Source of the DNA: Pseudidiomarina aestuarii
GTDB taxonomy: Bacteria > Pseudomonadota > Gammaproteobacteria > Enterobacterales > Alteromonadaceae
Reading direction: 5' to 3'
Assembly (NCBI RefSeq): GCF_003987355.1
Contig: NZ_PIPR01000001.1
Location: 1,736,001 to 1,800,000 of the forward strand
Length of the DNA: 64,000 nucleotides
Position 1 is the first letter of the stretch, and every line of letters begins with the position of its first letter. A program made the translations under genes and the position numbers. Of the stretch, positions 1 to 64,000 are shown in pieces. Under the pieces are notes generated by a model that ran no database searches, was not told the DNA's origin, and saw nothing but the letters and a program-made list of their open reading frames with translations.

Positions 1-380
1 AACTTGCCCGCAATATAATGATCAAAAGCATGAAACCATTCATGCGCTAAGCTACCACCACCCGCATTCTTAGCAAGTGCTAATACGCGGCCATTAGAGA
101 GATAGTGAGCACTCGCTCCCGGACGACCACCAATACCAAAGTGCAAAGCTAAGGCACCGCGGCATGAGATCACCGGTGACGGTACCTGCAGAATATCTTG
201 TAAGTCACAAAAGGCATCAAAAAACAGGTTTGCCGCATGTTGCTGTTCGGCAGCCGTCACCCAACGTCCGATACGAATGGAGTAGAATCCAAAGATAGAA
301 CGGATATCTTGGAAGGATACGTCTGCACCCGCGCGGTGAGGCGGACCGTTGCGAAAGTACTCACGGGTCATAATCGACAT
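1..380 (-). CDS. LPD1/CLCA_X-like metalloprotease-fold protein, partial
   Basis: The 5' part of a minus-strand gene that runs off the left edge. Translation from the ATG at 380 is open for 126 codons. Near the edge it carries HEWFHAFD, a zinc-metallopeptidase-like HExxH variant (HEWxHAxD), preceded by a Gly/Ser-rich stretch (NAGGGSLAHEW). This combination resembles the LPD1 domain and the gammaproteobacterial proteins named CLCA_X family; that assignment is from memory of the motif and the function is unknown. A second in-frame ATG lies at 371, so the start is not certain. The glutathione transferase gene diverges from it 92 bp away. Confidence 0.6.
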   Translation of the reverse strand, partial: MSIMTREYFRNGPPHRAGADVSFQDIRSIFGFYSIRIGRWVTAAEQQHAANLFFDAFCDLQDILQVPSPVISCRGALALHFGIGGRPGASAHYLSNGRVLALAKNAGGGSLAHEWFHAFDHYIAGK

Positions 381-472
381 CGAAACTGCTGAAACCTTGT
401 GATAGCTTTACTGACATTACGCGTATAGTAAACGAAACGATTATCGCAGTACTACATACACAAGGATTCACT

Positions 473-1090
473 ATGAAACTCTATGAAACGGCTACCGCAC
501 CAAATCCACGTCGGGTGCGCATGTTTTTAGCAGAAAAAGGATTATTGGATCAGGTTGAGTGCATTCAAGTTGATATCGCGAAGGGTGAGAACCTCACTCC
601 CGATTTCGTTGCTATGAACCCAATGAAAAAGGTACCCGTTGCACAATTGGACGATGGTACCTGCTTAGCGGAAACCATGGCGATTTGTCGTTATATAGAG
701 GCGTCTCATCCCGAAACAACGCCCTTGCTTGGTAACGATGCCAAAGAGCAAGCGCTAATTGAGCAGTGGTTGCGGTGGATAGAGTTCTATTTTATGACTC
801 CAACAGGTATGGGCTTTCAGCACACCAGTGGTTACTTCAAAGACCGCATGAAGGTATTTCCTGATTACGGTGCCGAATGTCTAAATCAAGTGCGCGAGTT
901 CATGAAATTTCTCGACAAGCATTTGGAAGGCAAAGACTATATTTGTTGCGACCGCTTCACCGCAGCCGACATTAATGCCTACACTACCATTGCATTTGCC
1001 CGTGTGGTGAAAATTCGCATCGGTGACGATCAAGCAAACTTAAAGGCTTGGTTCGACCGTATTAACAGCCGTCCATCCGCAAAAGTCTAA
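473..1090 (+). CDS. glutathione S-transferase family protein
   Basis: A 205-residue soluble protein with the two-domain GST plan. The N-terminal thioredoxin-like domain (about 1-80) holds the cis-proline region KVPVAQL and the glutathione-binding stretch ETMAICRYIE. The helical C-terminal domain (about 90-200) holds the capping motif FTAADINAY. AAGGA lies 7 bp before the ATG. It would conjugate glutathione or act as a peroxidase or isomerase; the substrate cannot be read from sequence. It is convergent with the next gene, with 1 bp between the stop codons. Confidence 0.9.
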   Translation: MKLYETATAPNPRRVRMFLAEKGLLDQVECIQVDIAKGENLTPDFVAMNPMKKVPVAQLDDGTCLAETMAICRYIEASHPETTPLLGNDAKEQALIEQWLRWIEFYFMTPTGMGFQHTSGYFKDRMKVFPDYGAECLNQVREFMKFLDKHLEGKDYICCDRFTAADINAYTTIAFARVVKIRIGDDQANLKAWFDRINSRPSAKV

Positions 1091-1091
1091 T

Positions 1092-4073
1092 TCAGCTATT
1101 GAGTGCCGCAGTGTCGATAACCAGGCAATTGCGGCCATCACCTTTCGCATGATACAGCGCGCGATCGGCTCGAATCAGCAGTTCTTCAGCAGATTCGTTG
1201 CGCTGCAATTCAGCAATGCCGATACTGACTGTGACCTGTGCGTCACGACCAAAATCTTCGAATTGTGCTTCCTCAACGGCAATCCTAACGCGCTCTAAAA
1301 TCCGGCGTGCCTCATAGACATTGGTATGGGGCAGTATCACCGCAAATTCTTCACCACCCCAGCGTGCTACCACATCGATATCACGCACGGTCGCTTGGAT
1401 GATTCGCGAGATTTGCTTCAATATTTGGTCTCCGCCGGCATGCAAATAACGGTCGTTAATGGCTTTAAAGTGGTCCAGATCGAGCAAACCAATCGTTAGA
1501 CTTGTCTGATGTCGCTTGCCACGACGTACTTCTTCGCCCAATCGTTGGTCGAATGCACGGCGGTTTGCTAATCCAGTTAACGCGTCTTGAAGCGCTAACG
1601 TTTCCAGCTCTTGAGTTTGCTCTCGGACCATTTTTTGCAGACGCTTACGAGTGTTCTCTAGCGCCCTAATTCGCCAATGCACCGAGCTTGCGGTAATAGT
1701 CAGTGCGCCCATTACCAACACAAACCAGAACCACGGCTGCTGATAAAAATACGCCGGTTTATGGAAATGGAAATCAGTGGGCAAAGACCACTGCCCTCCC
1801 GGATATTTAGTGCGCACTGAGAATGTATATTCACCCGCAGGTAAAGCGGTGTATTCCGTGTTTAAAATACGTCCGCGATCTATCCAGTTGTCGTCAAAAC
1901 CACGTAAACGCACCTGGTACAAAATGTGTTCAGGCATGTAATAACCTAAGCCAACATAGCGAAATTCAACGCGACTGCTATTCGGATCGAGCTCACCACC
2001 ATTAGCCAGAATACCCATGTCGGTTCGCACTGACTCAATCACGGCTGGTGGCGACTGCACACCATGATCTTCAACCTGGGTTGGGTCAACTGCTACCGCT
2101 CCCAGTGCAGCCGCAAACCAAATGTGTCCATCACGGTCAACAACGGATGCTGGTCCACCGGTGGTCAGCTGACGCGTGATCATGCCATCTGCCTCGGTAA
2201 ATAACTGGTAACCTACGGTATCAACTTCTTTCTTCAACCACGCCTGCAAGTCATCGGCAGGAATTCGTAAAATACCTCGAGAGCCGCCCAACCAAAGATT
2301 CTCGTTTGCATCAAAGTTAATCGTGAAACTCTTGTCAAATGGCAGCCCATCGCGGCGTGATAACCAGCGCCAGTTGGGCGTTTCGATTGACCGCGTTAGT
2401 AAACCTTGGTCGGTTGCAAACCAGACGCTATCTTGGTGGAATACACCGGCAAAGGTATTGCGAGCGTTGGTAAATGAGGCCAGGTCAACAGGCTTGGGAA
2501 TCCACGAGTAGGGTTGCTCGGTAAGGGCAAAGTAAGTCATTGAGGAAGTCGAGGTGACCCATAACGAGCCTTCGCCATCAATGGTAATTGACGTCACAAA
2601 ATCCGACGCCATGCCATCGGCAACCGTGTAACGTTTCAGTGGACGAATACTGCCCGGCATTCCCTCAGCCAAAATTAAACCATTGGGCGTCCCCAGCAGT
2701 AACAAGCTCGTCCCGGGAATACTTTTCACTACCCGAACTTCGCTATGCGTGAGACCTTGCTGACGTCCCAACTGAGCAGTCACCTTACCATTAGTGAGTT
2801 GTAATACGCCCTCGGTATATGTACCCACATAAACAATATCTTCACCCACAGGCTCAATCGATAATACCGATAAAGCTTCCAGGAGTGGATCATTCTCAAC
2901 CGCCTCAAAACCGCGCGCTGCGCGACGACTCACACCATCGTTGGTGCCTACCCAAAGCAGACCGCTGTCATCAACATTAATACTGCGCACATAGGAACCT
3001 TTCAACCCCTGATTCGGCGTGAAGCTGGTAAAGAGCGAATCTCTGAGTTGCGCAAATCCACCGTGTGTTGATACCCACATGTTGTTTTCGCGGTCTTTGA
3101 AAATATCCAGCACGTGCGAATTAGGTAAGCCATCAGCGACACTAATCCAGTCCTGTGAATCTGAGCAGAGACGTCCTAGCCCATATTCAAAAGTACCCAC
3201 CCACAAACAGCCTTCAGGTCCTTCTTCAATTGCGGTGATGGGGCCATTCACTGGGTACGGCCATGGTCGAAACGGCTGATCGGGTTGATTCTGAAAGAAC
3301 ATCCCATCATCTGATGCGATAACCATCATGCCATTGGAAAGTAGGCGTAGTGCGCGAATTTGCACGCTGGGAATCGAGCGCTCAGGAATAAATTGGTCGG
3401 AAACACCGTCGTAATAGGCAACGCCACTCTCCGTTCCCACCCACAGTCGCGGTTGGCGTTTGCCAAGGTCAGGCGCAGCATAGAGTCGAAATGAAAAGTC
3501 TGCGGGAAGTCCATGTGCAGTGGTGTAATGGGTATGCGAGCCATCTGCAGCAATTCTAAACACGCCATTGGCTGTTGCTGCCCAACGCTCGCCTAAATCA
3601 TTGATGACGGTCTCAAACACATAGCCACTATCCAGGTTATTCGGTTGCCATTCTTTGCCGTCAAACGTAACCCAACCACCGCGTGGACCGCCGACAATCA
3701 CGGTATTCGTATTCTTATCAATGGCAAGGTCTAATGCGCCTTGCTCTGGCATTTTTGTGATGTCTATATTATCGAAGACAACAAACTCGCGGCCGTTATA
3801 ACGAACGGGGCCTTCCCAGGTTGCTAGCCACAGATAGCCTTCATTCGATTGCGCAATGCGATTAACAGAATTATGCGGTAACCCATCGCGTGTGCTCCAA
3901 GAGCGCAGGGCGTGCTGATTCAGTGGTTTGGATGCCACCGAGGTAACGAGTGGCGAGGAGTTCGATACAGTGTCTTCTGGAATGTCCGAAGACTGAGCAA
4001 ATAGTGGAGCAGGAACGGAAATGAGGAATAGAGCTACGCTAAGCGCAAGCCATCCAATGCCATCATTTCGCAT
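1092..4073 (-). CDS. two-component-propeller sensor diguanylate cyclase
   Basis: A 993-residue protein with a signal peptide (about 1-26). The long periplasmic region is made of repeated LWVGT/GLPxxxV blades (about 55-680), as in two-component-regulator propellers, and is followed by a Y_Y_Y domain (about 700-770). A transmembrane helix (about 783-803) and a short coiled coil lead into a cytoplasmic GGDEF domain. The catalytic motif is GGEEF at 906-910, and an RxxD inhibitory site (RDID, 897-900) precedes it, so it should be an active, product-inhibited c-di-GMP synthase. The periplasmic ligand is unknown. The EAL gene lies 36 bp upstream on the same strand, which suggests a matched make-and-break pair. 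Confidence 0.93.
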   Translation of the reverse strand: MRNDGIGWLALSVALFLISVPAPLFAQSSDIPEDTVSNSSPLVTSVASKPLNQHALRSWSTRDGLPHNSVNRIAQSNEGYLWLATWEGPVRYNGREFVVFDNIDITKMPEQGALDLAIDKNTNTVIVGGPRGGWVTFDGKEWQPNNLDSGYVFETVINDLGERWAATANGVFRIAADGSHTHYTTAHGLPADFSFRLYAAPDLGKRQPRLWVGTESGVAYYDGVSDQFIPERSIPSVQIRALRLLSNGMMVIASDDGMFFQNQPDQPFRPWPYPVNGPITAIEEGPEGCLWVGTFEYGLGRLCSDSQDWISVADGLPNSHVLDIFKDRENNMWVSTHGGFAQLRDSLFTSFTPNQGLKGSYVRSINVDDSGLLWVGTNDGVSRRAARGFEAVENDPLLEALSVLSIEPVGEDIVYVGTYTEGVLQLTNGKVTAQLGRQQGLTHSEVRVVKSIPGTSLLLLGTPNGLILAEGMPGSIRPLKRYTVADGMASDFVTSITIDGEGSLWVTSTSSMTYFALTEQPYSWIPKPVDLASFTNARNTFAGVFHQDSVWFATDQGLLTRSIETPNWRWLSRRDGLPFDKSFTINFDANENLWLGGSRGILRIPADDLQAWLKKEVDTVGYQLFTEADGMITRQLTTGGPASVVDRDGHIWFAAALGAVAVDPTQVEDHGVQSPPAVIESVRTDMGILANGGELDPNSSRVEFRYVGLGYYMPEHILYQVRLRGFDDNWIDRGRILNTEYTALPAGEYTFSVRTKYPGGQWSLPTDFHFHKPAYFYQQPWFWFVLVMGALTITASSVHWRIRALENTRKRLQKMVREQTQELETLALQDALTGLANRRAFDQRLGEEVRRGKRHQTSLTIGLLDLDHFKAINDRYLHAGGDQILKQISRIIQATVRDIDVVARWGGEEFAVILPHTNVYEARRILERVRIAVEEAQFEDFGRDAQVTVSIGIAELQRNESAEELLIRADRALYHAKGDGRNCLVIDTAALNS

Positions 4074-4109
4074 CCGTTCTACCCCATTGTATTCAGCAGT
4101 CAGAGTTAT

Positions 4110-4895
4110 CTATCCGGCCATAGCATTCGCTTCAATATCGGCAAACGGAACCGGCACTAGCGCCTCAAACGCAGGCTTTGCTAAATAGTACCCTTGGAAG
4201 AGGCGAATGCCTAGTCCCACCAAGAAGTTGAATTCCTCTCTCGTCTCAATACCTTCAGCAAGCACTTGAGTTCCTTGCAACTGACATTGCTTGAGCGCTT
4301 TGGCGACAATCGCCTGTTTCTCTGGATGTTGTGGAATATCGCGGATTAAATCCATATCCAGTTTCAAAATATCAGGCCGTAAATCAGTCAACCAGTCCAT
4401 ACGAGCATAGCCAGCACCGTAGTCGTCAATTGCTGTTTTGAAACCGCGCTTCGAGTAGCTACTAAAAATACGTTGGAGATGGTTCTTATCAATAATCTGC
4501 TCACCTTCGGTCACTTCAAAAACTAATTTAGTGAGATCAAATCCGTATAGGTCTGCAGCTTCTATCGTCGCGCGAATGCAGCTCTCAGGGGTATACACCG
4601 CATTGGGCAAGAAATTGATATTGAGGTAAGTATTGCAACCTAAACGAGCTGCTGTTTCGATGGCTTTGACACGACAAGCTTGGTCAAAGTAGTAACGATT
4701 GTCGTCATTAATACGCTCAAAAACCCAACCGGCGCCTTGCCCTTCGGGACCACGTACCAATGCTTCATACGCCACAATAGTTTTACGGTCCCAGTCAATA
4801 ATTGGCTGGAACGCCATCTTAATTTCAAAGCCTAATGACTTACCGCTCAGGCAGTCACGGCAGGTTTGTTGTTTGATCGACTCTGGAAAGTCCAT
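4110..4895 (-). CDS. EAL-domain c-di-GMP phosphodiesterase
   Basis: A 261-residue protein that is almost only an EAL domain. The signature EAL is at residues 44-46. The downstream metal and catalytic elements NINF, FEVTE, DDYGAG (157-162), LKLD, AEGIE (213-217) and FQGYY are all present, so c-di-GMP hydrolysis to pGpG is expected. A short N-terminal CxxC (C12, C15) sits just before the domain and could be a redox or metal switch; this is inference. There is no membrane segment. It lies directly upstream of the propeller diguanylate cyclase on the same strand. Confidence 0.92.
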   Translation of the reverse strand: MDFPESIKQQTCRDCLSGKSLGFEIKMAFQPIIDWDRKTIVAYEALVRGPEGQGAGWVFERINDDNRYYFDQACRVKAIETAARLGCNTYLNINFLPNAVYTPESCIRATIEAADLYGFDLTKLVFEVTEGEQIIDKNHLQRIFSSYSKRGFKTAIDDYGAGYARMDWLTDLRPDILKLDMDLIRDIPQHPEKQAIVAKALKQCQLQGTQVLAEGIETREEFNFLVGLGIRLFQGYYLAKPAFEALVPVPFADIEANAMAG

Positions 4896-4964
4896 GTAGT
4901 GCTCATAATTATAGAAACCAGAATAAGGTTATCGTCATAAACACGTCATACTTTAGCAAAAAGA

Positions 4965-6479
4965 TCACTCAAACCTTAATGTAATTCCCATCCGCAGCTG
5001 GTGATAGGCCTCGCTGGCAAGATCCGCAAGCAATGTTGGGTTCGCTCTGCCCTGCGGTGTCAGGGTGAGTAATAACACATCTTTACTAGCCTGGGTCTTT
5101 AATAGGAGTTGGGACGTTTGACGATCGGTATTAAACAACACAGCGAGTCGCAACAGCGCTAGCACGCGAACAACATCAAACTGATGATAGAGCTGTAATG
5201 GTGGGATATCTTCAATAAAAACTTTCTTGCGGAAATGCCGTACTACAGCAGCTAACAGCTTTTGTTGCTCCTTATTGAAGCCCGGCATGTCCGTATGCTG
5301 CAAAATATATCCAGCGTGGCGCTGACGAGAGCTGAAGTTGATATGTAAACCAACCTCATGCAACAGTGCCGCCCAACTCAGCAGTAGACGCCATTCTGGA
5401 TCAAGCAATCCCCACTCAAGAGCTACCTGCTCATATAAATCGAGGACGGTTTGTTGAACCCGAGTAGCTTGCTCGCGATCAATACTGTAGCGAATAGCAA
5501 TACTTTCAATGGTGCGTTGACGTACGTCGTCATGGTATAGCACTTGCTCAGCAAGCTCATAGAGAACGCCCTCGCGCAGCGCGGCATCATGAGCCTCTAA
5601 TTGCTCTATATTAAGCTCTTCCATTAATCCAATCAAAATGGCGAGGCCACCTGCAACGATAGGCGCACGCTCTTCATCTAATCCAGGTATTTGCAGTTGT
5701 TGAATGGTTTTAAACTGCAGGAGCTCCGCTTTGCACTCATAGAGGTGGTGTAAGGAAATTATCGGTAAAGCCGATTGGGTTTTATGTTGCACCCAATTCG
5801 CAATCGCTTTTATTGTACCCGAAGTGCCATATATTTGTGTTTGCGTATATTTTCGCAAACCCTTGGCAACAGACTCCAGTTCGCGTTTGGTTGCTACCAC
5901 TGCTTTGTCGAAGCGCTTGGCTGAAATCGCACCTTTTTTGAAGAATCCCTCGGTGTAACTAATACACCCCATGCTCAATGATACGAGCTGTTGCGTCTGT
6001 AAATCGGTACCGCCAGCAAATTCGGTACTGCCGCCGCCGATATCAATCACCAACCGCTTACCCTCGCCCGCCGTAGTTTGTGCTACCCCAGCGTAAATCA
6101 GGCGCGCCTCTTCATGGCCAGAAATGATTTCGATAGGAAACGGCAAAATACTTGCTGCTTTGGCGAGGAAAATGTCACTATTTTCTGCTTCTCGCAAGGT
6201 GTGCGTTGCCACCACGCGTACTTGGTCAGGACGGAAACCTTGGAGCTTTTGTGCACAAATAGCGAGCGCTTCAAGACCTCGCTGCATAGCTTTATTACTC
6301 AGTTTGCCTTGCTTGAGACCCGCCGCTAAACGAACTTTCTGTTTAAATCGAAGCAGCGGCTGCAAACTGTGATTGTCAACCCGCGCAATGAGCAAATGAA
6401 AGCTATTTGAACCTAAATCCAGCGCGGCAAATTGAGGCAGGTCCGATTCTGAGACGGGCGCTAGGTGCGGGTCATTCAT
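4965..6479 (-). CDS. ppx: exopolyphosphatase
   Basis: A 504-residue Ppx/GppA phosphatase of the ASKHA fold. The phosphate loops ALDLGSNSFHLL (near 20) and VIDIGGGSTEFA (near 145) and the acidic THTLREAEN region are intact. A C-terminal helical HD-like part (about 310-504) matches long Ppx enzymes. It releases phosphate from the ends of polyphosphate chains in the cytoplasm. Its start overlaps the ppk stop by 4 bp (ATGA), so the pair is translated as one operon, as in Escherichia coli. GppA is the main alternative, but the ppk linkage favours Ppx. Confidence 0.92.
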   Translation of the reverse strand: MNDPHLAPVSESDLPQFAALDLGSNSFHLLIARVDNHSLQPLLRFKQKVRLAAGLKQGKLSNKAMQRGLEALAICAQKLQGFRPDQVRVVATHTLREAENSDIFLAKAASILPFPIEIISGHEEARLIYAGVAQTTAGEGKRLVIDIGGGSTEFAGGTDLQTQQLVSLSMGCISYTEGFFKKGAISAKRFDKAVVATKRELESVAKGLRKYTQTQIYGTSGTIKAIANWVQHKTQSALPIISLHHLYECKAELLQFKTIQQLQIPGLDEERAPIVAGGLAILIGLMEELNIEQLEAHDAALREGVLYELAEQVLYHDDVRQRTIESIAIRYSIDREQATRVQQTVLDLYEQVALEWGLLDPEWRLLLSWAALLHEVGLHINFSSRQRHAGYILQHTDMPGFNKEQQKLLAAVVRHFRKKVFIEDIPPLQLYHQFDVVRVLALLRLAVLFNTDRQTSQLLLKTQASKDVLLLTLTPQGRANPTLLADLASEAYHQLRMGITLRFE

Positions 6480-8524
6480 TTGGCTTTTTGCTCCGCTTGC
6501 AGATATTTGTAGATCTCAACTTGTGAACGCAGCTTCTTGCGATTCCCGCGCTTCACATAACGATTGATTTGTTCCGAGTCGATGATGCGTGCCTTTTGAT
6601 TATCCTTCCATTGCAACTCGAGAATATCAAGAATCATTTGCTTTGCCGCATCATCGTGAATAGGGCATGTTGCCTCAACCCGATGATCAATATTTCGGGT
6701 CATGATATCAGCAGAGGAAATAAAGACTTTTGGCTTTCCTTGGTTATGGAACACATAAACACGAGGGTGCTCAAGGAACCTATCTACGATACTTCGAACC
6801 TGAATCGTTTCGCTCAAGCCACTCAAACCAGGCCTTAACGCGCACATACCGCGCACAATGGCGCGAACTTTCACACCAGCGCGACTGGCTCGATAGAGCT
6901 GAACAATAATGGCTTCATCGACTAGGTTATTGAGCTTCAGGAAGATTTCACCCTTGCCACCCTCGTGAACAGCTTTGATCTCATCTTCAATTAGACTGAC
7001 CAGCCGATCACGCGTATTTAAGGGTGACACCATTAACTCGCGAAACTCATAGCGACGATAAGGTTGCTCAAGGTACTGAAAGACTTGCTCCACTTCTTGG
7101 CAAATGGTTGGCGCACACGTCATTAATCCAAAATCCGTATATACCTGCGCGGTTTGCTCGTGAAAGTTACCGGTTCCGATATAAGCGTAGCGCCGCGCAA
7201 GCTGACCTTCGGAGCGATGCACCAATAAGAGCTTGGAATGAACTTTGATACCCTGAATACCAAAAATGACACGAATACCGGCGTCGGTCATGTCTTTGGC
7301 CCATTCGATATTTGCCTCCTCGTCGAATCGAGCCTGCAACTCCACCATTACCACAACCTGTTTGCCGTTGTGCACGGCATCCATCAATGAGTGAATAAGC
7401 CGAGAATAACGAGCTACACGATATATGCATATGTGTATAGTTCTGACAGCAGGATCATAAGCTGCCTGGCGCACTAACTCCGACACGTGCGCAAACTTGT
7501 GATAGGGGTAATACAACAGAATATCGCGTTCAGCAATCGCATCGAAAATGTTGTCAAATTTGGCGAAACTGGCATGCTCAATAGGCGGCAACAATTCATT
7601 CTCGAGCGACTTGCGACCGATATTGGGAAACTTGGCAAAGTCACGCGTATTTCGATACCGTCCGCCACCCACCAGCGAGTCGTAGGCATCCATATCGAGC
7701 TTGTCACAGAGGAAGCGAAGCATCGCTCCTGGCATGGCCTTATCAAACACCAAGCGCACTGGGTCAGCTTTTACACGCTGCTTTAAACCCTCTTCCATGC
7801 GCTCCAGAACACTTTGTTCGATGTCGTAGGTAAGACGGTAGTCCGCATCCCGAGTCATTTTAAACGAGAAGGCACGAATTTTATCGAACGCGATAATGCC
7901 GCGAAATAGCTCGCTCATGAACATCAAGATGATGTTATCCAGCAAAATCACATCTTTGCGCCGCTTACTGCCGTGATAGGGTAGTAAAATAAACCGACTC
8001 AGTTCATCGGTAGGCACTTCCACAGCGGCATAGTGCGTGGTGCCATTTTGTTCTAACTGAACGCAGAAGTAGATGTGGTCTTCTTTCAAGACCTCGACCA
8101 AATTGGTGCGGTCGGTAATGAGTAGCGGGACGATGTGGCGTTTAATCTTGTCATGGAAGTATTGCAGCAACCATTTCTGCTGATTGGGCTTTACCTGTCC
8201 TTCGTCGATAACATAGATATTCTTCTTCGCAAGCGCAGACATAACCTGTACTTGAATGCGATCAAACTGCTCTTGCAGGGTAATGACTTTTTGTTGAATT
8301 TGGGTCAGCAGTGAACTGGCGTGGTCGCGATCTTCCGCGAGTTTTTCGAAATGAATACGACGTCTGACATCGGCCACTCGAACCTGAAAAAATTCATCCA
8401 TATTACTGGAGAAAATGCCGAGGAACCGAATGCGTTCAATCACTGGAACATGGTCATCAGCAGCTTCTTGCAGTACCCGCTCATTAAACGCTAACCAGCT
8501 CAGCTCTTTTTCAAAAAACTTCAT
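6476..8524 (-). CDS. ppk1: polyphosphate kinase 1
   Basis: A 682-residue enzyme of normal PPK1 length that reversibly builds polyphosphate from ATP. The N-terminal helical domain opens with ELSWLAFNERVL, followed by a head domain and two phospholipase-D-like C-terminal domains. His429 in GIKVHSK corresponds to the autophosphorylated histidine, and LQARFDEEANI supplies the ATP and metal residues. It is the first gene of the ppk-ppx operon. A Pho box 60 bp upstream indicates induction by PhoB under phosphate limitation. Confidence 0.96.
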   Translation of the reverse strand: MKFFEKELSWLAFNERVLQEAADDHVPVIERIRFLGIFSSNMDEFFQVRVADVRRRIHFEKLAEDRDHASSLLTQIQQKVITLQEQFDRIQVQVMSALAKKNIYVIDEGQVKPNQQKWLLQYFHDKIKRHIVPLLITDRTNLVEVLKEDHIYFCVQLEQNGTTHYAAVEVPTDELSRFILLPYHGSKRRKDVILLDNIILMFMSELFRGIIAFDKIRAFSFKMTRDADYRLTYDIEQSVLERMEEGLKQRVKADPVRLVFDKAMPGAMLRFLCDKLDMDAYDSLVGGGRYRNTRDFAKFPNIGRKSLENELLPPIEHASFAKFDNIFDAIAERDILLYYPYHKFAHVSELVRQAAYDPAVRTIHICIYRVARYSRLIHSLMDAVHNGKQVVVMVELQARFDEEANIEWAKDMTDAGIRVIFGIQGIKVHSKLLLVHRSEGQLARRYAYIGTGNFHEQTAQVYTDFGLMTCAPTICQEVEQVFQYLEQPYRRYEFRELMVSPLNTRDRLVSLIEDEIKAVHEGGKGEIFLKLNNLVDEAIIVQLYRASRAGVKVRAIVRGMCALRPGLSGLSETIQVRSIVDRFLEHPRVYVFHNQGKPKVFISSADIMTRNIDHRVEATCPIHDDAAKQMILDILELQWKDNQKARIIDSEQINRYVKRGNRKKLRSQVEIYKYLQAEQKAK

Positions 8525-8583
8525 GACACCGCAGACCTCATCGTTTGCCTGCTAGCATCCTAGCTGTTTCCAGTCTCAAAAGT

Positions 8584-8601
8584 ATGACGGTTTGATGACA
8601 T
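8584..8601 (-). promoter_or_regulatory. Pho box (PhoB site) for ppk-ppx
   Basis: The minus strand reads ATGTCATCAAACCGTCAT, matching 15 of 18 positions of the PhoB consensus: two TGTCAT-like repeats spaced 11 bp. A TAGGAT -10-like box (8557-8562) lies downstream, towards ppk. The spacing to this box is longer than the classic 10 bp, so the exact promoter is less sure than the site. Confidence 0.68.
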
Positions 8602-8614
8602 TTGCGGTGTCTAC

Positions 8615-9556
8615 TCAGCGCAGCAACCACAACAAGGAACCACCGGCAATCAAGAGCCACAACAAAGTTGCCAGTAACATAGGTTTCCCTGCGGCTTGCC
8701 GGATTTTAGCGAGGGTTAAATGCGTGCCAACCAAGAACAAGCAAAAAACTAATATGAGCTTACCGCCACTAAATAGGAACCCATAAACCACCTCACCTTG
8801 CGGTAGATAAGTGGCGATCAGCATGGAAATGACATAGCCAACCAAGAACCACGGCACAGATGTTTTACGAACGGCGCGCTCGGCGACAGATTGGTGACGC
8901 TGATACAACCAAGCCGCGCCGAAAGCGAGTGGAATAATCCACAGTGCCCGCGCCAGCTTTAACGTGGTTGCGGTAACGAGGGCATCATCATGAAATGCCT
9001 CGGCCGCACCAACCACCGAAGAGGTATCATGGATAGCTACCGCCGCCCACACCCCAAAGATTTCTGGACTGAGCCCAAACAGTCGGCCCAGCACTGGGAA
9101 CACTAACAATGCAACGGCATTGAGCGTGAATACGCAGCCAATAGCGATAGCTATTTGGTCGTTACGCGCACGGATGGCAGGCGCGACCGCCGCAATGGCA
9201 CTGCCGCCGCAAATAGCCGTGCCCGAGCCAATTAGCACACCTGTTTTTGCATCCAACCCAAGCCAGCGCCACAGTCCCCATGCCGCCAATAACGTAGCCA
9301 CAATAGAGACGATAATCAGACCAAGATAGTCTCCCGTTACTTGCAACGCGCTATCGACTTGCATACCGAACCCAAGCGCAACAATTGCGATGCCGAGGAG
9401 TCGTTTTACCCAAGCGCTGGTATCAATGCCCGTTGGAACACCAGTAGTTGCTGCTACAACCATGCCCAATAGCATTGCAACAGGAGCTGATAGCCAAGGC
9501 GTAAAGCAAAGCGCGCCGAACAGCCAAAACAATAGATGAGCCAATGGCTTGTTCAT
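8615..9556 (-). CDS. YeiH/UPF0324-family putative exporter
   Basis: A 313-residue polytopic membrane protein with about 9-10 hydrophobic helices. Family-typical segments are ATTGVPTGIDTSAWVKRLLG and GSGTAICGGSAIAA (near 115) and AIHDTSSVVGAA (near 185). The family is annotated as a putative sulfate/sulfonate exporter on limited evidence. The gene starts 13 bp after an MBL-fold persulfide-dioxygenase-like gene on the same strand. That pairing supports export of an oxidised sulfur product such as sulfite or thiosulfate. Confidence 0.87.
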   Translation of the reverse strand: MNKPLAHLLFWLFGALCFTPWLSAPVAMLLGMVVAATTGVPTGIDTSAWVKRLLGIAIVALGFGMQVDSALQVTGDYLGLIIVSIVATLLAAWGLWRWLGLDAKTGVLIGSGTAICGGSAIAAVAPAIRARNDQIAIAIGCVFTLNAVALLVFPVLGRLFGLSPEIFGVWAAVAIHDTSSVVGAAEAFHDDALVTATTLKLARALWIIPLAFGAAWLYQRHQSVAERAVRKTSVPWFLVGYVISMLIATYLPQGEVVYGFLFSGGKLILVFCLFLVGTHLTLAKIRQAAGKPMLLATLLWLLIAGGSLLWLLR

Positions 9557-9569
9557 CGCGAATCCTTGC

Positions 9570-10442
9570 TTAGAGTTGATTAATGGGGATCTTTAAGTAA
9601 ACCGTCCCATTCGCTTCAGGGGGCGGCATTTCACCTGCACGAATATTCACCTGAATGGAGGGTAGAATTAGCCGCGGCATGGCTAAGGTCGCATCGCGTT
9701 CTTCACGCATAGTCACGAATTCGGCTTCAGTGATGCCGTCGCGCACATGCTTACTATGAGCGCGTTGCGCTGCAACTGTGGTGCAATACTCATGGTCACG
9801 TCCAGCCGGCGGGTAGTCGTGACAAATATAGATTTCTGTGGCATCCGGCAACGCCAGTAACTTTTGAATCGATTGATACAAAGTTTTAGCGCTGCCTCCA
9901 GGGAAGTCACAGCGAGCAGTGCCGACATCTGGTAAAAATAAGGTGTCACCGACAAACGCCTTCGACTCATTAACGATATACGCTAAGTCCGCGGGAGTAT
10001 GGCCTGGCGTATGCATGACGCGAAACTTCATGTTCCCCACAACAAAGGTATCATCGTCTTGGAACAGACGGTCAAACTGATGACCATTGGGTAGAAACTC
10101 TTTCTCTAGGTTGAAGATGGTCTTAAAGATTTTCTGCACATCTTTAATGTGCTCACCAATCCCGATTTTGGCTCCTAACTGCTCGCGCAGGTAGGGTGCA
10201 GCAGACAAGTGGTCAGCATGCGCATGCGTCTCTAAAATCCACTCCACCTGCAGTTGATGCGAACGAACAAACGCAATTATTTTATCGGAACCAGTAGTAG
10301 CGGTTCGTCCTGACTTGATATCAAAGTCGAGCACCGGATCAATAATCACCGCATGTTTGTCTTTAGCTTCATACACCACGTAGCTAAAAGTCTCGCTATC
10401 ACTATCGAGAAATGCTTCAACTTGTATATCGGTTTCGCTCAT
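9570..10442 (-). CDS. MBL-fold hydrolase, persulfide dioxygenase-like
   Basis: A 290-residue metallo-beta-lactamase-fold protein with THAHADHLSAA (H73, H75, D77, H78), the HTPGHTPAD and DTLF motifs, and CHDYPP near the C-terminus. This set is typical of the ETHE1/Blh/CstB group, which oxidises glutathione persulfide to sulfite. There is no rhodanese domain. It is the first gene of a two-gene unit with the YeiH exporter and diverges from the YebC-family gene. A plain glyoxalase II role is the alternative, but the length and CHDYPP favour the Blh-like group. Confidence 0.85.
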   Translation of the reverse strand: MSETDIQVEAFLDSDSETFSYVVYEAKDKHAVIIDPVLDFDIKSGRTATTGSDKIIAFVRSHQLQVEWILETHAHADHLSAAPYLREQLGAKIGIGEHIKDVQKIFKTIFNLEKEFLPNGHQFDRLFQDDDTFVVGNMKFRVMHTPGHTPADLAYIVNESKAFVGDTLFLPDVGTARCDFPGGSAKTLYQSIQKLLALPDATEIYICHDYPPAGRDHEYCTTVAAQRAHSKHVRDGITEAEFVTMREERDATLAMPRLILPSIQVNIRAGEMPPPEANGTVYLKIPINQL

Positions 10443-10510
10443 TTATGGGTCCTTGCTCGATCATTCAACACATATGCTGTACTTTAGCGGAAACTGAAAT
10501 GCGAGAAAAG

Positions 10511-10538
10511 TTTACCTCAGTCATCGCTTGCGTATAAA
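10511..10538 (+). promoter_or_regulatory. sigma70-type promoter for the YebC-family gene
   Basis: TTTACC and TATAAA are separated by 16 bp in the 132-bp divergent gap, about 37 bp before the start codon. Confidence 0.5.
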
Positions 10539-10574
10539 ATTGCGCCTTTCTGAATCAGATATCGAGAGTAATGT

Positions 10575-11291
10575 ATGGGTCGTGCCTACCAAAACCGTAA
10601 AGAGTCCATGGCGAAAACAGCCGCCAGTAAAAGCAAAGTTTACAGTAAATATGGCCGCCAGCTGTATGTAATTGCCAAGCAGGGTGGCATCGATCCCGCT
10701 GGCAACTTGGCATTACGCAGCATGATTGATGCCGCTAAGCGGGATCAAGTTCCCGCCCACGTTATCGAAAAAGCAATCGATAAAGCCAAAGGCGGCGCCG
10801 GTGAGGATTACTCGCCAGCAGTATACGAAGGCTATGGTCCGGGTAACTGCATGGTCATGATAGAAGCATTAACGGATAACCCAAATCGCACCATTACCGA
10901 AGTACGTAATTGTTTTACTAAAACTAAGTGCAAAATCGGTGCACCCGGCAGTGTCGCGCACATGTTCGATCATTGCGCTATTTTTGTCTTTGCCGGTGAT
11001 GATGAAGATGCTGTATTAGAAGCACTGCTGATGGCCGACGTGGAAGTGACCGACATTGAAAGTGATGATGGAAAAATCACGGTGTTTGCGCCGCATACCG
11101 AGTCGCACAAAGCTAAATTAGCGTTGCTGGAGGCCTATCCAGACCTCGAGTTCGAAGTAGATGAAATTCAGTACTTACCGCAAATGCATACTGACCTAAG
11201 CGGCGACGATATTGCTGTAATGGAGAAGTTCTTGAATATGCTAAATGACTGCGATGACGTACAAAACATCTACCACAACGCACAATGGTAA
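10575..11291 (+). CDS. YebC/PmpR (YeeN-like) regulator
   Basis: A 238-residue protein of the YebC/TACO1 family. It shows [12 protein letters not shown] near the N-terminus, the characteristic [13 protein letters not shown] (near 70), YEGYGPGN and [14 protein letters not shown], and an acidic C-terminus. The MGRAYQNR start resembles the YeeN subgroup rather than the MAGHSKW-type YebC. Members have been described both as DNA-binding regulators and as translation factors that relieve ribosome stalling; which applies here is unknown. It stands alone with its own promoter and ends at a strong inverted repeat. Confidence 0.9.
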
Positions 11292-11298
11292 TCATGCC

Positions 11299-11323
11299 GT
11301 GGGAGCTAGCCACTAGCTCCCAC
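11299..11323. terminator. perfect hairpin between convergent genes
   Basis: An 11-bp perfect stem (GTGGGAGCTAG / CTAGCTCCCAC) with a 3-base loop lies between the convergent YebC-family gene and diguanylate cyclase. Neither side has a clean T-run (TGTTATTGACTTTT follows on +), so it is a weak intrinsic terminator or an mRNA-end protector. Confidence 0.5.
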
Positions 11324-11325
11324 TG

Positions 11326-13191
11326 TTATTGACTTTTAACCGTATTACGCCCTGCCTTCTTCGCCTCATACAGTGATTTATCAACGCGTCTGAGCACCGT
11401 CTCCGGCGTGTCATCAGTTTCAATCAACGTGACGCCAATGCTGACGGTAATCGTTGCATAGCTGCTGGTTGAGTGTGGAATGGTCAGATTCTGTATTGCA
11501 GCTCTGAGTTTCTCCGCGCGCTTCAGTGCAGCATCGACGCTGGTTACCGTGGCAAGCGCGACTATCTCTTCACCACCGTAGCGATAAACCCGCCCACCAA
11601 CAATTAGATTCATAAAGACGCCGGCAATACGCTGCAGCGCAATGTCGCCTGCTTCATGCCCGTAGGTATCGTTATAGAGTTTAAAGAAGTCGACATCCGC
11701 CATGATTACCGCGGTTTTCTGCGCGACACCTGCGCGGCAAATAGCCTGTAAGTCGCGGTCCAAAGCACGGCGGTTTAAAAGCGCAGTAAGTCCATCCGCA
11801 TGCGCCATCATGGCCAGTTTTTGATTCGCTTGCTCGAGTTCCGCGGTGCGCTTTTTCACTTCGCGCTCAAGGAACTCCTGTTCCGCGCTTATGTGACTGG
11901 ACATGTCCACCACAGTATTCGCTAGCAAGCCAATTTCATTATCAGTTTGCAACGGCAATTGAATTTCGCGATTGGCAATACTCTCGTACTTACCTTGTTT
12001 GATGTAGTTAGCGGCCTTCTCGAGCTGTCGAATCGGTTTAGTAATTTGATTTCGAATAAAGATCCAAGCAATCAGTACCGTCGTCAGCAATATAAAAGCG
12101 CCCAGAGCAGCTACCCATAACGATGCGACAACAGCTTCGGCCTGCAAGGATTTTTTTGACGTTCTGGTCACATGCCACCATTGAGTACCTGGCACATAAA
12201 CAGCTATCAGAATGTGATCGGCTAATTCATTGAGATAGATTTTAACTGGATCCGCCGCGGTCGGTGCAGCTTGTTCAACAACCTGATAAACGGTCACTAA
12301 CTCGTCGATTTCAGTCTCTTCAAGCTCAATTACACCCACATATTCTTTATTCTTAGTGAATTCTGGCGAGCCCGCTACCAATTGCTTTTTTTGGTTAAAA
12401 ACAAAATGATCAGCGGTTGAATTAGCTATGAATGTTTCTATGACTGAAGTCAGAAACACATCATGGGAGGGAGTCAACAAATGTCGCCCGTTCCAGTCTA
12501 TGGGACGCTGAAAAGTAATCACCCAATCTAGTGCGGTTTCATCAAAATACAAACCAGTCCAATTGGGCCGTCGTTCAGGATTGTTTTGTTGTAAGGTCGA
12601 ACCCACCACCGAATATGCGGTCATATCGAGGTCAGCTCGCGCGCTTTGTCCCCAATTGCTTTGCGGCCAGTAATTCAACAACACGTTTTCAGGCATGCTG
12701 ACATGTGTGTTGGCAAAATTATGCTCCCACGCTGGTCCGAATTCTTGCAAAACCGACAAGCTCATCATAATTCGGCTTTTGCGCTCAGCATCTAACGGCG
12801 CATCGGAACGACCGACAAATCCAGATAAATACTGCCACCATCGTTCAAACGCAAAGGCACCGTCAAAGTATGGGGTACGCAAACGCCAAACACCGGGTTC
12901 GCGTTCTTCAAACCAAGCGTCGAACCGCTCAATCAGATGGGGTTGATTTACTTGTTTTTGGTAACGCGTTAGAAATCGGTCAGCAAATACTTGTGTCGTT
13001 TTTTCTGCCTCAATAAAGACTGCTGAGCCAGCGCTCACTCGCTGCTCCGCAGAATCGACTAGCTCAGCAACCTGTTCTGCGCTTTCGCGCTGATACGTAT
13101 TCCAGAACGCAAAACCTGTGGTCAGCGTCACCAATAGCGCCGACCACAGGGTAATACGTGATAGCAACTGTGTGCTAAGCGTTCGTGCCAT
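11326..13191 (-). CDS. HAMP diguanylate cyclase with periplasmic sensor
   Basis: A 621-residue protein when started at the ATG 13191; an upstream in-frame GTG is less likely. A transmembrane helix (about 11-30), a roughly 330-residue periplasmic sensor region and a second transmembrane helix (about 360-382) lead to a HAMP domain, a coiled coil and a GGDEF domain. The catalytic motif is GGEEI, with Ile in place of Phe, and DVDFFK and YGHEAGD are intact, so activity is likely. No RxxD stands at the inhibitory-site position. The gene begins 9 bp after oligopeptidase B stops, suggesting co-transcription. Confidence 0.9.
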   Translation of the reverse strand: MARTLSTQLLSRITLWSALLVTLTTGFAFWNTYQRESAEQVAELVDSAEQRVSAGSAVFIEAEKTTQVFADRFLTRYQKQVNQPHLIERFDAWFEEREPGVWRLRTPYFDGAFAFERWWQYLSGFVGRSDAPLDAERKSRIMMSLSVLQEFGPAWEHNFANTHVSMPENVLLNYWPQSNWGQSARADLDMTAYSVVGSTLQQNNPERRPNWTGLYFDETALDWVITFQRPIDWNGRHLLTPSHDVFLTSVIETFIANSTADHFVFNQKKQLVAGSPEFTKNKEYVGVIELEETEIDELVTVYQVVEQAAPTAADPVKIYLNELADHILIAVYVPGTQWWHVTRTSKKSLQAEAVVASLWVAALGAFILLTTVLIAWIFIRNQITKPIRQLEKAANYIKQGKYESIANREIQLPLQTDNEIGLLANTVVDMSSHISAEQEFLEREVKKRTAELEQANQKLAMMAHADGLTALLNRRALDRDLQAICRAGVAQKTAVIMADVDFFKLYNDTYGHEAGDIALQRIAGVFMNLIVGGRVYRYGGEEIVALATVTSVDAALKRAEKLRAAIQNLTIPHSTSSYATITVSIGVTLIETDDTPETVLRRVDKSLYEAKKAGRNTVKSQ

Positions 13192-13199
13192 AGTCACAA

Positions 13200-15377
13200 T
13201 TATTCAGATTGCTCAGGCTCTTCGAGTAGGTCGAGAATGAAAGCATATTCTTCGGCTACTTCCTTCAAGCGTGAAAAACGACCTGAACTACCACCATGAC
13301 CGGCACTCATATTCGTTTTAAACATCAACGGGTTTGCATCTGTTTTATTCGCACGTAAGCGCGCTACCCACTTAGCGGGCTCAAAATACTGCACCTGTGA
13401 GTCATGCAAACCAGTCGTCACCAATAAGGCTGGATAGTCTTGCTCGGCAACTTGGTCATAAGGAGAATACGACAACATGTATTCGTAAGACTCTTTGGTG
13501 GTGATTGGATTACCCCACTCATCCCACTCATTCGTGGTCAATGGAATACTTGGATCTAACATAGTCGTGACCACGTCAACAAACGGAACATGAGCCACCA
13601 ATCCACGGTATTTCTCTGGTGCCATATTGGCTACGGCGCCCATCAATAGACCGCCGGCGCTACCACCCATGCCGAAGACTTTATCTGGATGCGCATATTT
13701 CTCATTCACTAAATGCTCAGTCACATCAATATAGTCGGTAAAGGTATTCTTCTTATTCATCATTTTACCGTCTTCGTACCAAGCACGACCCATCTCTTGA
13801 CCACCACGAATATGCGCAATTGCATATACAAAGCCGCGATCGACTAAAGAGAAAACGGTAGAGCGGAAATACGGGTCTGAAGAGGAACCATAAGAGCCAT
13901 ATGCATATTGATATAATGGTGCAGTACCATCCTGCTGGAAGCCTTTCTTATACAGCAAAGTCACGGGCACTTTGACACCATCGCGAGCCGTTGCCCACGT
14001 ACGCGCAGTTTCGTACTGCGATGCATCGTAATTCGGTACTTCTGTTGCTTTCAATGTCTCCCGCTCTTGCGTAGCCATATTGTAAGCATAAACAGTGTTT
14101 GGCGTGGTTAAGCTCGTGTAGGCATACCGCAATACGTCGGTGTCTTGCTCAACGTTGCGTTCAAAGCGAGTCACGTACGCCGCTTCATCGGATGCAATGA
14201 CGGTTGAATTATCGAGGTCATTCCACGGCACTATGCGAATATGACGCAGTCCATTGCTGCGCTCATTCAATGCTAAATAGTTTTGAAATACCGTGAAATC
14301 ATTGATGAATACATCTGGATTATGAGGGATGAGTGGCTGCCAGTTGTTCTTATCACCAATCTGGTCTGCTGCAACTTGCATGATTTGATAGTTTGGAGCA
14401 TTCCAATCAGTCGAGATAATCCAACGCCCATCAATATGGTCAGCGCTGTATTGGAAATCGCGCTCGCGCGGCGCCATCACGACAAAATCACCGTCTGGCT
14501 TACTCGCGTCTAGCACGCGCATCTCAGTAGAGACCGTTTGGTTCAAATTGATAACAACGTACTCATCGTCGGTGGTGTTATAGACCGACATGTAAAACGT
14601 TTTGTCTTGCTCTTCGTATACGAGCTCAGCGTTTTCTGCAGGCTCACCGAGCTTATGCTTGAGGACGCGAGTCGAAAGCAATGTTTGCGGGTCATTCTCA
14701 ATAACAAACAGCGTTTCATTGTCTTGAGCCCATGCAATCGAGGCTGATAAGCCAGTTAATCGGTCTGGTAAATCTTCACCAGTGGTTAAATCACGAATAC
14801 GCAATTCGTATTGGCGCCGACCATTGTTATCGACAACATAAGCGAGCAAGTTCTGATCTGGGCTCACCTGCATATTAGACACCGCCATATACGGCTGGCC
14901 TTCGGCGAGCACATTTACATCAAGTAAAATTTGCTCTTCGCCAGTCTCTATATGCGTTCGTGTATGAATTGGATATTCTTTCCCTTCTTCATAACGGGTT
15001 GAGTAGCGATAGTCACCTTTGGTATACGGCACTGACGCATCGTCTTGCTTGATGCGACCAATAATCTCCTGTTCAAGCTCACCGGTTAACGCACTGTAAT
15101 CTTCACGGTATGCATCGTAATAAGCATTTTCCTCTTCTAGATAGGCCAGTACTTCCGGTGCTTTGCGTTCGTCGTCACGTAACCAATAATATTCGTCCTG
15201 GCGGCTACCAAATTCGGCCTCGACAACATAGGGGATCTGTTTCGCAACCGGTGCTTTTGACTCGACCGATTCTGTTGTTTTTTGCTCGGGCTGCGGCGAA
15301 CATGCGCTGACGGTAAGCAATAAGCCACCGAGGAGCGCGTGTAGATAAAGTTTCCGGGATACCATGGTTTTCATCAT
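13200..15377 (-). CDS. ptrB: oligopeptidase B, lipoprotein form
   Basis: A 725-residue S9A serine peptidase. The ATG at 15377, after AAGAG, fits better than the upstream Met because it gives a proper lipoprotein signal ending at the lipobox VSAC. An N-terminal seven-bladed propeller (about 110-450) and a C-terminal alpha/beta hydrolase domain follow. The catalytic serine is in GGSAGG, the Asp in LHDSQV and the His in GHGGS. The enzyme cleaves oligopeptides after basic residues. E. coli PtrB is cytoplasmic, but this form should be tethered in the periplasm. The neighbouring GGDEF gene is probably co-transcribed. Confidence 0.9.
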   Translation of the reverse strand: MMKTMVSRKLYLHALLGGLLLTVSACSPQPEQKTTESVESKAPVAKQIPYVVEAEFGSRQDEYYWLRDDERKAPEVLAYLEEENAYYDAYREDYSALTGELEQEIIGRIKQDDASVPYTKGDYRYSTRYEEGKEYPIHTRTHIETGEEQILLDVNVLAEGQPYMAVSNMQVSPDQNLLAYVVDNNGRRQYELRIRDLTTGEDLPDRLTGLSASIAWAQDNETLFVIENDPQTLLSTRVLKHKLGEPAENAELVYEEQDKTFYMSVYNTTDDEYVVINLNQTVSTEMRVLDASKPDGDFVVMAPRERDFQYSADHIDGRWIISTDWNAPNYQIMQVAADQIGDKNNWQPLIPHNPDVFINDFTVFQNYLALNERSNGLRHIRIVPWNDLDNSTVIASDEAAYVTRFERNVEQDTDVLRYAYTSLTTPNTVYAYNMATQERETLKATEVPNYDASQYETARTWATARDGVKVPVTLLYKKGFQQDGTAPLYQYAYGSYGSSSDPYFRSTVFSLVDRGFVYAIAHIRGGQEMGRAWYEDGKMMNKKNTFTDYIDVTEHLVNEKYAHPDKVFGMGGSAGGLLMGAVANMAPEKYRGLVAHVPFVDVVTTMLDPSIPLTTNEWDEWGNPITTKESYEYMLSYSPYDQVAEQDYPALLVTTGLHDSQVQYFEPAKWVARLRANKTDANPLMFKTNMSAGHGGSSGRFSRLKEVAEEYAFILDLLEEPEQSE

Positions 15378-15443
15378 TATTATTCTCTTGTTGAACTGTG
15401 GGACGAACGGACCAAAGGTTTGCTGTTCATACATTAACTTACA

Positions 15444-16043
15444 CTAAGATAGGTGATTGTTCTTTGAAAAATCAATCCATTGCGGTGGGTTGTTCGATGC
15501 TGTCGAGTAACAACAAATCTGCCAGTCTTGATGGCGATGCCAATGGAGCTCAGGTTCCTTGTCAGCAAACGATAGTGCCAACGTTGGCATCAGTGACCCT
15601 CGTTTCGCCTTCGTCACTGCTTCTGCTGCCGTCCAACGCTCAAAGAATTGCACCAACGAACTAACACCCTGCATATAACCCTTAGCAAAGCGTTGCTGTA
15701 AGCGTTCACGTTGGCGGCGCTCGCGAATACGTTCACAGTCAATCCCCAACTCTCCCGAACGAGCAATCGCAACCGCGCAACATTGGTCGGTATGACTCAC
15801 CGATACACTCCATTGCTCGTTGTTAACCCAGAGTTCGACAGCGCCATGCTGATCACGACTAAAATTCACATCTTCGGCTGACACCGACCAATATTTTTCG
15901 AGACACCAACGCACTAGAGCTCGAGTTACTTGAGATTGCGGACGCAACAGTTGCGGTTGGTTATCACTGTCGTAACAATAACGACCTAGCTGATCATCAA
16001 CCTCTGTTAGGTTTGCGTAGACGCAGACAACCTGACTTTGCAA
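15444..16043 (-). CDS. 4'-phosphopantetheinyl transferase superfamily protein
   Basis: A 199-residue Sfp-like enzyme that would attach phosphopantetheine to carrier proteins. It has VSVSHTD, the metal-binding LGIDCERI (near 100) and the helix ERWTAAEAVTKAK (near 140). In this last motif the usual basic residue before Glu is Ala, which occurs in some members. The predicted start is TTG at 16043, with GGAG overlapping the previous stop codon, so translation is probably coupled to the upstream gene. No polyketide or peptide synthetase is visible in this window, so the target carrier is elsewhere. Confidence 0.83.
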   Translation of the reverse strand: MQSQVVCVYANLTEVDDQLGRYCYDSDNQPQLLRPQSQVTRALVRWCLEKYWSVSAEDVNFSRDQHGAVELWVNNEQWSVSVSHTDQCCAVAIARSGELGIDCERIRERRQRERLQQRFAKGYMQGVSSLVQFFERWTAAEAVTKAKRGSLMPTLALSFADKEPELHWHRHQDWQICCYSTASNNPPQWIDFSKNNHLS

Positions 16044-16048
16044 CCGAG

Positions 16049-16708
16049 CTACTCCATCCTCTTCAAATAAATATTTAATGAATCTTCTTCGCCCTCAACT
16101 TGTTGCATAATAGTGACGAAACGTTGGTCATCCCAGTTTGCTTGGAATACAGCTCGACTGAGTTCTCGAGTAAACACCGATGGATCTTCGATATCGTCAA
16201 CAAAGGTGAGTCGGCAGGTATCTGTTTTACATTCAACATTACCAACTGAGAATTTCCGCAACCCTTCATCAGTAATCATTAAATCTATTAAGCGCTGCTC
16301 ATGCTCAACAGACCACACAGGATCGACTTCCTCGTCTTTAAACTGGGCATGGACATCGCGGGCTTCCAAAAAGGGGCGTGCACCATCAGAAATCCCGCTT
16401 GGCGCGGACATCACTGTGGATGAGGTGCTACTGCCAGGATTTACCTCGCGTTCCATTTGCTCACGTTCTTCGCGCGCGGCTATTTCTTTTTGTAATGCAC
16501 GGCGTAAACCATTTACTTCAAATTCAAGCTGTTCGATATACTCGGCAACTTCTGGAGATAACTCAGCGACTGGAGCCCCTTCGACAGCGTCGCTCATTGC
16601 GGCCTGAGTTATAGGTTCATTGGTATCCTTGGAACTGGATTGAAACCAAGCAAAAACAGCCAATGCGGCGATCACCACAAGATAAATAATGTGATTTAGA
16701 GGTTTCAT
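16049..16708 (-). CDS. N-terminally anchored coiled-coil protein of unknown function
   Basis: A 219-residue protein started at the ATG 16708, which follows GGGAAG. It has one N-terminal membrane helix (about 5-24), a periplasmic coiled coil (about 50-90, ending in charged REERE-type heptads), and a C-terminal globular part with a Cys pair (VECKTDTCRL). I do not recognise the family. Only 5 bp separate it from the phosphopantetheinyl transferase, so the two form a small operon. Confidence 0.75.
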   Translation of the reverse strand: MKPLNHIIYLVVIAALAVFAWFQSSSKDTNEPITQAAMSDAVEGAPVAELSPEVAEYIEQLEFEVNGLRRALQKEIAAREEREQMEREVNPGSSTSSTVMSAPSGISDGARPFLEARDVHAQFKDEEVDPVWSVEHEQRLIDLMITDEGLRKFSVGNVECKTDTCRLTFVDDIEDPSVFTRELSRAVFQANWDDQRFVTIMQQVEGEEDSLNIYLKRME

Positions 16709-16803
16709 TGAAGACTTCCCGAGTCGATTAACTTCTTGTAATAAATGTAAAGAATATACGCCAAAACAGCAAGCGAAGCTTGATAACACAGCTCAACAAT
16801 CGC

Positions 16804-16833
16804 TTTACACCTTTACTTGCTTGGATGTATAGT
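16804..16833 (+). promoter_or_regulatory. candidate promoter for the TPR diguanylate cyclase
   Basis: TTTACA and TATAGT are spaced 18 bp in the divergent gap, about 90 bp before the start at 16930. Confidence 0.4.
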
Positions 16834-16929
16834 TCAGGGTCAATATAAGTACAAATAAAGATTGTTTTCTGTTCGCTTGCTGTTCGCTTGGATAGCGATA
16901 CCGCGAACGGAGCTAGCGGCGGAGAAAAC

Positions 16930-19023
16930 ATGTCAGAAGTCATCCACTCATCTACTAAGTCTCGTTGTAGCCGAGTCTATGCTTCTTTCACTTGCTTGAT
17001 GTTAGTGTTGACACTTAGCTTGGGCAGCCTGACGCCAGCTAGTGCACAAATGATACCCCCCATTGATGAGCGTATTGAGCAAGAATTAGACGCCCTCCTC
17101 AGCGAAACGAATGCCCAGCCACTTGAAGCAGAATATTTAAATCTGCTTGCTCGAGTAAACGAATCGACGCCGTTAGCCACTCGCGTTCGTCTGTATTCAT
17201 ACCTCGCCTTTGAAGAAGCCTATGCTGAGAATTTTCAGGCGGCGTGGAATTACATTGAAATGGCAGAAGCACAGATCAATGACACAACTCTGGCTGATAT
17301 CAAATCGGAAGTCATTGCCAGCCGTATCGAGATACACCTGCTCGCTGGTGAGCGCAATAAAGCCTTTGCCTTGCTTAACGACATTGATTTAGTGCTCGTT
17401 AACGCCGTGACGCCCAGAATTCGCTATTACGCAAATAATTTGTTGGCTCGTATTTACGCTGATCGTAACCAGTATCAGCGAGCGCTTGAATATTACATCG
17501 CAGCCAATGAGGCCGTTGGTGAAACTAACAACGACCGTACACCTATTCGCCGATTATATTTGAAGCAAAGCATTGCTACCATGTATACCGAGCTGAAGAA
17601 ATATGATGCTGCTTTGGAGGTCATCTCAGAGGGCTTGACGGAGACGGCAGAGCAGAACCTTAATCATATGTACTACGGCAACTTTATGCTGTTAAAGGGC
17701 TTTGTGGAGACTTCATTGAACCGCTACGAAGCCGCACTCACCACTTACACCAATTTAGAGCAATATGCTTCGCGCACTGATTCCAACGAGCTGTTGGTGA
17801 TCGTGCTCAATAACATTGGCGACATCGATATCCGCACCGGGGATTATGAGGATGCTCGTGATGTTCTTATGCGAGCAAACCTTATTGCTGAAGAGTTAGG
17901 CGACGAATACACCCTGCAACTATTGCAATTTAATCTAGGCATGGTTGATGTCAAACAAGGGCGCTTTGAAGAAGGTTTCCCAAAAATGACCGAAGCCATG
18001 GATTATTTCCGTGAAAATGCGATTCGTATAGAAGTTGCTGAGACTTTAGGTGAGTTAGCTGACGCATACGGTACAGCGGGTTTATATCAGCAGCAAGCCG
18101 AGGCTTTGCTAGAGCAACGTGAGCTCCGTGAGATTATTTATGATACGGAACAACAACGCCATATCGCTGACATGCAGAGCCTATACGACACCAAAGACAA
18201 AGAGCAACAAATTAAACTACTCAAGCAACAAAACGAACTACGAGAGCAATTGCTAGCAAACGAGAAGCAGCGACAACTGATTCTGGGCTTATTTGTTTTG
18301 GTTGCCGCATTCGCTATCGTGATTGTTTTTATGCTGTACCGGTCTGCGCGCCGCGCTAACCTCAAACTTGCTGAAGCGAACACGCAATTAGCTGACCAAT
18401 CCATCCGTGACCCATTAACAGGTTTATTGAATCGTCGCGCGTTGCAGCAAGAGCTTCAGCAGAAGCAGCGTCGTAGCAAAGACAATACAACCGAAGACGC
18501 GATGATCTTACTCGACGTCGATCACTTTAAACGTATTAATGACCATTATGGCCATGCCGCAGGAGACGTAGTGTTGGTTGAAGTGGCGAACCGACTGCGA
18601 GAAATATCACGCGATACGGACAAAATTATTCGCTGGGGCGGTGAAGAGTTTCTGATCTACCTCACAGAGGCTGAGCATGACGCACTACCGCGCTTAACGA
18701 AGCGTGTTCTCGATGCTATCGGTGCGAAACCCATCGATTGTGAGGGTACACCACTACGGGTGACCGCAACCGCCGGCTTTATTAGTTTCCCGTTTGCCGA
18801 TTTGAATAACAATGAAATGGACTGGGAGCAGACTCTCCAGTTAGCTGACTTGGCGTTGTATGCAGGCAAAGTGCATGGACGCAATCAAGCCTGGGGGGTC
18901 ATGGAGTTAAACATTCCGTTTGAAGAAGCCAAACCGACACTTGAGCGCGACCTGCCGGGTGCGATTGCGCGCAACATTATCTCGGTGACCACAATAGAAG
19001 GCCCTGAAGCTCCAACGAGCTAG
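16930..19023 (+). CDS. TPR-sensor diguanylate cyclase
   Basis: A 697-residue protein. The ATG at 16930, 6 bp after GGAG, is preferred over the upstream Met at 16888. A signal peptide or membrane anchor (about 17-40) is followed by helical TPR-type repeats (about 60-410), a coiled coil, a transmembrane helix (about 455-475) and a GGDEF domain. GGEEF is intact and an RxxD site (RDTD) precedes it, so c-di-GMP synthesis with product inhibition is expected. The TPR array probably senses a protein partner in the periplasm. A TPR/TonB-C gene is convergent to it. Confidence 0.92.
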   Translation: MSEVIHSSTKSRCSRVYASFTCLMLVLTLSLGSLTPASAQMIPPIDERIEQELDALLSETNAQPLEAEYLNLLARVNESTPLATRVRLYSYLAFEEAYAENFQAAWNYIEMAEAQINDTTLADIKSEVIASRIEIHLLAGERNKAFALLNDIDLVLVNAVTPRIRYYANNLLARIYADRNQYQRALEYYIAANEAVGETNNDRTPIRRLYLKQSIATMYTELKKYDAALEVISEGLTETAEQNLNHMYYGNFMLLKGFVETSLNRYEAALTTYTNLEQYASRTDSNELLVIVLNNIGDIDIRTGDYEDARDVLMRANLIAEELGDEYTLQLLQFNLGMVDVKQGRFEEGFPKMTEAMDYFRENAIRIEVAETLGELADAYGTAGLYQQQAEALLEQRELREIIYDTEQQRHIADMQSLYDTKDKEQQIKLLKQQNELREQLLANEKQRQLILGLFVLVAAFAIVIVFMLYRSARRANLKLAEANTQLADQSIRDPLTGLLNRRALQQELQQKQRRSKDNTTEDAMILLDVDHFKRINDHYGHAAGDVVLVEVANRLREISRDTDKIIRWGGEEFLIYLTEAEHDALPRLTKRVLDAIGAKPIDCEGTPLRVTATAGFISFPFADLNNNEMDWEQTLQLADLALYAGKVHGRNQAWGVMELNIPFEEAKPTLERDLPGAIARNIISVTTIEGPEAPTS

Positions 19024-19030
19024 CAGGGCC
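19000..19030. terminator. hairpin spanning the stop codon
   Basis: GGCCCTG (19000-19006) pairs with CAGGGCC (19024-19030), and an inner AGCTC/GAGCT stem extends the hairpin. The TAG stop of the TPR cyclase lies in the 3' side. The T-rich tail (ATCGCTTTCGTTTT) is poor, so this may act as a weak terminator for either convergent gene. Confidence 0.45.
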
Positions 19031-19054
19031 ATCGCTTTCGTTTTGAATCCGTTC

Positions 19055-20122
19055 CTACTGAATACTAAAATCCAATTGAACGGTCTGATCAGTTGCTACA
19101 ACCGCTTCGCCATTCTCAAACTTGGGTGCATAGCGCCAGCTCTCAACCGCTTCTATTGAACTTCTGACAAACTCTGGCGGCGTGTCTTCCGAATGAATTG
19201 GCTCTGCATTCATTACAAATCCGGACTCATCAATATCGAACTGCACCGTAACACTGCCTGATAACTTCTTCGTTGCGTAACTTATTGGATAAACCGGATT
19301 CACACGGAACAAAGGCTCTGGCTCGTTATTCTCGGACCATGGCTGCGCTGCGCCAATAGCAACACAATGCTCGGTTGCTTGTTCGCTCTCGCCCTTCCTC
19401 TCATAGAGTTCCACTAGGGCGGCATGGGATAATAGCTTCAACCGTCTACCTGCAGCTTCGTCGGCATTAGCGCTCGCAATAACCGATTCGTAGAGTTCAA
19501 TAGCCGAATTACGACGATTCTTCGAAAAATGGTTATGCGCTAGGTACAGTTGTAATGTGAGCACACTCAGGTCTGAGGCGGGCAATTCACTTTCAAGCTG
19601 TTCCAGAGCCGGCTCAAGAATAGGTGCTAAAGGAATATCTTCGCGATGCCAATATTTAGCACCATCGACTAAGGTTGCTGCATAGAGTTGCGGATTGGCT
19701 TTTTGTAATGGCGCTATCAATGCTAAATACCGTTCACGGAGCTCCTGCTTTCTATAACTCGAATACGGTATCGACATGGCAGCGTCGTACGCATCTAACC
19801 AACGCGCATCAGTCTTGCTTAACTCCGCTTCGTAGACGCTTAGAATAAGGTCGCCCATAGACTTCAGTATGTCTCGATCTTGTCCGGCTGAATGAGGAGA
19901 TTTTAAATAATTTATGGCGAGATTGGCCGAATTGATCGAATCGTCGCCGAAGTAATTTCGACCCGTTTGGTAAGCTTCGAAAGCAGCTGCGGATAACTCG
20001 GTACTCGGAGTTTCCGATACATCTAACATGGCTTGGTAATCTGCATAGGCTTGCTGAAATGCTTGTTTTGCATCTTGTGCCCAGGCTCCAGAACTCAAAA
20101 GTAAACCGACACTGAGTGCCAC
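19055..20122 (-). CDS. TPR protein with TonB C-terminal domain, start disturbed
   Basis: A 355-residue reading frame. The N-terminus after GTG 20122 is a signal-peptide core (hydrophobic LSVGLLL, cleavage after AWA). Helical TPR-like repeats (about 30-250) follow, then a TonB C-terminal domain (about 265-355) with VNPVYPISY, GSVTVQFDIDESG and WRYAP. With a signal peptide and no anchor it would be periplasmic rather than a classical TonB. No ATG exists in frame. An ATG at 20148 begins MKGKILAG one frame off, as if one base were missing within the signal peptide (see findings). Confidence 0.75.
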   Translation of the reverse strand: MALSVGLLLSSGAWAQDAKQAFQQAYADYQAMLDVSETPSTELSAAAFEAYQTGRNYFGDDSINSANLAINYLKSPHSAGQDRDILKSMGDLILSVYEAELSKTDARWLDAYDAAMSIPYSSYRKQELRERYLALIAPLQKANPQLYAATLVDGAKYWHREDIPLAPILEPALEQLESELPASDLSVLTLQLYLAHNHFSKNRRNSAIELYESVIASANADEAAGRRLKLLSHAALVELYERKGESEQATEHCVAIGAAQPWSENNEPEPLFRVNPVYPISYATKKLSGSVTVQFDIDESGFVMNAEPIHSEDTPPEFVRSSIEAVESWRYAPKFENGEAVVATDQTVQLDFSIQ

Positions 20123-20216
20123 TGACCAGCCAATATCTTTCCTTTCATAACGAAGTTTTCGCTTATTCTACTCAAATGTGATACATGAATTTAACATTCA
20201 AACGAGTCGTTTAGCA

Positions 20217-20247
20217 ATAAAAAAGCCGCGCTTTTTAAGGCGCGGCT
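20217..20247 (-). terminator. rho-independent terminator of the S9 peptidase gene
   Basis: On the minus strand GCCGCGC and GCGCGGC form a 7-bp stem followed by TTTTTTTATT, 22 bp after the stop codon at 20269. Confidence 0.9.
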
Positions 20248-20268
20248 GTCATTCAAAACGAACTCGTT

Positions 20269-22419
20269 TTACTGTTTCGGTAGCTCTTTAAAGCCCATGT
20301 TCCAGAGCGTGAAGCCATAAATATCAGCGTACTGCTCAATAGTCTTCGATACTGGCGTACCCGCACCGTGACCCGCGTTGGTTTCAATGCGGATCAATTG
20401 TGGGTTCTTACCACCATCCTTCGCTTGCAACTCCGCAGCAAACTTAAAGGAATGCGCAGGAACTACACGATCATCATGGTCACCCGTGGTGATTAACGTA
20501 GCCGGATAGTTCACACCTTCCTCAACATTGTGCACTGGTGAGTAACCTAACAGATACTCGAACATCTCAGGGCTGTCTTCAGCGGTACCGTAGTCATACG
20601 CCCAACCTGCACCTGCAGTGAAGGTGTGGTAACGCAACATATCGAGTACACCAACTGCTGGCAATGCCACTTGAGCTAAGTCAGGACGCTGAGTCATGAC
20701 AGCACCGACCAATAATCCGCCGTTAGAACCACCATTAATAGCCAGGCGTTCGCTGGAGGTATATTTTTCCGCAATCAGATATTCACCAGCGGCGATAAAG
20801 TCATCAAATACATTTTGTTTCTGCATTTGCGTACCAGCAATGTGCCACTCTTTACCGTACTCACCGCCGCCGCGTAAGTTGGCAACTGCATAGACACCGC
20901 CAAGCTCAAGCCACATAGCTCGAATCATGCTAAACGAAGGCGTCAGGCTGATATTGAAGCCACCATAACCATACAGAATGGTTGGGTTTGTGCCATCAAG
21001 CTCAAGACCTTTCTTATGCGTGATAATCATCGGTACTCGTGTGCCATCTTTCGACATATAGAACACTTGCTTCGACTCGTAGGCTGAGCTATCAAAATCT
21101 GCTTTAGACGCCTCGTACACAGACGACTCACCGCTATCGGGGTCGTACGCATAAATGGTGCTTGGCGTATTGTAGTTGGCGAAAGTGTAGTAAATGGTTT
21201 CAGCTTCATCTTTGCCACTAAAACCACCAATGCTACCGACACCTGGCAATTCGATATCGCGAACCTTATCGCCGTCATAGTTGTATTGCTCGATACGAGC
21301 AATGGCATCGACCATGTATTCGGCATAGATATAGCCTGCACCGGTTGACGGACTCAACACATTCTCACTTTCCGGAATAAAGTCGACCCAGTTATCCGGC
21401 TGCGGGGCACTTGCATCAACGGTCACGACACGACGATTAGGTGCGTCGAGGTCGGTCACCAAATACAGCTTAGAGCCCACATTATCGAGAACATAAGTAT
21501 CTGAATTCGTATCACCTAATACAGTCACTAATTCGCTGTCCGGCTTGCTCAAATCTTTCATGAACAACTTGTTGCCGGAAGTTGATACTGCAGCCGAAAT
21601 GAATAGATACTGATCATCTTCACTCACAGAACCACCGACATAACGGTGCTTCTGCTCTTCAGTTCCGCCAAAGATAACCGCATCGTCAGCTTGCGCAGTG
21701 CCTAGTTTATGGTAGTAAAGTTTATGCTGATCAGTCTTAGCTGATAGTTCGCTGCCCTCAGGCTTGTCATAGCTTGAATAGAAGAAGCCATCATTGCCCT
21801 TCCATGAAATCCCGCTAAATTTTACATCGATGAGTTCAGGCTCAAGTTGTTCTTTGGTCTCAGCATCAATAATGATGATCTTACGCCAATCACTACCACC
21901 TTCTGAAATTGCGTAGGCTGCCAATGAGCCGTCACGGGAAAAACTTAATGTTGCCAGTGACGTTGTTCCATCTTCACTAAAGGTGTTCGGGTCTAGGAAC
22001 ACTTCGGTGTTGCCATCGGCATCTGTGCGATACACAACCGATTGGTTCTGTAGACCATCATTCTTGTAGAAGTAGGTGTAATCACCTTCTTTAAATGGCG
22101 CGCTCACCTTCTCGTAGTTCCATAGCGCGCTCAGGCGATCCTCAATAGCCTGGCGATAAGGAATCTGTTCTAGGTAACCAAACGTCACTTCGTTTTGGGC
22201 TTTAACCCAAGCTTCGGTTTCGGTACTGCGATCGTCTTCTAACCACCGATATGGATCAGGTACTTGCGTACCGAAATAGGTATCAACTACGTCACCTTGG
22301 TAAGTAGTTGGATAAGTAATGGCTTGGCCCTCTGACTGCTTCACAGTGGCTTCGTCCTCTGGTTGTGGTGAGCACGCAGCCAATACGGCTACGGCGAGAA
22401 CACCAATGACTTTTTTCAT
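20269..22419 (-). CDS. prolyl oligopeptidase family lipoprotein peptidase
   Basis: A 716-residue S9A peptidase. The ATG at 22419, after GAGGG, starts a lipoprotein signal ending at LAAC; the longer upstream extension runs into a repeat and is rejected. Propeller domain about 75-430; alpha/beta hydrolase domain about 440-716, with nucleophile motif GGSNGG, Asp in GDHDDRV and His in AGHGAGT. It should hydrolyse proline-containing oligopeptides at the periplasmic face. It is paralogous to the oligopeptidase B gene 5 kb away, and both mature proteins begin CSPQPE. Confidence 0.92.
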
Positions 22420-22443
22420 AATATTCCCTCTTATTAAATGCCG

Positions 22444-22542
22444 GGTGACCAGTGAACAGTAACTAGTGAAATGAAAATTCACTCTGCTCCTCGTCACTAT
22501 TTTTTATTGTTTTCTTTACTGTTTACTCTTCACTTTTTGCTG
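22444..22542. repeat. heptamer-array inverted repeat, copy 1 (GTGAAC type)
   Basis: Left arm of four heptamers from 22444 (GGTGACC, AGTGAAC, then AGTAACT, AGTGAAA). Right arm of four complementary-type heptamers from 22514 (CTTTACT, GTTTACT, then CTTCACT, TTTTGCT). About 42 bp lie between the arms. It fills the gap between the S9 peptidase start and the next glutathione transferase stop. Confidence 0.7.
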
Positions 22543-22546
22543 GCCG

Positions 22547-23107
22547 TTAGCTCAGCGCCGGGTGAGTGTTTGCAAACCACGCATGCCCATCAATTGCGGC
22601 TAAAAACTGTTGCAGTCGTGGATACTGCTGTATATCGATTCGTTTGCGAAATACCGCCCAACTCAAATAACACGCGAGTCGTAATTGACCATCCGTGTAG
22701 GGTCCAGCATCTGGCAACGCATACTTCTCAAGCTCTGCCAGTACCGTTTCCACTCGGCTCTCTTGCCGTTTTAAATAACTACTTTGTTCGCCAGTCAACC
22801 CGTCCATCTCTAATAAAAATAGATTTACGGTCGTATCAAGCGCCGTGTTCACTAAGCAAAACAAATCAAAATCCGAGCTGTCGGTGCAAAAAGGTTGCTC
22901 CGCGCGCTCTCGAAGATATCGTAAAATAGCAGCAGAATCGTGCAGTTTCACGTCGTCATGCCGAAAAAACGGGACACGCTGCGTGGGTGAGCCCGTTGCG
23001 GCTCCGGCGCGGTCTGTTGGAATAAATTCAAACTCCTGCTGATTTAGCGCCAGTACAATGCGACAATGACGGACGAACGGTGATGTATAACTTCCGTAAA
23101 GCTTCAT
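22547..23107 (-). CDS. glutathione S-transferase N-terminal-domain protein
   Basis: A 186-residue protein started at the ATG 23107, after GGGAG; the TTG 12 bp further out is rejected. The thioredoxin-like domain has YTSPFVRHCRI, TQRVPFF with the cis-Pro, and HDSAAILRYL. The C-terminal helical domain is short and divergent. It is a probable GST whose substrate is unknown. It diverges from the DUF502 gene 55 bp away. Confidence 0.85.
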   Translation of the reverse strand: MKLYGSYTSPFVRHCRIVLALNQQEFEFIPTDRAGAATGSPTQRVPFFRHDDVKLHDSAAILRYLRERAEQPFCTDSSDFDLFCLVNTALDTTVNLFLLEMDGLTGEQSSYLKRQESRVETVLAELEKYALPDAGPYTDGQLRLACYLSWAVFRKRIDIQQYPRLQQFLAAIDGHAWFANTHPALS

Positions 23108-23162
23108 ACCTACTCCCAAAACACGTTAAGCTAAGGCACTTGTTGCCAAAGAGATTAGCACA

Positions 23163-23783
23163 ATGAAAAACGCCATACAGCACTTACTAAAGGGTCTTGC
23201 GATCTTATTGCCGATTGTCGTAACAATCGCCGTGGTTCACTGGCTGCTCGTGACTATCGAGACTTGGTTGCGACCGCTCTGGGTCGCAATTTTGGGAGAT
23301 CAATTTTACTTCCCTGGTCTCGCCTTCGTCAGCTTTCTTGTCATTGCTGCCATCATTGGCTTTAGTGCTCGTTGGACTTTTATCAATCAGTTCTGGATGT
23401 TGCCCGGCAAAATTATGGAGCAAATGCCATTACTGCGCAGTCTTTACGGGACTATCACGGATATCTTCGACTTGATGGGCGGTGAACACTTTGCGGAAGA
23501 ATCCGTTGTGCTGGTGACGTTACCAGGCAGCGAGCTGCGCTTGTTGGGCATAGTGACCAAAAAATCTGGCGATAAAGATGACCGACTTTCGAACTTACTG
23601 AGAGACGAGGAGATTGCTGTATTTCTGCCGATGGCATACAACGTCGGTGGTTATATGATTATGGTTCCGACCAGTTCTGTTGAACCTGTCGATATGTCAC
23701 CAGCTGACGCGATGCAGCTAACCATCAGCGCTGGTATCGGAAAAAGTCGAAACTTTCCCAGTTCACCCAGAAAAGAGAAGTAG
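23163..23783 (+). CDS. DUF502 family membrane protein
   Basis: A 206-residue protein with two N-terminal transmembrane helices (about 9-31 and 53-75) and a soluble C-terminal part carrying EQMPLLRSLYGTITDI, VLVTLPGSEL and the conserved AVFLPMAYNVGGYMIMVP. These are hallmarks of DUF502, an inner-membrane family of unknown function. The downstream esterase starts 2 bp after its stop, so the two are co-transcribed. Confidence 0.9.
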   Translation: MKNAIQHLLKGLAILLPIVVTIAVVHWLLVTIETWLRPLWVAILGDQFYFPGLAFVSFLVIAAIIGFSARWTFINQFWMLPGKIMEQMPLLRSLYGTITDIFDLMGGEHFAEESVVLVTLPGSELRLLGIVTKKSGDKDDRLSNLLRDEEIAVFLPMAYNVGGYMIMVPTSSVEPVDMSPADAMQLTISAGIGKSRNFPSSPRKEK

Positions 23784-23785
23784 AC

Positions 23786-24445
23786 ATGCCCTATTTGCCT
23801 TGCGTAGAAATTGAACCCTCCAGCGGAGCTGCAAATCGTAGTGTAATTTGGTTGCACGGACTGGGGGCTGACGGCAATGATTTCGCGCCACTCGTGCCAC
23901 ATCTTCAACTGCCGAGCCATGCTCATGTGCGTTTTATTTTTCCTCATGCGCCGCAGATACCTGTCACAGTAAATGGTGGTATGCGGATGCCTGCATGGTA
24001 CGACATTTTAGAAATGTCGATTGATAGGCGTGTAGACGAGACACAACTACGCCAATCAGCTGCTGAAGTCAATAAATTGATAGAACGTGAAATTGAGCGT
24101 GGTATTAAGCCTGAACATATATTGTTGGCTGGTTTCTCACAGGGGGGCGCAGTTGCCTATGAAGCAGCTTTGACTTATCCACAAAAGCTCTGTGGATTAC
24201 TCGCTTTGTCTACCTATCTGGCTACTCATGCGTCCATTCAAACAGCGCCAGCAAACGCCGACCTCCCAATACTGATTCAGCATGGCTCACAAGACCCAGT
24301 GGTACCTGAATCTTTAGGTCAGCAAGCACGGGACTGGCTGCAGCAACGAGGTTATCCGGTTACGTATCAGACCTTTGCCATGCAGCATCAAGTTTGTGGC
24401 GAACAAGTTGCCGCCATCAATGCTTGGCTAGCTCAACACCTGTAG
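23786..24445 (+). CDS. carboxylesterase/phospholipase family hydrolase
   Basis: A 219-residue alpha/beta hydrolase of the bacterial carboxylesterase/acyl-protein-thioesterase group. WLHGLGADGNDF forms the oxyanion region, GFSQGG (near 114-119) holds the catalytic Ser, GSQDPVVP the Asp, and the His is in FAMQHQVCG. This His sits in MQHQV rather than the usual MGHxV. There is no signal peptide. Its 3' end overlaps the convergent purK by 18 bp. Confidence 0.9.
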   Translation: MPYLPCVEIEPSSGAANRSVIWLHGLGADGNDFAPLVPHLQLPSHAHVRFIFPHAPQIPVTVNGGMRMPAWYDILEMSIDRRVDETQLRQSAAEVNKLIEREIERGIKPEHILLAGFSQGGAVAYEAALTYPQKLCGLLALSTYLATHASIQTAPANADLPILIQHGSQDPVVPESLGQQARDWLQQRGYPVTYQTFAMQHQVCGEQVAAINAWLAQHL

Positions 24446-25513
24446 CTTCTCAGCCCACAAACCGACCCATTGTAAGGCTGTGTCACGATTCGCGGTGCGA
24501 ATATTGACATGGCCTACTTTACGGCCTGGTCGCGGATCTTTGTTGTACCAATGACATTGCGTATCGGCATGATGCCAAAGGCCGGCTGGAATTTGCTCGG
24601 CACCGATGACATTGATCATCAAGGTGGGTTCAACGCGTAGTTGAGGCAAAGGCATCCCGGTCAAAGCACGGATGTGGAGATCAAACTGACTGCAGTTGGC
24701 GCCAGTCATGGTCCAATGTCCCGAGTTGTGCACTCGCGGAGCAATTTCATTCACGAGCAAATCCGCCGCATCACCCTCACCGACGACAAAAAACTCGATG
24801 GCGAGAACACCCACATAATTCAGTGCGTTAGTAATGCTTCGAAAGGCCTCTTCCGCGCGGCTTTGCCAACTAGCTGGGACTGCATCAATAGCACCCAAGC
24901 TGTAACTTAAAATACCGCGGTCATGAACGTTCGTAATGAGCGGGAAACAGCACAGACTGCCGTCTTTTGCTCGAGCACCAACGAGCGATACTTCCTTACT
25001 AAACGGGATCATAGCTTCCACAATACCCGGCTGCTGCCCAGCTTCTTGTGCAACACTTGCGGGATTGTCGGTCAATTTGAAACGCCATTGACCTTTGCCG
25101 TCATAACCACCTCGAGCCGCTTTGATCACTTGCGGCTGATCAGCGTCCGCCAGGTACTTTTCGAGTTCATCGGCAGTATTGAAACTGCGCCATGGCGAGG
25201 TTGCAACGCGGCAATCATCAAATAACTTCTTCTCGGTGCGACGATCGGTGAGCGCTTTGATGCGCGCTGGGTCCATCAAAAACTTATCGTTCGCAGCAGC
25301 AATCACATCAGCGGGAATATCTTCATGTTCCCAACTCACCACATCAGCCCAATCAATGGCTTCAGCTAAAGAGCGACTGAGTTCAATTTGCGCACTCAAT
25401 GGCTTCACTTTCTCGCTGCGTGTGCTGTAGAGCAGGCATTCGTGTCCATGACTAATGGCGCTGCCGCCTAACATTTGGCCGAGTTGGCCATCACCGATAA
25501 AGAGTATCTTCAT
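24428..25513 (-). CDS. purK: 5-(carboxyamino)imidazole ribonucleotide synthase
   Basis: A 361-residue ATP-grasp enzyme that makes N5-CAIR from AIR, bicarbonate and ATP in purine synthesis. It has the N-terminal GDGQLGQML, the ATP-grasp segment [15 protein letters not shown] (near 130), [14 protein letters not shown], and [14 protein letters not shown] (near 255). It overlaps purE by 4 bp (ATGA) and so lies in the usual purEK operon. Confidence 0.96.
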
Positions 25514-26007
25514 GCTTCTGGAAGTTCGAGGTCAGGACCATTCATTACTTTGTCGCGCTGAGCCTGGCGGAACGCTTGCACACGCTCACGCACTCCCGCG
25601 TCTTGATTGGCGACAATTTGTGCCGCTAACAAACCGGCGTTGGCTGCACCAGCAGAACCAATAGCGAGCGTTCCTACGGCAACACCCTTAGGCATCTGCA
25701 CAATAGACAACAAACTGTCGAGTCCTTTCAGTTGCTTGCTCGGAACAGGTACACCTAAAACAGGGATAGCGGTAAATGCCGCAAGCATACCAGGTAGATG
25801 TGCTGCGCCACCGGCACCAGCAATGACGACTGGAACGCCGTCTGCTTCAGCTTGAGTCATCGTCGTTTGAAGTAAATCAGGAGTGCGATGCGCAGAGACA
25901 ACTTGCGCGCGCCACTCTACACCCAAGTCTTTTAGCATTTGGGCGGCGTGTTGCATTACGGGCCAGTCGGATTGCGAGCCCATCAAAATCAGTACGGGGG
26001 CCATCAT
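25510..26007 (-). CDS. purE: N5-CAIR mutase, catalytic subunit
   Basis: A 165-residue class I PurE that converts N5-CAIR to [13 protein letters not shown] (near 10) and SAHRTPD (near 40) carry the catalytic Ser and His, and [11 protein letters not shown] follows. AAGGAG precedes two consecutive ATGs, so the start is 26007 or 26004. It is first in the purEK operon. Confidence 0.96.
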
Positions 26008-26030
26008 CTGCTCCTTTTAGAAAGGTGCGA

Positions 26031-26059
26031 ATTGTAAACAGGTGCAGGAAAAGGTGCAA
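26031..26059 (-). promoter_or_regulatory. candidate promoter for purEK
   Basis: TTGCAC and TACAAT on the minus strand are spaced 17 bp, about 24 bp before the purE start. No PurR-type palindrome is evident beside it. Confidence 0.4.
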
Positions 26060-26061
26060 AT

Positions 26062-27084
26062 TTATCGCGCAACTTTCATCCGATTACGGCCACCGCTTTT
26101 CGCCCGATCCATGGCAGAATCTGCTTGTTCCAGCCATTGCCCCCAACTTTGTCCAACCTGCCACTGTGCTACCCCAGCACTAGCCGTAATAGTCATCATC
26201 AATGATTTAATCGCAAACGGTTCATTCCGCATGACATCCAACATGCCGCTGGTTAATTCAGCGGCGAGCTTTAACGGTGTGTTCGGGAAAATAACCATCA
26301 AAGCGGCGCCATTACTGCGCACTAATATATCTTGAGGTCGCGCTATACGTTTGACACGTTGTGCGGTCTCTTGGAGCACTTGGTCACCGACCATGTAGCC
26401 ATATTTGTCATTCACACTTTTAAACGCGTCCAAATCCAGGATGACCAAACTAAGGGGCGTTTTGTGCTTCTGAGCGACCGCAATTTGTTGCTGCAAAATA
26501 TCGGTCACTTGATCGCGCTTGTAGAAACCCGTCAAAGCATCTGTTGCTGAAATTCGTGACAAGTTCTTTTGCATCCGCGCCATCAGCACGAGAAATGTTG
26601 CACCCACTCCAATCAATACCAACATAGATATAGCAATGCGCCAGGCGTACTCAAATGGCAAAAATTTATAAGTAACAAATGCGAAGGCGGCATAAATCAG
26701 CATGATGACAAGGACAAATATTGCCTTGTCGAACATGAAAAAGACCATAGCCAGAACAGGGTACATCCAATACACACCTAGGATGCCACTCGATTTCATC
26801 GAAATACTGACTAATGTGCCAAGCGCACAAATAAAGAGAAAGTTAATCCACTGCGGAGCCAGTTCATGCCGATACACGACACCGACCAATAAGAAGGCCG
26901 CTCCAACCAGAGCAAGTGCGCCGCTATTTAGCCAAGCGCTTTGCAGAATAGATACGACGGAGAAAGCGAGAAGAACCAAGCCAACACCGATATAGATGAT
27001 TCGCATCGCGAGCAATCGAAAATGCTGCCAAAGATTTAATTGCGCTGCCGATTGCGGCAGATTGGAGGCGTTGGCCCAATCCAT
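26062..27084 (-). CDS. six-helix membrane protein with degenerate GGDEF domain
   Basis: A 340-residue protein with about six transmembrane helices (about 25-185) and a C-terminal GGDEF-fold domain (about 190-340). The fold elements DALTGFYKRD, DLDAFKSVNDKYGYMVGDQVL and ASAGVAQW are present. The catalytic signature, however, reads SNGAAL instead of GGDEF, so cyclase activity should be lost. The inhibitory-site RxxD (RPQD) is kept at the usual distance. It is therefore best read as a membrane c-di-GMP receptor rather than an enzyme. It lies just upstream of purE on the same strand, with a promoter between. Confidence 0.88.
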   Translation of the reverse strand: MDWANASNLPQSAAQLNLWQHFRLLAMRIIYIGVGLVLLAFSVVSILQSAWLNSGALALVGAAFLLVGVVYRHELAPQWINFLFICALGTLVSISMKSSGILGVYWMYPVLAMVFFMFDKAIFVLVIMLIYAAFAFVTYKFLPFEYAWRIAISMLVLIGVGATFLVLMARMQKNLSRISATDALTGFYKRDQVTDILQQQIAVAQKHKTPLSLVILDLDAFKSVNDKYGYMVGDQVLQETAQRVKRIARPQDILVRSNGAALMVIFPNTPLKLAAELTSGMLDVMRNEPFAIKSLMMTITASAGVAQWQVGQSWGQWLEQADSAMDRAKSGGRNRMKVAR

Positions 27085-27235
27085 AATGTGTCTCCGTACG
27101 AAACAGAATGATTACACTTTAACCTGAATAATGTTGAAAAGCATAGCTCTCTCTGCGCAAGATAATGCGTTGCGCAGCAGTAATGAGCTTTGCTACTGTT
27201 TCTATTATCAAATTTTATTCAAAGTAGGCTAGACC

Positions 27236-27784
27236 ATGCTTCTTCAGCTCGATCAAAGTGCCGTTGTTATTATAGACGTTCAGGAAAAACTCGCCCCGGT
27301 AATTCATCAGCGCGATCAAATTATTGCGCGGATCCGCTGGCTTGGTGAAATCGCCAATGAATTAAATGTTCCGATTGTCGTCTCTGAGCAATATCCCAAA
27401 GGCTTAGGCATCAGCGTAGATGACTTAGCAAAAGTTATCGAGAATGCTCGAGTGGTTGAGAAAATGCATTTTAGTGCCTGGCAGGAACCTCATTTTGTTG
27501 ACGCGATCAACGAAATTGAACGCAAACAAATCCTCTTAGTCGGCATGGAGGCGCACGTATGTGTATTGCAAACAGCTATGGATATGGCCGAACAAGGATT
27601 TGAAGTTTTTGTGGTTGAGGATGCGGTGGGCTCGCGGCGCGACTCTGATAAGCAAACAGCATTAAGGCGCCTGCAGCAAGCTGGAGTGACTATCATTACA
27701 TCAGAGATGGCTGCTTACGAATGGTTACACCGTTCGGGTACCGATACCTTCCGGCATATCACCAAGAATTGGATTCGTGGCTAA
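27236..27784 (+). CDS. isochorismatase-like cysteine hydrolase
   Basis: A 182-residue protein of the isochorismatase-like fold, YcaC-like. The triad is visible as D14 (VIIDVQ), K76 (VEKMHFSAW) and C109 (GMEAHVCV). The family contains amidohydrolases of varied substrates and the real one cannot be inferred. It stands alone, divergent from the degenerate GGDEF gene. A TGCGCAA/TTGCGCA inverted repeat (27154-27176) in its leader could be an operator. Confidence 0.88.
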   Translation: MLLQLDQSAVVIIDVQEKLAPVIHQRDQIIARIRWLGEIANELNVPIVVSEQYPKGLGISVDDLAKVIENARVVEKMHFSAWQEPHFVDAINEIERKQILLVGMEAHVCVLQTAMDMAEQGFEVFVVEDAVGSRRDSDKQTALRRLQQAGVTIITSEMAAYEWLHRSGTDTFRHITKNWIRG

Positions 27785-27813
27785 GTTGTCATCAACCGTT
27801 AATTATTCTTTAT

Positions 27814-27841
27814 TTGACAGTGCCTAAGATCAGCGTATACT
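27814..27841 (+). promoter_or_regulatory. strong sigma70 promoter of the cold-shock gene
   Basis: A perfect TTGACA -35 box and a TATACT -10 box are spaced 16 bp. They predict a 5' leader of about 135 nt before the csp start, comparable to the long leaders of E. coli cspA-type genes. Confidence 0.72.
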
Positions 27842-27847
27842 TGCTCC

Positions 27848-27982
27848 CGCTAAATAAATTCGGCTGTCTCATTGTGGCCTGTTACGAAGTCTACTGAATG
27901 TACCTCGTTTTGTAAGACCCCAGTTATGCACGATTTTTTAGCATTACCCTAGGTTTTAACATGCACTACGAGGATTTTCAGC
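27848..27982 (+). promoter_or_regulatory. long structured 5' leader of the cold-shock gene
   Basis: CCTCGT (27903-27908) is perfectly complementary to ACGAGG (27968-27973), which contains the Shine-Dalgarno bases 8-9 nt before the ATG. This could hide the ribosome site in one fold of the leader, as expected for temperature-responsive csp leaders. It was found by eye, and a 6-bp pairing alone is modest evidence. Confidence 0.45.
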
Positions 27983-28189
27983 ATGGCAACAGTTACTGGT
28001 AAAGTTAAGTTCTTCAACGAAGCTAAAGGCTTTGGTTTCATCGAGCAAGAACAAGGCGCAGACGTATTCGTACATTTCAGCGCGATTCAATCTGACGGTT
28101 TCAAAACTTTGGCTGAAGGCCAAACCGTTCAGTTCACTATCGCTCAAGGTCCTAAAGGTCCTCAAGCTGAAAACGTTGTTCCTATGTAA
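27983..28189 (+). CDS. CspA-family cold-shock protein
   Basis: A 68-residue single cold-shock domain. RNP1 (KGFGFI) and RNP2 (VFVHF) lie in the usual places, and the protein has the family length. It would bind single-stranded RNA and DNA as an RNA chaperone. It is monocistronic, with a strong promoter, a long leader and a terminator. Confidence 0.96.
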
Positions 28190-28236
28190 GGAATAGCCGA
28201 AATCGCTTCGCGATTTTAGCCAACGAATTCAAATTA

Positions 28237-28267
28237 GAAAGGCCGCTCATTGAGCGGCCTTTTTATT
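28237..28267. terminator. bidirectional terminator between csp and cysE
   Basis: AGGCCGCTCA/TGAGCGGCCT form a nearly loopless 10-bp stem followed by TTTTTAT on +. The tail on the minus side (TTTCTAATTT) is adequate for cysE. Confidence 0.88.
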
Positions 28268-29105
28268 AGTCCTGTTCCGGTTGCTTACGCCGTTTGGCTG
28301 CTTCTTTCTCGGCATGAATGAAATCCACATCATCCATCTCGACCTCTGGAATTTCATCGCAGACATTACCACCTAATTGATTGACCGCCTGACATAGATC
28401 GGCAACTTTCTGGTCGAGAATGTGCACGTGGTCGAGCATCCGCCCGATTGCGGTAGCTACTGGGTCTGGATTGTCGGCGGAAATTGCGTAAGCATCAAAC
28501 CCATACTCTTTCGCAATCTCTTCACGGCGTTTTACGACTTCTTTATCTTCTGGTGAACTTGCAACGCGAGCAGGAATGCCCATGACCGTCGTATCCGCAG
28601 GCACATTCTTCACAACTACTGCATTGGAGCCTATACGAGCATTCTGGCCTACTTCAATAGGTCCAAGTATCTTGGCGCCCGCACCAATCACTACACCGTT
28701 ATGAAGGGTTGGGTGGCGCTTGCCGCGAGCCCAGCTAGTACCGCCCAGCGTTACACCATGATAAATTGTGACATCATCACCGATTTCAGCCGTCTCACCA
28801 ATCACTACTCCCATGCCATGGTCGATAAAAAATCGACGTCCAATACGAGCACCAGGATGAATCTCAATACCTGTCAACCAACGCGATAGATGTGAAATCA
28901 TCCGCGCTAACCAGTACCAACGCCACTGCCACAAGCGATAGCTTAAACGGTGCCACCAAATGGCATGCAAGCCCGGGTACGTTGTCAGTACCTCAAAGCT
29001 ATTGCGAGCGGCTGGGTCGCGTTTGAAAACGCTTTGAATATCTTCGCGCATACGTGCAAACATTGATTGGCTTCGTCCATCGTCTAACTGCGTCTGTAGC
29101 GTCAT
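28266..29105 (-). CDS. cysE: serine O-acetyltransferase
   Basis: A 279-residue hexapeptide-repeat transferase that makes O-acetylserine, the cysteine precursor. It has [11 protein letters not shown] and [11 protein letters not shown] in the N-terminal helical domain. The left-handed beta-helix holds [22 protein letters not shown] with the catalytic His, and GVTLGGT. The architecture is the shorter EpsC-type with a charged C-terminal tail. An alternative start at 29063 (MFARMREDI) matches many relatives and has a better ribosome site. Confidence 0.93.
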
Positions 29106-29236
29106 AGTATATCAACTTCAACGGCTGTGCGTTAATCAACCTGCTGGTCGGGTACTTGGTCGCAGTTGTTATTGACCATGTCTACAACTGAGGACTATCT
29201 TGGAAGACACCCTAAACCTCGCTTTAAGGACTATTT

Positions 29237-30511
29237 ATGCGTAAGTATTTAGCGTTAGCAATTATCGCTGCGTGCAGCCAAACAGCACTAGCTGACACCT
29301 TAGTGTACGCCGGAACTCTGATTGACGGCACTCAGGCAGAACCGAAGTCAAATATGACTGTGGTCATTGATGACGGAAAAATAACAGCTATTGAGAGCGG
29401 ATTCCGTCGAGCCGCTGATGGCGATGTCGTAATTGATCGCCGCAATGGTACAGTTATGCCTGGGTTTATTGATATGCACACGCATTTGACGTCGCAAAGC
29501 AGCCCCAGTAGTTACATTGAACGATTCACGAAATCTGCACCTGACGTGACACTCGATGCTGTCCGCTACGCAAATACGACGCTGATGGCAGGCTTTACCA
29601 CCGTGCGCGACCTTGGCGATTCCTTCAATGCCAGTATTGCGCTTCGGAACGCGGTTAATGCAGGCAAAGTGACCGGTCCACGTATCTACACCTCAGGTAA
29701 GTCTATCGCGACCACCGGCGGTCATGCCGACCCAACCAATGGTGCGCGAAAGGGATTGTATGAATCACCTACGCCTGCAGATGGAGTTGCGAACGGTCCC
29801 TATGAAGCTCGCGAGGCCGTGCGTGCGCGGTATCAAGATGGTTCAGACTTAATCAAGCTTACCGTTACCGGTGGCGTATTGAGTGTAGCTAAGAGTGGTC
29901 GTAATCCACAATTTATGGCGGATGAGTTAGAAGCCGTAGTGGCCACAGCCAAAGACTACGACATGAAGGTGACTGTTCATGCCCACGGTAAAGAAGGCAT
30001 GTTACGCGCAATCGAGGCTGGCGTAGCTTCAATCGAACACGGCACTTACATGGACGAAGAAGTAATGGCGGCGATGAAAGAAAAAGGCGTCTATTACGTA
30101 CCGACCATTACTGCAGGTCGATCGGTCGCTGATCGCGCCAAAATTGATGGTTACTTCCCTGAAGTAGTGCGTCCGAAGGCAGCTGAGATTGGTCCATTGA
30201 TTCAGGGCACTTTTGGTCGCGCTTACAAAGCGGGTGTAAAGATTGCTTTTGGAACCGATGCAGGTGTGTTTGACCATGGCGAAAACTATCGTGAATTTGT
30301 GTACATGGTCGAAGCAGGTATGCCGCCTCTCGAAGCCATTCGCAGTGCAACCTACGAAGCAGCGCAATTATTAGGCGTTGATGATATCGGCACCATTGAA
30401 GTGGGTAAACGTGCTGACGTGGTAGCAGTAAACGGTGACCCACTTGAAGATATTAGCATCCTTGCCGATATCAATTTAGTTCTTAAAGACGGTGTCGTTT
30501 ATAAGCAATAG
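29237..30511 (+). CDS. secreted metal-dependent amidohydrolase
   Basis: A 424-residue protein with a cleavable signal peptide (about 1-19, ending ALA). The TIM-barrel amidohydrolase motifs are DMHTH (near 76), KLTVTGG with the candidate carboxylated Lys (near 210), HAHG (near 250), IEHGT (near 268) and GTDAG (near 338). Similar proteins are annotated as imidazolonepropionase-like or Xaa-Pro dipeptidase (prolidase). A periplasmic peptide or amide hydrolase role fits the two S9 peptidases nearby, but the substrate is inferred. Confidence 0.88.
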
Positions 30512-30523
30512 CATCACTAACGC

Positions 30524-30994
30524 TTAAGCAAAATCTCGTAATAGCTGGCGGACGTCATTAAGAATGACCTCCGCCAGTTCTTTTTCATAGCCTTCGCGCT
30601 CTTTGTCTAACTTTTTAATTTCTGTCTTCGGATATTGCTTCCGTGCTTCGTGAGTAGGCATGTGTTTGATGCGCTCGTACATATCATGCAACGCTGGATA
30701 CTTCGCAGCGTAATCCAGCTTCTCTTGGTCGACTCGGTGGTCCAGTAATACCACAATACGCAGAGCTCCTTCAGATAACGGGCATTGATCTTGTTCCATC
30801 GCCTTCGCAATAGTCACAATGCTCTCGTGCAAGCGCTCATTACGTTTAGTGATAAGCTCTTGCTGACGTGTGTTCTGTCTGCGCAACTGCCCCAACATTC
30901 GGCCTGCGTAAAAGGCGAGTACCGCAATAATCACGATACCAACAAGGGCTAAAAGCCAAGCCCACATAGGTAGATTAATCTCGCTCATCCTCAT
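30524..30994 (-). CDS. DUF2489 membrane-anchored protein
   Basis: A 156-residue protein with one N-terminal transmembrane helix (about 10-32) followed by basic and helical cytoplasmic sequence. EQDQCPLSEGALRI and the YPKTEIKKLDKEREGYE region mark it as DUF2489, of unknown function. Its start lies inside the end of yihI (20-bp overlap), so the two are translated together, an arrangement I recall from other Alteromonadales. Confidence 0.85.
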   Translation of the reverse strand: MRMSEINLPMWAWLLALVGIVIIAVLAFYAGRMLGQLRRQNTRQQELITKRNERLHESIVTIAKAMEQDQCPLSEGALRIVVLLDHRVDQEKLDYAAKYPALHDMYERIKHMPTHEARKQYPKTEIKKLDKEREGYEKELAEVILNDVRQLLRDFA

Positions 30995-31496
30995 CTAACT
31001 CCCAATCATCTTCGTCGTCAGCATACTCACCATCAAAGTCTTCATCGTCTTCATCATCAATCTCGATGCCGAGTTGCTCTGCCAATTGGTTGAACCTGTC
31101 GGTACGTAAATCAACGTACTCAAGTTCACTTGGCGTCAGCTCTTGATCTGCTTCTAACTTAGCCAGCAGCTTTTGTAAACGTGCATCGTTTTGCAGCGCA
31201 TTCAATTCTGCCAATGCCGCAGCCCGGTCAAACAACTTCTGCCGTGCTGGTGTTGGAGTAACTTGATTCGGATCAACGAGTTTAATCGGCTTCTTGCTAC
31301 CATGCCGAGGGTCTGTTGAAGACTTCGCAGAACTCGGTGTATTTGGCTTCGCAGCCGCAACATTGAACCGACTACCTGGCTTATGCCCTTTGTGTGGGCC
31401 TGTACGCGTTGCTGGTGCTTTTTTTGATTTTGGCTCAAGTGGCTTTTTACTGGGCGCCAAAGGTCCCGTTGTGCGCGTTTTTTTGCGACGAGTCAT
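30975..31496 (-). CDS. yihI: Der GTPase-activating protein YihI
   Basis: A 173-residue protein with a very basic, Lys/Pro-rich N-terminal half (KKTRTTGPLAPSKK, GHKPGSRFN). A helical core (LNALQNDARLQKLLAKLE) and a strongly acidic C-terminal tail (DDEDDEDFDGE) follow. This is the YihI layout. YihI stimulates GTP hydrolysis by Der (EngA) and so tunes 50S ribosome assembly. Its gene neighbours match the E. coli engB-csrC-yihI region. Confidence 0.9.
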   Translation of the reverse strand: MTRRKKTRTTGPLAPSKKPLEPKSKKAPATRTGPHKGHKPGSRFNVAAAKPNTPSSAKSSTDPRHGSKKPIKLVDPNQVTPTPARQKLFDRAAALAELNALQNDARLQKLLAKLEADQELTPSELEYVDLRTDRFNQLAEQLGIEIDDEDDEDFDGEYADDEDDWELDEDERD

Positions 31497-31605
31497 AAAC
31501 TTTCCATGCTGAATAAACGACCAAAGATAATGTTGCTAGTTTAACCGATTTAGAGAATTTCTTCAGAAATAAACGTGGACTGAGAGATTAAGAGCAAGAT
31601 TTGGG

Positions 31606-31911
31606 TGGGGAAATAAAAAAGGCGATGAAAATCATCGCCTAATTTATTCTCAAACTGTCACACAGCGCACGTGCGATCTTCGAGAACGGTTGTCAACGCC
31701 TTCCATGTTATTAATTATACCGTCCGTGTGCTTTTTTATTATTATTGTTATTCGTTAAGCGCATTAACCGAGCATTTTATTATTGTTGTTCGCTTGGTTA
31801 AAAATGGCCTCCTGGCCGAGTCATTATTCCCTGGATTATTATTATTATTTGCTTCAGTAGTGCGCCATCCCAGCGTTCTACCTGATTTGCAATGGCATTC
31901 AGACTACTGAA
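31606..31911 (-). ncRNA. candidate structured regulatory RNA at the csrC position
   Basis: The 576-bp gap between yihI and cytochrome c4 has no credible protein. On the minus strand a TATAAT box (31918-31923) is followed about 7 nt later by TTCAGTAGT, which pairs perfectly with ACTACTGAA 50 nt downstream, enclosing a GCCAT/ATGGC stem. Next come a GGCC-AGGA-GGCC tetraloop hairpin, TTAACC/GGTTAA and AAGCG/CGCTT pairings, AU-only linkers, an ACGGT/ACCGT pair inside CACAC/GTGTG, and a strong terminator. Five GGA motifs occur, one in a tetraloop. The E. coli csrC gene lies between engB and yihI in the same orientation, so a Csr-type RNA that binds CsrA is the leading idea. No homology search was possible. 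Confidence 0.55.
31611..31639 (-). terminator. strong terminator ending the candidate csrC-like RNA
   Basis: GGCGATGA/TCATCGCC form an 8-bp perfect stem with a 3-base loop, followed on the minus strand by TTTTTTATTT. Cytochrome c4, the only upstream minus-strand gene, has its own terminator at 32023, so this one must serve something between. Confidence 0.9.
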
Positions 31912-31917
31912 TCGAAA

Positions 31918-31923
31918 ATTATA
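31918..31923 (-). promoter_or_regulatory. -10 box of the candidate csrC-like RNA
   Basis: TATAAT on the minus strand, with only a weak -35 (CTTAGA at 17 bp). A weak -35 would fit an activator-dependent promoter. No perfect GacA/UvrY-type palindrome is seen; TTTACA and TGTAAA words about 70 bp upstream are in the wrong relative order. Confidence 0.4.
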
Positions 31924-32022
31924 ATCAATGATTTTTATGATCTAAGAGAAGGCTTTTTTATTACTTTTTCTTTTATACCTTGGTTTTACATGGTTTTTTT
32001 TGTGTAAAGTTCAGCTTTAAGA

Positions 32023-32056
32023 GACAAAAAAAGCAGCTCGAAAGCTGCTTTTTGTC
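32023..32056 (-). terminator. terminator of cytochrome c4
   Basis: AAAAAGCAGCT/AGCTGCTTTTT form an 11-bp stem around a CGAA loop, 20 bp after the cytochrome stop. The minus-strand tail is TTTTTTT. Confidence 0.9.
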
Positions 32057-32072
32057 GCGCTTCAGCGCGGTT

Positions 32073-32699
32073 TTAGTACAATCCGGCGAGGTAGTTCGCC
32101 AAAATTTCGATATCTTTATCAGTCAATTTTGCTGCTACATCGCGCATCATTCCGTTCGGGTCATTCGCTCGTTCACCGCTACGGAACATTTCCAATTGCT
32201 GTTTCACGTAAGCAACATGATTGCCAGAAATATCGGGAAACTTAGCCAAACCCATACCGTCACCGCGTGGGCCGTGACATGCAGTACATGCTGTTAGACC
32301 GCGAGCCTCGTCACCACCGCGATATAAAGCTGAGCCAGCTGCAACAACGTCTTCTGGTGTTTCACCTAATTCTGCATCTTGGGCGGCAAAGTAGGCAGAT
32401 AAATCTGCAATATCTTGATCGCTCAAATTCATGGCTTGGCCTTGCATGATTGCATTGGCTCGACCCTGCTCACCGTTGGTTTCGGCGGCAAGGCGATAAT
32501 CCATTAACTGCTTCGCCAAGTATTCAGCGTGCTGGCCCGCAATCTTTGGATACATATCAGAAGGCGAATTGCCGTTCGGTCCATGACAGGCTGCACAGAC
32601 ACCTGCCTTTTCTTGACCCGCTTCGACACTACCTTGCTGAGCCATAGCAAAGCTTGTGAGTCCTACATATAGCCCAACGAACAATGCGATTTTTTTCAT
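32073..32699 (-). CDS. dihaem cytochrome c4
   Basis: A 208-residue periplasmic protein. The ATG at 32699 gives a clean signal peptide ending AMA; the longer frame upstream is rejected. Two cytochrome c domains each carry one haem site, CAACH and CTACH, with later Met ligands. Cytochrome c4 carries electrons from the bc1 complex to terminal oxidases. It sits divergently next to engB, a linkage seen in many marine gammaproteobacteria. Confidence 0.94.
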   Translation of the reverse strand: MKKIALFVGLYVGLTSFAMAQQGSVEAGQEKAGVCAACHGPNGNSPSDMYPKIAGQHAEYLAKQLMDYRLAAETNGEQGRANAIMQGQAMNLSDQDIADLSAYFAAQDAELGETPEDVVAAGSALYRGGDEARGLTACTACHGPRGDGMGLAKFPDISGNHVAYVKQQLEMFRSGERANDPNGMMRDVAAKLTDKDIEILANYLAGLY

Positions 32700-32811
32700 G
32701 ATCGATATCTCTGCTCTGGAATCTTTAACAGACGCTATTTTACACAAAACTACTAAGGATTAAATGCCTAATCATGTTACTATGCGCTTTCTTGAACGGT
32801 AACGAAAAATC

Positions 32812-33462
32812 ATGAACGAACGCATCAACTTCCAACCGACATCTTTTCTTATCAGCGCAGCCGATATTCGCCAACTTCCAGCCGACACGGGAGTCGAAAT
32901 CGCGTTTGCGGGGCGTTCGAATGCCGGAAAATCCAGTGCTCTTAATACGCTAACTCGGCAGAAAAGTTTAGCTCGTACGTCAAAAACTCCTGGTCGCACC
33001 CAGTTAATCAACGTATTTGAAGTGTCGCCAGAGCGTCGTCTCATTGACTTACCAGGTTATGGTTACGCCAAAGTGCCTATTGCGGTTAAAGAAAAATGGC
33101 AGATGGCTCTGAGTGAGTACCTTCAACGAAGAGAATCTTTGCGTGGCTTAGTGCTACTCATGGATATTCGTCATCCTTATCGCGACGTCGATCAAGAATT
33201 GCTGTATTGGGCCGCCGAGTCTGGTATTCCAGTGCTGATACTCCTTACCAAAGCCGACAAACTCAAGCCGGGCATCCGCAAATCAACGCTCTTAAAAGCG
33301 CGCGAGGCAGCTATGGTGTTTGGTGGCGAGGTGACCGTTGAAGTCTTCTCTTCTTTGACCAAAATTGGTCTTTCCGAACTCGAGGATCACCTCACTCATT
33401 GGTTTACTCAACCGATTGCTGAGCCCGAAGCGGGCGAGCAGGAAGGCGATGACCTCGAGTAA
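32812..33462 (+). CDS. engB: ribosome-biogenesis GTPase EngB/YsxC
   Basis: A 216-residue small GTPase with G1 GRSNAGKSS (near 38), the switch II motif [10 protein letters not shown] (near 83), G4 LTKADK (near 150) and G5 near 183 (SSLTK). It assists late 50S subunit assembly. The transporter gene downstream starts inside its last codons. Confidence 0.96.
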
Positions 33463-34345
33463 CGATGCGCCGCCGCTGCGAGCATGGTTGTTACTGGGTT
33501 TATTGGCCCTGATTTGGGGTGCTTCTTTTTTATTGATTAAGAAAGGTTTGCTAGCCTTCCGGCCTGATCAACTTGCGGCTATTCGAATAGCCTCCGCTGG
33601 TTTTGTGTTGCTACCTTTTATTCTACGCCGATTTCGCACAGTACAACGGCAACACTGGCCGAAGCTGATCACCGTCGGCATGGTGGGTAGTTTTATCCCT
33701 GCTTTCTTGTTCGCATTTGCGCAAACTCAAATCGCTAGCGGAGTTACCGGTGTACTCAATACATTTACACCGTTGGCAACGCTGATTATCGGCGTTTTGT
33801 TATTCAAACAAACATCGCGGTTACAGCAATGGCTGGGAATTGTTATTGGTATGGCAGGAACCATTTTGCTGGTTACTGCTTCTGCAAGCGGTGAGCTTGA
33901 TTTCAACGCCTACGGATTACTAATCATCGCAGCAACCGTTTGTTATGGATTAAATCTCAATCTGATCAAGCATAAAATATCTGACCTCGGAGCACTTACC
34001 ATCACCGGGGTTTCGCTATTTCTTGTCGCTCCCCCTGCAGCAGTCTACTTGTTCTTTGGGACACCATTCCTAGAGCAAACCGGTGACCCGCAATTCGCCT
34101 TCGCGCTCACGGCTGTGCTGGCATTGGGTATTATTGGGACAGCCGGTGCGCTCATTATTTTTAACACCGTTGTCAAAATGTCTGATACCACTTTTACCAG
34201 TTCCGTGACCTATTTAATTCCGATTGTTGCACTCTTACTCGGGGTCGCTGATGGTGAGTCTTTCTTTCTACAACATGCTTTAGGTATGGTCGCCATACTG
34301 AGTGGGGTGTGGATTGCGAACCGGAAAAGAAAAAGCCCGGCATAA
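33449..34345 (+). CDS. EamA/DMT-family transporter
   Basis: A 298-residue protein started at the ATG 33449, with AGGA 5 bp upstream. The start overlaps the end of engB by 14 bp and an earlier in-frame Met is rejected. There are ten hydrophobic helices in two EamA repeats (about 8-140 and 150-290), with the typical [14 protein letters not shown] opening. It probably exports a small metabolite or amino acid, but the substrate cannot be assigned. Its stop codon lies in the loop of a terminator that serves the opposite strand. Confidence 0.9.
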
Positions 34346-34440
34346 AGCCGGGCGAAAATACATCTTACAATCCAGGGAGAGAGAACATCTCTTCGAAAGG
34401 TTAAACGGACAAAACACTCGTTTAATGCGCCTTTCATAAA
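34324..34440 (-). ncRNA. candidate small RNA or structured 3' end downstream of polA (spf position)
   Basis: The 180-bp gap after polA holds two hairpins and a terminator in order on the minus strand. These are TTAAACG/CGTTTAA (11-base loop), then AGAGA-TGT-TCTCT, then the terminator GCCCGGC/GCCGGGC (34335-34353) with a TTTTTCTTTT tail that reaches into the EamA gene. In E. coli the Spot 42 gene spf lies just after polA in the same direction. One 13-base stretch (AGATGTTCTCTCT) differs by one base from Spot 42, but the conserved Spot 42 5' end is absent. It may simply be the polA 3' UTR. Confidence 0.38.
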
Positions 34441-34524
34441 ATCAGACTTGCGGTCTTTACAAAAGTTCAGAAATCCCTGTTCTTTTTTTTGCTAACTTTT
34501 TATCTATTTGATTTATAGAGCTAT

Positions 34525-37302
34525 TTAATGTGCTTCATCCCAATTATTTCCGACTCCAGCCTCGGCAATAAGAGGAACTTTCAACGTTACCGCCTGCTCC
34601 ATGACCTCTACTAGCTTCCGTTGAAAGGACTCCAGAAGGTCTTCACGAATTTCAAATACCAATTCATCGTGAACCTGCATAATCATATAAGCTTCGCCGT
34701 CTTTGGCAGCTGTCGCTAGGTAGCCGGCAACATCAATCATAGCGCGCTTAATAATGTCTGCCGCAGAACCTTGCATGGGCGCGTTGATAGCCGCGCGCTC
34801 TGCCGCTTTGCGGCGGGCACCATTCTGTGCACGTATTTCGGGTAAATGCAGACGCCGCCCAAAGATAGTTTCAACAAAGCCATCACGTTTGGCTTGTTGT
34901 CGCGTCTTTTCCATATACTCGAGAACTCCGGGGAAGCGTTCGAAATACTTATCCATGTACTGTTGCGCTTCATGGCGCGGAATATCGAGTTGCCGCGACA
35001 AACCAAAGGCGCTCATGCCGTAAATCAGACCAAAATTGACCGCTTTAGCTCGACGACGTTGCTCGGTAGTCACTTGATCAAGCTGCACACCAAATACCTC
35101 AGCGGCAGTCGCGGCATGAATATCGCGACCTTTACTAAACGCATCTACCAGCTGTGGGTCGGACGACAAATGGGCCATGATTCGTAGCTCAATTTGACTG
35201 TAATCGATGGCCATAATCTTATAGCCCTGCGGCGCAGTGAAAGCCTGCCGAACACGGCGTCCTTCAGCGGTTCGGATCGGGATATTTTGTAAGTTCGGAT
35301 CACTGGATGATAAGCGCCCAGTAGCCGTTACCGCCTGATGATAGGACGTGTGCACACGATGAGTTTCAGCATTCATCATCTTGGGTAACTTATCCGTGTA
35401 GGTCGACTTGAGCTTGCTCAGACCACGGTGCTGCATAATTACATCAGGTAACGGATAGTCGTGCGCAAGTTCTTGCAACACCTCTTCCGCTGTTGATGGA
35501 GCGCCCTTCGGAGTTTTCTTGATCACCGGCAATTGCAGCTCATCAAATAGAATTTCTTGTAGCTGTTTTGGTGAGCCCAAATTGAACTCGCGTCCAGCTA
35601 TAGTGAAGGCTTTATCTTCAAGCTCTTTCAGCTTTGCCGCGATTTCTTTGCTTTGTGCAGCCAGCAATTTAGCGTCAATTTGAACCCCGTGCTGTTCCAT
35701 ATCGGTCAAAATGGGGACCAGTGGGAGTTCAATTTCAGTAAGAACTCGTTCAAGACTGGGTACTGCTGACACTTCCTCCCACAAGCGCTGATGTAACTGC
35801 AAGGTCACATCAGCATCTTCTGCGGCATACGGGGCCGCTTCTTCCAGAGCGATTTGATTAAATGTGATTTGTTTTGCGCCCTTGCCAGCAATATCCTCAA
35901 ACTTAATCGGATTGTGTCCGAGATACTGCAAGCTCAACGTATCCATATCGTGCCGCGAGCCAACGCTATTAAAAACATACGACGCTAGCATGGTGTCATT
36001 AGCAATACCCGCCAAACGGATTCCGTAGCGGCGCAAAATATGTCCATCATATTTCAGGTTCTGACCAATTTTGCCTGGTTTATCAGCTTCGAGAATTGGC
36101 TTTAATTGCTTGAGCACAAACTCACGTGATAGTTGTTCCGGTGCGCCAGCATAGTCATGCGCAACAGGCACATACGCAGCCTTACCGGCTTCTATTGCAA
36201 ACGACAGGCCGACCAATTCAGCTTCCATATAATTGAGGCTGGTGGTTTCGGTATCAAATGCAAAAGCATCTGCCTGCTTCAGCTCATCAATCCAACTTTC
36301 AAACGTTTCTTTATCAAGAATCGTAATGTAATCGTCATGCTTAATGGGTTGTTCGAGCAACGACCCCTGACTTGGCTGACTATTGGAAGCAGAAGATGAC
36401 CGTGCAGTGACTGGACCTTGTTCCGCCAATTCTGCTAGCCAACGCCGAAACTCACAGTAGGTATAAAGCTCTTGCAGCTTCTCGATATTCGGTTCTTGAA
36501 TTGAAAGTTCATCTGGTTTCAATGCCAGCTCGACATCTAACTTAATCGTGGCGAGCTCCTTCGACATAGCGAGAATATCGGCATGCTCTTTAAGCTTTTC
36601 TGGCATCGTTTTGGCGCCACGAAAATTTAGATCGGCAATCTTTTCGGGATTGGCCAACATCGCATCGATCGAGCCCATACCCTGGAGCATCGCTAACGCG
36701 GTCTTTTCCCCCACTTTTGGTAGTCCCGGAATGTTATCGGAGCTATCACCCATCAGCGACAGCAGATCAATCATTTGCTCTGGCTTGATACCGTATTTAC
36801 CGACTACGCCATCGGCATCAAGCAATGTATCGGTCATAGTGTTGATCAGCATCACATGATCATTCACGAGCTGAGCCATATCTTTGTCGCTCGTGCTAAT
36901 TAGTGTAAATCGACCCTCGTCGCCAGCCTGTTGGGCAAGTGTGCCAATCACATCATCTGCTTCAACGCCGTCGATGCATAGCAGCGGTAAGCCCAAAGCT
37001 TCAACAATGGCATGCAATGGCTTTATTTGACTGCGTAAGTCATCCGGCATCGGCGGTCGATTACCTTTATAGTCCGCATAAATTTCATTGCGAAACGTCG
37101 ACCCCTTGGCATCAAAAACAACGGCCATATGGGTCGGGTGATACTTTTTGATTAGACTCCGCAGCATATTTACGACACCGTAAATAGCACCGGTTGGTTC
37201 GCCAGCTGAGTTGGTCAAATGCGGTGGCGCATAAAAGGCGCGGAATAAATAGGACGACCCATCGACCAAAATAAAGGGATTTTCGGGCACTTGTGCGGCC
37301 AT
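34525..37302 (-). CDS. polA: DNA polymerase I
   Basis: A 925-residue enzyme with three domains. The 5'-3' exonuclease (about 1-290) has VFDAKGSTFRNEIYADYKGNR and GVEADDVIG. The 3'-5' proofreading domain (about 325-515) has FDTETTSLN and an intact DADVTLQL-type ExoIII region. Polymerase A (about 540-925) has motif A DYSQIELRIMAHLS, motif B RRRAKAVNFGLIYGMS and motif C QVHDELVFE. It is used for Okazaki-fragment processing and repair. Its leader carries two phased DnaA boxes. Confidence 0.97.
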   Translation of the reverse strand: MAAQVPENPFILVDGSSYLFRAFYAPPHLTNSAGEPTGAIYGVVNMLRSLIKKYHPTHMAVVFDAKGSTFRNEIYADYKGNRPPMPDDLRSQIKPLHAIVEALGLPLLCIDGVEADDVIGTLAQQAGDEGRFTLISTSDKDMAQLVNDHVMLINTMTDTLLDADGVVGKYGIKPEQMIDLLSLMGDSSDNIPGLPKVGEKTALAMLQGMGSIDAMLANPEKIADLNFRGAKTMPEKLKEHADILAMSKELATIKLDVELALKPDELSIQEPNIEKLQELYTYCEFRRWLAELAEQGPVTARSSSASNSQPSQGSLLEQPIKHDDYITILDKETFESWIDELKQADAFAFDTETTSLNYMEAELVGLSFAIEAGKAAYVPVAHDYAGAPEQLSREFVLKQLKPILEADKPGKIGQNLKYDGHILRRYGIRLAGIANDTMLASYVFNSVGSRHDMDTLSLQYLGHNPIKFEDIAGKGAKQITFNQIALEEAAPYAAEDADVTLQLHQRLWEEVSAVPSLERVLTEIELPLVPILTDMEQHGVQIDAKLLAAQSKEIAAKLKELEDKAFTIAGREFNLGSPKQLQEILFDELQLPVIKKTPKGAPSTAEEVLQELAHDYPLPDVIMQHRGLSKLKSTYTDKLPKMMNAETHRVHTSYHQAVTATGRLSSSDPNLQNIPIRTAEGRRVRQAFTAPQGYKIMAIDYSQIELRIMAHLSSDPQLVDAFSKGRDIHAATAAEVFGVQLDQVTTEQRRRAKAVNFGLIYGMSAFGLSRQLDIPRHEAQQYMDKYFERFPGVLEYMEKTRQQAKRDGFVETIFGRRLHLPEIRAQNGARRKAAERAAINAPMQGSAADIIKRAMIDVAGYLATAAKDGEAYMIMQVHDELVFEIREDLLESFQRKLVEVMEQAVTLKVPLIAEAGVGNNWDEAH

Positions 37303-37401
37303 AGGATTCTCTTGCTACTCGTTGTTATTCGAGGGATTAAAGTACGTGGCGCTAGCATGCCATAGGCAGCAGTTTGGTGCTAGTCAGCGTTCAAATAGAA
37401 T

Positions 37402-37421
37402 TGTGGGTATCATGTGGATAA
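37402..37421 (-). promoter_or_regulatory. two tandem DnaA boxes in the polA leader
   Basis: The minus strand carries a perfect TTATCCACA (37413-37421), then a 2-bp gap, then ATACCCACA (37402-37410, two mismatches). Both have the same orientation with an 11-bp period, about 100 bp before the polA start. Confidence 0.55.
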
Positions 37422-37495
37422 GTCTGTGCATGAACGACTTCACGCATCAGCTGAAGATCAAAGATCTCTGATGTGAATTGATTTGAATTATTTTG

Positions 37496-37632
37496 AAAAA
37501 CAAGGGGTTGCGAGTATTTACGATAACCCCAAACAGCTTTATTTTTCTTATGGTTCAGTTGTGGAAACTGATTTACTGCATCCGACTCGGAAAGTGTTCT
37601 TGCTAACAGCTAAGACTGTTCGAGTCGGTAAG
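37496..37632 (-). ncRNA. candidate small RNA upstream of polA
   Basis: This occupies part of the 523-bp non-coding gap. On the minus strand an extended -10 (TGATAGTCT, about 37635-37645) is followed by CCGACTCG (37628-37621) pairing with CGAGTCGG (37589-37582), with AACAG/CTGTT nested inside. Then come a CAGTT-TCCAC-AACTG hairpin (37570-37556) and GGGGTT/AACCCC (37530-37504) with a TTGTTTTTC tail. Successive perfect stems ending in a terminator suggest a transcript of roughly 135 nt. I recognise no known family. Confidence 0.4.
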
Positions 37633-37728
37633 TAAGACTATCACAATGGGAGCTGAAAGCTAGTCCGTTCGTCAGATTTTTTAGAACGATTTTTGCGCAA
37701 TTTGTCGATTCAATAGACGCAAAAGGAA

Positions 37729-37757
37729 TCAACAATTGAAGCAAACTACTATATACT
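37729..37757 (+). promoter_or_regulatory. candidate promoter of the 93-residue gene
   Basis: TCAACA and TATACT are spaced 17 bp, giving a leader of about 60 nt. Confidence 0.4.
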
Positions 37758-37825
37758 GCATGTCATAACTATCTGGTAAAAGTGGCAATATCACCTACGC
37801 TGAAAGCAGAGAGTATTGTGCACCT

Positions 37826-38107
37826 ATGGAATCGACGGTCATGAAGCTGACGAAAGATGAGCTACAACAACTAGAGGATTACGAGCGACGCCGAATTGCG
37901 TTGAACCAGTCCGAATGGTGGGAACGTCTATCCATGGATCAAAAGTTTGGGGTCTATCAACTGCAAAAGTTTGGATACGACTTAGCCTTTATTCGCAACA
38001 ATGCCGAAGTCGGTCCCATTGCGGTGGTTCGGCGTGGGCATGAATTTGCAACGGTGAATAGCGAAGGCGATGTTGATCTCAGTCCTGATATAGTCATCCG
38101 CGACTAA
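37826..38107 (+). CDS. small soluble protein of unknown function
   Basis: A 93-residue protein with a charged helical N-terminus (KLTKDELQQLEDYERRR), an aromatic cluster (SEWWERL, FGVYQLQKFGYDL) and a C-terminal strand-rich part ending in DIVIRD. There is no membrane segment or signal peptide, and I do not recognise the family. The ribosome site is weak at 37826; the ATG at 37841 is an alternative. Codon use resembles its neighbours. Its stop overlaps the convergent aroE stop (CTAA). Confidence 0.65.
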   Translation: MESTVMKLTKDELQQLEDYERRRIALNQSEWWERLSMDQKFGVYQLQKFGYDLAFIRNNAEVGPIAVVRRGHEFATVNSEGDVDLSPDIVIRD

Positions 38108-38943
38108 CTACTCAATAATTTAGCTCGTACCGTTCGTAATACCTCATCAGTTTCCGGCAACTGCCCGGTATGCCATAGTGCAAACGCTAGCGCCGCTTGC
38201 TCTACCAACATCCCCAATCCGTCTGCGCATGCCGTCGCGCCCGCAGTCCGAGCCTGCTGAATAAACTGCGTCGGCGTTTTCGCATACATCATGTCATAAC
38301 AGAGCCGACTTTTACTCAGCAAAGCATTTGACAAGGGTAATGAGGCTTTGTGAAGGGATGCTGATGTTGCGTTGATGACAATATAATCATGCGCCGACAA
38401 CCCATCGAGGTCTTGCCAACTCGCGTAAGCAAGCGGCAAGTCGGAATTCGCTCGCACTAACTCTTGCGCTTTCGGTAGCGTCCGATTAGCTAAGATGATT
38501 CGTTCAACACCAGCCTCGCACAAAGGCCCCAACACGCCACGTGCTGCTCCACCCGCGCCGAGAATAACGGCATGTATGCCGATCAAAGATGACAATTCCA
38601 ACTGGCGCTTCAGATCAGCGACCAGACCGTAACCATCTGTGTTATCGCCCAAAATTTGGCCATGACCGAGAGGTATTAATGTATTCACTGCGCCAGCACG
38701 GGCTGCTCGGTCGGTTTGATGCGTCACTAACTGTGCAGCCGCTGTTTTAAAGGGAACCGTGACGTTCGCGCCAGCACCGCCGCAGCGAAAAAATTCTGCG
38801 ACTGCAGCGGCAAACTGCGCTGGCGATGTTAAACTGCGCGTGTACTCTAAATCCTTCACATGCAGCTGTTGTGCAAACAAGCTATGAATGAAAGGAGATA
38901 GACTGTGTTGAACTGGGTTTCCGAAAACGGTGAAGCGAGCCAT
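38104..38943 (-). CDS. aroE: shikimate dehydrogenase
   Basis: A 279-residue enzyme started at the ATG 38943 (MARFTVFGNP), which aligns with the E. coli AroE N-terminus. The substrate motif SLSPFIH, catalytic Lys in NVTVPFK (near 65), GAVNTL, DNTDGYGL and the NADP loop GAGGAARG (near 130) are intact. It reduces 3-dehydroshikimate to shikimate with NADPH. The ATG shares the palindrome CATG with the oppositely oriented globin start. Confidence 0.95.
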   Translation of the reverse strand: MARFTVFGNPVQHSLSPFIHSLFAQQLHVKDLEYTRSLTSPAQFAAAVAEFFRCGGAGANVTVPFKTAAAQLVTHQTDRAARAGAVNTLIPLGHGQILGDNTDGYGLVADLKRQLELSSLIGIHAVILGAGGAARGVLGPLCEAGVERIILANRTLPKAQELVRANSDLPLAYASWQDLDGLSAHDYIVINATSASLHKASLPLSNALLSKSRLCYDMMYAKTPTQFIQQARTAGATACADGLGMLVEQAALAFALWHTGQLPETDEVLRTVRAKLLSS

Positions 38944-39358
38944 GTTGTCATTTCTCAAAAAGTCGAACGCTCCGCAAGGGCCGCGTAGTTTGTACGATCA
39001 GTTGGGAGGCGAACCAGCCGTCCGAGCTATCGCTGAACGTTTCTACGATATCATGGAAACCGATCCGCGTGCGGCAGATTTACTGGCCTTACATCCTCAA
39101 CCGCTCGACACTATTCGGCAAAAATTCTTCGAATTCTTAAGCGGCTGGTTTGGTGGCCCCGCGTTATTTGAGGAGAAGTATGGCCATCCGCGCCTGCGCG
39201 CGCGCCACTTGCCATTTCAAATTGACATCAAGATGCGTGATCAATGGCTACTTTGTATGTACCAAGTACTCGAAGAGAAGGTAAATGATTCACTGTTGAA
39301 AATGCAGTTGCGCCAGCAATTTACTGCTCTGGCGCACCATATGATCAATAGCGACTAA
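38942..39358 (+). CDS. group II truncated haemoglobin
   Basis: A 138-residue globin from the ATG 38942; an in-frame GTG at 38930 is the alternative. LYDQLGGEPAVRAIAERFYD, FFEFLSGWFGG and the proximal-His region GHPRLRARHLPF with downstream WLLCMYQVLEE match the trHbO type. It binds haem and oxygen or NO, and is perhaps protective. It is flanked by aroE and by hemF of haem synthesis, whose stop codon is 1 bp from its own. Confidence 0.9.
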   Translation: MLSFLKKSNAPQGPRSLYDQLGGEPAVRAIAERFYDIMETDPRAADLLALHPQPLDTIRQKFFEFLSGWFGGPALFEEKYGHPRLRARHLPFQIDIKMRDQWLLCMYQVLEEKVNDSLLKMQLRQQFTALAHHMINSD

Positions 39359-39359
39359 C

Positions 39360-40331
<972 letters not shown>

Positions 40332-40334
40332 TCA

Positions 40335-40892
40335 TCAATCCCGAATCACGGTGCCTGTTATGGGATCAATAATCTTCGATGGTTTGGTTGCGCCACCCAG
40401 TGGTGCGTCCATGACCCACGCGACCCTATCACCAAACTGATCACGAATAGCTTGTGCGGAAGTTAATGTGGGTTGGCCCGAGATATTGGCACTGGTGGAG
40501 ACTATCGCGCTGCCGAGCGCTTTGCAGAGCTGTCGCGCCGGTTCAAACGCAGTGACTCGCACCGCTATTTGTTGATATTGACCTCGTAACCATTCAGGTA
40601 CGTTAGCGGCAGCGGGGAGCAATAAAGTAATGGGGCCAGGCCAGTGCGAAAAGACACTAAACCGTTTGTCTTGTGGTATGGCTCTGTCGTCAACAAACGC
40701 AACGGCTTGACTGTAATCCGCAGCAAGTATAATGAGGCCTTTGTCTTGTGGACGTTGCTTCAATGCCAACAACTTCTCGACCGCGGCTTGATTACGCGGA
40801 TCACAACCGAGTCCGTACACCGCTTCTGTTGGATAAGCTAATATTTCGCCTGCACGAAAAGCCTCGCGCGCAGCTTCCCAATTGGTATCCAC
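40335..40892 (-). CDS. tsaC: threonylcarbamoyl-AMP synthase
   Basis: A 185-residue YrdC/Sua5-fold enzyme that makes threonylcarbamoyl-AMP for the t6A modification of ANN-decoding tRNAs. The fold markers are YPTEAVYGLGCDPRN, LKQRPQDKGLI, PGPITLLLP and STSANISGQPT. It lacks the Sua5 C-terminal domain, as in enteric TsaC. It belongs to the minus-strand dprA-smg-topA-zinc-finger-tsaC-hemF run. Confidence 0.95.
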   Translation of the reverse strand: MDTNWEAAREAFRAGEILAYPTEAVYGLGCDPRNQAAVEKLLALKQRPQDKGLIILAADYSQAVAFVDDRAIPQDKRFSVFSHWPGPITLLLPAAANVPEWLRGQYQQIAVRVTAFEPARQLCKALGSAIVSTSANISGQPTLTSAQAIRDQFGDRVAWVMDAPLGGATKPSKIIDPITGTVIRD

Positions 40893-40928
40893 AGCTCGAT
40901 ACTCCCTGAATTCACTGTTTGAATTCGC

Positions 40929-41327
40929 TTATTGAATGGACGATTTATATGAGCACGATTCACTCGCACAAACCAAACGCTCGCCGGCTGCCGTTCGCTT
41001 CTTTAAAAGCAACGCAAAACCGCAATCGGGGCAAGATTGTGCCACAGGCGGAAGATTAACGGAAAATTTGCAGAGTGGGTACTGATCACAGGCATAAAAT
41101 GAATTACCAAAGCGGCTCGTTTTCTGTACGAGTTTGCCGTCTTCACATACAGGACAATGCACGTCCGTGCCTGGATCGAAGTCCGCGGCAGTCATGTAAT
41201 CACAGTTAGGATAGCCGCTACAGCCCACAAATAGGCCGTAGCGCCCCTTTTTGAGTTGCAGTTCTTTTTGACACCGGGGGCAAGGAACGCCCAGTGGTTG
41301 TGGTTCGAAGTGTGTGTCGGTGGTCAT
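40929..41327 (-). CDS. yrdD: topoisomerase-I-type C4 zinc-finger protein
   Basis: A 132-residue protein built of three C4 zinc ribbons, each CPxC...C...C: one near 15, one near 57 and one near 95. These resemble the C-terminal fingers of DNA topoisomerase I, without any catalytic domain, as in E. coli YrdD. Its role is probably single-stranded nucleic-acid binding, inferred from the fingers. It begins immediately after the smg stop codon. Confidence 0.92.
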   Translation of the reverse strand: MTTDTHFEPQPLGVPCPRCQKELQLKKGRYGLFVGCSGYPNCDYMTAADFDPGTDVHCPVCEDGKLVQKTSRFGNSFYACDQYPLCKFSVNLPPVAQSCPDCGFALLLKKRTAAGERLVCASESCSYKSSIQ

Positions 41328-41801
41328 TTAATGCAGTAGACCTTCCGGCTCCTCAAACAACAATCCCTCCATTTGATCGTAAGCATCTTCATGGCCTGGT
41401 ACATTAAACAAGACCATCAAAATTACCCATTTCAAATCATCCAGAGAGAATTGCGGAGTATCTAGTTCCATGACGCGGTCGACGACCATTTCACGCGTAG
41501 TGAAATCGAGGACACCAAGATTTTCTAGATACAAGAGAAAACCGCGACTCTGCACATCCAGTCGCGCCACTTCTTCGGTCGTGTACACACGTGTAGCACT
41601 ATTCGGCGAACGATTCAGATAAGGTTTAGTCTCGCTTTCTTGTAAGTCAGCAAGACGTTCTAACCACGCCAAAGCTTTATGGATCTCTTGCCGATGGAAA
41701 CCGGCGCGAGTTAACTCATCCGTTAGCTCGTCGTGATTAACAACCACTTCCATATCCGAGTGAATGTAGTTCTCGAACAGGTACATGAGGATATCAAACA
41801 T
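41328..41801 (-). CDS. smg: Smg family protein (DUF494)
   Basis: A 157-residue protein, the same length as E. coli Smg. The start is the ATG 41801, after [19 protein letters not shown] at the N-terminus and the [13 protein letters not shown] segment are typical. Its function is unsettled; the stable link with dprA suggests a nucleic-acid role. The start lies 2 bp after the dprA stop, so the genes are translated together. Confidence 0.93.
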
Positions 41802-41803
41802 CG

Positions 41804-42841
41804 TTAGCGCCTCCCCATTTTCATATAACCACCAGAAACTGAAGTCACCCACCCTTCTAATTCTAATAACACCAACTGCTCGGTAACAATTGCAGCCGGT
41901 AGTCCACTGCGAGCTACTATGGTGTCGATTGGTGTGACCTCATTTCCCACATTAGCCAACAATTCTAGGTTTGCCAAGCTTCCCGTCGAGTTATTTTCGC
42001 CCATATTCATTAATGTGGGGATGCTGCGTTGGATATTCAACTCGCTCAAAATATCATCGACGGAGGTCACCAGTGCTGCACCCTCTTGAATTACCTTAAG
42101 ATTACCGCTGCAGCTGACGTCCCAAATGGATCCTGGCAATGCCATGACACTCCGATTTTGCTCTAAGCCTTGGCGCGCAGTAATTAGGGTGCCGCTACGT
42201 AATTTCGCTTCAATAACAAGCACGCCGCGACTTAATCCACTAAGTATACGGTTGCGCCGCGGAAAATGATTACTACGGACTTTCACGCCCGGGGCAAATT
42301 CCGAGACTAACAGCCCCTGTTGAGCAATCCGTTGCTGCAATTGTCGATGCTTGGGCGGATACACAATATCTGGCCCACAGCCCAGCACTGCGAGCGTGTT
42401 GCCGTGCTCTAACGCCGACTTGTGTGCGGCTCCGTCAATACCACCGGCTAAGCCACTGGAAACCAGAATGCCGTTGCGCGTTAAATCGGCTGCAAATAAC
42501 GTCGCAGCTTGCACGCCAGCCTCACTCGCCATGCGACTGCCGATCACAGCCACTTGCGGTTGTTCGAGGAGCTCACAATCACCATGCAAATACAGAACCA
42601 GTGGTGGGTCGGCGATATTACGGAGTGACTCAGGATAGTTTGGTTGCCACCAGTGTAATAAATGATGGTCTTCACGCGCCAGCCATTGCTGTGCATGCCG
42701 TTGGTAAGCTGGAGGGGGTGGCTCAATTTCGCGAACTGCGGCTTCAACCGCGGCGAGAGTGCTGAGTAAGCGAAGTCTTTTTTGAAGCGCTTTCTTACTG
42801 ATACTGACCGTCATCAGCAACGCTAATAGAGCTGCATCCAT
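41804..42841 (-). CDS. dprA: DNA processing protein DprA
   Basis: A 345-residue protein. The Rossmann-like DprA core (about 75-285) carries [42 protein letters not shown] and [19 protein letters not shown] sequence. A C-terminal winged helix ([22 protein letters not shown]) follows. It loads RecA on incoming single-stranded DNA during transformation. It is the first gene of the dprA-smg run. Confidence 0.94.
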
Positions 42842-42915
42842 GCAATTTCCGTTTCATAGTTGGCCTCAACGGTTGGGCTGACATCCTGTCGGTCCTACTT
42901 AATTCACTGACATTC

Positions 42916-43998
42916 CTACAACTGCATCGGCAGCACTTCAGCGCCAATGCTTAACCATTCATTTGAACGTAGCACTATGGCAAAACTCGTTTTTGCTTGA
43001 GTATTGATGACCATAAGTTCTGATGTGGTATGTGCTGGCAGCTCCATTGTGGCGCGCCAATAGCGCGATAACGCATCACTGGCTTTGGTTTCGCGAACCG
43101 CCTCTGGATTCTCACCATCCATGAAGATTTCCGTTCCTGGGCGAATCGCTCGATACATTTGCCCTGCCTCAACGCCATCTTGTTCGCCAATGTTCAGTAC
43201 CACGATATCCCACTTGCCCTGCTGCTGACGCTCATTGAGTGACGCAACGATAGCGCCGGTTGCTTGTCCAGATGCAGGGACTAGCAGTTCAGGCATTTCG
43301 AACTGCTGAGCTTCAACAACCCGATCTCCACGTCGAATTTCGCGTTGTGGACGGATAATTTCCATCTCCGTCATATCGCGTTGCTGCATGAGGACTCGCG
43401 CATCGGCAACGTGGCGGAGTAATACAGCATCATCGAGTCGTTTCACTGGCGTCAAAATTTGGTATTTCACATCAGGCATTTGACCTGTCACGAAAACTGG
43501 CGTCATGCCATTCACTCGGGGCGCCGCACGATTATCCCCTAATACTTGAGGTGCTTGTTCATATTGCGACTCACTATAAACGCTATGTGCAGTAATAAAC
43601 GGCTCAATTAACTCGCTGGGGAACATGCGTAATGCATTACCCTTTGGTTCAATAACACCTTCAGGTAATACGGTTCTTGTTACTTTGCGCGAGAGTGTAG
43701 GACGGCCGTCAACCCAACTAAGGTAAAGTTTGTCACCTGGATATATGAGGTGTGGATTATCAACCGACTCATTGACGCGCCATAACTCGGTCCACAACCA
43801 TGGATCATCAAGATAAAAACCAGCGATGTCCCACAATGTATCGCCTTTCTTCACCACGTACTCAGCGGGTGCATCTTCTTTTAAACGCAAGATGTCGCCG
43901 CTGCTTGTCGACTGAGCATAGGCTGACATTGCCGAGCCTGCACTGGCAAGCAGCAAAAAACCGATAACCGCAATCGTGGATAATCGCCAACTGGCCAT
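42916..43998 (-). CDS. LysM-domain protein
   Basis: A 360-residue exported protein with a signal peptide (about 1-28, ending AYA). One LysM peptidoglycan-binding domain lies at about 45-95 (VVKKGDTLWDIAGFY ... VNPHLIYPGDKLYL type). The remaining 260 residues hold beta-rich sequence of no domain known to me. The gene between dprA and def is conserved in Shewanella-like genomes. It probably binds the cell wall. It diverges from def. Confidence 0.92.
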   Translation of the reverse strand: MASWRLSTIAVIGFLLLASAGSAMSAYAQSTSSGDILRLKEDAPAEYVVKKGDTLWDIAGFYLDDPWLWTELWRVNESVDNPHLIYPGDKLYLSWVDGRPTLSRKVTRTVLPEGVIEPKGNALRMFPSELIEPFITAHSVYSESQYEQAPQVLGDNRAAPRVNGMTPVFVTGQMPDVKYQILTPVKRLDDAVLLRHVADARVLMQQRDMTEMEIIRPQREIRRGDRVVEAQQFEMPELLVPASGQATGAIVASLNERQQQGKWDIVVLNIGEQDGVEAGQMYRAIRPGTEIFMDGENPEAVRETKASDALSRYWRATMELPAHTTSELMVINTQAKTSFAIVLRSNEWLSIGAEVLPMQL

Positions 43999-44079
43999 GA
44001 TGACCTCCGTTGTAAACCCGTGTGTTCATCCTCAAATTACGTTAAAATTAGCAAAGATGAAACTAGCGAATGAAAGGTT

Positions 44080-44589
44080 ATGCATAAATTAACAATTTTA
44101 AAATATCCTGACGAGCGTTTGCGTACCGTGGCAGAGCCCGTAACTGAAGTTGACGATGCCTTGCGCAAACAAATCGATGACATGTTAGAAACCATGTATG
44201 AGTCGAACGGCGTTGGCTTAGCGGCAACCCAGGTGAATTTTCACAAGCGGTTGTTTGTTGCTGACTGCAGTGAAGATCAGAATGAACCTCTGGTGTTTAT
44301 CAACCCAGAGATTACAGAGAAAGAAGGCCTTTTCACCAATGAGGAAGGCTGCCTCTCTTTTCCAGGCGTCTACGCCAAAGTAGAACGCGCGGGTACGATT
44401 ACTGTAAAAGCATTAGACCGCAATGGTGCTGAGTTCACTCTGACCACTGATGGCCTTCTAGCAATCTGCATTCAACACGAACTCGACCATTTGAATGGCA
44501 AGCTTTTTGTCGACTACTTGTCACCGCTGAAGCGTGATCGAATTCGTAAAAAGCTTGAAAAAGAAGCACGTCTCGCGGCAGCTAACTAA
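44080..44589 (+). CDS. def: peptide deformylase
   Basis: A 169-residue metalloenzyme that removes the formyl group from nascent proteins. All three motifs are present: [17 protein letters not shown] and QHELDHLNG, which supply the Cys and two His metal ligands and the catalytic Glu. It is the first gene of def-fmt-rsmB-trkA, with fmt 1 bp away. Confidence 0.97.
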
Positions 44590-44590
44590 G

Positions 44591-45553
44591 ATGCGGGTAT
44601 TGTTTGCGGGCACTCCAGAGTTTGCCGCAGAGCATCTGCAAGCACTGCTCGACGCGCCCGAGTTCGAGATTGTGGGTGTTTACACGCAACCCGATCGCCC
44701 TGCTGGCCGCGGCAATAAGCTGCACGCAAGTGCGGTCAAACAGCTCGCGCTGAAACACGGACTGGTGGTAGAGCAACCGCTGTCGCTGCGTAATGAAGAA
44801 GCGCAAGCACAGCTGGCTCGCTATGAAGCCGATGTCATGGTTGTCGTGGCTTACGGACTGATACTCCCCCAAGCAGTGCTCGACATGCCGCGATTTGGCT
44901 GTATTAACGTACACGGGTCGTTATTACCGAAGTGGCGTGGTGCTGCCCCAATTCAACGTGCCATTTGGGCAGGTGACTCGGAGTCAGGCGTCGCGGTCAT
45001 GCAAATGGCCGCAGGACTAGATACTGGTCCAGTTCTCTACGCTGTTTCAACTCCAATTCGAACCGACGAGACATCCGCCACATTGTATCAGCGGTTAGCT
45101 GAGCTCGGGCCGCCGGCACTTGTCCACACGTTGCAAAATCTCAATTCGCTACAGGCAACCGCTGTTCCCCAGCAAGACTCTGCTGCAACTTATGCCCACA
45201 AGTTGACCAAAGAAGAAGCCCAACTAAATTGGCAGCTCACGGCGCTAGAACTGGAACGGTGGGTTCGTGCATTTAATCCATGGCCGATAGCTTGGTTGAC
45301 GACGGCAGCCGGCGAAGTTGTGAAAATATGGGCCTCTCACGTACTCGATGAGCAGACGAATAAGTCACCCGGCACAGTCGTTCGTGCGGACAAACACGGA
45401 ATCGCGATTCAGACGAAACACGGGCTGCTAGTGCTCGAAACCTTGCAACCAGCAGGCAAAAAGCCAATGGCAGCAGTGGATTTCCTCAATGGTCGCAGTG
45501 ATTGGTTCACCGTAGGGTCCGTATTACCGCCGAGCGCAACCCATGAGTCATAA
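44591..45553 (+). CDS. fmt: methionyl-tRNA formyltransferase
   Basis: A 320-residue enzyme started at the ATG 44591; the frame extends further upstream inside def, but MRVLFAGTPEFAAEHL is the family N-terminus. The N-terminal formyltransferase domain has HGSLLPKWRGAAPIQRAI and LDTGPVL, and a C-terminal OB-type domain follows. It formylates initiator Met-tRNA. Its stop overlaps the rsmB start. Confidence 0.97.
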   Translation: MRVLFAGTPEFAAEHLQALLDAPEFEIVGVYTQPDRPAGRGNKLHASAVKQLALKHGLVVEQPLSLRNEEAQAQLARYEADVMVVVAYGLILPQAVLDMPRFGCINVHGSLLPKWRGAAPIQRAIWAGDSESGVAVMQMAAGLDTGPVLYAVSTPIRTDETSATLYQRLAELGPPALVHTLQNLNSLQATAVPQQDSAATYAHKLTKEEAQLNWQLTALELERWVRAFNPWPIAWLTTAAGEVVKIWASHVLDEQTNKSPGTVVRADKHGIAIQTKHGLLVLETLQPAGKKPMAAVDFLNGRSDWFTVGSVLPPSATHES

Positions 45554-46859
45554 GGAAGGACAAGGCGCAGCAAGTCGCGCCGCCGCTGCATTGGCCATTC
45601 AGCAAGTTCTTGAGCAAGGCCGTTCACTGAATCAAGCACTGCCACAAGTCACCCGCAATTTAGCACCACGTGATAAAGCCCTCTGCCAACAACTCTGTTT
45701 TGGCGTGCTGCGACAACTTCCTGAATTGAATTTTTTAGTCAGCCAGCTACTCGATAAACCGCTGAAGAATAAAACCAGTATCATCCAATGGCTCATGTTA
45801 GTGGGCACTTACCAACTGGTATCGATGCGAGTGGCGGAGCATGGTGCCGTATCCGCGACCGTTGAAGCCGCCAAATTATTAAAGCATAAGTCACTGGCAG
45901 GATTAGTGAATGGCGTATTACGCAACTTACTGCGCCGCCGTGATGAATTATTGGCTCAACTTGCGCAACGTGAAGACCTCAAGCATAACCACCCTCGCTG
46001 GTTAGCCGATGCAATCAGCCAAGCGTATCCGGACCAAGCATCCAGTATCATGGCTGCTAACAATAACCAAGCTCCGCTGTGGTTGCGCGTGAATCAACAC
46101 CAAACCACGGGCGACAATTATCGGCAACAGCTTGATAATGCAGCTATTTCTTACGCGCCTGATAGCCCCCTACCCACGGCAATACAGCTTGACGAGGCGC
46201 AAGATGTCACCACACTTCCTGACTTTGGTAGTGGCGCAGTATCGGTGCAGGACATAGCAGCTCAGCATGCAGCATGGCTGCTCGATGCTCAACCTGGTGA
46301 GTCCATTCTTGATTGCTGTGCCGCTCCGGGAGGCAAAACAGCCCATATATTGGAACGCACCCCATCAGCGCGAGTACTGGCCATTGATAGCGATGCCCAA
46401 CGTCTAACCCGTGTTCATGAGAACCTGCAACGCCTGCAACTGGCTGAACTCGACGTTCGCGTGCAGCAAGGCGATGCCAGTCAGCCCTCTACATGGGCAC
46501 CAAAAGAACCTTTTGATCGGATTTTGCTCGACGCACCGTGTTCAGCGACCGGTGTTATTCGTCGCCATCCGGATATCAAATGGTTACGCCGAGCGAGCGA
46601 TATTGCCGAACTAGCGCAATTGCAAAGTCAGATTCTCGAGGCGTTGTGGCCACATTTGCGCGTCGGTGGCACTCTTTTGTACGCAACGTGTTCTATACTG
46701 CCACAAGAAAACGCGGAGCAAATCAAGGATTTCTGTGCGCGTCATCCGGATGCCATTCGACTTGCGACACATCCCGATGGCAGCGTAGACTGGCAATGGT
46801 TGCCCGGCGAGCATGCCGGCGATGGCTTCTATTACGCAAAATTGGAAAAGCGTGCATGA
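45543..46859 (+). CDS. rsmB: 16S rRNA m5C967 methyltransferase
   Basis: A 438-residue protein with an N-terminal NusB-like RNA-binding domain (about 8-140) and a Rossmann methyltransferase. The SAM site is [12 protein letters not shown] (near 258). The two catalytic cysteines lie in DAPCSATG (near 330) and [10 protein letters not shown] (near 383). It overlaps fmt by 11 bp and trkA by 4 bp. Confidence 0.96.
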
Positions 46860-48232
46860 AAATAATCATTCTCGGTGGTGGTCAGGTTGGCGCAACACTC
46901 GCAGAAAACCTCTCGGGTGAAGATAACGATATCACCGTAGTAGATAACGACCCCGATCGTATCGACTATATTTCCGATCGCAATGACGTCCGCACCATTC
47001 TCGGACATGCATCCCACCCTCGTATACTGCGCGACGCCGGTTGTGAAAATGCCGACATGTTGATTGCGGTAACACCCAGTGATGAAGTGAATATGTTGGC
47101 GTGTCAAATTGCCTACACACTATTCCGTACGCCGAAGCGAATTGCCCGAATTCGCTCTGAGGAGTACACCAGTTATGGGGATAAACTGTTCCATAAAGAT
47201 GATATGCCAGTCGATCATGTTATCTCTCCAGAACAGCAAGTTACTGAATATATTGCGCGATTGGTGCGTTATCCGGGCGCTTTACAGGTGATGGAATTTG
47301 CTGGCGGTCGAGCCAGTTTAGTTGCGGTCAAAGCCTATTACGGCGGTAAGTTAGTCGGACATGCTATCTCGACTCTCAAAGACCACATGCCCAATGTCGA
47401 CACGCGTGTTGCCGCGATATTCCGTCAAGGCCAGGCGATCAAGCCGATGGGCACAACCATTATTGAAGCCGGCGACGAAGTATTTTTTATTGCCGATACT
47501 CGCTATGTCAGCATGGTCATGGAAGAGATGCAGAAGCTTGAGCATCATTATCGCCGCGTAATGATTGCGGGAGGCGGTAACATCGGCGCTGGCCTAGCGC
47601 GAATTCTCGAAGAAAATCATCGCGTGAAGCTGATTGAACGCGATAAGAAGCGTGCTGAAGAACTTAACGCGTCTATTCGTCATGCGACCATTCTTGAGGG
47701 CGACGCATCCGAGCAAAACTTGCTGATTGAAGAACACATCGAAGATGTCGATTTGTTCATTGCGGTCACTAACGATGATGAAGCCAATATCATGTCCGCC
47801 ATGCTGGCGAAGAAGCTAGGCGCGAAGAAGACCATGGTATTAATTCAGCGCCAAGCGTACGTTGATTTGGTGCAAGACGGACCGATCGATATTGCGATTT
47901 CACCCCAACGCGCTACCGTATCAGCGTTACTCTCTTTGATCCGCCGTGGCGATATTGTCAATGCTTACTCGCTACGTAAAGGTGCCGCTGAAGCTATTGA
48001 AGCGGTTGCACACGGCGATGAAAAAACCTCCAAAGTGATTGGCAAAGCTATTAACGAGATCAAACTTCCACCTGGCACCACGATTGGTGCTATTGTTCGC
48101 GGACATGAAGTCTTGATTGCGCACGATGACACCATAATCAATGCAGATGACCACGTAATTCTGTTTTTAGTGGACAAGAAATACATTCGGGAAGTGGAGC
48201 GGATGTTCCAACCTTCGGCGTTGTTCTTCTAA
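46856..48232 (+). CDS. trkA: Trk potassium-uptake regulatory protein TrkA
   Basis: A 458-residue peripheral protein, the exact E. coli length. The start is the ATG 46856, which overlaps the rsmB stop (ATGA); the open frame before it belongs to the rsmB region. There are two RCK halves, each with a NAD-binding Rossmann fold ([14 protein letters not shown] and [14 protein letters not shown]) and a TrkA-C domain. It gates the TrkH channel. Its end overlaps the convergent trkH by 4 bp. Confidence 0.96.
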
Positions 48233-49680
48233 GAACGCCAGAAGGTTGGTGTCAATAGAACCAGAATAGTGAACACTTCCAGACGCCCAAATAGCATGGC
48301 AATAATGAGTAGCCACTTAGCAGCGTCTGGAATTGATTCGTAGTTTGCAGCAACTTCACCCAAGCCTGGACCTAAGTTATTCAAGCAAGCTGCAGTGGCA
48401 GAAAACGCCGTGATGTCGTCTAAACCAGTAGCCAACAACCCCAGCATGATCACCACAAACACCAGAGCATAAGCGGCGAAGAAGCCCCAAACGGCTTCGA
48501 CAATTCGCGGTGGCAGCACTCGGTCACCGAGTTTCACGGAAAACACACCGGCTGGATGCACTAGGCGATGCAATTCACGCATACCTTGACGATATAACAA
48601 GACCACGCGCACCACTTTCAAACCACCCGCAGTCGAACTCGCGCAGCCACCAATGAAACTGGCAAAGATTAGTAATATCGGCAAGAACAATGGCCACGCG
48701 GAGAAATCAGTCGTCGCGAAGCCTGCTGTGGTGCTGATAGATACGGATTGAAACAAAGCTTGATTAAACGCGGTGCCGGTATCGGCAAAAATCTTATGCG
48801 TCAGGACTGTGGCAAATACAATGAATAGTAATGCAAGTTGAATGAGCAAGAATGCGCGAACTTCAGGGTCGACAAAGTAACTACGCAACGTACGGCCTGT
48901 AATCGCTGCGTAATGTACCGCGAAATTCAGTGAAGATAAGAGCAAGAACACAACGCAGATGATATTAATCGTGGAGCTACCAAAATAGCCCATGCTGGCA
49001 TCGTAAGTACTAAAGCCGCCCACGGCTATGGTTGAAAATGAATGGCTGACCGCATCAAACCAATTCATACCAGCTATTTTGTATGCAACGGCACACGCAA
49101 CGGTTAAAGCCACATAGATGTACCACAGATGCTTAGCGGTGTCGGCGATACGCGGGGTCATTTTAGCGTCTTTTAACGGCCCTGGTATTTCAGCGCGATA
49201 CAACTGCATACCACCGATGCCGAGCATTGGCAGAATGGCGACGGCCAGCACGATAATACCCATACCACCTAACCATTGGAGTTGCTGGCGATAATACAGC
49301 ACGCTGTGGGGTAAATGCTCAATACCGGTAAGAATCGTAGCACCGGTAGTAGTTAATCCCGAGAATGACTCAAATGCTGCATCGGTAATGGATAATGGGA
49401 CTTCTTCGGTAAATAGGAAGGGGAGAACACCGACAGCGCCGAGCACCGTCCAAAAGAGAACCGTCAACAAAAAGCCATCACGGGCTTTCAGGTCCGAGCG
49501 TTCACTGCGATTGGGATACCAGACCATAAAGCCAATAAATATGGACACGGCAAAGGCGAGCATAAAGGCTACACCACCGCCATCTTCATAGATAAGCGCA
49601 ATAGCTGCTGGGGGCAATAAGGTGATACTGAACAAACAAATCAGTAGCCCTAATATGCGAAGAATGCCGCGAAAATGCAC
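48229..49680 (-). CDS. trkH: Trk potassium-uptake channel TrkH
   Basis: A 483-residue polytopic membrane protein with four pore-loop repeats typical of TrkH/KtrB. The selectivity-filter regions include [33 protein letters not shown] and LNNLGPGLG. It imports potassium with TrkA. It is transcribed with yigZ and slt on the minus strand and meets trkA tail to tail. Confidence 0.96.
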
Positions 49681-49692
49681 CGCGTGTCCTCT

Positions 49693-50310
49693 TTATTTTT
49701 GTTGTTGGCTCTGCAGGATGACTCGTCCCTGCGTCGCATTTTTGAGTTCACTTGCCAAAGTATGTTGGGTTTCCGCTATAACCTCAAGCGAAAGCCTGAT
49801 CCGCTCACCAAATTGTTGCTCTTCAACCGTTACATCAAAGCGTTCGAGTAAATGCTGAACCGCTTTTTGATCTGCATAAGCGTAGTCGATAATAGCTTGA
49901 TTGCGAATCAATTTTTCTGCTTTTGGTAAAATGTCGAGCGTCTCTACCAAACCTTGAGTATACGCTCGCTGTAACCCACCTGTACCCAGCTTCACGCCGC
50001 CAAAATAGCGCACTACAATAGCGGACACATTGCCCAGCTCGCTGGCTAACAAGACATTCAACATGGGCCGCCCAGCGGTACCACTAGGTTCGCCGTCATC
50101 ACTCATGGCGTAGGTTTGACTGGCATCAGGCGCCCCATAAATAGCCGCACTACAATAATGACTGGCACCTGGCCACCGCGCCTGACAGTCCAGAAGATGT
50201 TGCTTACAGTCGGCCGCCGACTGCACAGGAGCGACTGACGTAATGAAGCGGCTATTCTTCACTATCAATTCAGATTCAGCTGCTTGCGCTGGAACCCAGT
50301 ATTTTTGCAT
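49693..50310 (-). CDS. yigZ: YigZ/IMPACT family protein
   Basis: A 205-residue UPF0029 protein. The N-terminal domain has SRFITSVAPV, ARWPGASHYCSAAIYG and DDGEPSGTAGRPML, followed by VVRYFGGVKLGTGGL, all highly typical. The C-terminal part is a small ferredoxin-like domain. The role is unclear, perhaps translation-related through analogy with eukaryotic IMPACT. It shares one base with the slt stop and lies 12 bp before trkH. Confidence 0.94.
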   Translation of the reverse strand: MQKYWVPAQAAESELIVKNSRFITSVAPVQSAADCKQHLLDCQARWPGASHYCSAAIYGAPDASQTYAMSDDGEPSGTAGRPMLNVLLASELGNVSAIVVRYFGGVKLGTGGLQRAYTQGLVETLDILPKAEKLIRNQAIIDYAYADQKAVQHLLERFDVTVEEQQFGERIRLSLEVIAETQHTLASELKNATQGRVILQSQQQK

Positions 50311-52304
50311 TAATCGCGACCTGCGCCCGCTTTGCTGATTTGCATGGCAGCAACTTGAGGGAAAATAGCCTCGTCATTGTCTTGCCGCAGAGTTCGGTAG
50401 ATTTGTTGATAGACCAACACATTCTTCACGTAGTCGCGAGTTTCCTTGAAAGGAATCGTTTCTATCCAGCGATCGGCGTCGATAGGATCATCTGGAAGCC
50501 ATTCAAACACCCGATATATACCGGCATTATAGGCTGCTGTGCCAAGCATCCAGTTGTTGCCGAGGCGCCCCTTTAACTCTGCCAGATACTGCGTACCCAA
50601 GCGCACATTGGTCGGCGCATGATGGAGTTCAGAAACCGACAGTGACTTACGCTCAAGGTAACGCGCGGTACTCGGTAATATTTGCATCAGTCCGTGCGCG
50701 CCAGCACCGGACGCAGCATCATGTCGGAACGCACTCTCGCGACGCGAGATCGCAAGCGCCCAGTTGATATCAATTCCGACTCGATCGGCATAATTCTGAT
50801 GGATATCTAAGTAGGCTTCAGGGAAACGCAGCTCCACCGCGTCGAATTCACCCAATTGACCTAAGGTATAGATTACTTGGTCGTGCCAGCCCCACTGATC
50901 AGCTAATACCGCCATCGCAATTTGTTCGCGACCGGACAGGTGTCCGAGCAAACTGAACCATTCGCGCCGAGCATCGATATAGCGCTGCATCTGCAAGAAT
51001 TCATAGGCACGCTGAACGGCTGGGAGATTCCGTACTGAAGCGATTTCGTCCGCACTGAGATCGACAGGCTCCGCAGCAAGTGAGAACGGCGTTTGTAGCC
51101 GCGCGGCTGCCATAAATCCGTAGTAATTGCGCTGTGCAGCAAGCTTTTGGTAGCGCGCTTTCGCTTGCTCTTCTTGCCCTAACTCTGCTGCTGCGCGGGC
51201 TGCCCAATATTGCCATTCGGGTTGTTCTGCTGTGACTACGGCTGATTGGGTGAAATCCAGAAGTGCCTGCCACTGCCCTTCACGAACCCAATCGCCAAGT
51301 TGCCACTGTAATGTTTGGTCAGTGTGCTCACTGGCATCGAGTCGTGCCAGCCAAGCGCCAGCGTATTTGTGATCTTTAGAACTCAATGCTACCGCAAATC
51401 GCTGCTCGAGAAAGGACCATTGTTCTTCCGACAAGGTGACATGTTTCGGTAACTGTTCGATGAACCTGAGTGCTCGATCCGGATCGCGCCAAATCAATCG
51501 GCTAAACCCATAGGTCACAATTTGGGCTTCGTGGCCCGGATGTTTTCCGGCTAAATAATCGAATCGAGTGACCTGCGAAGGGTCACGACGAACACGGTGA
51601 TAATGTTCGGCCAAATAGCCCATATCTTTGGGCAAGAGCCCACCTAAATAGGGGACTAGCGTATGTTTACCATCTTCAGCAGCAAGTTGTAGTCGCGCCC
51701 AAACTTTATCGGTGGAGCGTTGCCCTGCATCGGCCCATTGCTTCAATAAAGAATCACAAGCTTTCGGCAGTGATGAGCCGGTCAACCACAATTGATCGAC
51801 AGCGCGATAAAGGGCATCAGTCGGGATTAGCTTGAGGTCATGTTGATAACGCAAGTACCGACATTGATTTTCGGTAGAGCCCGGCGCCTTAAAATCACGA
51901 ACAAACCGCTGCTTTTCACCTTTGCGAGCGAGGTAATCAAGCCACGGTTGGCGCAACTGCCAATCCATTGGGCTGTCACGATAAGCTTCGAGGAAGGCTA
52001 ACACTCGGTCTTCGTTAGCGAGGTAACCCACTTGCTGTAATCGAGTTAGCTCCAAATACGGAACCAGTGGATAGTCGCCGAGTTGGTCGAGGAGTTGTTG
52101 ATATTCCGCCAAGCGCCCGCGCTTTGCCGCATACTCGGCTTGCACGAACCATTCCCGCTGCTGCTCGCGCTGCGGAAATTCAGCTCGGATTGGATCTTTA
52201 ATTCTAGGCTCCGCTACCGCAATTGAACTTACAAGACTCAAAGCCGTACTAACAAGCGATACCATGAGGAGCGTACGACCGAAAACAACTGGATGCTTCT
52301 GCAT
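50310..52304 (-). CDS. slt: soluble lytic murein transglycosylase
   Basis: A 664-residue periplasmic enzyme started at the ATG 52304, which gives a signal peptide ending AVA; a TTG further upstream is rejected. A superhelical U-domain (about 30-440) and linker lead to the lysozyme-like catalytic domain with the Glu in SRRESAFR, then GAHGLMQILPSTA and LGTQYLAEL. It cleaves peptidoglycan glycan strands, leaving anhydromuramic ends. It shares its upstream region with fadBA. Confidence 0.93.
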   Translation of the reverse strand: MQKHPVVFGRTLLMVSLVSTALSLVSSIAVAEPRIKDPIRAEFPQREQQREWFVQAEYAAKRGRLAEYQQLLDQLGDYPLVPYLELTRLQQVGYLANEDRVLAFLEAYRDSPMDWQLRQPWLDYLARKGEKQRFVRDFKAPGSTENQCRYLRYQHDLKLIPTDALYRAVDQLWLTGSSLPKACDSLLKQWADAGQRSTDKVWARLQLAAEDGKHTLVPYLGGLLPKDMGYLAEHYHRVRRDPSQVTRFDYLAGKHPGHEAQIVTYGFSRLIWRDPDRALRFIEQLPKHVTLSEEQWSFLEQRFAVALSSKDHKYAGAWLARLDASEHTDQTLQWQLGDWVREGQWQALLDFTQSAVVTAEQPEWQYWAARAAAELGQEEQAKARYQKLAAQRNYYGFMAAARLQTPFSLAAEPVDLSADEIASVRNLPAVQRAYEFLQMQRYIDARREWFSLLGHLSGREQIAMAVLADQWGWHDQVIYTLGQLGEFDAVELRFPEAYLDIHQNYADRVGIDINWALAISRRESAFRHDAASGAGAHGLMQILPSTARYLERKSLSVSELHHAPTNVRLGTQYLAELKGRLGNNWMLGTAAYNAGIYRVFEWLPDDPIDADRWIETIPFKETRDYVKNVLVYQQIYRTLRQDNDEAIFPQVAAMQISKAGAGRD

Positions 52305-52308
52305 AACT

Positions 52309-52326
52309 TTCAAACGCTCGTTTAAA
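52309..52326. promoter_or_regulatory. PsrA-type palindrome upstream of fadBA
   Basis: TTCAAAC-GCTC-GTTTAAA is one base off a perfect palindrome and fits the fatty-acid regulator PsrA pattern CAAAC-N4-GTTTG. It lies 95 bp before fadB and 4 bp before the slt start codon. Confidence 0.45.
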
Positions 52327-52420
52327 AAATCATTGAAAAATTGACCTATTCGGGCCAAACTCTGTCAAACCTTTAGAACAGCATAGCCGAAAGCAATCTG
52401 AGAATCAGTAGGAGAACAAT

Positions 52421-54562
52421 ATGATTTATCAGGGTGATAGCATTCGGGTCGACTTTATCGAAGACGGCATCGCGGATTTGCAATTCGCGGCGGCCGGTTC
52501 GGTTAATAAGTTTGACCAGAAAACCTTGGAAGAATTCAGTAATGCGCTGACAGCGCTTGCGAACACCAAAGATTTACGCGGTGTGATTGTCACCAGTAGC
52601 AAACCAACCTTTATTGTTGGTGCCGACATTACCGAATTTCTAACGCTTTTTGCCGACCTTGAGCAAACCAAGAAATGGGTTGCCATGGCCTCGCGGGTCT
52701 TCGATCAACTTGAAGATCTGCCAGTACCTACTGTTGCTGCCGTAACCGGCTTCGCTTTGGGCGGTGGGTGTGAAGCGACCCTCGCCTGTGACTACCGTGT
52801 TGCTGACACTACTGCAACTATTGGCCTACCAGAAGTGAAGTTGGGTTTAATCCCAGGGTTTGGTGGCACCATGCGTTTACCGCGCATCATTGGTCCAGAC
52901 AACGCTCTTGAGTGCATCACCACGGGCAAAAATAATCGTGCCGATGACGCATTGAAGCTTGGTTTAGTCGACTCCGTTGTGGCACCAGAGAAACTCCGTG
53001 ATGCCGCTTTAGCCATTGCTAAACAAGCGGCTGACGGTGACTTGAATTGGCAGGCGAAGCGCCAGCCAAAACTCGAGCCGTTAAAAGCCAACGATACCGA
53101 ATTAACGATGACGTTTGTCACCGCAAAAGCGATGGTCGCAGCCAAAGCGGGTAAACACTACCCTGCTCCTCATGCAGCTATCAAAGCCATTGAGCAAGGT
53201 GCACGCCACCATCGTGAAGAAGCCCTGAATGCTGAAAATGAAGCGTTTGTTGGCTTGACGCAGACTGATGCCTGCCGCGCGCAAGTCGGTATCTTCATGG
53301 CGGACCAAATGGTCAAAGGTAAAGCTAAGAAAGCTGCCAAAGTTGCGACTAAGGAAATTAAGCGCGCTGCCGTTCTTGGTGCGGGCATTATGGGTGGCGG
53401 TATTGCTTACCAGTCTGCCTATAAAGGCGTTCCTGTCGTCATGAAAGATATTCGCCAAGATGCTCTTGATTTAGGTATGAACGAGGCGAGCAAAATTCTC
53501 GGGAAGCTGGTCCAGCGCGGCAAAGTTGACCATAAGAAAATGGCGCAGGTATTGTCATCGATTACCCCCACGTTGCTTGATGAGAGCGTGAAGGATGTCG
53601 ATATTGTGGTTGAAGCTGTGGTTGAAAATCCGGATGTAAAAGGCAAAGTTCTGGCACAGATGGAAAGTGTGGTCGATGCGGACACGATTATCGTTTCGAA
53701 CACGTCAACTATCTCGATTGACCGCCTCGCGAAAAACTTGAAAGACCCATCGCGTTTCTGCGGCATGCACTTCTTTAACCCAGTGCACAAAATGCCATTG
53801 GTTGAAGTCATTCGTGGCGAAAAAACGTCTGATGAAACTGTTGCTGCAGTGGTTGCTTATGCGTCGCGCATGGGTAAAACCGCTATTGTTGTCAACGACT
53901 GCCCAGGCTTTTTGGTCAACCGCGTCTTGTTCCCATACCTAGCTGGCTTCGCTGGCATAGTTGACGAAGGCGTCGACTTTGCCGGTATCGATAAGGTCAT
54001 GGAGCGTCAGTATGGTTGGCCCATGGGTCCAGCGTATCTGTCAGACGTAGTCGGCATTGATACTGCAGACCACTGTACCGTGGTCATGGCAGACGGCTTC
54101 CCATCACGGATGCCTCGTGGTGAAAACAGCGCGATTGCGAAATTGGCAGCTGCCGAACGCTACGGTCAGAAGAATGGCAAAGGCTTCTACAATTATGGTG
54201 TGGACAAGAAAGGTCGCCCCACCAAAGAGAAAGCCCCAGAAGTTTACGAAACGCTTGGAATCAGTGGTAAAGAGCTCAGCGCCGACGAAATTATTGCGCG
54301 CTGCATGGTACCAATGGTCAATGAATGCGTGCGTTGCCTTGAAGAAGGTATCGTCGCTTCTGCTGCCGAATGCGATATGTCGCTGCTGTACGGTCTTGGC
54401 TTCCCGCCATTCCGTGGTGGTCCATTCCGGTATCTCGAGACCATGGGCTTAGCCAAATTCGTTGAATTAGCCGATAGTTATGCGCACTTAGGTGAAATGT
54501 ATCAAGTGACCGATGGCTTACGCGAAATGGCGAAGTCAGGTAAATCGTACCTTGCGGGCTAA
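52421..54562 (+). CDS. fadB: fatty-acid oxidation complex, alpha subunit
   Basis: A 713-residue bifunctional protein. The N-terminal enoyl-CoA hydratase/isomerase domain (about 1-190) has [26 protein letters not shown] and [14 protein letters not shown]. The C-terminal 3-hydroxyacyl-CoA dehydrogenase domains (about 310-713) have [10 protein letters not shown] (NAD site) and [15 protein letters not shown]. It forms the soluble beta-oxidation complex with FadA, 21 bp downstream. Confidence 0.97.
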
Positions 54563-55747
<1,185 letters not shown>

Positions 55748-55754
55748 TTCCTCG

Positions 55755-55836
55755 AGTAAACAGTGAATGGTGAACAGGTAATAGGAAAACAGAGTAAGTG
55801 GGTCTTCTGTTCTCTATTTACCGTTCACTGGTCACT
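55755..55836. repeat. heptamer-array inverted repeat, copy 2 (GTGAAC type)
   Basis: The left arm from 55755 has five heptamers (AGTAAAC, AGTGAAT, then GGTGAAC and two degenerate units). The right arm ends at 55836 and reads, on the minus strand, AGTGACC, AGTGAAC, then GGTAAAT, AGAGAAC. It directly abuts copy 3. Confidence 0.7.
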
Positions 55837-55957
55837 CGCTACTGGCTATTGGTTACTCGTTACTGGAAGAGCTCAGAATTGGGCTCTTTTTATGTCTGGC
55901 TACTAGAAAATCTCGATCTAAGCACTTCTAGTAGCCAATAACTAATAGCTAATAGCG
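55837..55957. repeat. heptamer-array inverted repeat, copy 3, enclosing a terminator
   Basis: The left arm 55837-55869 and the right arm 55925-55957 are both 33 nt and match at 26 positions when inverted. Each has four heptamers of type NGYTAYT (left: CGCTACT, GGCTATT, then GGTTACT, CGTTACT). CTTTC follows the outer CG. The fadBA terminator lies between the arms. Confidence 0.75.
55868..55891 (+). terminator. fadBA terminator inside the repeat
   Basis: AGAGCTC/GGGCTCT form a 7-bp stem with one G-U pair and a 6-base loop, followed by TTTT. Confidence 0.65.
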
Positions 55958-55976
55958 CTTTCAGTCTTTTCCTCAA

Positions 55977-56006
55977 ATATTCCTTCCTATTCCTGAATAT
56001 TCCTGT
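55977..56006. promoter_or_regulatory. three TATTCCT repeats at exact 10-bp spacing
   Basis: TATTCCT starts at 55978, 55988 and 55998, that is, on one face of the helix, 64-90 bp before the membrane HTH gene. It is a candidate operator, perhaps for autoregulation. The rest of the 321-bp gap is filled by repeat copies 2 and 3. Confidence 0.45.
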
Positions 56007-56068
56007 TTTTATGTCTCTAAGAATAGCCAAGACTAAACTGGAATAATCAACCAGAAGGAATGGAAGCA

Positions 56069-56788
56069 ATGACCCTTGGTGAACTCCTCAAAGAAAAACG
56101 TATCGAACTGGATCGCAGTCAGGCAGAACTCGCTGAACAGATGGGAATTGAACAATCGTATCTATCCAAGCTCGAGAGCGACCGCTCACTACCCTCGACG
56201 GAAATTCTGAATGCTTGGCTCGGCGCTCTGGATATCACACTAGAATTTGTCATCGCCCAGTTTGACCCCAGTTATGTGCAAGGCCGACTCCGACAGATAC
56301 CCAGCGTAGATGCCTATCTGCGTGAGCAAACCTCATCCCATCATCGCCATCGCCGCTCATGGTTATTGACGTGTAGTCTACTGGTCGCACTCTCCGTGCC
56401 CCTTTTCTATCTCGGCTACACCAAGCTTCTATTCCCGGAGCAAGCCTACCAATACATCTCCCCCGGAATTCTATTACCAGGAGACAACCCAAATTTATTT
56501 AAGAATTGGCGGGAAATGCATTATATGCACGATGAAGTCATCGAGATGCAAAAGGAGATGGCAAAACGAGAAAATCCTGACACCTTAATATTGCCTGAAA
56601 ATCGCGGCATACAATTCACAATTCCAGCAAAAGAAGCAAATAACCCAGACTTTCAGCGCACTTATTACCGTTCTGGTAATGTTGAACAAATAAGGCCGAT
56701 CAATGGCATTCTGCAAGCTCTCGGCTTATTTCTGTTCGTCGGCGGAATTATCAGCATCGCAATCGAACGCCGCTTTTTCGCCAAATGA
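56069..56788 (+). CDS. membrane-anchored XRE-family regulator
   Basis: A 239-residue protein from the ATG 56069; an upstream in-frame ATG at 56060 lies too close to its AGAAGGA. The N-terminal Cro/CI HTH (about 5-62) has SQAELAEQMGIEQSYLSKLES. A transmembrane helix lies at about 96-116, followed by a periplasmic segment of about 95 residues with no domain known to me and a second helix (about 213-230). A cytoplasmic DNA-binding head on a membrane sensor suggests a one-component regulator. It stands alone between heptamer repeats. Confidence 0.85.
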   Translation: MTLGELLKEKRIELDRSQAELAEQMGIEQSYLSKLESDRSLPSTEILNAWLGALDITLEFVIAQFDPSYVQGRLRQIPSVDAYLREQTSSHHRHRRSWLLTCSLLVALSVPLFYLGYTKLLFPEQAYQYISPGILLPGDNPNLFKNWREMHYMHDEVIEMQKEMAKRENPDTLILPENRGIQFTIPAKEANNPDFQRTYYRSGNVEQIRPINGILQALGLFLFVGGIISIAIERRFFAK

Positions 56789-56807
56789 AGCTACTAGCTA
56801 AAACATT

Positions 56808-56896
56808 AAAAGCGTAAGTGGTTACTGGCTATTGGTTACTGGAAAATACAGATCGGGTTTTGCGAGTAACTAGTAGCCAATAGCCAATAGCGTTTT
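56808..56896. repeat. heptamer-array inverted repeat, copy 4
   Basis: It begins AAAAGCG (56808). The left arm is 56813-56842. The right arm 56863-56892 has AGTAACT (56865), AGTAGCC (56872), AATAGCC (56879) and AATAGCG (56886), and ends in TTTT. The 20-bp centre has no terminator. Confidence 0.75.
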
Positions 56897-56905
56897 CGGA
56901 GTTGG

Positions 56906-57157
56906 TTACTGCTTCCGGATGAGGTAACGATAAGGAGCAGCAGACGTCTCCGCCGCTAACAGCTCATGATCCATAAAGCGGCAGAAGCTTGGAATATCAC
57001 GCGTGGTGGCTGGGTCGTCAGCAACGACTTCTAGCACATCACCCACTTGCAGCTTACGAATAGCGACACGCACCAGCATCACCGGCTCTGGACAACGCAA
57101 GCCGAGCGTATCCAACGTTGAAGCTATATCTTGTTTCGGTAAGGTGCTGTCGCTCAT
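56906..57157 (-). CDS. tusA: sulfur carrier protein TusA
   Basis: An 83-residue protein started at the ATG 57157, after GAGGCGAG. The CPxP motif CPEP holds the sulfur-carrying Cys22, and the small alpha/beta fold ends in YRYLIRKQ. TusA accepts sulfur from IscS and passes it on for 2-thiouridine in tRNA. It is the only gene between two oppositely oriented repeat copies. Confidence 0.94.
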
Positions 57158-57179
57158 CTCGCCTCGATCCAACTAGAAA

Positions 57180-57266
57180 CACGCTACTAGCTATTGGCTA
57201 CTAGTTACTCGCAAACCACGATTGGCTCTTGTCTAGTAGCTAATATCCAGCAGCCAGTCACGCTTT
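57180..57266. repeat. heptamer-array inverted repeat, copy 5
   Basis: The left arm is CGCTACT (57182), AGCTATT (57189), GGCTACT (57196) and AGTTACT (57203). The right arm 57232-57262 is more degenerate and ends CGCTTTT. The left arm plus the following CGCAAA is an inverted near-copy of the right arm of copy 4. Confidence 0.75.
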
Positions 57267-57273
57267 TAGTTAT

Positions 57274-57753
57274 TTACAGGTACTTCTGCCAGAATTCTGC
57301 TTTGCCCATCGATGCGTCGAGTTGATAAGGTTTAAAGCCGAATTTTTCGTAGGCCAGTTTCGCTGGTTCGTTGCCTTGTAGAACCTCGAGTGTGAGCTTC
57401 ACGCAGCCACGGAATTCCGCCAGCGTTGCCACTTCATTGAGAAGCCGCTTAGCAATACCTTTGCCACGATGAGACTCGATAACAGCAATATCATGGATGT
57501 TCATGACTGGACGCGCGGCAAAGGTGGAAAACCCTTCAACGCAGTTGGCAATGCCAACTGGCTCGCCGTCATCAAATGCCAGAATTGAGAACACGTAGTC
57601 TCGCTTCGCCATTTCATCGACTAGATTTTCTTTGGTTGTTTCCGGAAGCGCTTCGCCGCCGCCCATGGGGTCACGTGCGTAATCGTCGAGCATGGCAACA
57701 ACAGCTTGGCGATGCTTCGGGTTTTGATAATCAGCTAAAGTAATTTCTAACAT
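57274..57753 (-). CDS. GNAT-family N-acetyltransferase
   Basis: A 159-residue acetyltransferase. The acetyl-CoA loop SHRGKGIAKRLL (near 95) and the downstream NEVATLAEF-type helix, with ALAYEKFGFKPY-like motif B (AKLAYEKFGFKPYQ), are clear. The substrate is unknown. The ATG at 57753 is preferred over a TTG 6 bp upstream, though no strong ribosome site is seen. Confidence 0.88.
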   Translation of the reverse strand: MLEITLADYQNPKHRQAVVAMLDDYARDPMGGGEALPETTKENLVDEMAKRDYVFSILAFDDGEPVGIANCVEGFSTFAARPVMNIHDIAVIESHRGKGIAKRLLNEVATLAEFRGCVKLTLEVLQGNEPAKLAYEKFGFKPYQLDASMGKAEFWQKYL

Positions 57754-57798
57754 AAGCAATGTTTCGAGTTCTCGTTAGTTATACGAATAATGGCTTTC

Positions 57799-58413
57799 TC
57801 ACAGTGAGAAATTACGCATTTCCCTGCACACAGGTTCGTAACAATGGCAGTCCACACGATGGTCGTTCACCATGCCTACCGCTTGCATAAATGCGTAACA
57901 AATAGTCGTGCCGACAAAATTGAAGCCCGCCTTTTTTAACGCTTTGGCCATGCTATCAGAAACCGCATCTGATGTCGGTATGTCATGCCCCTGTCGAGCG
58001 AAAATACGCGGCGTTCCATCGCTAAATTGCCATAAGAACTCGGCAAAATCCTGCCCTTTCTCTTGCATGGCAAGATACGCTCGAGCATTGCGAAAGATCG
58101 ATTCTATTTTCAGACGATTACGGACGATGCCTGCATTTTCCATCAATTCCAGCTTGTACGACTCGGGTAACTCGACAATTCGCTCGGGAACAAAGTCGGC
58201 AAAAGCGCGTTGATAGTTCGCTTGTTTCTTGAGGATTGTGATCCAGCTCAAACCAGCTTGCTGACCATCAAGACAGAGCTTTTCAAAGAGTTCGCGAGAG
58301 TCGGCAACCGGCCGCCCCCACACCTCATCGTGATAAGCCACATATTGCGGGTCAGAGCCACACCAACTGCAGCGGGTCTTGTTATCGTGGTCGTTGGGTT
58401 TTGTCATTTGCAT
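57799..58413 (-). CDS. tag: DNA-3-methyladenine glycosylase I
   Basis: A 204-residue base-excision-repair enzyme that removes 3-methyladenine. The zinc site starts with CSWCGSDP and ends with [12 protein letters not shown] His/Cys residues (DCHCYE). [25 protein letters not shown] and [16 protein letters not shown] are typical. AGGA precedes the ATG. It diverges from glyQ. Confidence 0.95.
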
Positions 58414-58443
58414 GGTATCCTGTAACCGAGCGTCAACACAGGG

Positions 58444-58449
58444 TATAAT
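58444..58449 (+). promoter_or_regulatory. -10 box of glyQS
   Basis: TATAAT lies 40 bp before the glyQ start; only a weak -35 (TGTAAC) stands at 17 bp. Confidence 0.55.
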
Positions 58450-58489
58450 TTACGCCACTTTATTAGAAAAAACAGCGCGAGATCACCGC

Positions 58490-59395
58490 ATGGCCAGCTA
58501 CGATGTAAAAACCTTTCAAGGGCTCATCCTAGCGCTCCAAGATTATTGGGCGCAACAAGGATGTGCAGTAGTACAACCCCTGGATATGGAAGTGGGTGCC
58601 GGTACCTTTCATCCCATGACCTTTTTGCGTGCCGTTGGCCCAGAGCCAGCGAGTTTTGCGTATGTGCAGCCATGCCGCCGTCCGACCGATGGCCGCTACG
58701 GTGAAAACCCGAATCGACTCCAGCACTACTATCAGTTTCAAGTGATTTTGAAGCCGTCGCCGAGCAACATTCAAGATTTATATTTAGGCTCATTAAAGCT
58801 GCTGGGCTTCGACCCATTGGTACATGATATCCGGTTTGTTGAAGATAACTGGGAATCGCCCACGCTAGGCGCTTGGGGTCTTGGTTGGGAAGTTTGGCTC
58901 AATGGTATGGAAGTGACTCAATTTACCTACTTCCAACAGGTCGGTGGTCTCGAATGTAAGCCAGTTGCCGGTGAAATCACCTATGGTTTAGAGCGTCTAG
59001 CCATGTACATTCAAGGAGTCGATAGTATATATGACCTGGTTTGGACCGACGGCCCACGTGGCAAAATAACCTACGGCGACGTGTTCCATCAAAATGAAGT
59101 CGAACAGTCGACCTACAACTTTGAGTTCGCAGATACGAAAGTATTGTTTGACCGTTTTGATGCAGCCGAGTCGGAATGCCAGTTGCTACTGGAAAACAAT
59201 CTCCCATTACCCGCCTACGAGCAAGTGATGCGTGCATCGCATGCGTTTAACTTACTAGACGCGCGTCATGCGATTTCGGTAACTGAACGACAGCGCTACA
59301 TTTTGCGTGTGCGCACTATGGCAAAAGGCTGTGCCGAAGCTTATTACGCAGCGCGCGAAGCGCTTGGATTTCCTCTTGTTGAGCAAGGAGCTTAA
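58490..59395 (+). CDS. glyQ: glycyl-tRNA synthetase, alpha subunit
   Basis: A 301-residue class II synthetase subunit started at the ATG 58490 ([14 protein letters not shown]). It has [19 protein letters not shown] sequence ([16 protein letters not shown]), the motif 2 region [16 protein letters not shown] and GLERLAMY. It charges tRNA-Gly with the beta subunit, 3 bp downstream. Confidence 0.97.
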
Positions 59396-59398
59396 CCC

Positions 59399-61468
59399 GT
59401 GCAACATGACACTCTTCTTGTAGAAATTGGAACTGAAGAACTGCCACCGAAAGCACTGAAAGGGCTAAGCGAAGCGTTTACTTCTGGACTCACCGAATTA
59501 CTAAAGTCCAATGACTTTGCGTTTGGTGATGTGCGCCCTTTTGCGTCAGCTCGTCGCTTGGCAGTGCAGATCAAGAATGTCGCCGCGCAACAACCTGATA
59601 AAGTTGTTGAGAAGCGTGGACCGGCAGTCGAAATGGCGTTTGACGCCGATGGTCAACCGACCAAAGCAGCCCAAGGTTGGGCACGTGGGAATGGTATCGA
59701 TGTGAAGGACGCAGAGCGTCTAGTTACTGATAAAGGTGAGTGGCTGCTCTACAAAGCGGAACAAAAAGGCCAAAGCCTAGCGGCGGTATTGCCCGGTTTG
59801 GTAGCACAAGCTTTAAAGCAGCTCCCGATTCCAAAGCCGATGCGCTGGGGAAGTAGTGATGCGCAATTCATTCGCCCAGTACATACACTTACCATGCTTT
59901 ATGGCGACGCACTTATTGCCGGTGAAGTTCTGGAAATACAGTCTGGCACGCAATTACAGGGGCACCGATTCCATTGCCCAGAAGGCACGTCGATTAGTCA
60001 GGCCGATGACTATGAAGCAGTGTTGGAGAAAGCGTGGGTCATCGCCGACTTTGCGAAGCGTCGTGCTATCGTCAGTTCAAAAATTGAAGCCTTAGCGTCG
60101 GAGCTTGGTGGCCATGTTATTGCTGATGATGATTTGGTGGATGAAGTCACAGCTCTGGTTGAATGGCCTGTTGCGCTGTCAGCATCTTTTAATGAATCAT
60201 TTTTGGCAGTGCCAAAAGAGCCGTTGATTGTCACCATGAAAGACGACCAACGTTACTTTCCACTGCATGATGCAGAAGGTAACTTGCTGTCGAAGTTTAT
60301 TTTCATCACGAATATTGAAAGCAAAGATCCACAACAGATTATCTCTGGCAATGAGAAAGTCGTGCGCCCTCGCCTGGCCGATGCGCAGTTCTTCTTCGAA
60401 ACCGATAAGAAGGTTACGTTAGAGAGTCGACTGTCAGCACTTGATAATGTTCTATTCCAAAAGGACCTTGGGTCCATAAAAGCTAAAAGTGATCGGATTG
60501 CCCATGTGGCGGCTGCGATTGCTGCTCGCTTAAACGGTAAGAGTGACGTTGCCGAGCGTGCCGGCTTGCTGTGTAAAGCAGACCTTGGCTCACAAATGGT
60601 TCTGGAATTCCCAGAAACACAGGGCGTGATGGGTATGCACTACGCTCGCAACGATGGCGAAGCTGCGGGTGTTGCTGAAGCGATTTATGAGCATTATTTG
60701 CCGCGTTTTTCCGGTGATGCATTACCAGAGTCCATTGAAGGTGCAGCAGTCGCACTTGCTGATAAGCTCGACACCTTGGTTGGTATATTCGGTATTGGCA
60801 TGATTCCTAAAGGTGACCGTGACCCGTTCGCTTTGCGTCGTGCAGCTATTGGCTTGTTGCGAATCATTGTCGAGAAAAAGCTATCGTTGGATTTAGCTGA
60901 GTTAGTTAGCATTGCTAAAGATAGTTTTGGCAATTTACTGACTTCAGCCTCGGTCGAAAGTGATGTAGTTGATTTCCTGCTCGGTCGCTTCCGGTCGTGG
61001 TATCAGGAGCAAGGTATTAGCGTCGATGTGATTCAAGCGGTCCTCGCACGCCGACCAACGCGTCCGCTTGATTTTGATCGTCGCGTAAATGCCGTGACAG
61101 AGTTCCGCAAGCTTCCCGCGGCAGATGCTCTGGCAGCAGCAAACAAACGCGTTGGAAACATACTCGCCAAGGTCGACGGTTCCATCCCGTCCACGGTTGA
61201 TAAGGCGTTATTGACAGAATCTGCAGAGCTCGAGCTTTTCGATGCGCTAACAAGCGCGTCAGCACAAGCACAAGCTTCGCTAGCGGACAATGACTACACT
61301 GCTGCATTAACTGCTTTGGCAGCCTTACAGCAACCGGTAGATACCTTTTTTGACAATGTAATGGTAAATGCCGACGATGCGGCTGTACGCAGCAATCGTC
61401 AAGCACTGTTAGCGCAATTACGCGAGCAATTCCTACAAATCGCGGATATATCACTACTCAACGGCTAA
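59399..61468 (+). CDS. glyS: glycyl-tRNA synthetase, beta subunit
   Basis: A 689-residue protein, the exact E. coli length. The start is GTG 59399, 9 bp after AAGGAG, and reads [20 protein letters not shown], the conserved N-terminus. Later segments include [11 protein letters not shown] and [16 protein letters not shown], and the C-terminal anticodon-binding domain is present. It binds tRNA and supports GlyQ. Confidence 0.97.
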
Positions 61469-61474
61469 CTGCAG

Positions 61475-61586
61475 AAAGCGCCTTTAGCTACTGGTTACTC
61501 GCTACTAGCAAAAAGAAAGCCCTCGAAGAGCGAGGGCTTTTTTGTATTTACGCCGTTCTAATAGCTACTTGCCAGTAACCATTAAC
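61475..61586. repeat. heptamer-array inverted repeat, copy 6, enclosing a terminator
   Basis: It begins AAAGCG (61475). The left arm 61479-61508 is CGCCTTT, AGCTACT, then GGTTACT, CGCTACT and AG. The right arm (about 61557-61586) is AATAGCT, ACTTGCC, then AGTAACC, ATTAACG. The shared glyS/gyrB terminator sits between the arms. Confidence 0.72.
61511..61543. terminator. bidirectional terminator between glyS and gyrB
   Basis: AAAGCCCTCG/CGAGGGCTTT form a 10-bp stem with an AAGAG loop. TTTTTT follows on + and TTTCTTTTT on the minus strand, so it serves both convergent operons. Confidence 0.93.
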
Positions 61587-61596
61587 GATTTTCGAG

Positions 61597-64000
<2,404 letters not shown>

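Follow-up and report, generated by a model that had tools for sequence, protein, structure and literature searches.

Between fadA and gyrB, the window (the whole stretch of 64,000 nucleotides that was analysed, C1:1736001-1800000) carries an XRE-type gene, tusA, a GNAT-like gene and glyS, with palindromic arrays of tandem heptamers in the gaps. The genome that holds it, called G000 here, comprises 2,640,771 bases in 12 contigs and is 99.5% complete. An earlier note on this DNA had described six such elements, and all six places were found to hold heptamer arrays as described, in two unit types and as inverted pairs. Four copies are of type A, with the unit GYTAYTN (55837-55957, 56808-56896, 57180-57266 and 61475-61586; in their best register the arms deviate from the unit at 0 to 3 positions per four units), and two are of type B, with AGTRAAN, which the phase GTRAAYR fits too (22444-22542 and 55755-55836; 1 to 3 mismatches per arm in the best register). 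The parts of the elements are listed in Table 1. Between two of them, downstream of fadA, the gene at 56060-56788 encodes a helix-turn-helix protein of XRE type in which, as judged by eye, a membrane segment is likely.

Table 1. Heptamer elements of the window and their parts.
Position	Strand	Feature	Support
22444..22542	.	Type B element, GTRAAYR words, arms degraded	RNA fold -26.5 kcal/mol, z -2.85
55755..55836	.	Type B element: about four heptamers, core, inverted heptamers; lies 8 bp past the fadA stop codon	Fold z -4.71
55838..55865	+	Composite type A element 55837-55957, left arm, 4 x GYTAYTN	0 mismatches
55867..55891	+	Terminator-like hairpin AAGAGC..GCTCTTTTT between the arms of composite 55837-55957	Sequence reading; paired in the RNA fold; terminator scan without it
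55897..55937	+	Inner half element of composite 55837-55957: heptamer, core with GATCT, start of a right arm	
55929..55956	-	Composite type A element 55837-55957, right arm, 4 x NARTARC	0 mismatches
56808..56898	+	Canonical type A element, gap of convergent XRE-type gene / tusA; arms 56814-56841 and 56864-56891	82.4 bits with the covariance model (training-set member); fold z -6.66
57177..57268	+	Canonical type A element, gap tusA / GNAT-like gene; arms 57183-57210 and 57234-57261	75.2 bits with the covariance model (training-set member); fold z -2.00
61473..61593	-	Type A element around a terminator-like hairpin, gap of convergent glyS / gyrB; arms 61480-61507 and 61559-61586	45.8 bits with the covariance model
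61513..61543	.	Intrinsic-terminator-like hairpin, core of the 61473-61593 element	Terminator scan match

The arms noted for 55837-55957 and 61475-61586 were confirmed; the former element proved to be a composite that includes a half element, and the loop of the latter is an ordinary terminator-like hairpin. Folded as single-stranded RNA, the six copies gave z-scores of -2.0 to -7.4, as expected of inverted pairs. A terminator scan of positions 54500-62000 marked the core at 61513-61543 and gave 11 sites against 7.4 in shuffles, which is no clear excess; the two canonical type A elements (56808-56898 and 57177-57268) had no match in it. The earlier note recognised no named family, and we found none either: Rfam had no match in the window at the gathering score, and the literature searched, which covered few subscription journals, yielded no earlier description of heptamer-armed palindromes.

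The genome-wide search proposed in the earlier note showed that the arrays are commoner in G000 than in control sequence. Three-unit GYTAYTN arrays gave 374 overlapping matches (213 + 161) in 2.64 Mb and the reversed pattern gave none. Three-unit GTRAAYR arrays, representing type B, gave 22 matches (15 + 7), again with none for the reversed pattern, and this word in threes had no match in 25 congeners. When arrays were scored in 464 kb of G000 (the window together with 400 kb of stretches from along contig C1, one element being countable on both strands), 38 reached a score of 22, which no array attained in either of two first-order Markov shuffles. A score of 16 was reached by 73 arrays, against 19 and 26 in the shuffles. 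Near-perfect repeats with periods of 4 to 20 had their maximum at 7 (12 runs); those with periods of 6, 12 and 18 (8, 7 and 8 runs) fit codon periodicity. There is virtually no probability that chance or a compositional artefact explains the heptamer arrays, a reading refuted by the triples in forward and reversed pattern and by the shuffle controls.

A covariance model built from ten element copies (R2) marked 65 places in 34 G000 sources that had been picked for containing elements. In 20 stretches of G000 not picked for elements (400 kb, E up to 0.1), the model marked 17 places, 6 of which lie in one stretch, and scaling from this number gives a copy number of about 110 elements in G000, with a large error. 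A whole-genome scan with R2, in which 150 of 1454 candidates were scored, returned 147 matches on both strands together and is unusable as a count. The spread along contig C1 is uneven, with no model match in five 20-kb stretches (L046-L050, 1.445-1.925 Mb) and eight places in another (L155, 1.286-1.306 Mb).

In the common unit of about 80 bp, four heptamers are separated from four inverted ones by a core of about 22-31 bp, the ends of which are often an A-run and a T-run; about CAAAAGC precedes the first arm and about GCTTTTG follows the second. The core is exactly 23 nt long in 36 of the 62 G000 elements with well-fitting arms, and 33 such cores, once oriented, have the consensus GAAAAGCGTAGATCTGTGTTTTC; three of these 33 copies form one tandem, so that not all are independent. 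The rule of exactly four units per arm held as the mode (76 of 122 arms) and failed as a rule, since 39 arms have more units, up to 20, and 7 have fewer; arm extensions in this count are whole units by construction. Both arms have four units in 29 of 61 elements, long arms often repeat a single word, and the unit numbers of left and right arms are correlated (Spearman 0.48, p 0.0014, n=42). The outer ends AAAGCG and CGCTTT were likewise seen as a tendency, not as a fixed flank: a T-run of at least 4 lies within 12 bp outward of 34 of the 122 element ends, as compared with 4% of random positions. Runs of a third word, GTTATTC, GTTAATC or similar, were also noticed in G000 inside or beside type A arms (inside the loop in L289; also in L045 and at L155:2960).

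Arms were said in the earlier note to differ mostly by transitions, and most of the differences do involve position 7 or one of the two pyrimidine positions, 2 and 5. Among the 45 G000 elements whose cores measure 20-26 nt, heptamer positions 1 to 7 missed their commonest base in 0.3, 43, 7.2, 4.2, 37, 1.4 and 50% of cases, respectively, whereas at positions 6-18 of the 33 oriented cores it was missed in 9-48% (mean 23%). Word positions 1, 3, 4 and 6 are thus held more tightly than the core, and positions 2, 5 and 7 are nearly free. The conservation of word positions suggests that the word is read by something. Neighbouring units are slightly alike (5.20 versus 5.04 matches of 7, p 0.0005).

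The further proposal, that the hairpin survives these differences through G-U pairing, was rejected for G000. Arm-to-arm complementarity was 20.03 of 28 within an element and 20.22 between elements (n=62 of 65, orientations mixed). When the arms were oriented by the core, the values were 20.10 and 20.88 of 28 (n=39 of 45), and none, or almost none, among 5000 shuffles was as low; with clear-orientation elements alone (n=38), the lower tail was about 0.002. Arms detected by sequence alone gave 19.92 versus 20.49 of 28 (n=51, lower tail 0.006). Two arms of the same element therefore match no better, and when oriented match worse, than arms taken from different elements, and perfect palindromy may perhaps be avoided by G000 arms. 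The congener G010, in which the arm master is clear (GATATTA GCTATTR GATATTR GATATTA), showed a weak effect of the opposite sign (24.95 within elements versus 24.56 by chance, n=19, p 0.03). A model-picked set of mixed species also had the opposite sign (23.9 versus 22.4 for all 31 elements, 25.0 versus 23.7 for the 20 with loops of 20-32 nt); because the model rewards pairing and species are mixed, these figures were set aside and G010 alone was used for the congeners.

Placement relative to genes was determined in 27 G000 sources, which contain 40 of the 65 elements and in which a home-made codon-usage caller found 525 genes; two of the 40 were dropped, leaving 38 elements with called neighbours on both sides. 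That the copies are intergenic was borne out, as any overlap between one of the 38 and a called gene is 20 bp at most. Convergent gaps contain 14 of them, tandem gaps 22 and divergent gaps 2, and the median distance was 14.5 bp from a stop codon and 67 bp from a start. Among gaps of at least 75 bp, a limit biased toward gaps that an element itself lengthened, and with each gap counted once, elements occupy 11 of 19 convergent, 20 of 82 tandem and 2 of 67 divergent gaps (non-divergent versus divergent, p 2.6e-6). Over all 498 gaps the occupancies of 12/78, 20/343 and 2/77 do not differ significantly (p 0.14). The low occupancy of divergent gaps is not due to want of room, because element-free divergent gaps are the longest (median 132 bp, as compared with 19 bp for tandem and 12 bp for convergent gaps), and selection against promoter damage could account for the avoidance. 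Elements were also found inside operons, for example hscB-hscA-fdx. The placement at gene ends, together with the terminator-like cores, suggests that the elements have a function, or are at least tolerated, where transcripts end.

Heptamer arrays also occur in other genomes. GYTAYTN triples were found in 17 of 25 congeners and in 5 of 33 other genomes, and the covariance model matched in 19 of 26 Pseudidiomarina genomes, G000 included; a lack of model matches is not proof of absence, because the model carries the G000 word. Among 294 other genomes of the order, an exact four-unit match was present in 20, with at most 6 overlapping ones, as compared with 194 in G000. A wider contig scan gave at least 118 stretches, and inverted pairs were seen in 7 of the 80 examined, two of these being from Pseudidiomarina marina. 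In the Bacteroidota bin USDV_maxbin.037 (L176 and L188), GTTATTG-like arrays flank a core on both sides, the core of L188 being a terminator-like hairpin; this is possibly a convergent case in another phylum. The words of the congeners, read by eye at one or two loci per species, are GATATTR/GCTATTR (G010, G017, G019, G022, G023 and G024), GTTGTTT/GCTGTTY/GATGTTY (G004, G008, G016 and G018) and GTTATTC or GTTAGTC (G012), with mixed words in G002 and G003; their general form is G-N-T-R-N-T-N.

The earlier note had also proposed that empty and filled sites be compared in sister strains. Filled and changed sites were seen, but neither a clean empty site nor a target duplication was found in the two aligned species pairs (G008/G018 and G011/G019), the former pair being compared over about 176 kb at 94-96% identity. 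Nine of 11 array sites in G019 have orthologous flanks in G011; two carry the same element (inner identity 0.88 and 0.95), and seven differ (0.51-0.73, with flanks 83-99% identical), G011 having arrays of at least 2 units at 6 of the 7. Starting from G011, 3 of 6 sites are the same (0.89-0.95) and 3 are different (0.38-0.70), 2 of the latter with arrays in G019. Nine G008 sites compared with G018 comprise 3 that are alike (at least 0.83) and 6 that differ, 2 of these with arrays in G018, and seven G018 sites compared with G008 comprise 3 alike and 4 that differ, 2 with arrays in G008. In this pair most changed sites have no array in the partner species, and site persistence is less clear than between G011 and G019. 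Differences by 7-bp units were seen at three orthologous sites, two in G011/G019 and one in G008/G018, and at the tRNA-Trp/secE site of G008 and G018 several differences lie within the element, with about 140 bp or more identical on each side. Near the hisS end of the same pair (L136/L146), a coding end beside a half element diverges more than the alignment does elsewhere.

In five sister species, arrays were present in 12 of 37 orthologous gap-species pairs when G000 has an element in the gap and in 6 of 127 when it has none (p 2.4e-5). This excess leans on G010, in which 8 of 20 stretches had been placed over known matches; without G010 the proportions were 8/33 versus 6/117 (p 0.003); when shorter gaps than 60 bp were left out as well, they became 8/33 versus 5/50 (p 0.12). 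Sharing of sites across species is likely but not firmly shown, the excess being weak under these controls. The ndk-rlmN gap, picked for its G000 element, holds arrays of at least 2 units in 11 of 23 congeners, in several words and around either a REP (G011 and G019) or another hairpin. The hscA-fdx gap holds arrays in 4 of 22. In the remaining species these two gaps contain REP elements or nothing recognisable.

We searched for machinery that might copy the elements. G000 had no match to Y1_Tnp (PF01797), for which 5 of 14 control genomes were positive, and no match to the reverse transcriptase family RVT_1 (PF00078), for which 7 of the 26 genomes of the genus were positive. A Y1-type gene is present in 19 of the 26 genus genomes, 13 of which have both Y1 genes and covariance-model matches, and REP-like palindromes accompany at least 16 of 20 Y1 loci examined in congeners; no period-7 array was detected near the gene at any of these 20 loci at the threshold used. 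The palindromes at these loci (L060-L079) are of two kinds. One is the GTAGCCCG-type, which goes with open frames of 193-232 aa; the other, GGGGCAGCCCC or similar, goes with open frames of 237-311 aa (419 in one). Between neighbouring elements no transposase or autonomous parent was recognised by eye, the genes there being ordinary-looking, and a 116-base canonical-element query, run with the low-complexity filter on, had no blastn match in 72,556 plasmid and 50,697 phage records.

The small palindromic repeats REP and REPIN, the latter associated with RAYT proteins, are described in PMC3116915 and PMC3733652 as inverted, dispersed, species-specific, present in high copy and located mostly downstream of genes. 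The G000 elements resemble them in being small, palindromic, inverted, dispersed, species-specific, of high copy number and predominantly downstream of genes. In contrast, each arm is made of four 7-bp repeats where a REPIN has a REP singlet, the genome has no Y1 match, and no heptamer array was detected beside the 20 Y1 loci examined in congeners; the paired REP singlets of a REPIN, with a hairpin and a GTAG tag apiece, have no counterpart here as far as single-arm hairpins and tags can be judged by eye. MITEs such as ERIC, NEMIS, RUP and EFAR are 70-300 bp long, non-coding and intergenic with inverted ends (PMC3733652). Like these, the G000 elements are short, non-coding, intergenic and bounded by terminal inverted repeats, but neither a parent IS nor a target duplication was found, and the arms are heptamer arrays with a species word. 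With intrinsic terminators they share an A-run, a hairpin and a T-run at gene ends, and some cores are terminator-like hairpins; unlike terminators, they have long AT-rich heptamer arms outside the hairpin, and canonical copies were missed by the terminator scan (54500-62000). EFAR elements, for their part, are bidirectional terminators at gene ends. STRR are heptamer repeats of cyanobacteria, and the earlier note named them as the nearest analogy. They are an analogy and no more, and the TAACTGA repeats of Beggiatoaceae are nearer; PMC4679880 describes these as direct repeats (with one inverted case) of one fixed word, mostly just before start codons. The G000 elements differ from both kinds of direct tandem array in being inverted pairs, mostly behind stops, with variable positions 2, 5 and 7 and species dialects.

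The same design in congeners, with other words and at some common sites, points to a family of dispersed small elements that has not been described before. The reading we favour, tentatively, since we put it slightly short of an even chance, is that these are REPIN/MITE-like small dispersed palindromes of one genus, with slippage-prone heptamer arms around terminator-like cores at gene 3' ends. Copying is inferred because one core is common to many unrelated places. The elements would spread through a trans-acting factor that is neither a recognisable RAYT nor a reverse transcriptase in G000, and the heptamer array would be recognised, by the copying factor or by a resident protein, as a repeated sequence and not as a hairpin. 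At the RNA level the copies may be 3'-end hairpins or terminators, and because they would act as such, gene ends would tolerate or keep them.

Alternatively, the elements may have grown in place without any mobile element, a resident hairpin such as a terminator or REP seeding slippage and template switching that add heptamers on both sides, after which the words drift and are fixed in each species. We regard this as possible, if rather on the unlikely side. Different cores are indeed wrapped by the arms, including terminator-like hairpins (55837-55957 and 61473-61593; G010 and G023 at tusA/fadA) and the REP of the G011/G019 ndk-rlmN gap; length differences of whole units, the slight likeness of neighbouring units and the arrays in two contigs of the one Bacteroidota bin agree with it too. 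Growth of this kind, however, would not give one core common to at least 33 G000 copies at different places (three of them a tandem), and slippage alone leaves the fixed positions 1, 3, 4 and 6, as opposed to the variable 2, 5 and 7, unexplained. In another reading the arrays are operator-like, with a putative DNA- or RNA-binding protein that reads the word, dialects that follow the drift of its specificity, and arrays that are kept for regulation or chromosome organisation and do not move. This is an explanation we consider unlikely. It accords with the constraint in G000 on base identity instead of pairing, with words that vary by species while the architecture stays, and with the repeat-binding protein proposed for the TAACTGA repeats in PMC4679880. 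Two words coexist in G000, however, and 7 of 26 genomes have no model match, so that such a protein may be dispensable in the genus; two of the seven are less than 90% complete, and the model is built on the word of G000.

It is improbable, in our judgement, that the elements are degenerate REPINs that remained after loss of a RAYT. Y1-type genes and the REP-like palindromes at their loci are frequent in the genus, the genome richest in arrays is without a Y1 match, and the same gap can hold a REP or a heptamer element depending on the species. On the other hand, no tandem heptamer array was detected near the gene at the Y1 loci at the threshold used, the REPs at those loci (GTAGCCCG.. and GGGGCAGCCCC..) lack the heptamer grammar, and Y1 genes occur together with model matches in 13 genomes. 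Equally improbable is that the heptamer arms are a written address, in which a trans-acting system recognises or deposits 7-bp words, one for each species, on both flanks of palindromic cores at gene ends and exchanges cassettes in place; a site would then persist although close species trade its sequence, as at the G011/G019 sites. If true, this would mean that G000 has a system that moves or writes sequence and includes no RAYT or reverse transcriptase that can be recognised.

In many bacteria the ends of mRNAs are shaped by small palindromic repeats, of which REPINs are understood best. The family described here has a REPIN-like placement, no recognisable RAYT in the richest genome, a grammar that in G000 is kept in its bases instead of its pairing, and an architecture common to species that use different words. 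The 26 genomes with their several dialects constitute a natural experiment on the spread of such elements, on what reads them, and on whether gene ends attract insertions as hot spots or retain the elements for use. A second hairpin family, GTTCGTCCGCTTCGCTGTTCG-like, was also noticed in intergenic positions (L384-L407 and L110-L134); several of its members lie between short GTTATTC arms, and some congeners have it in the same gaps.
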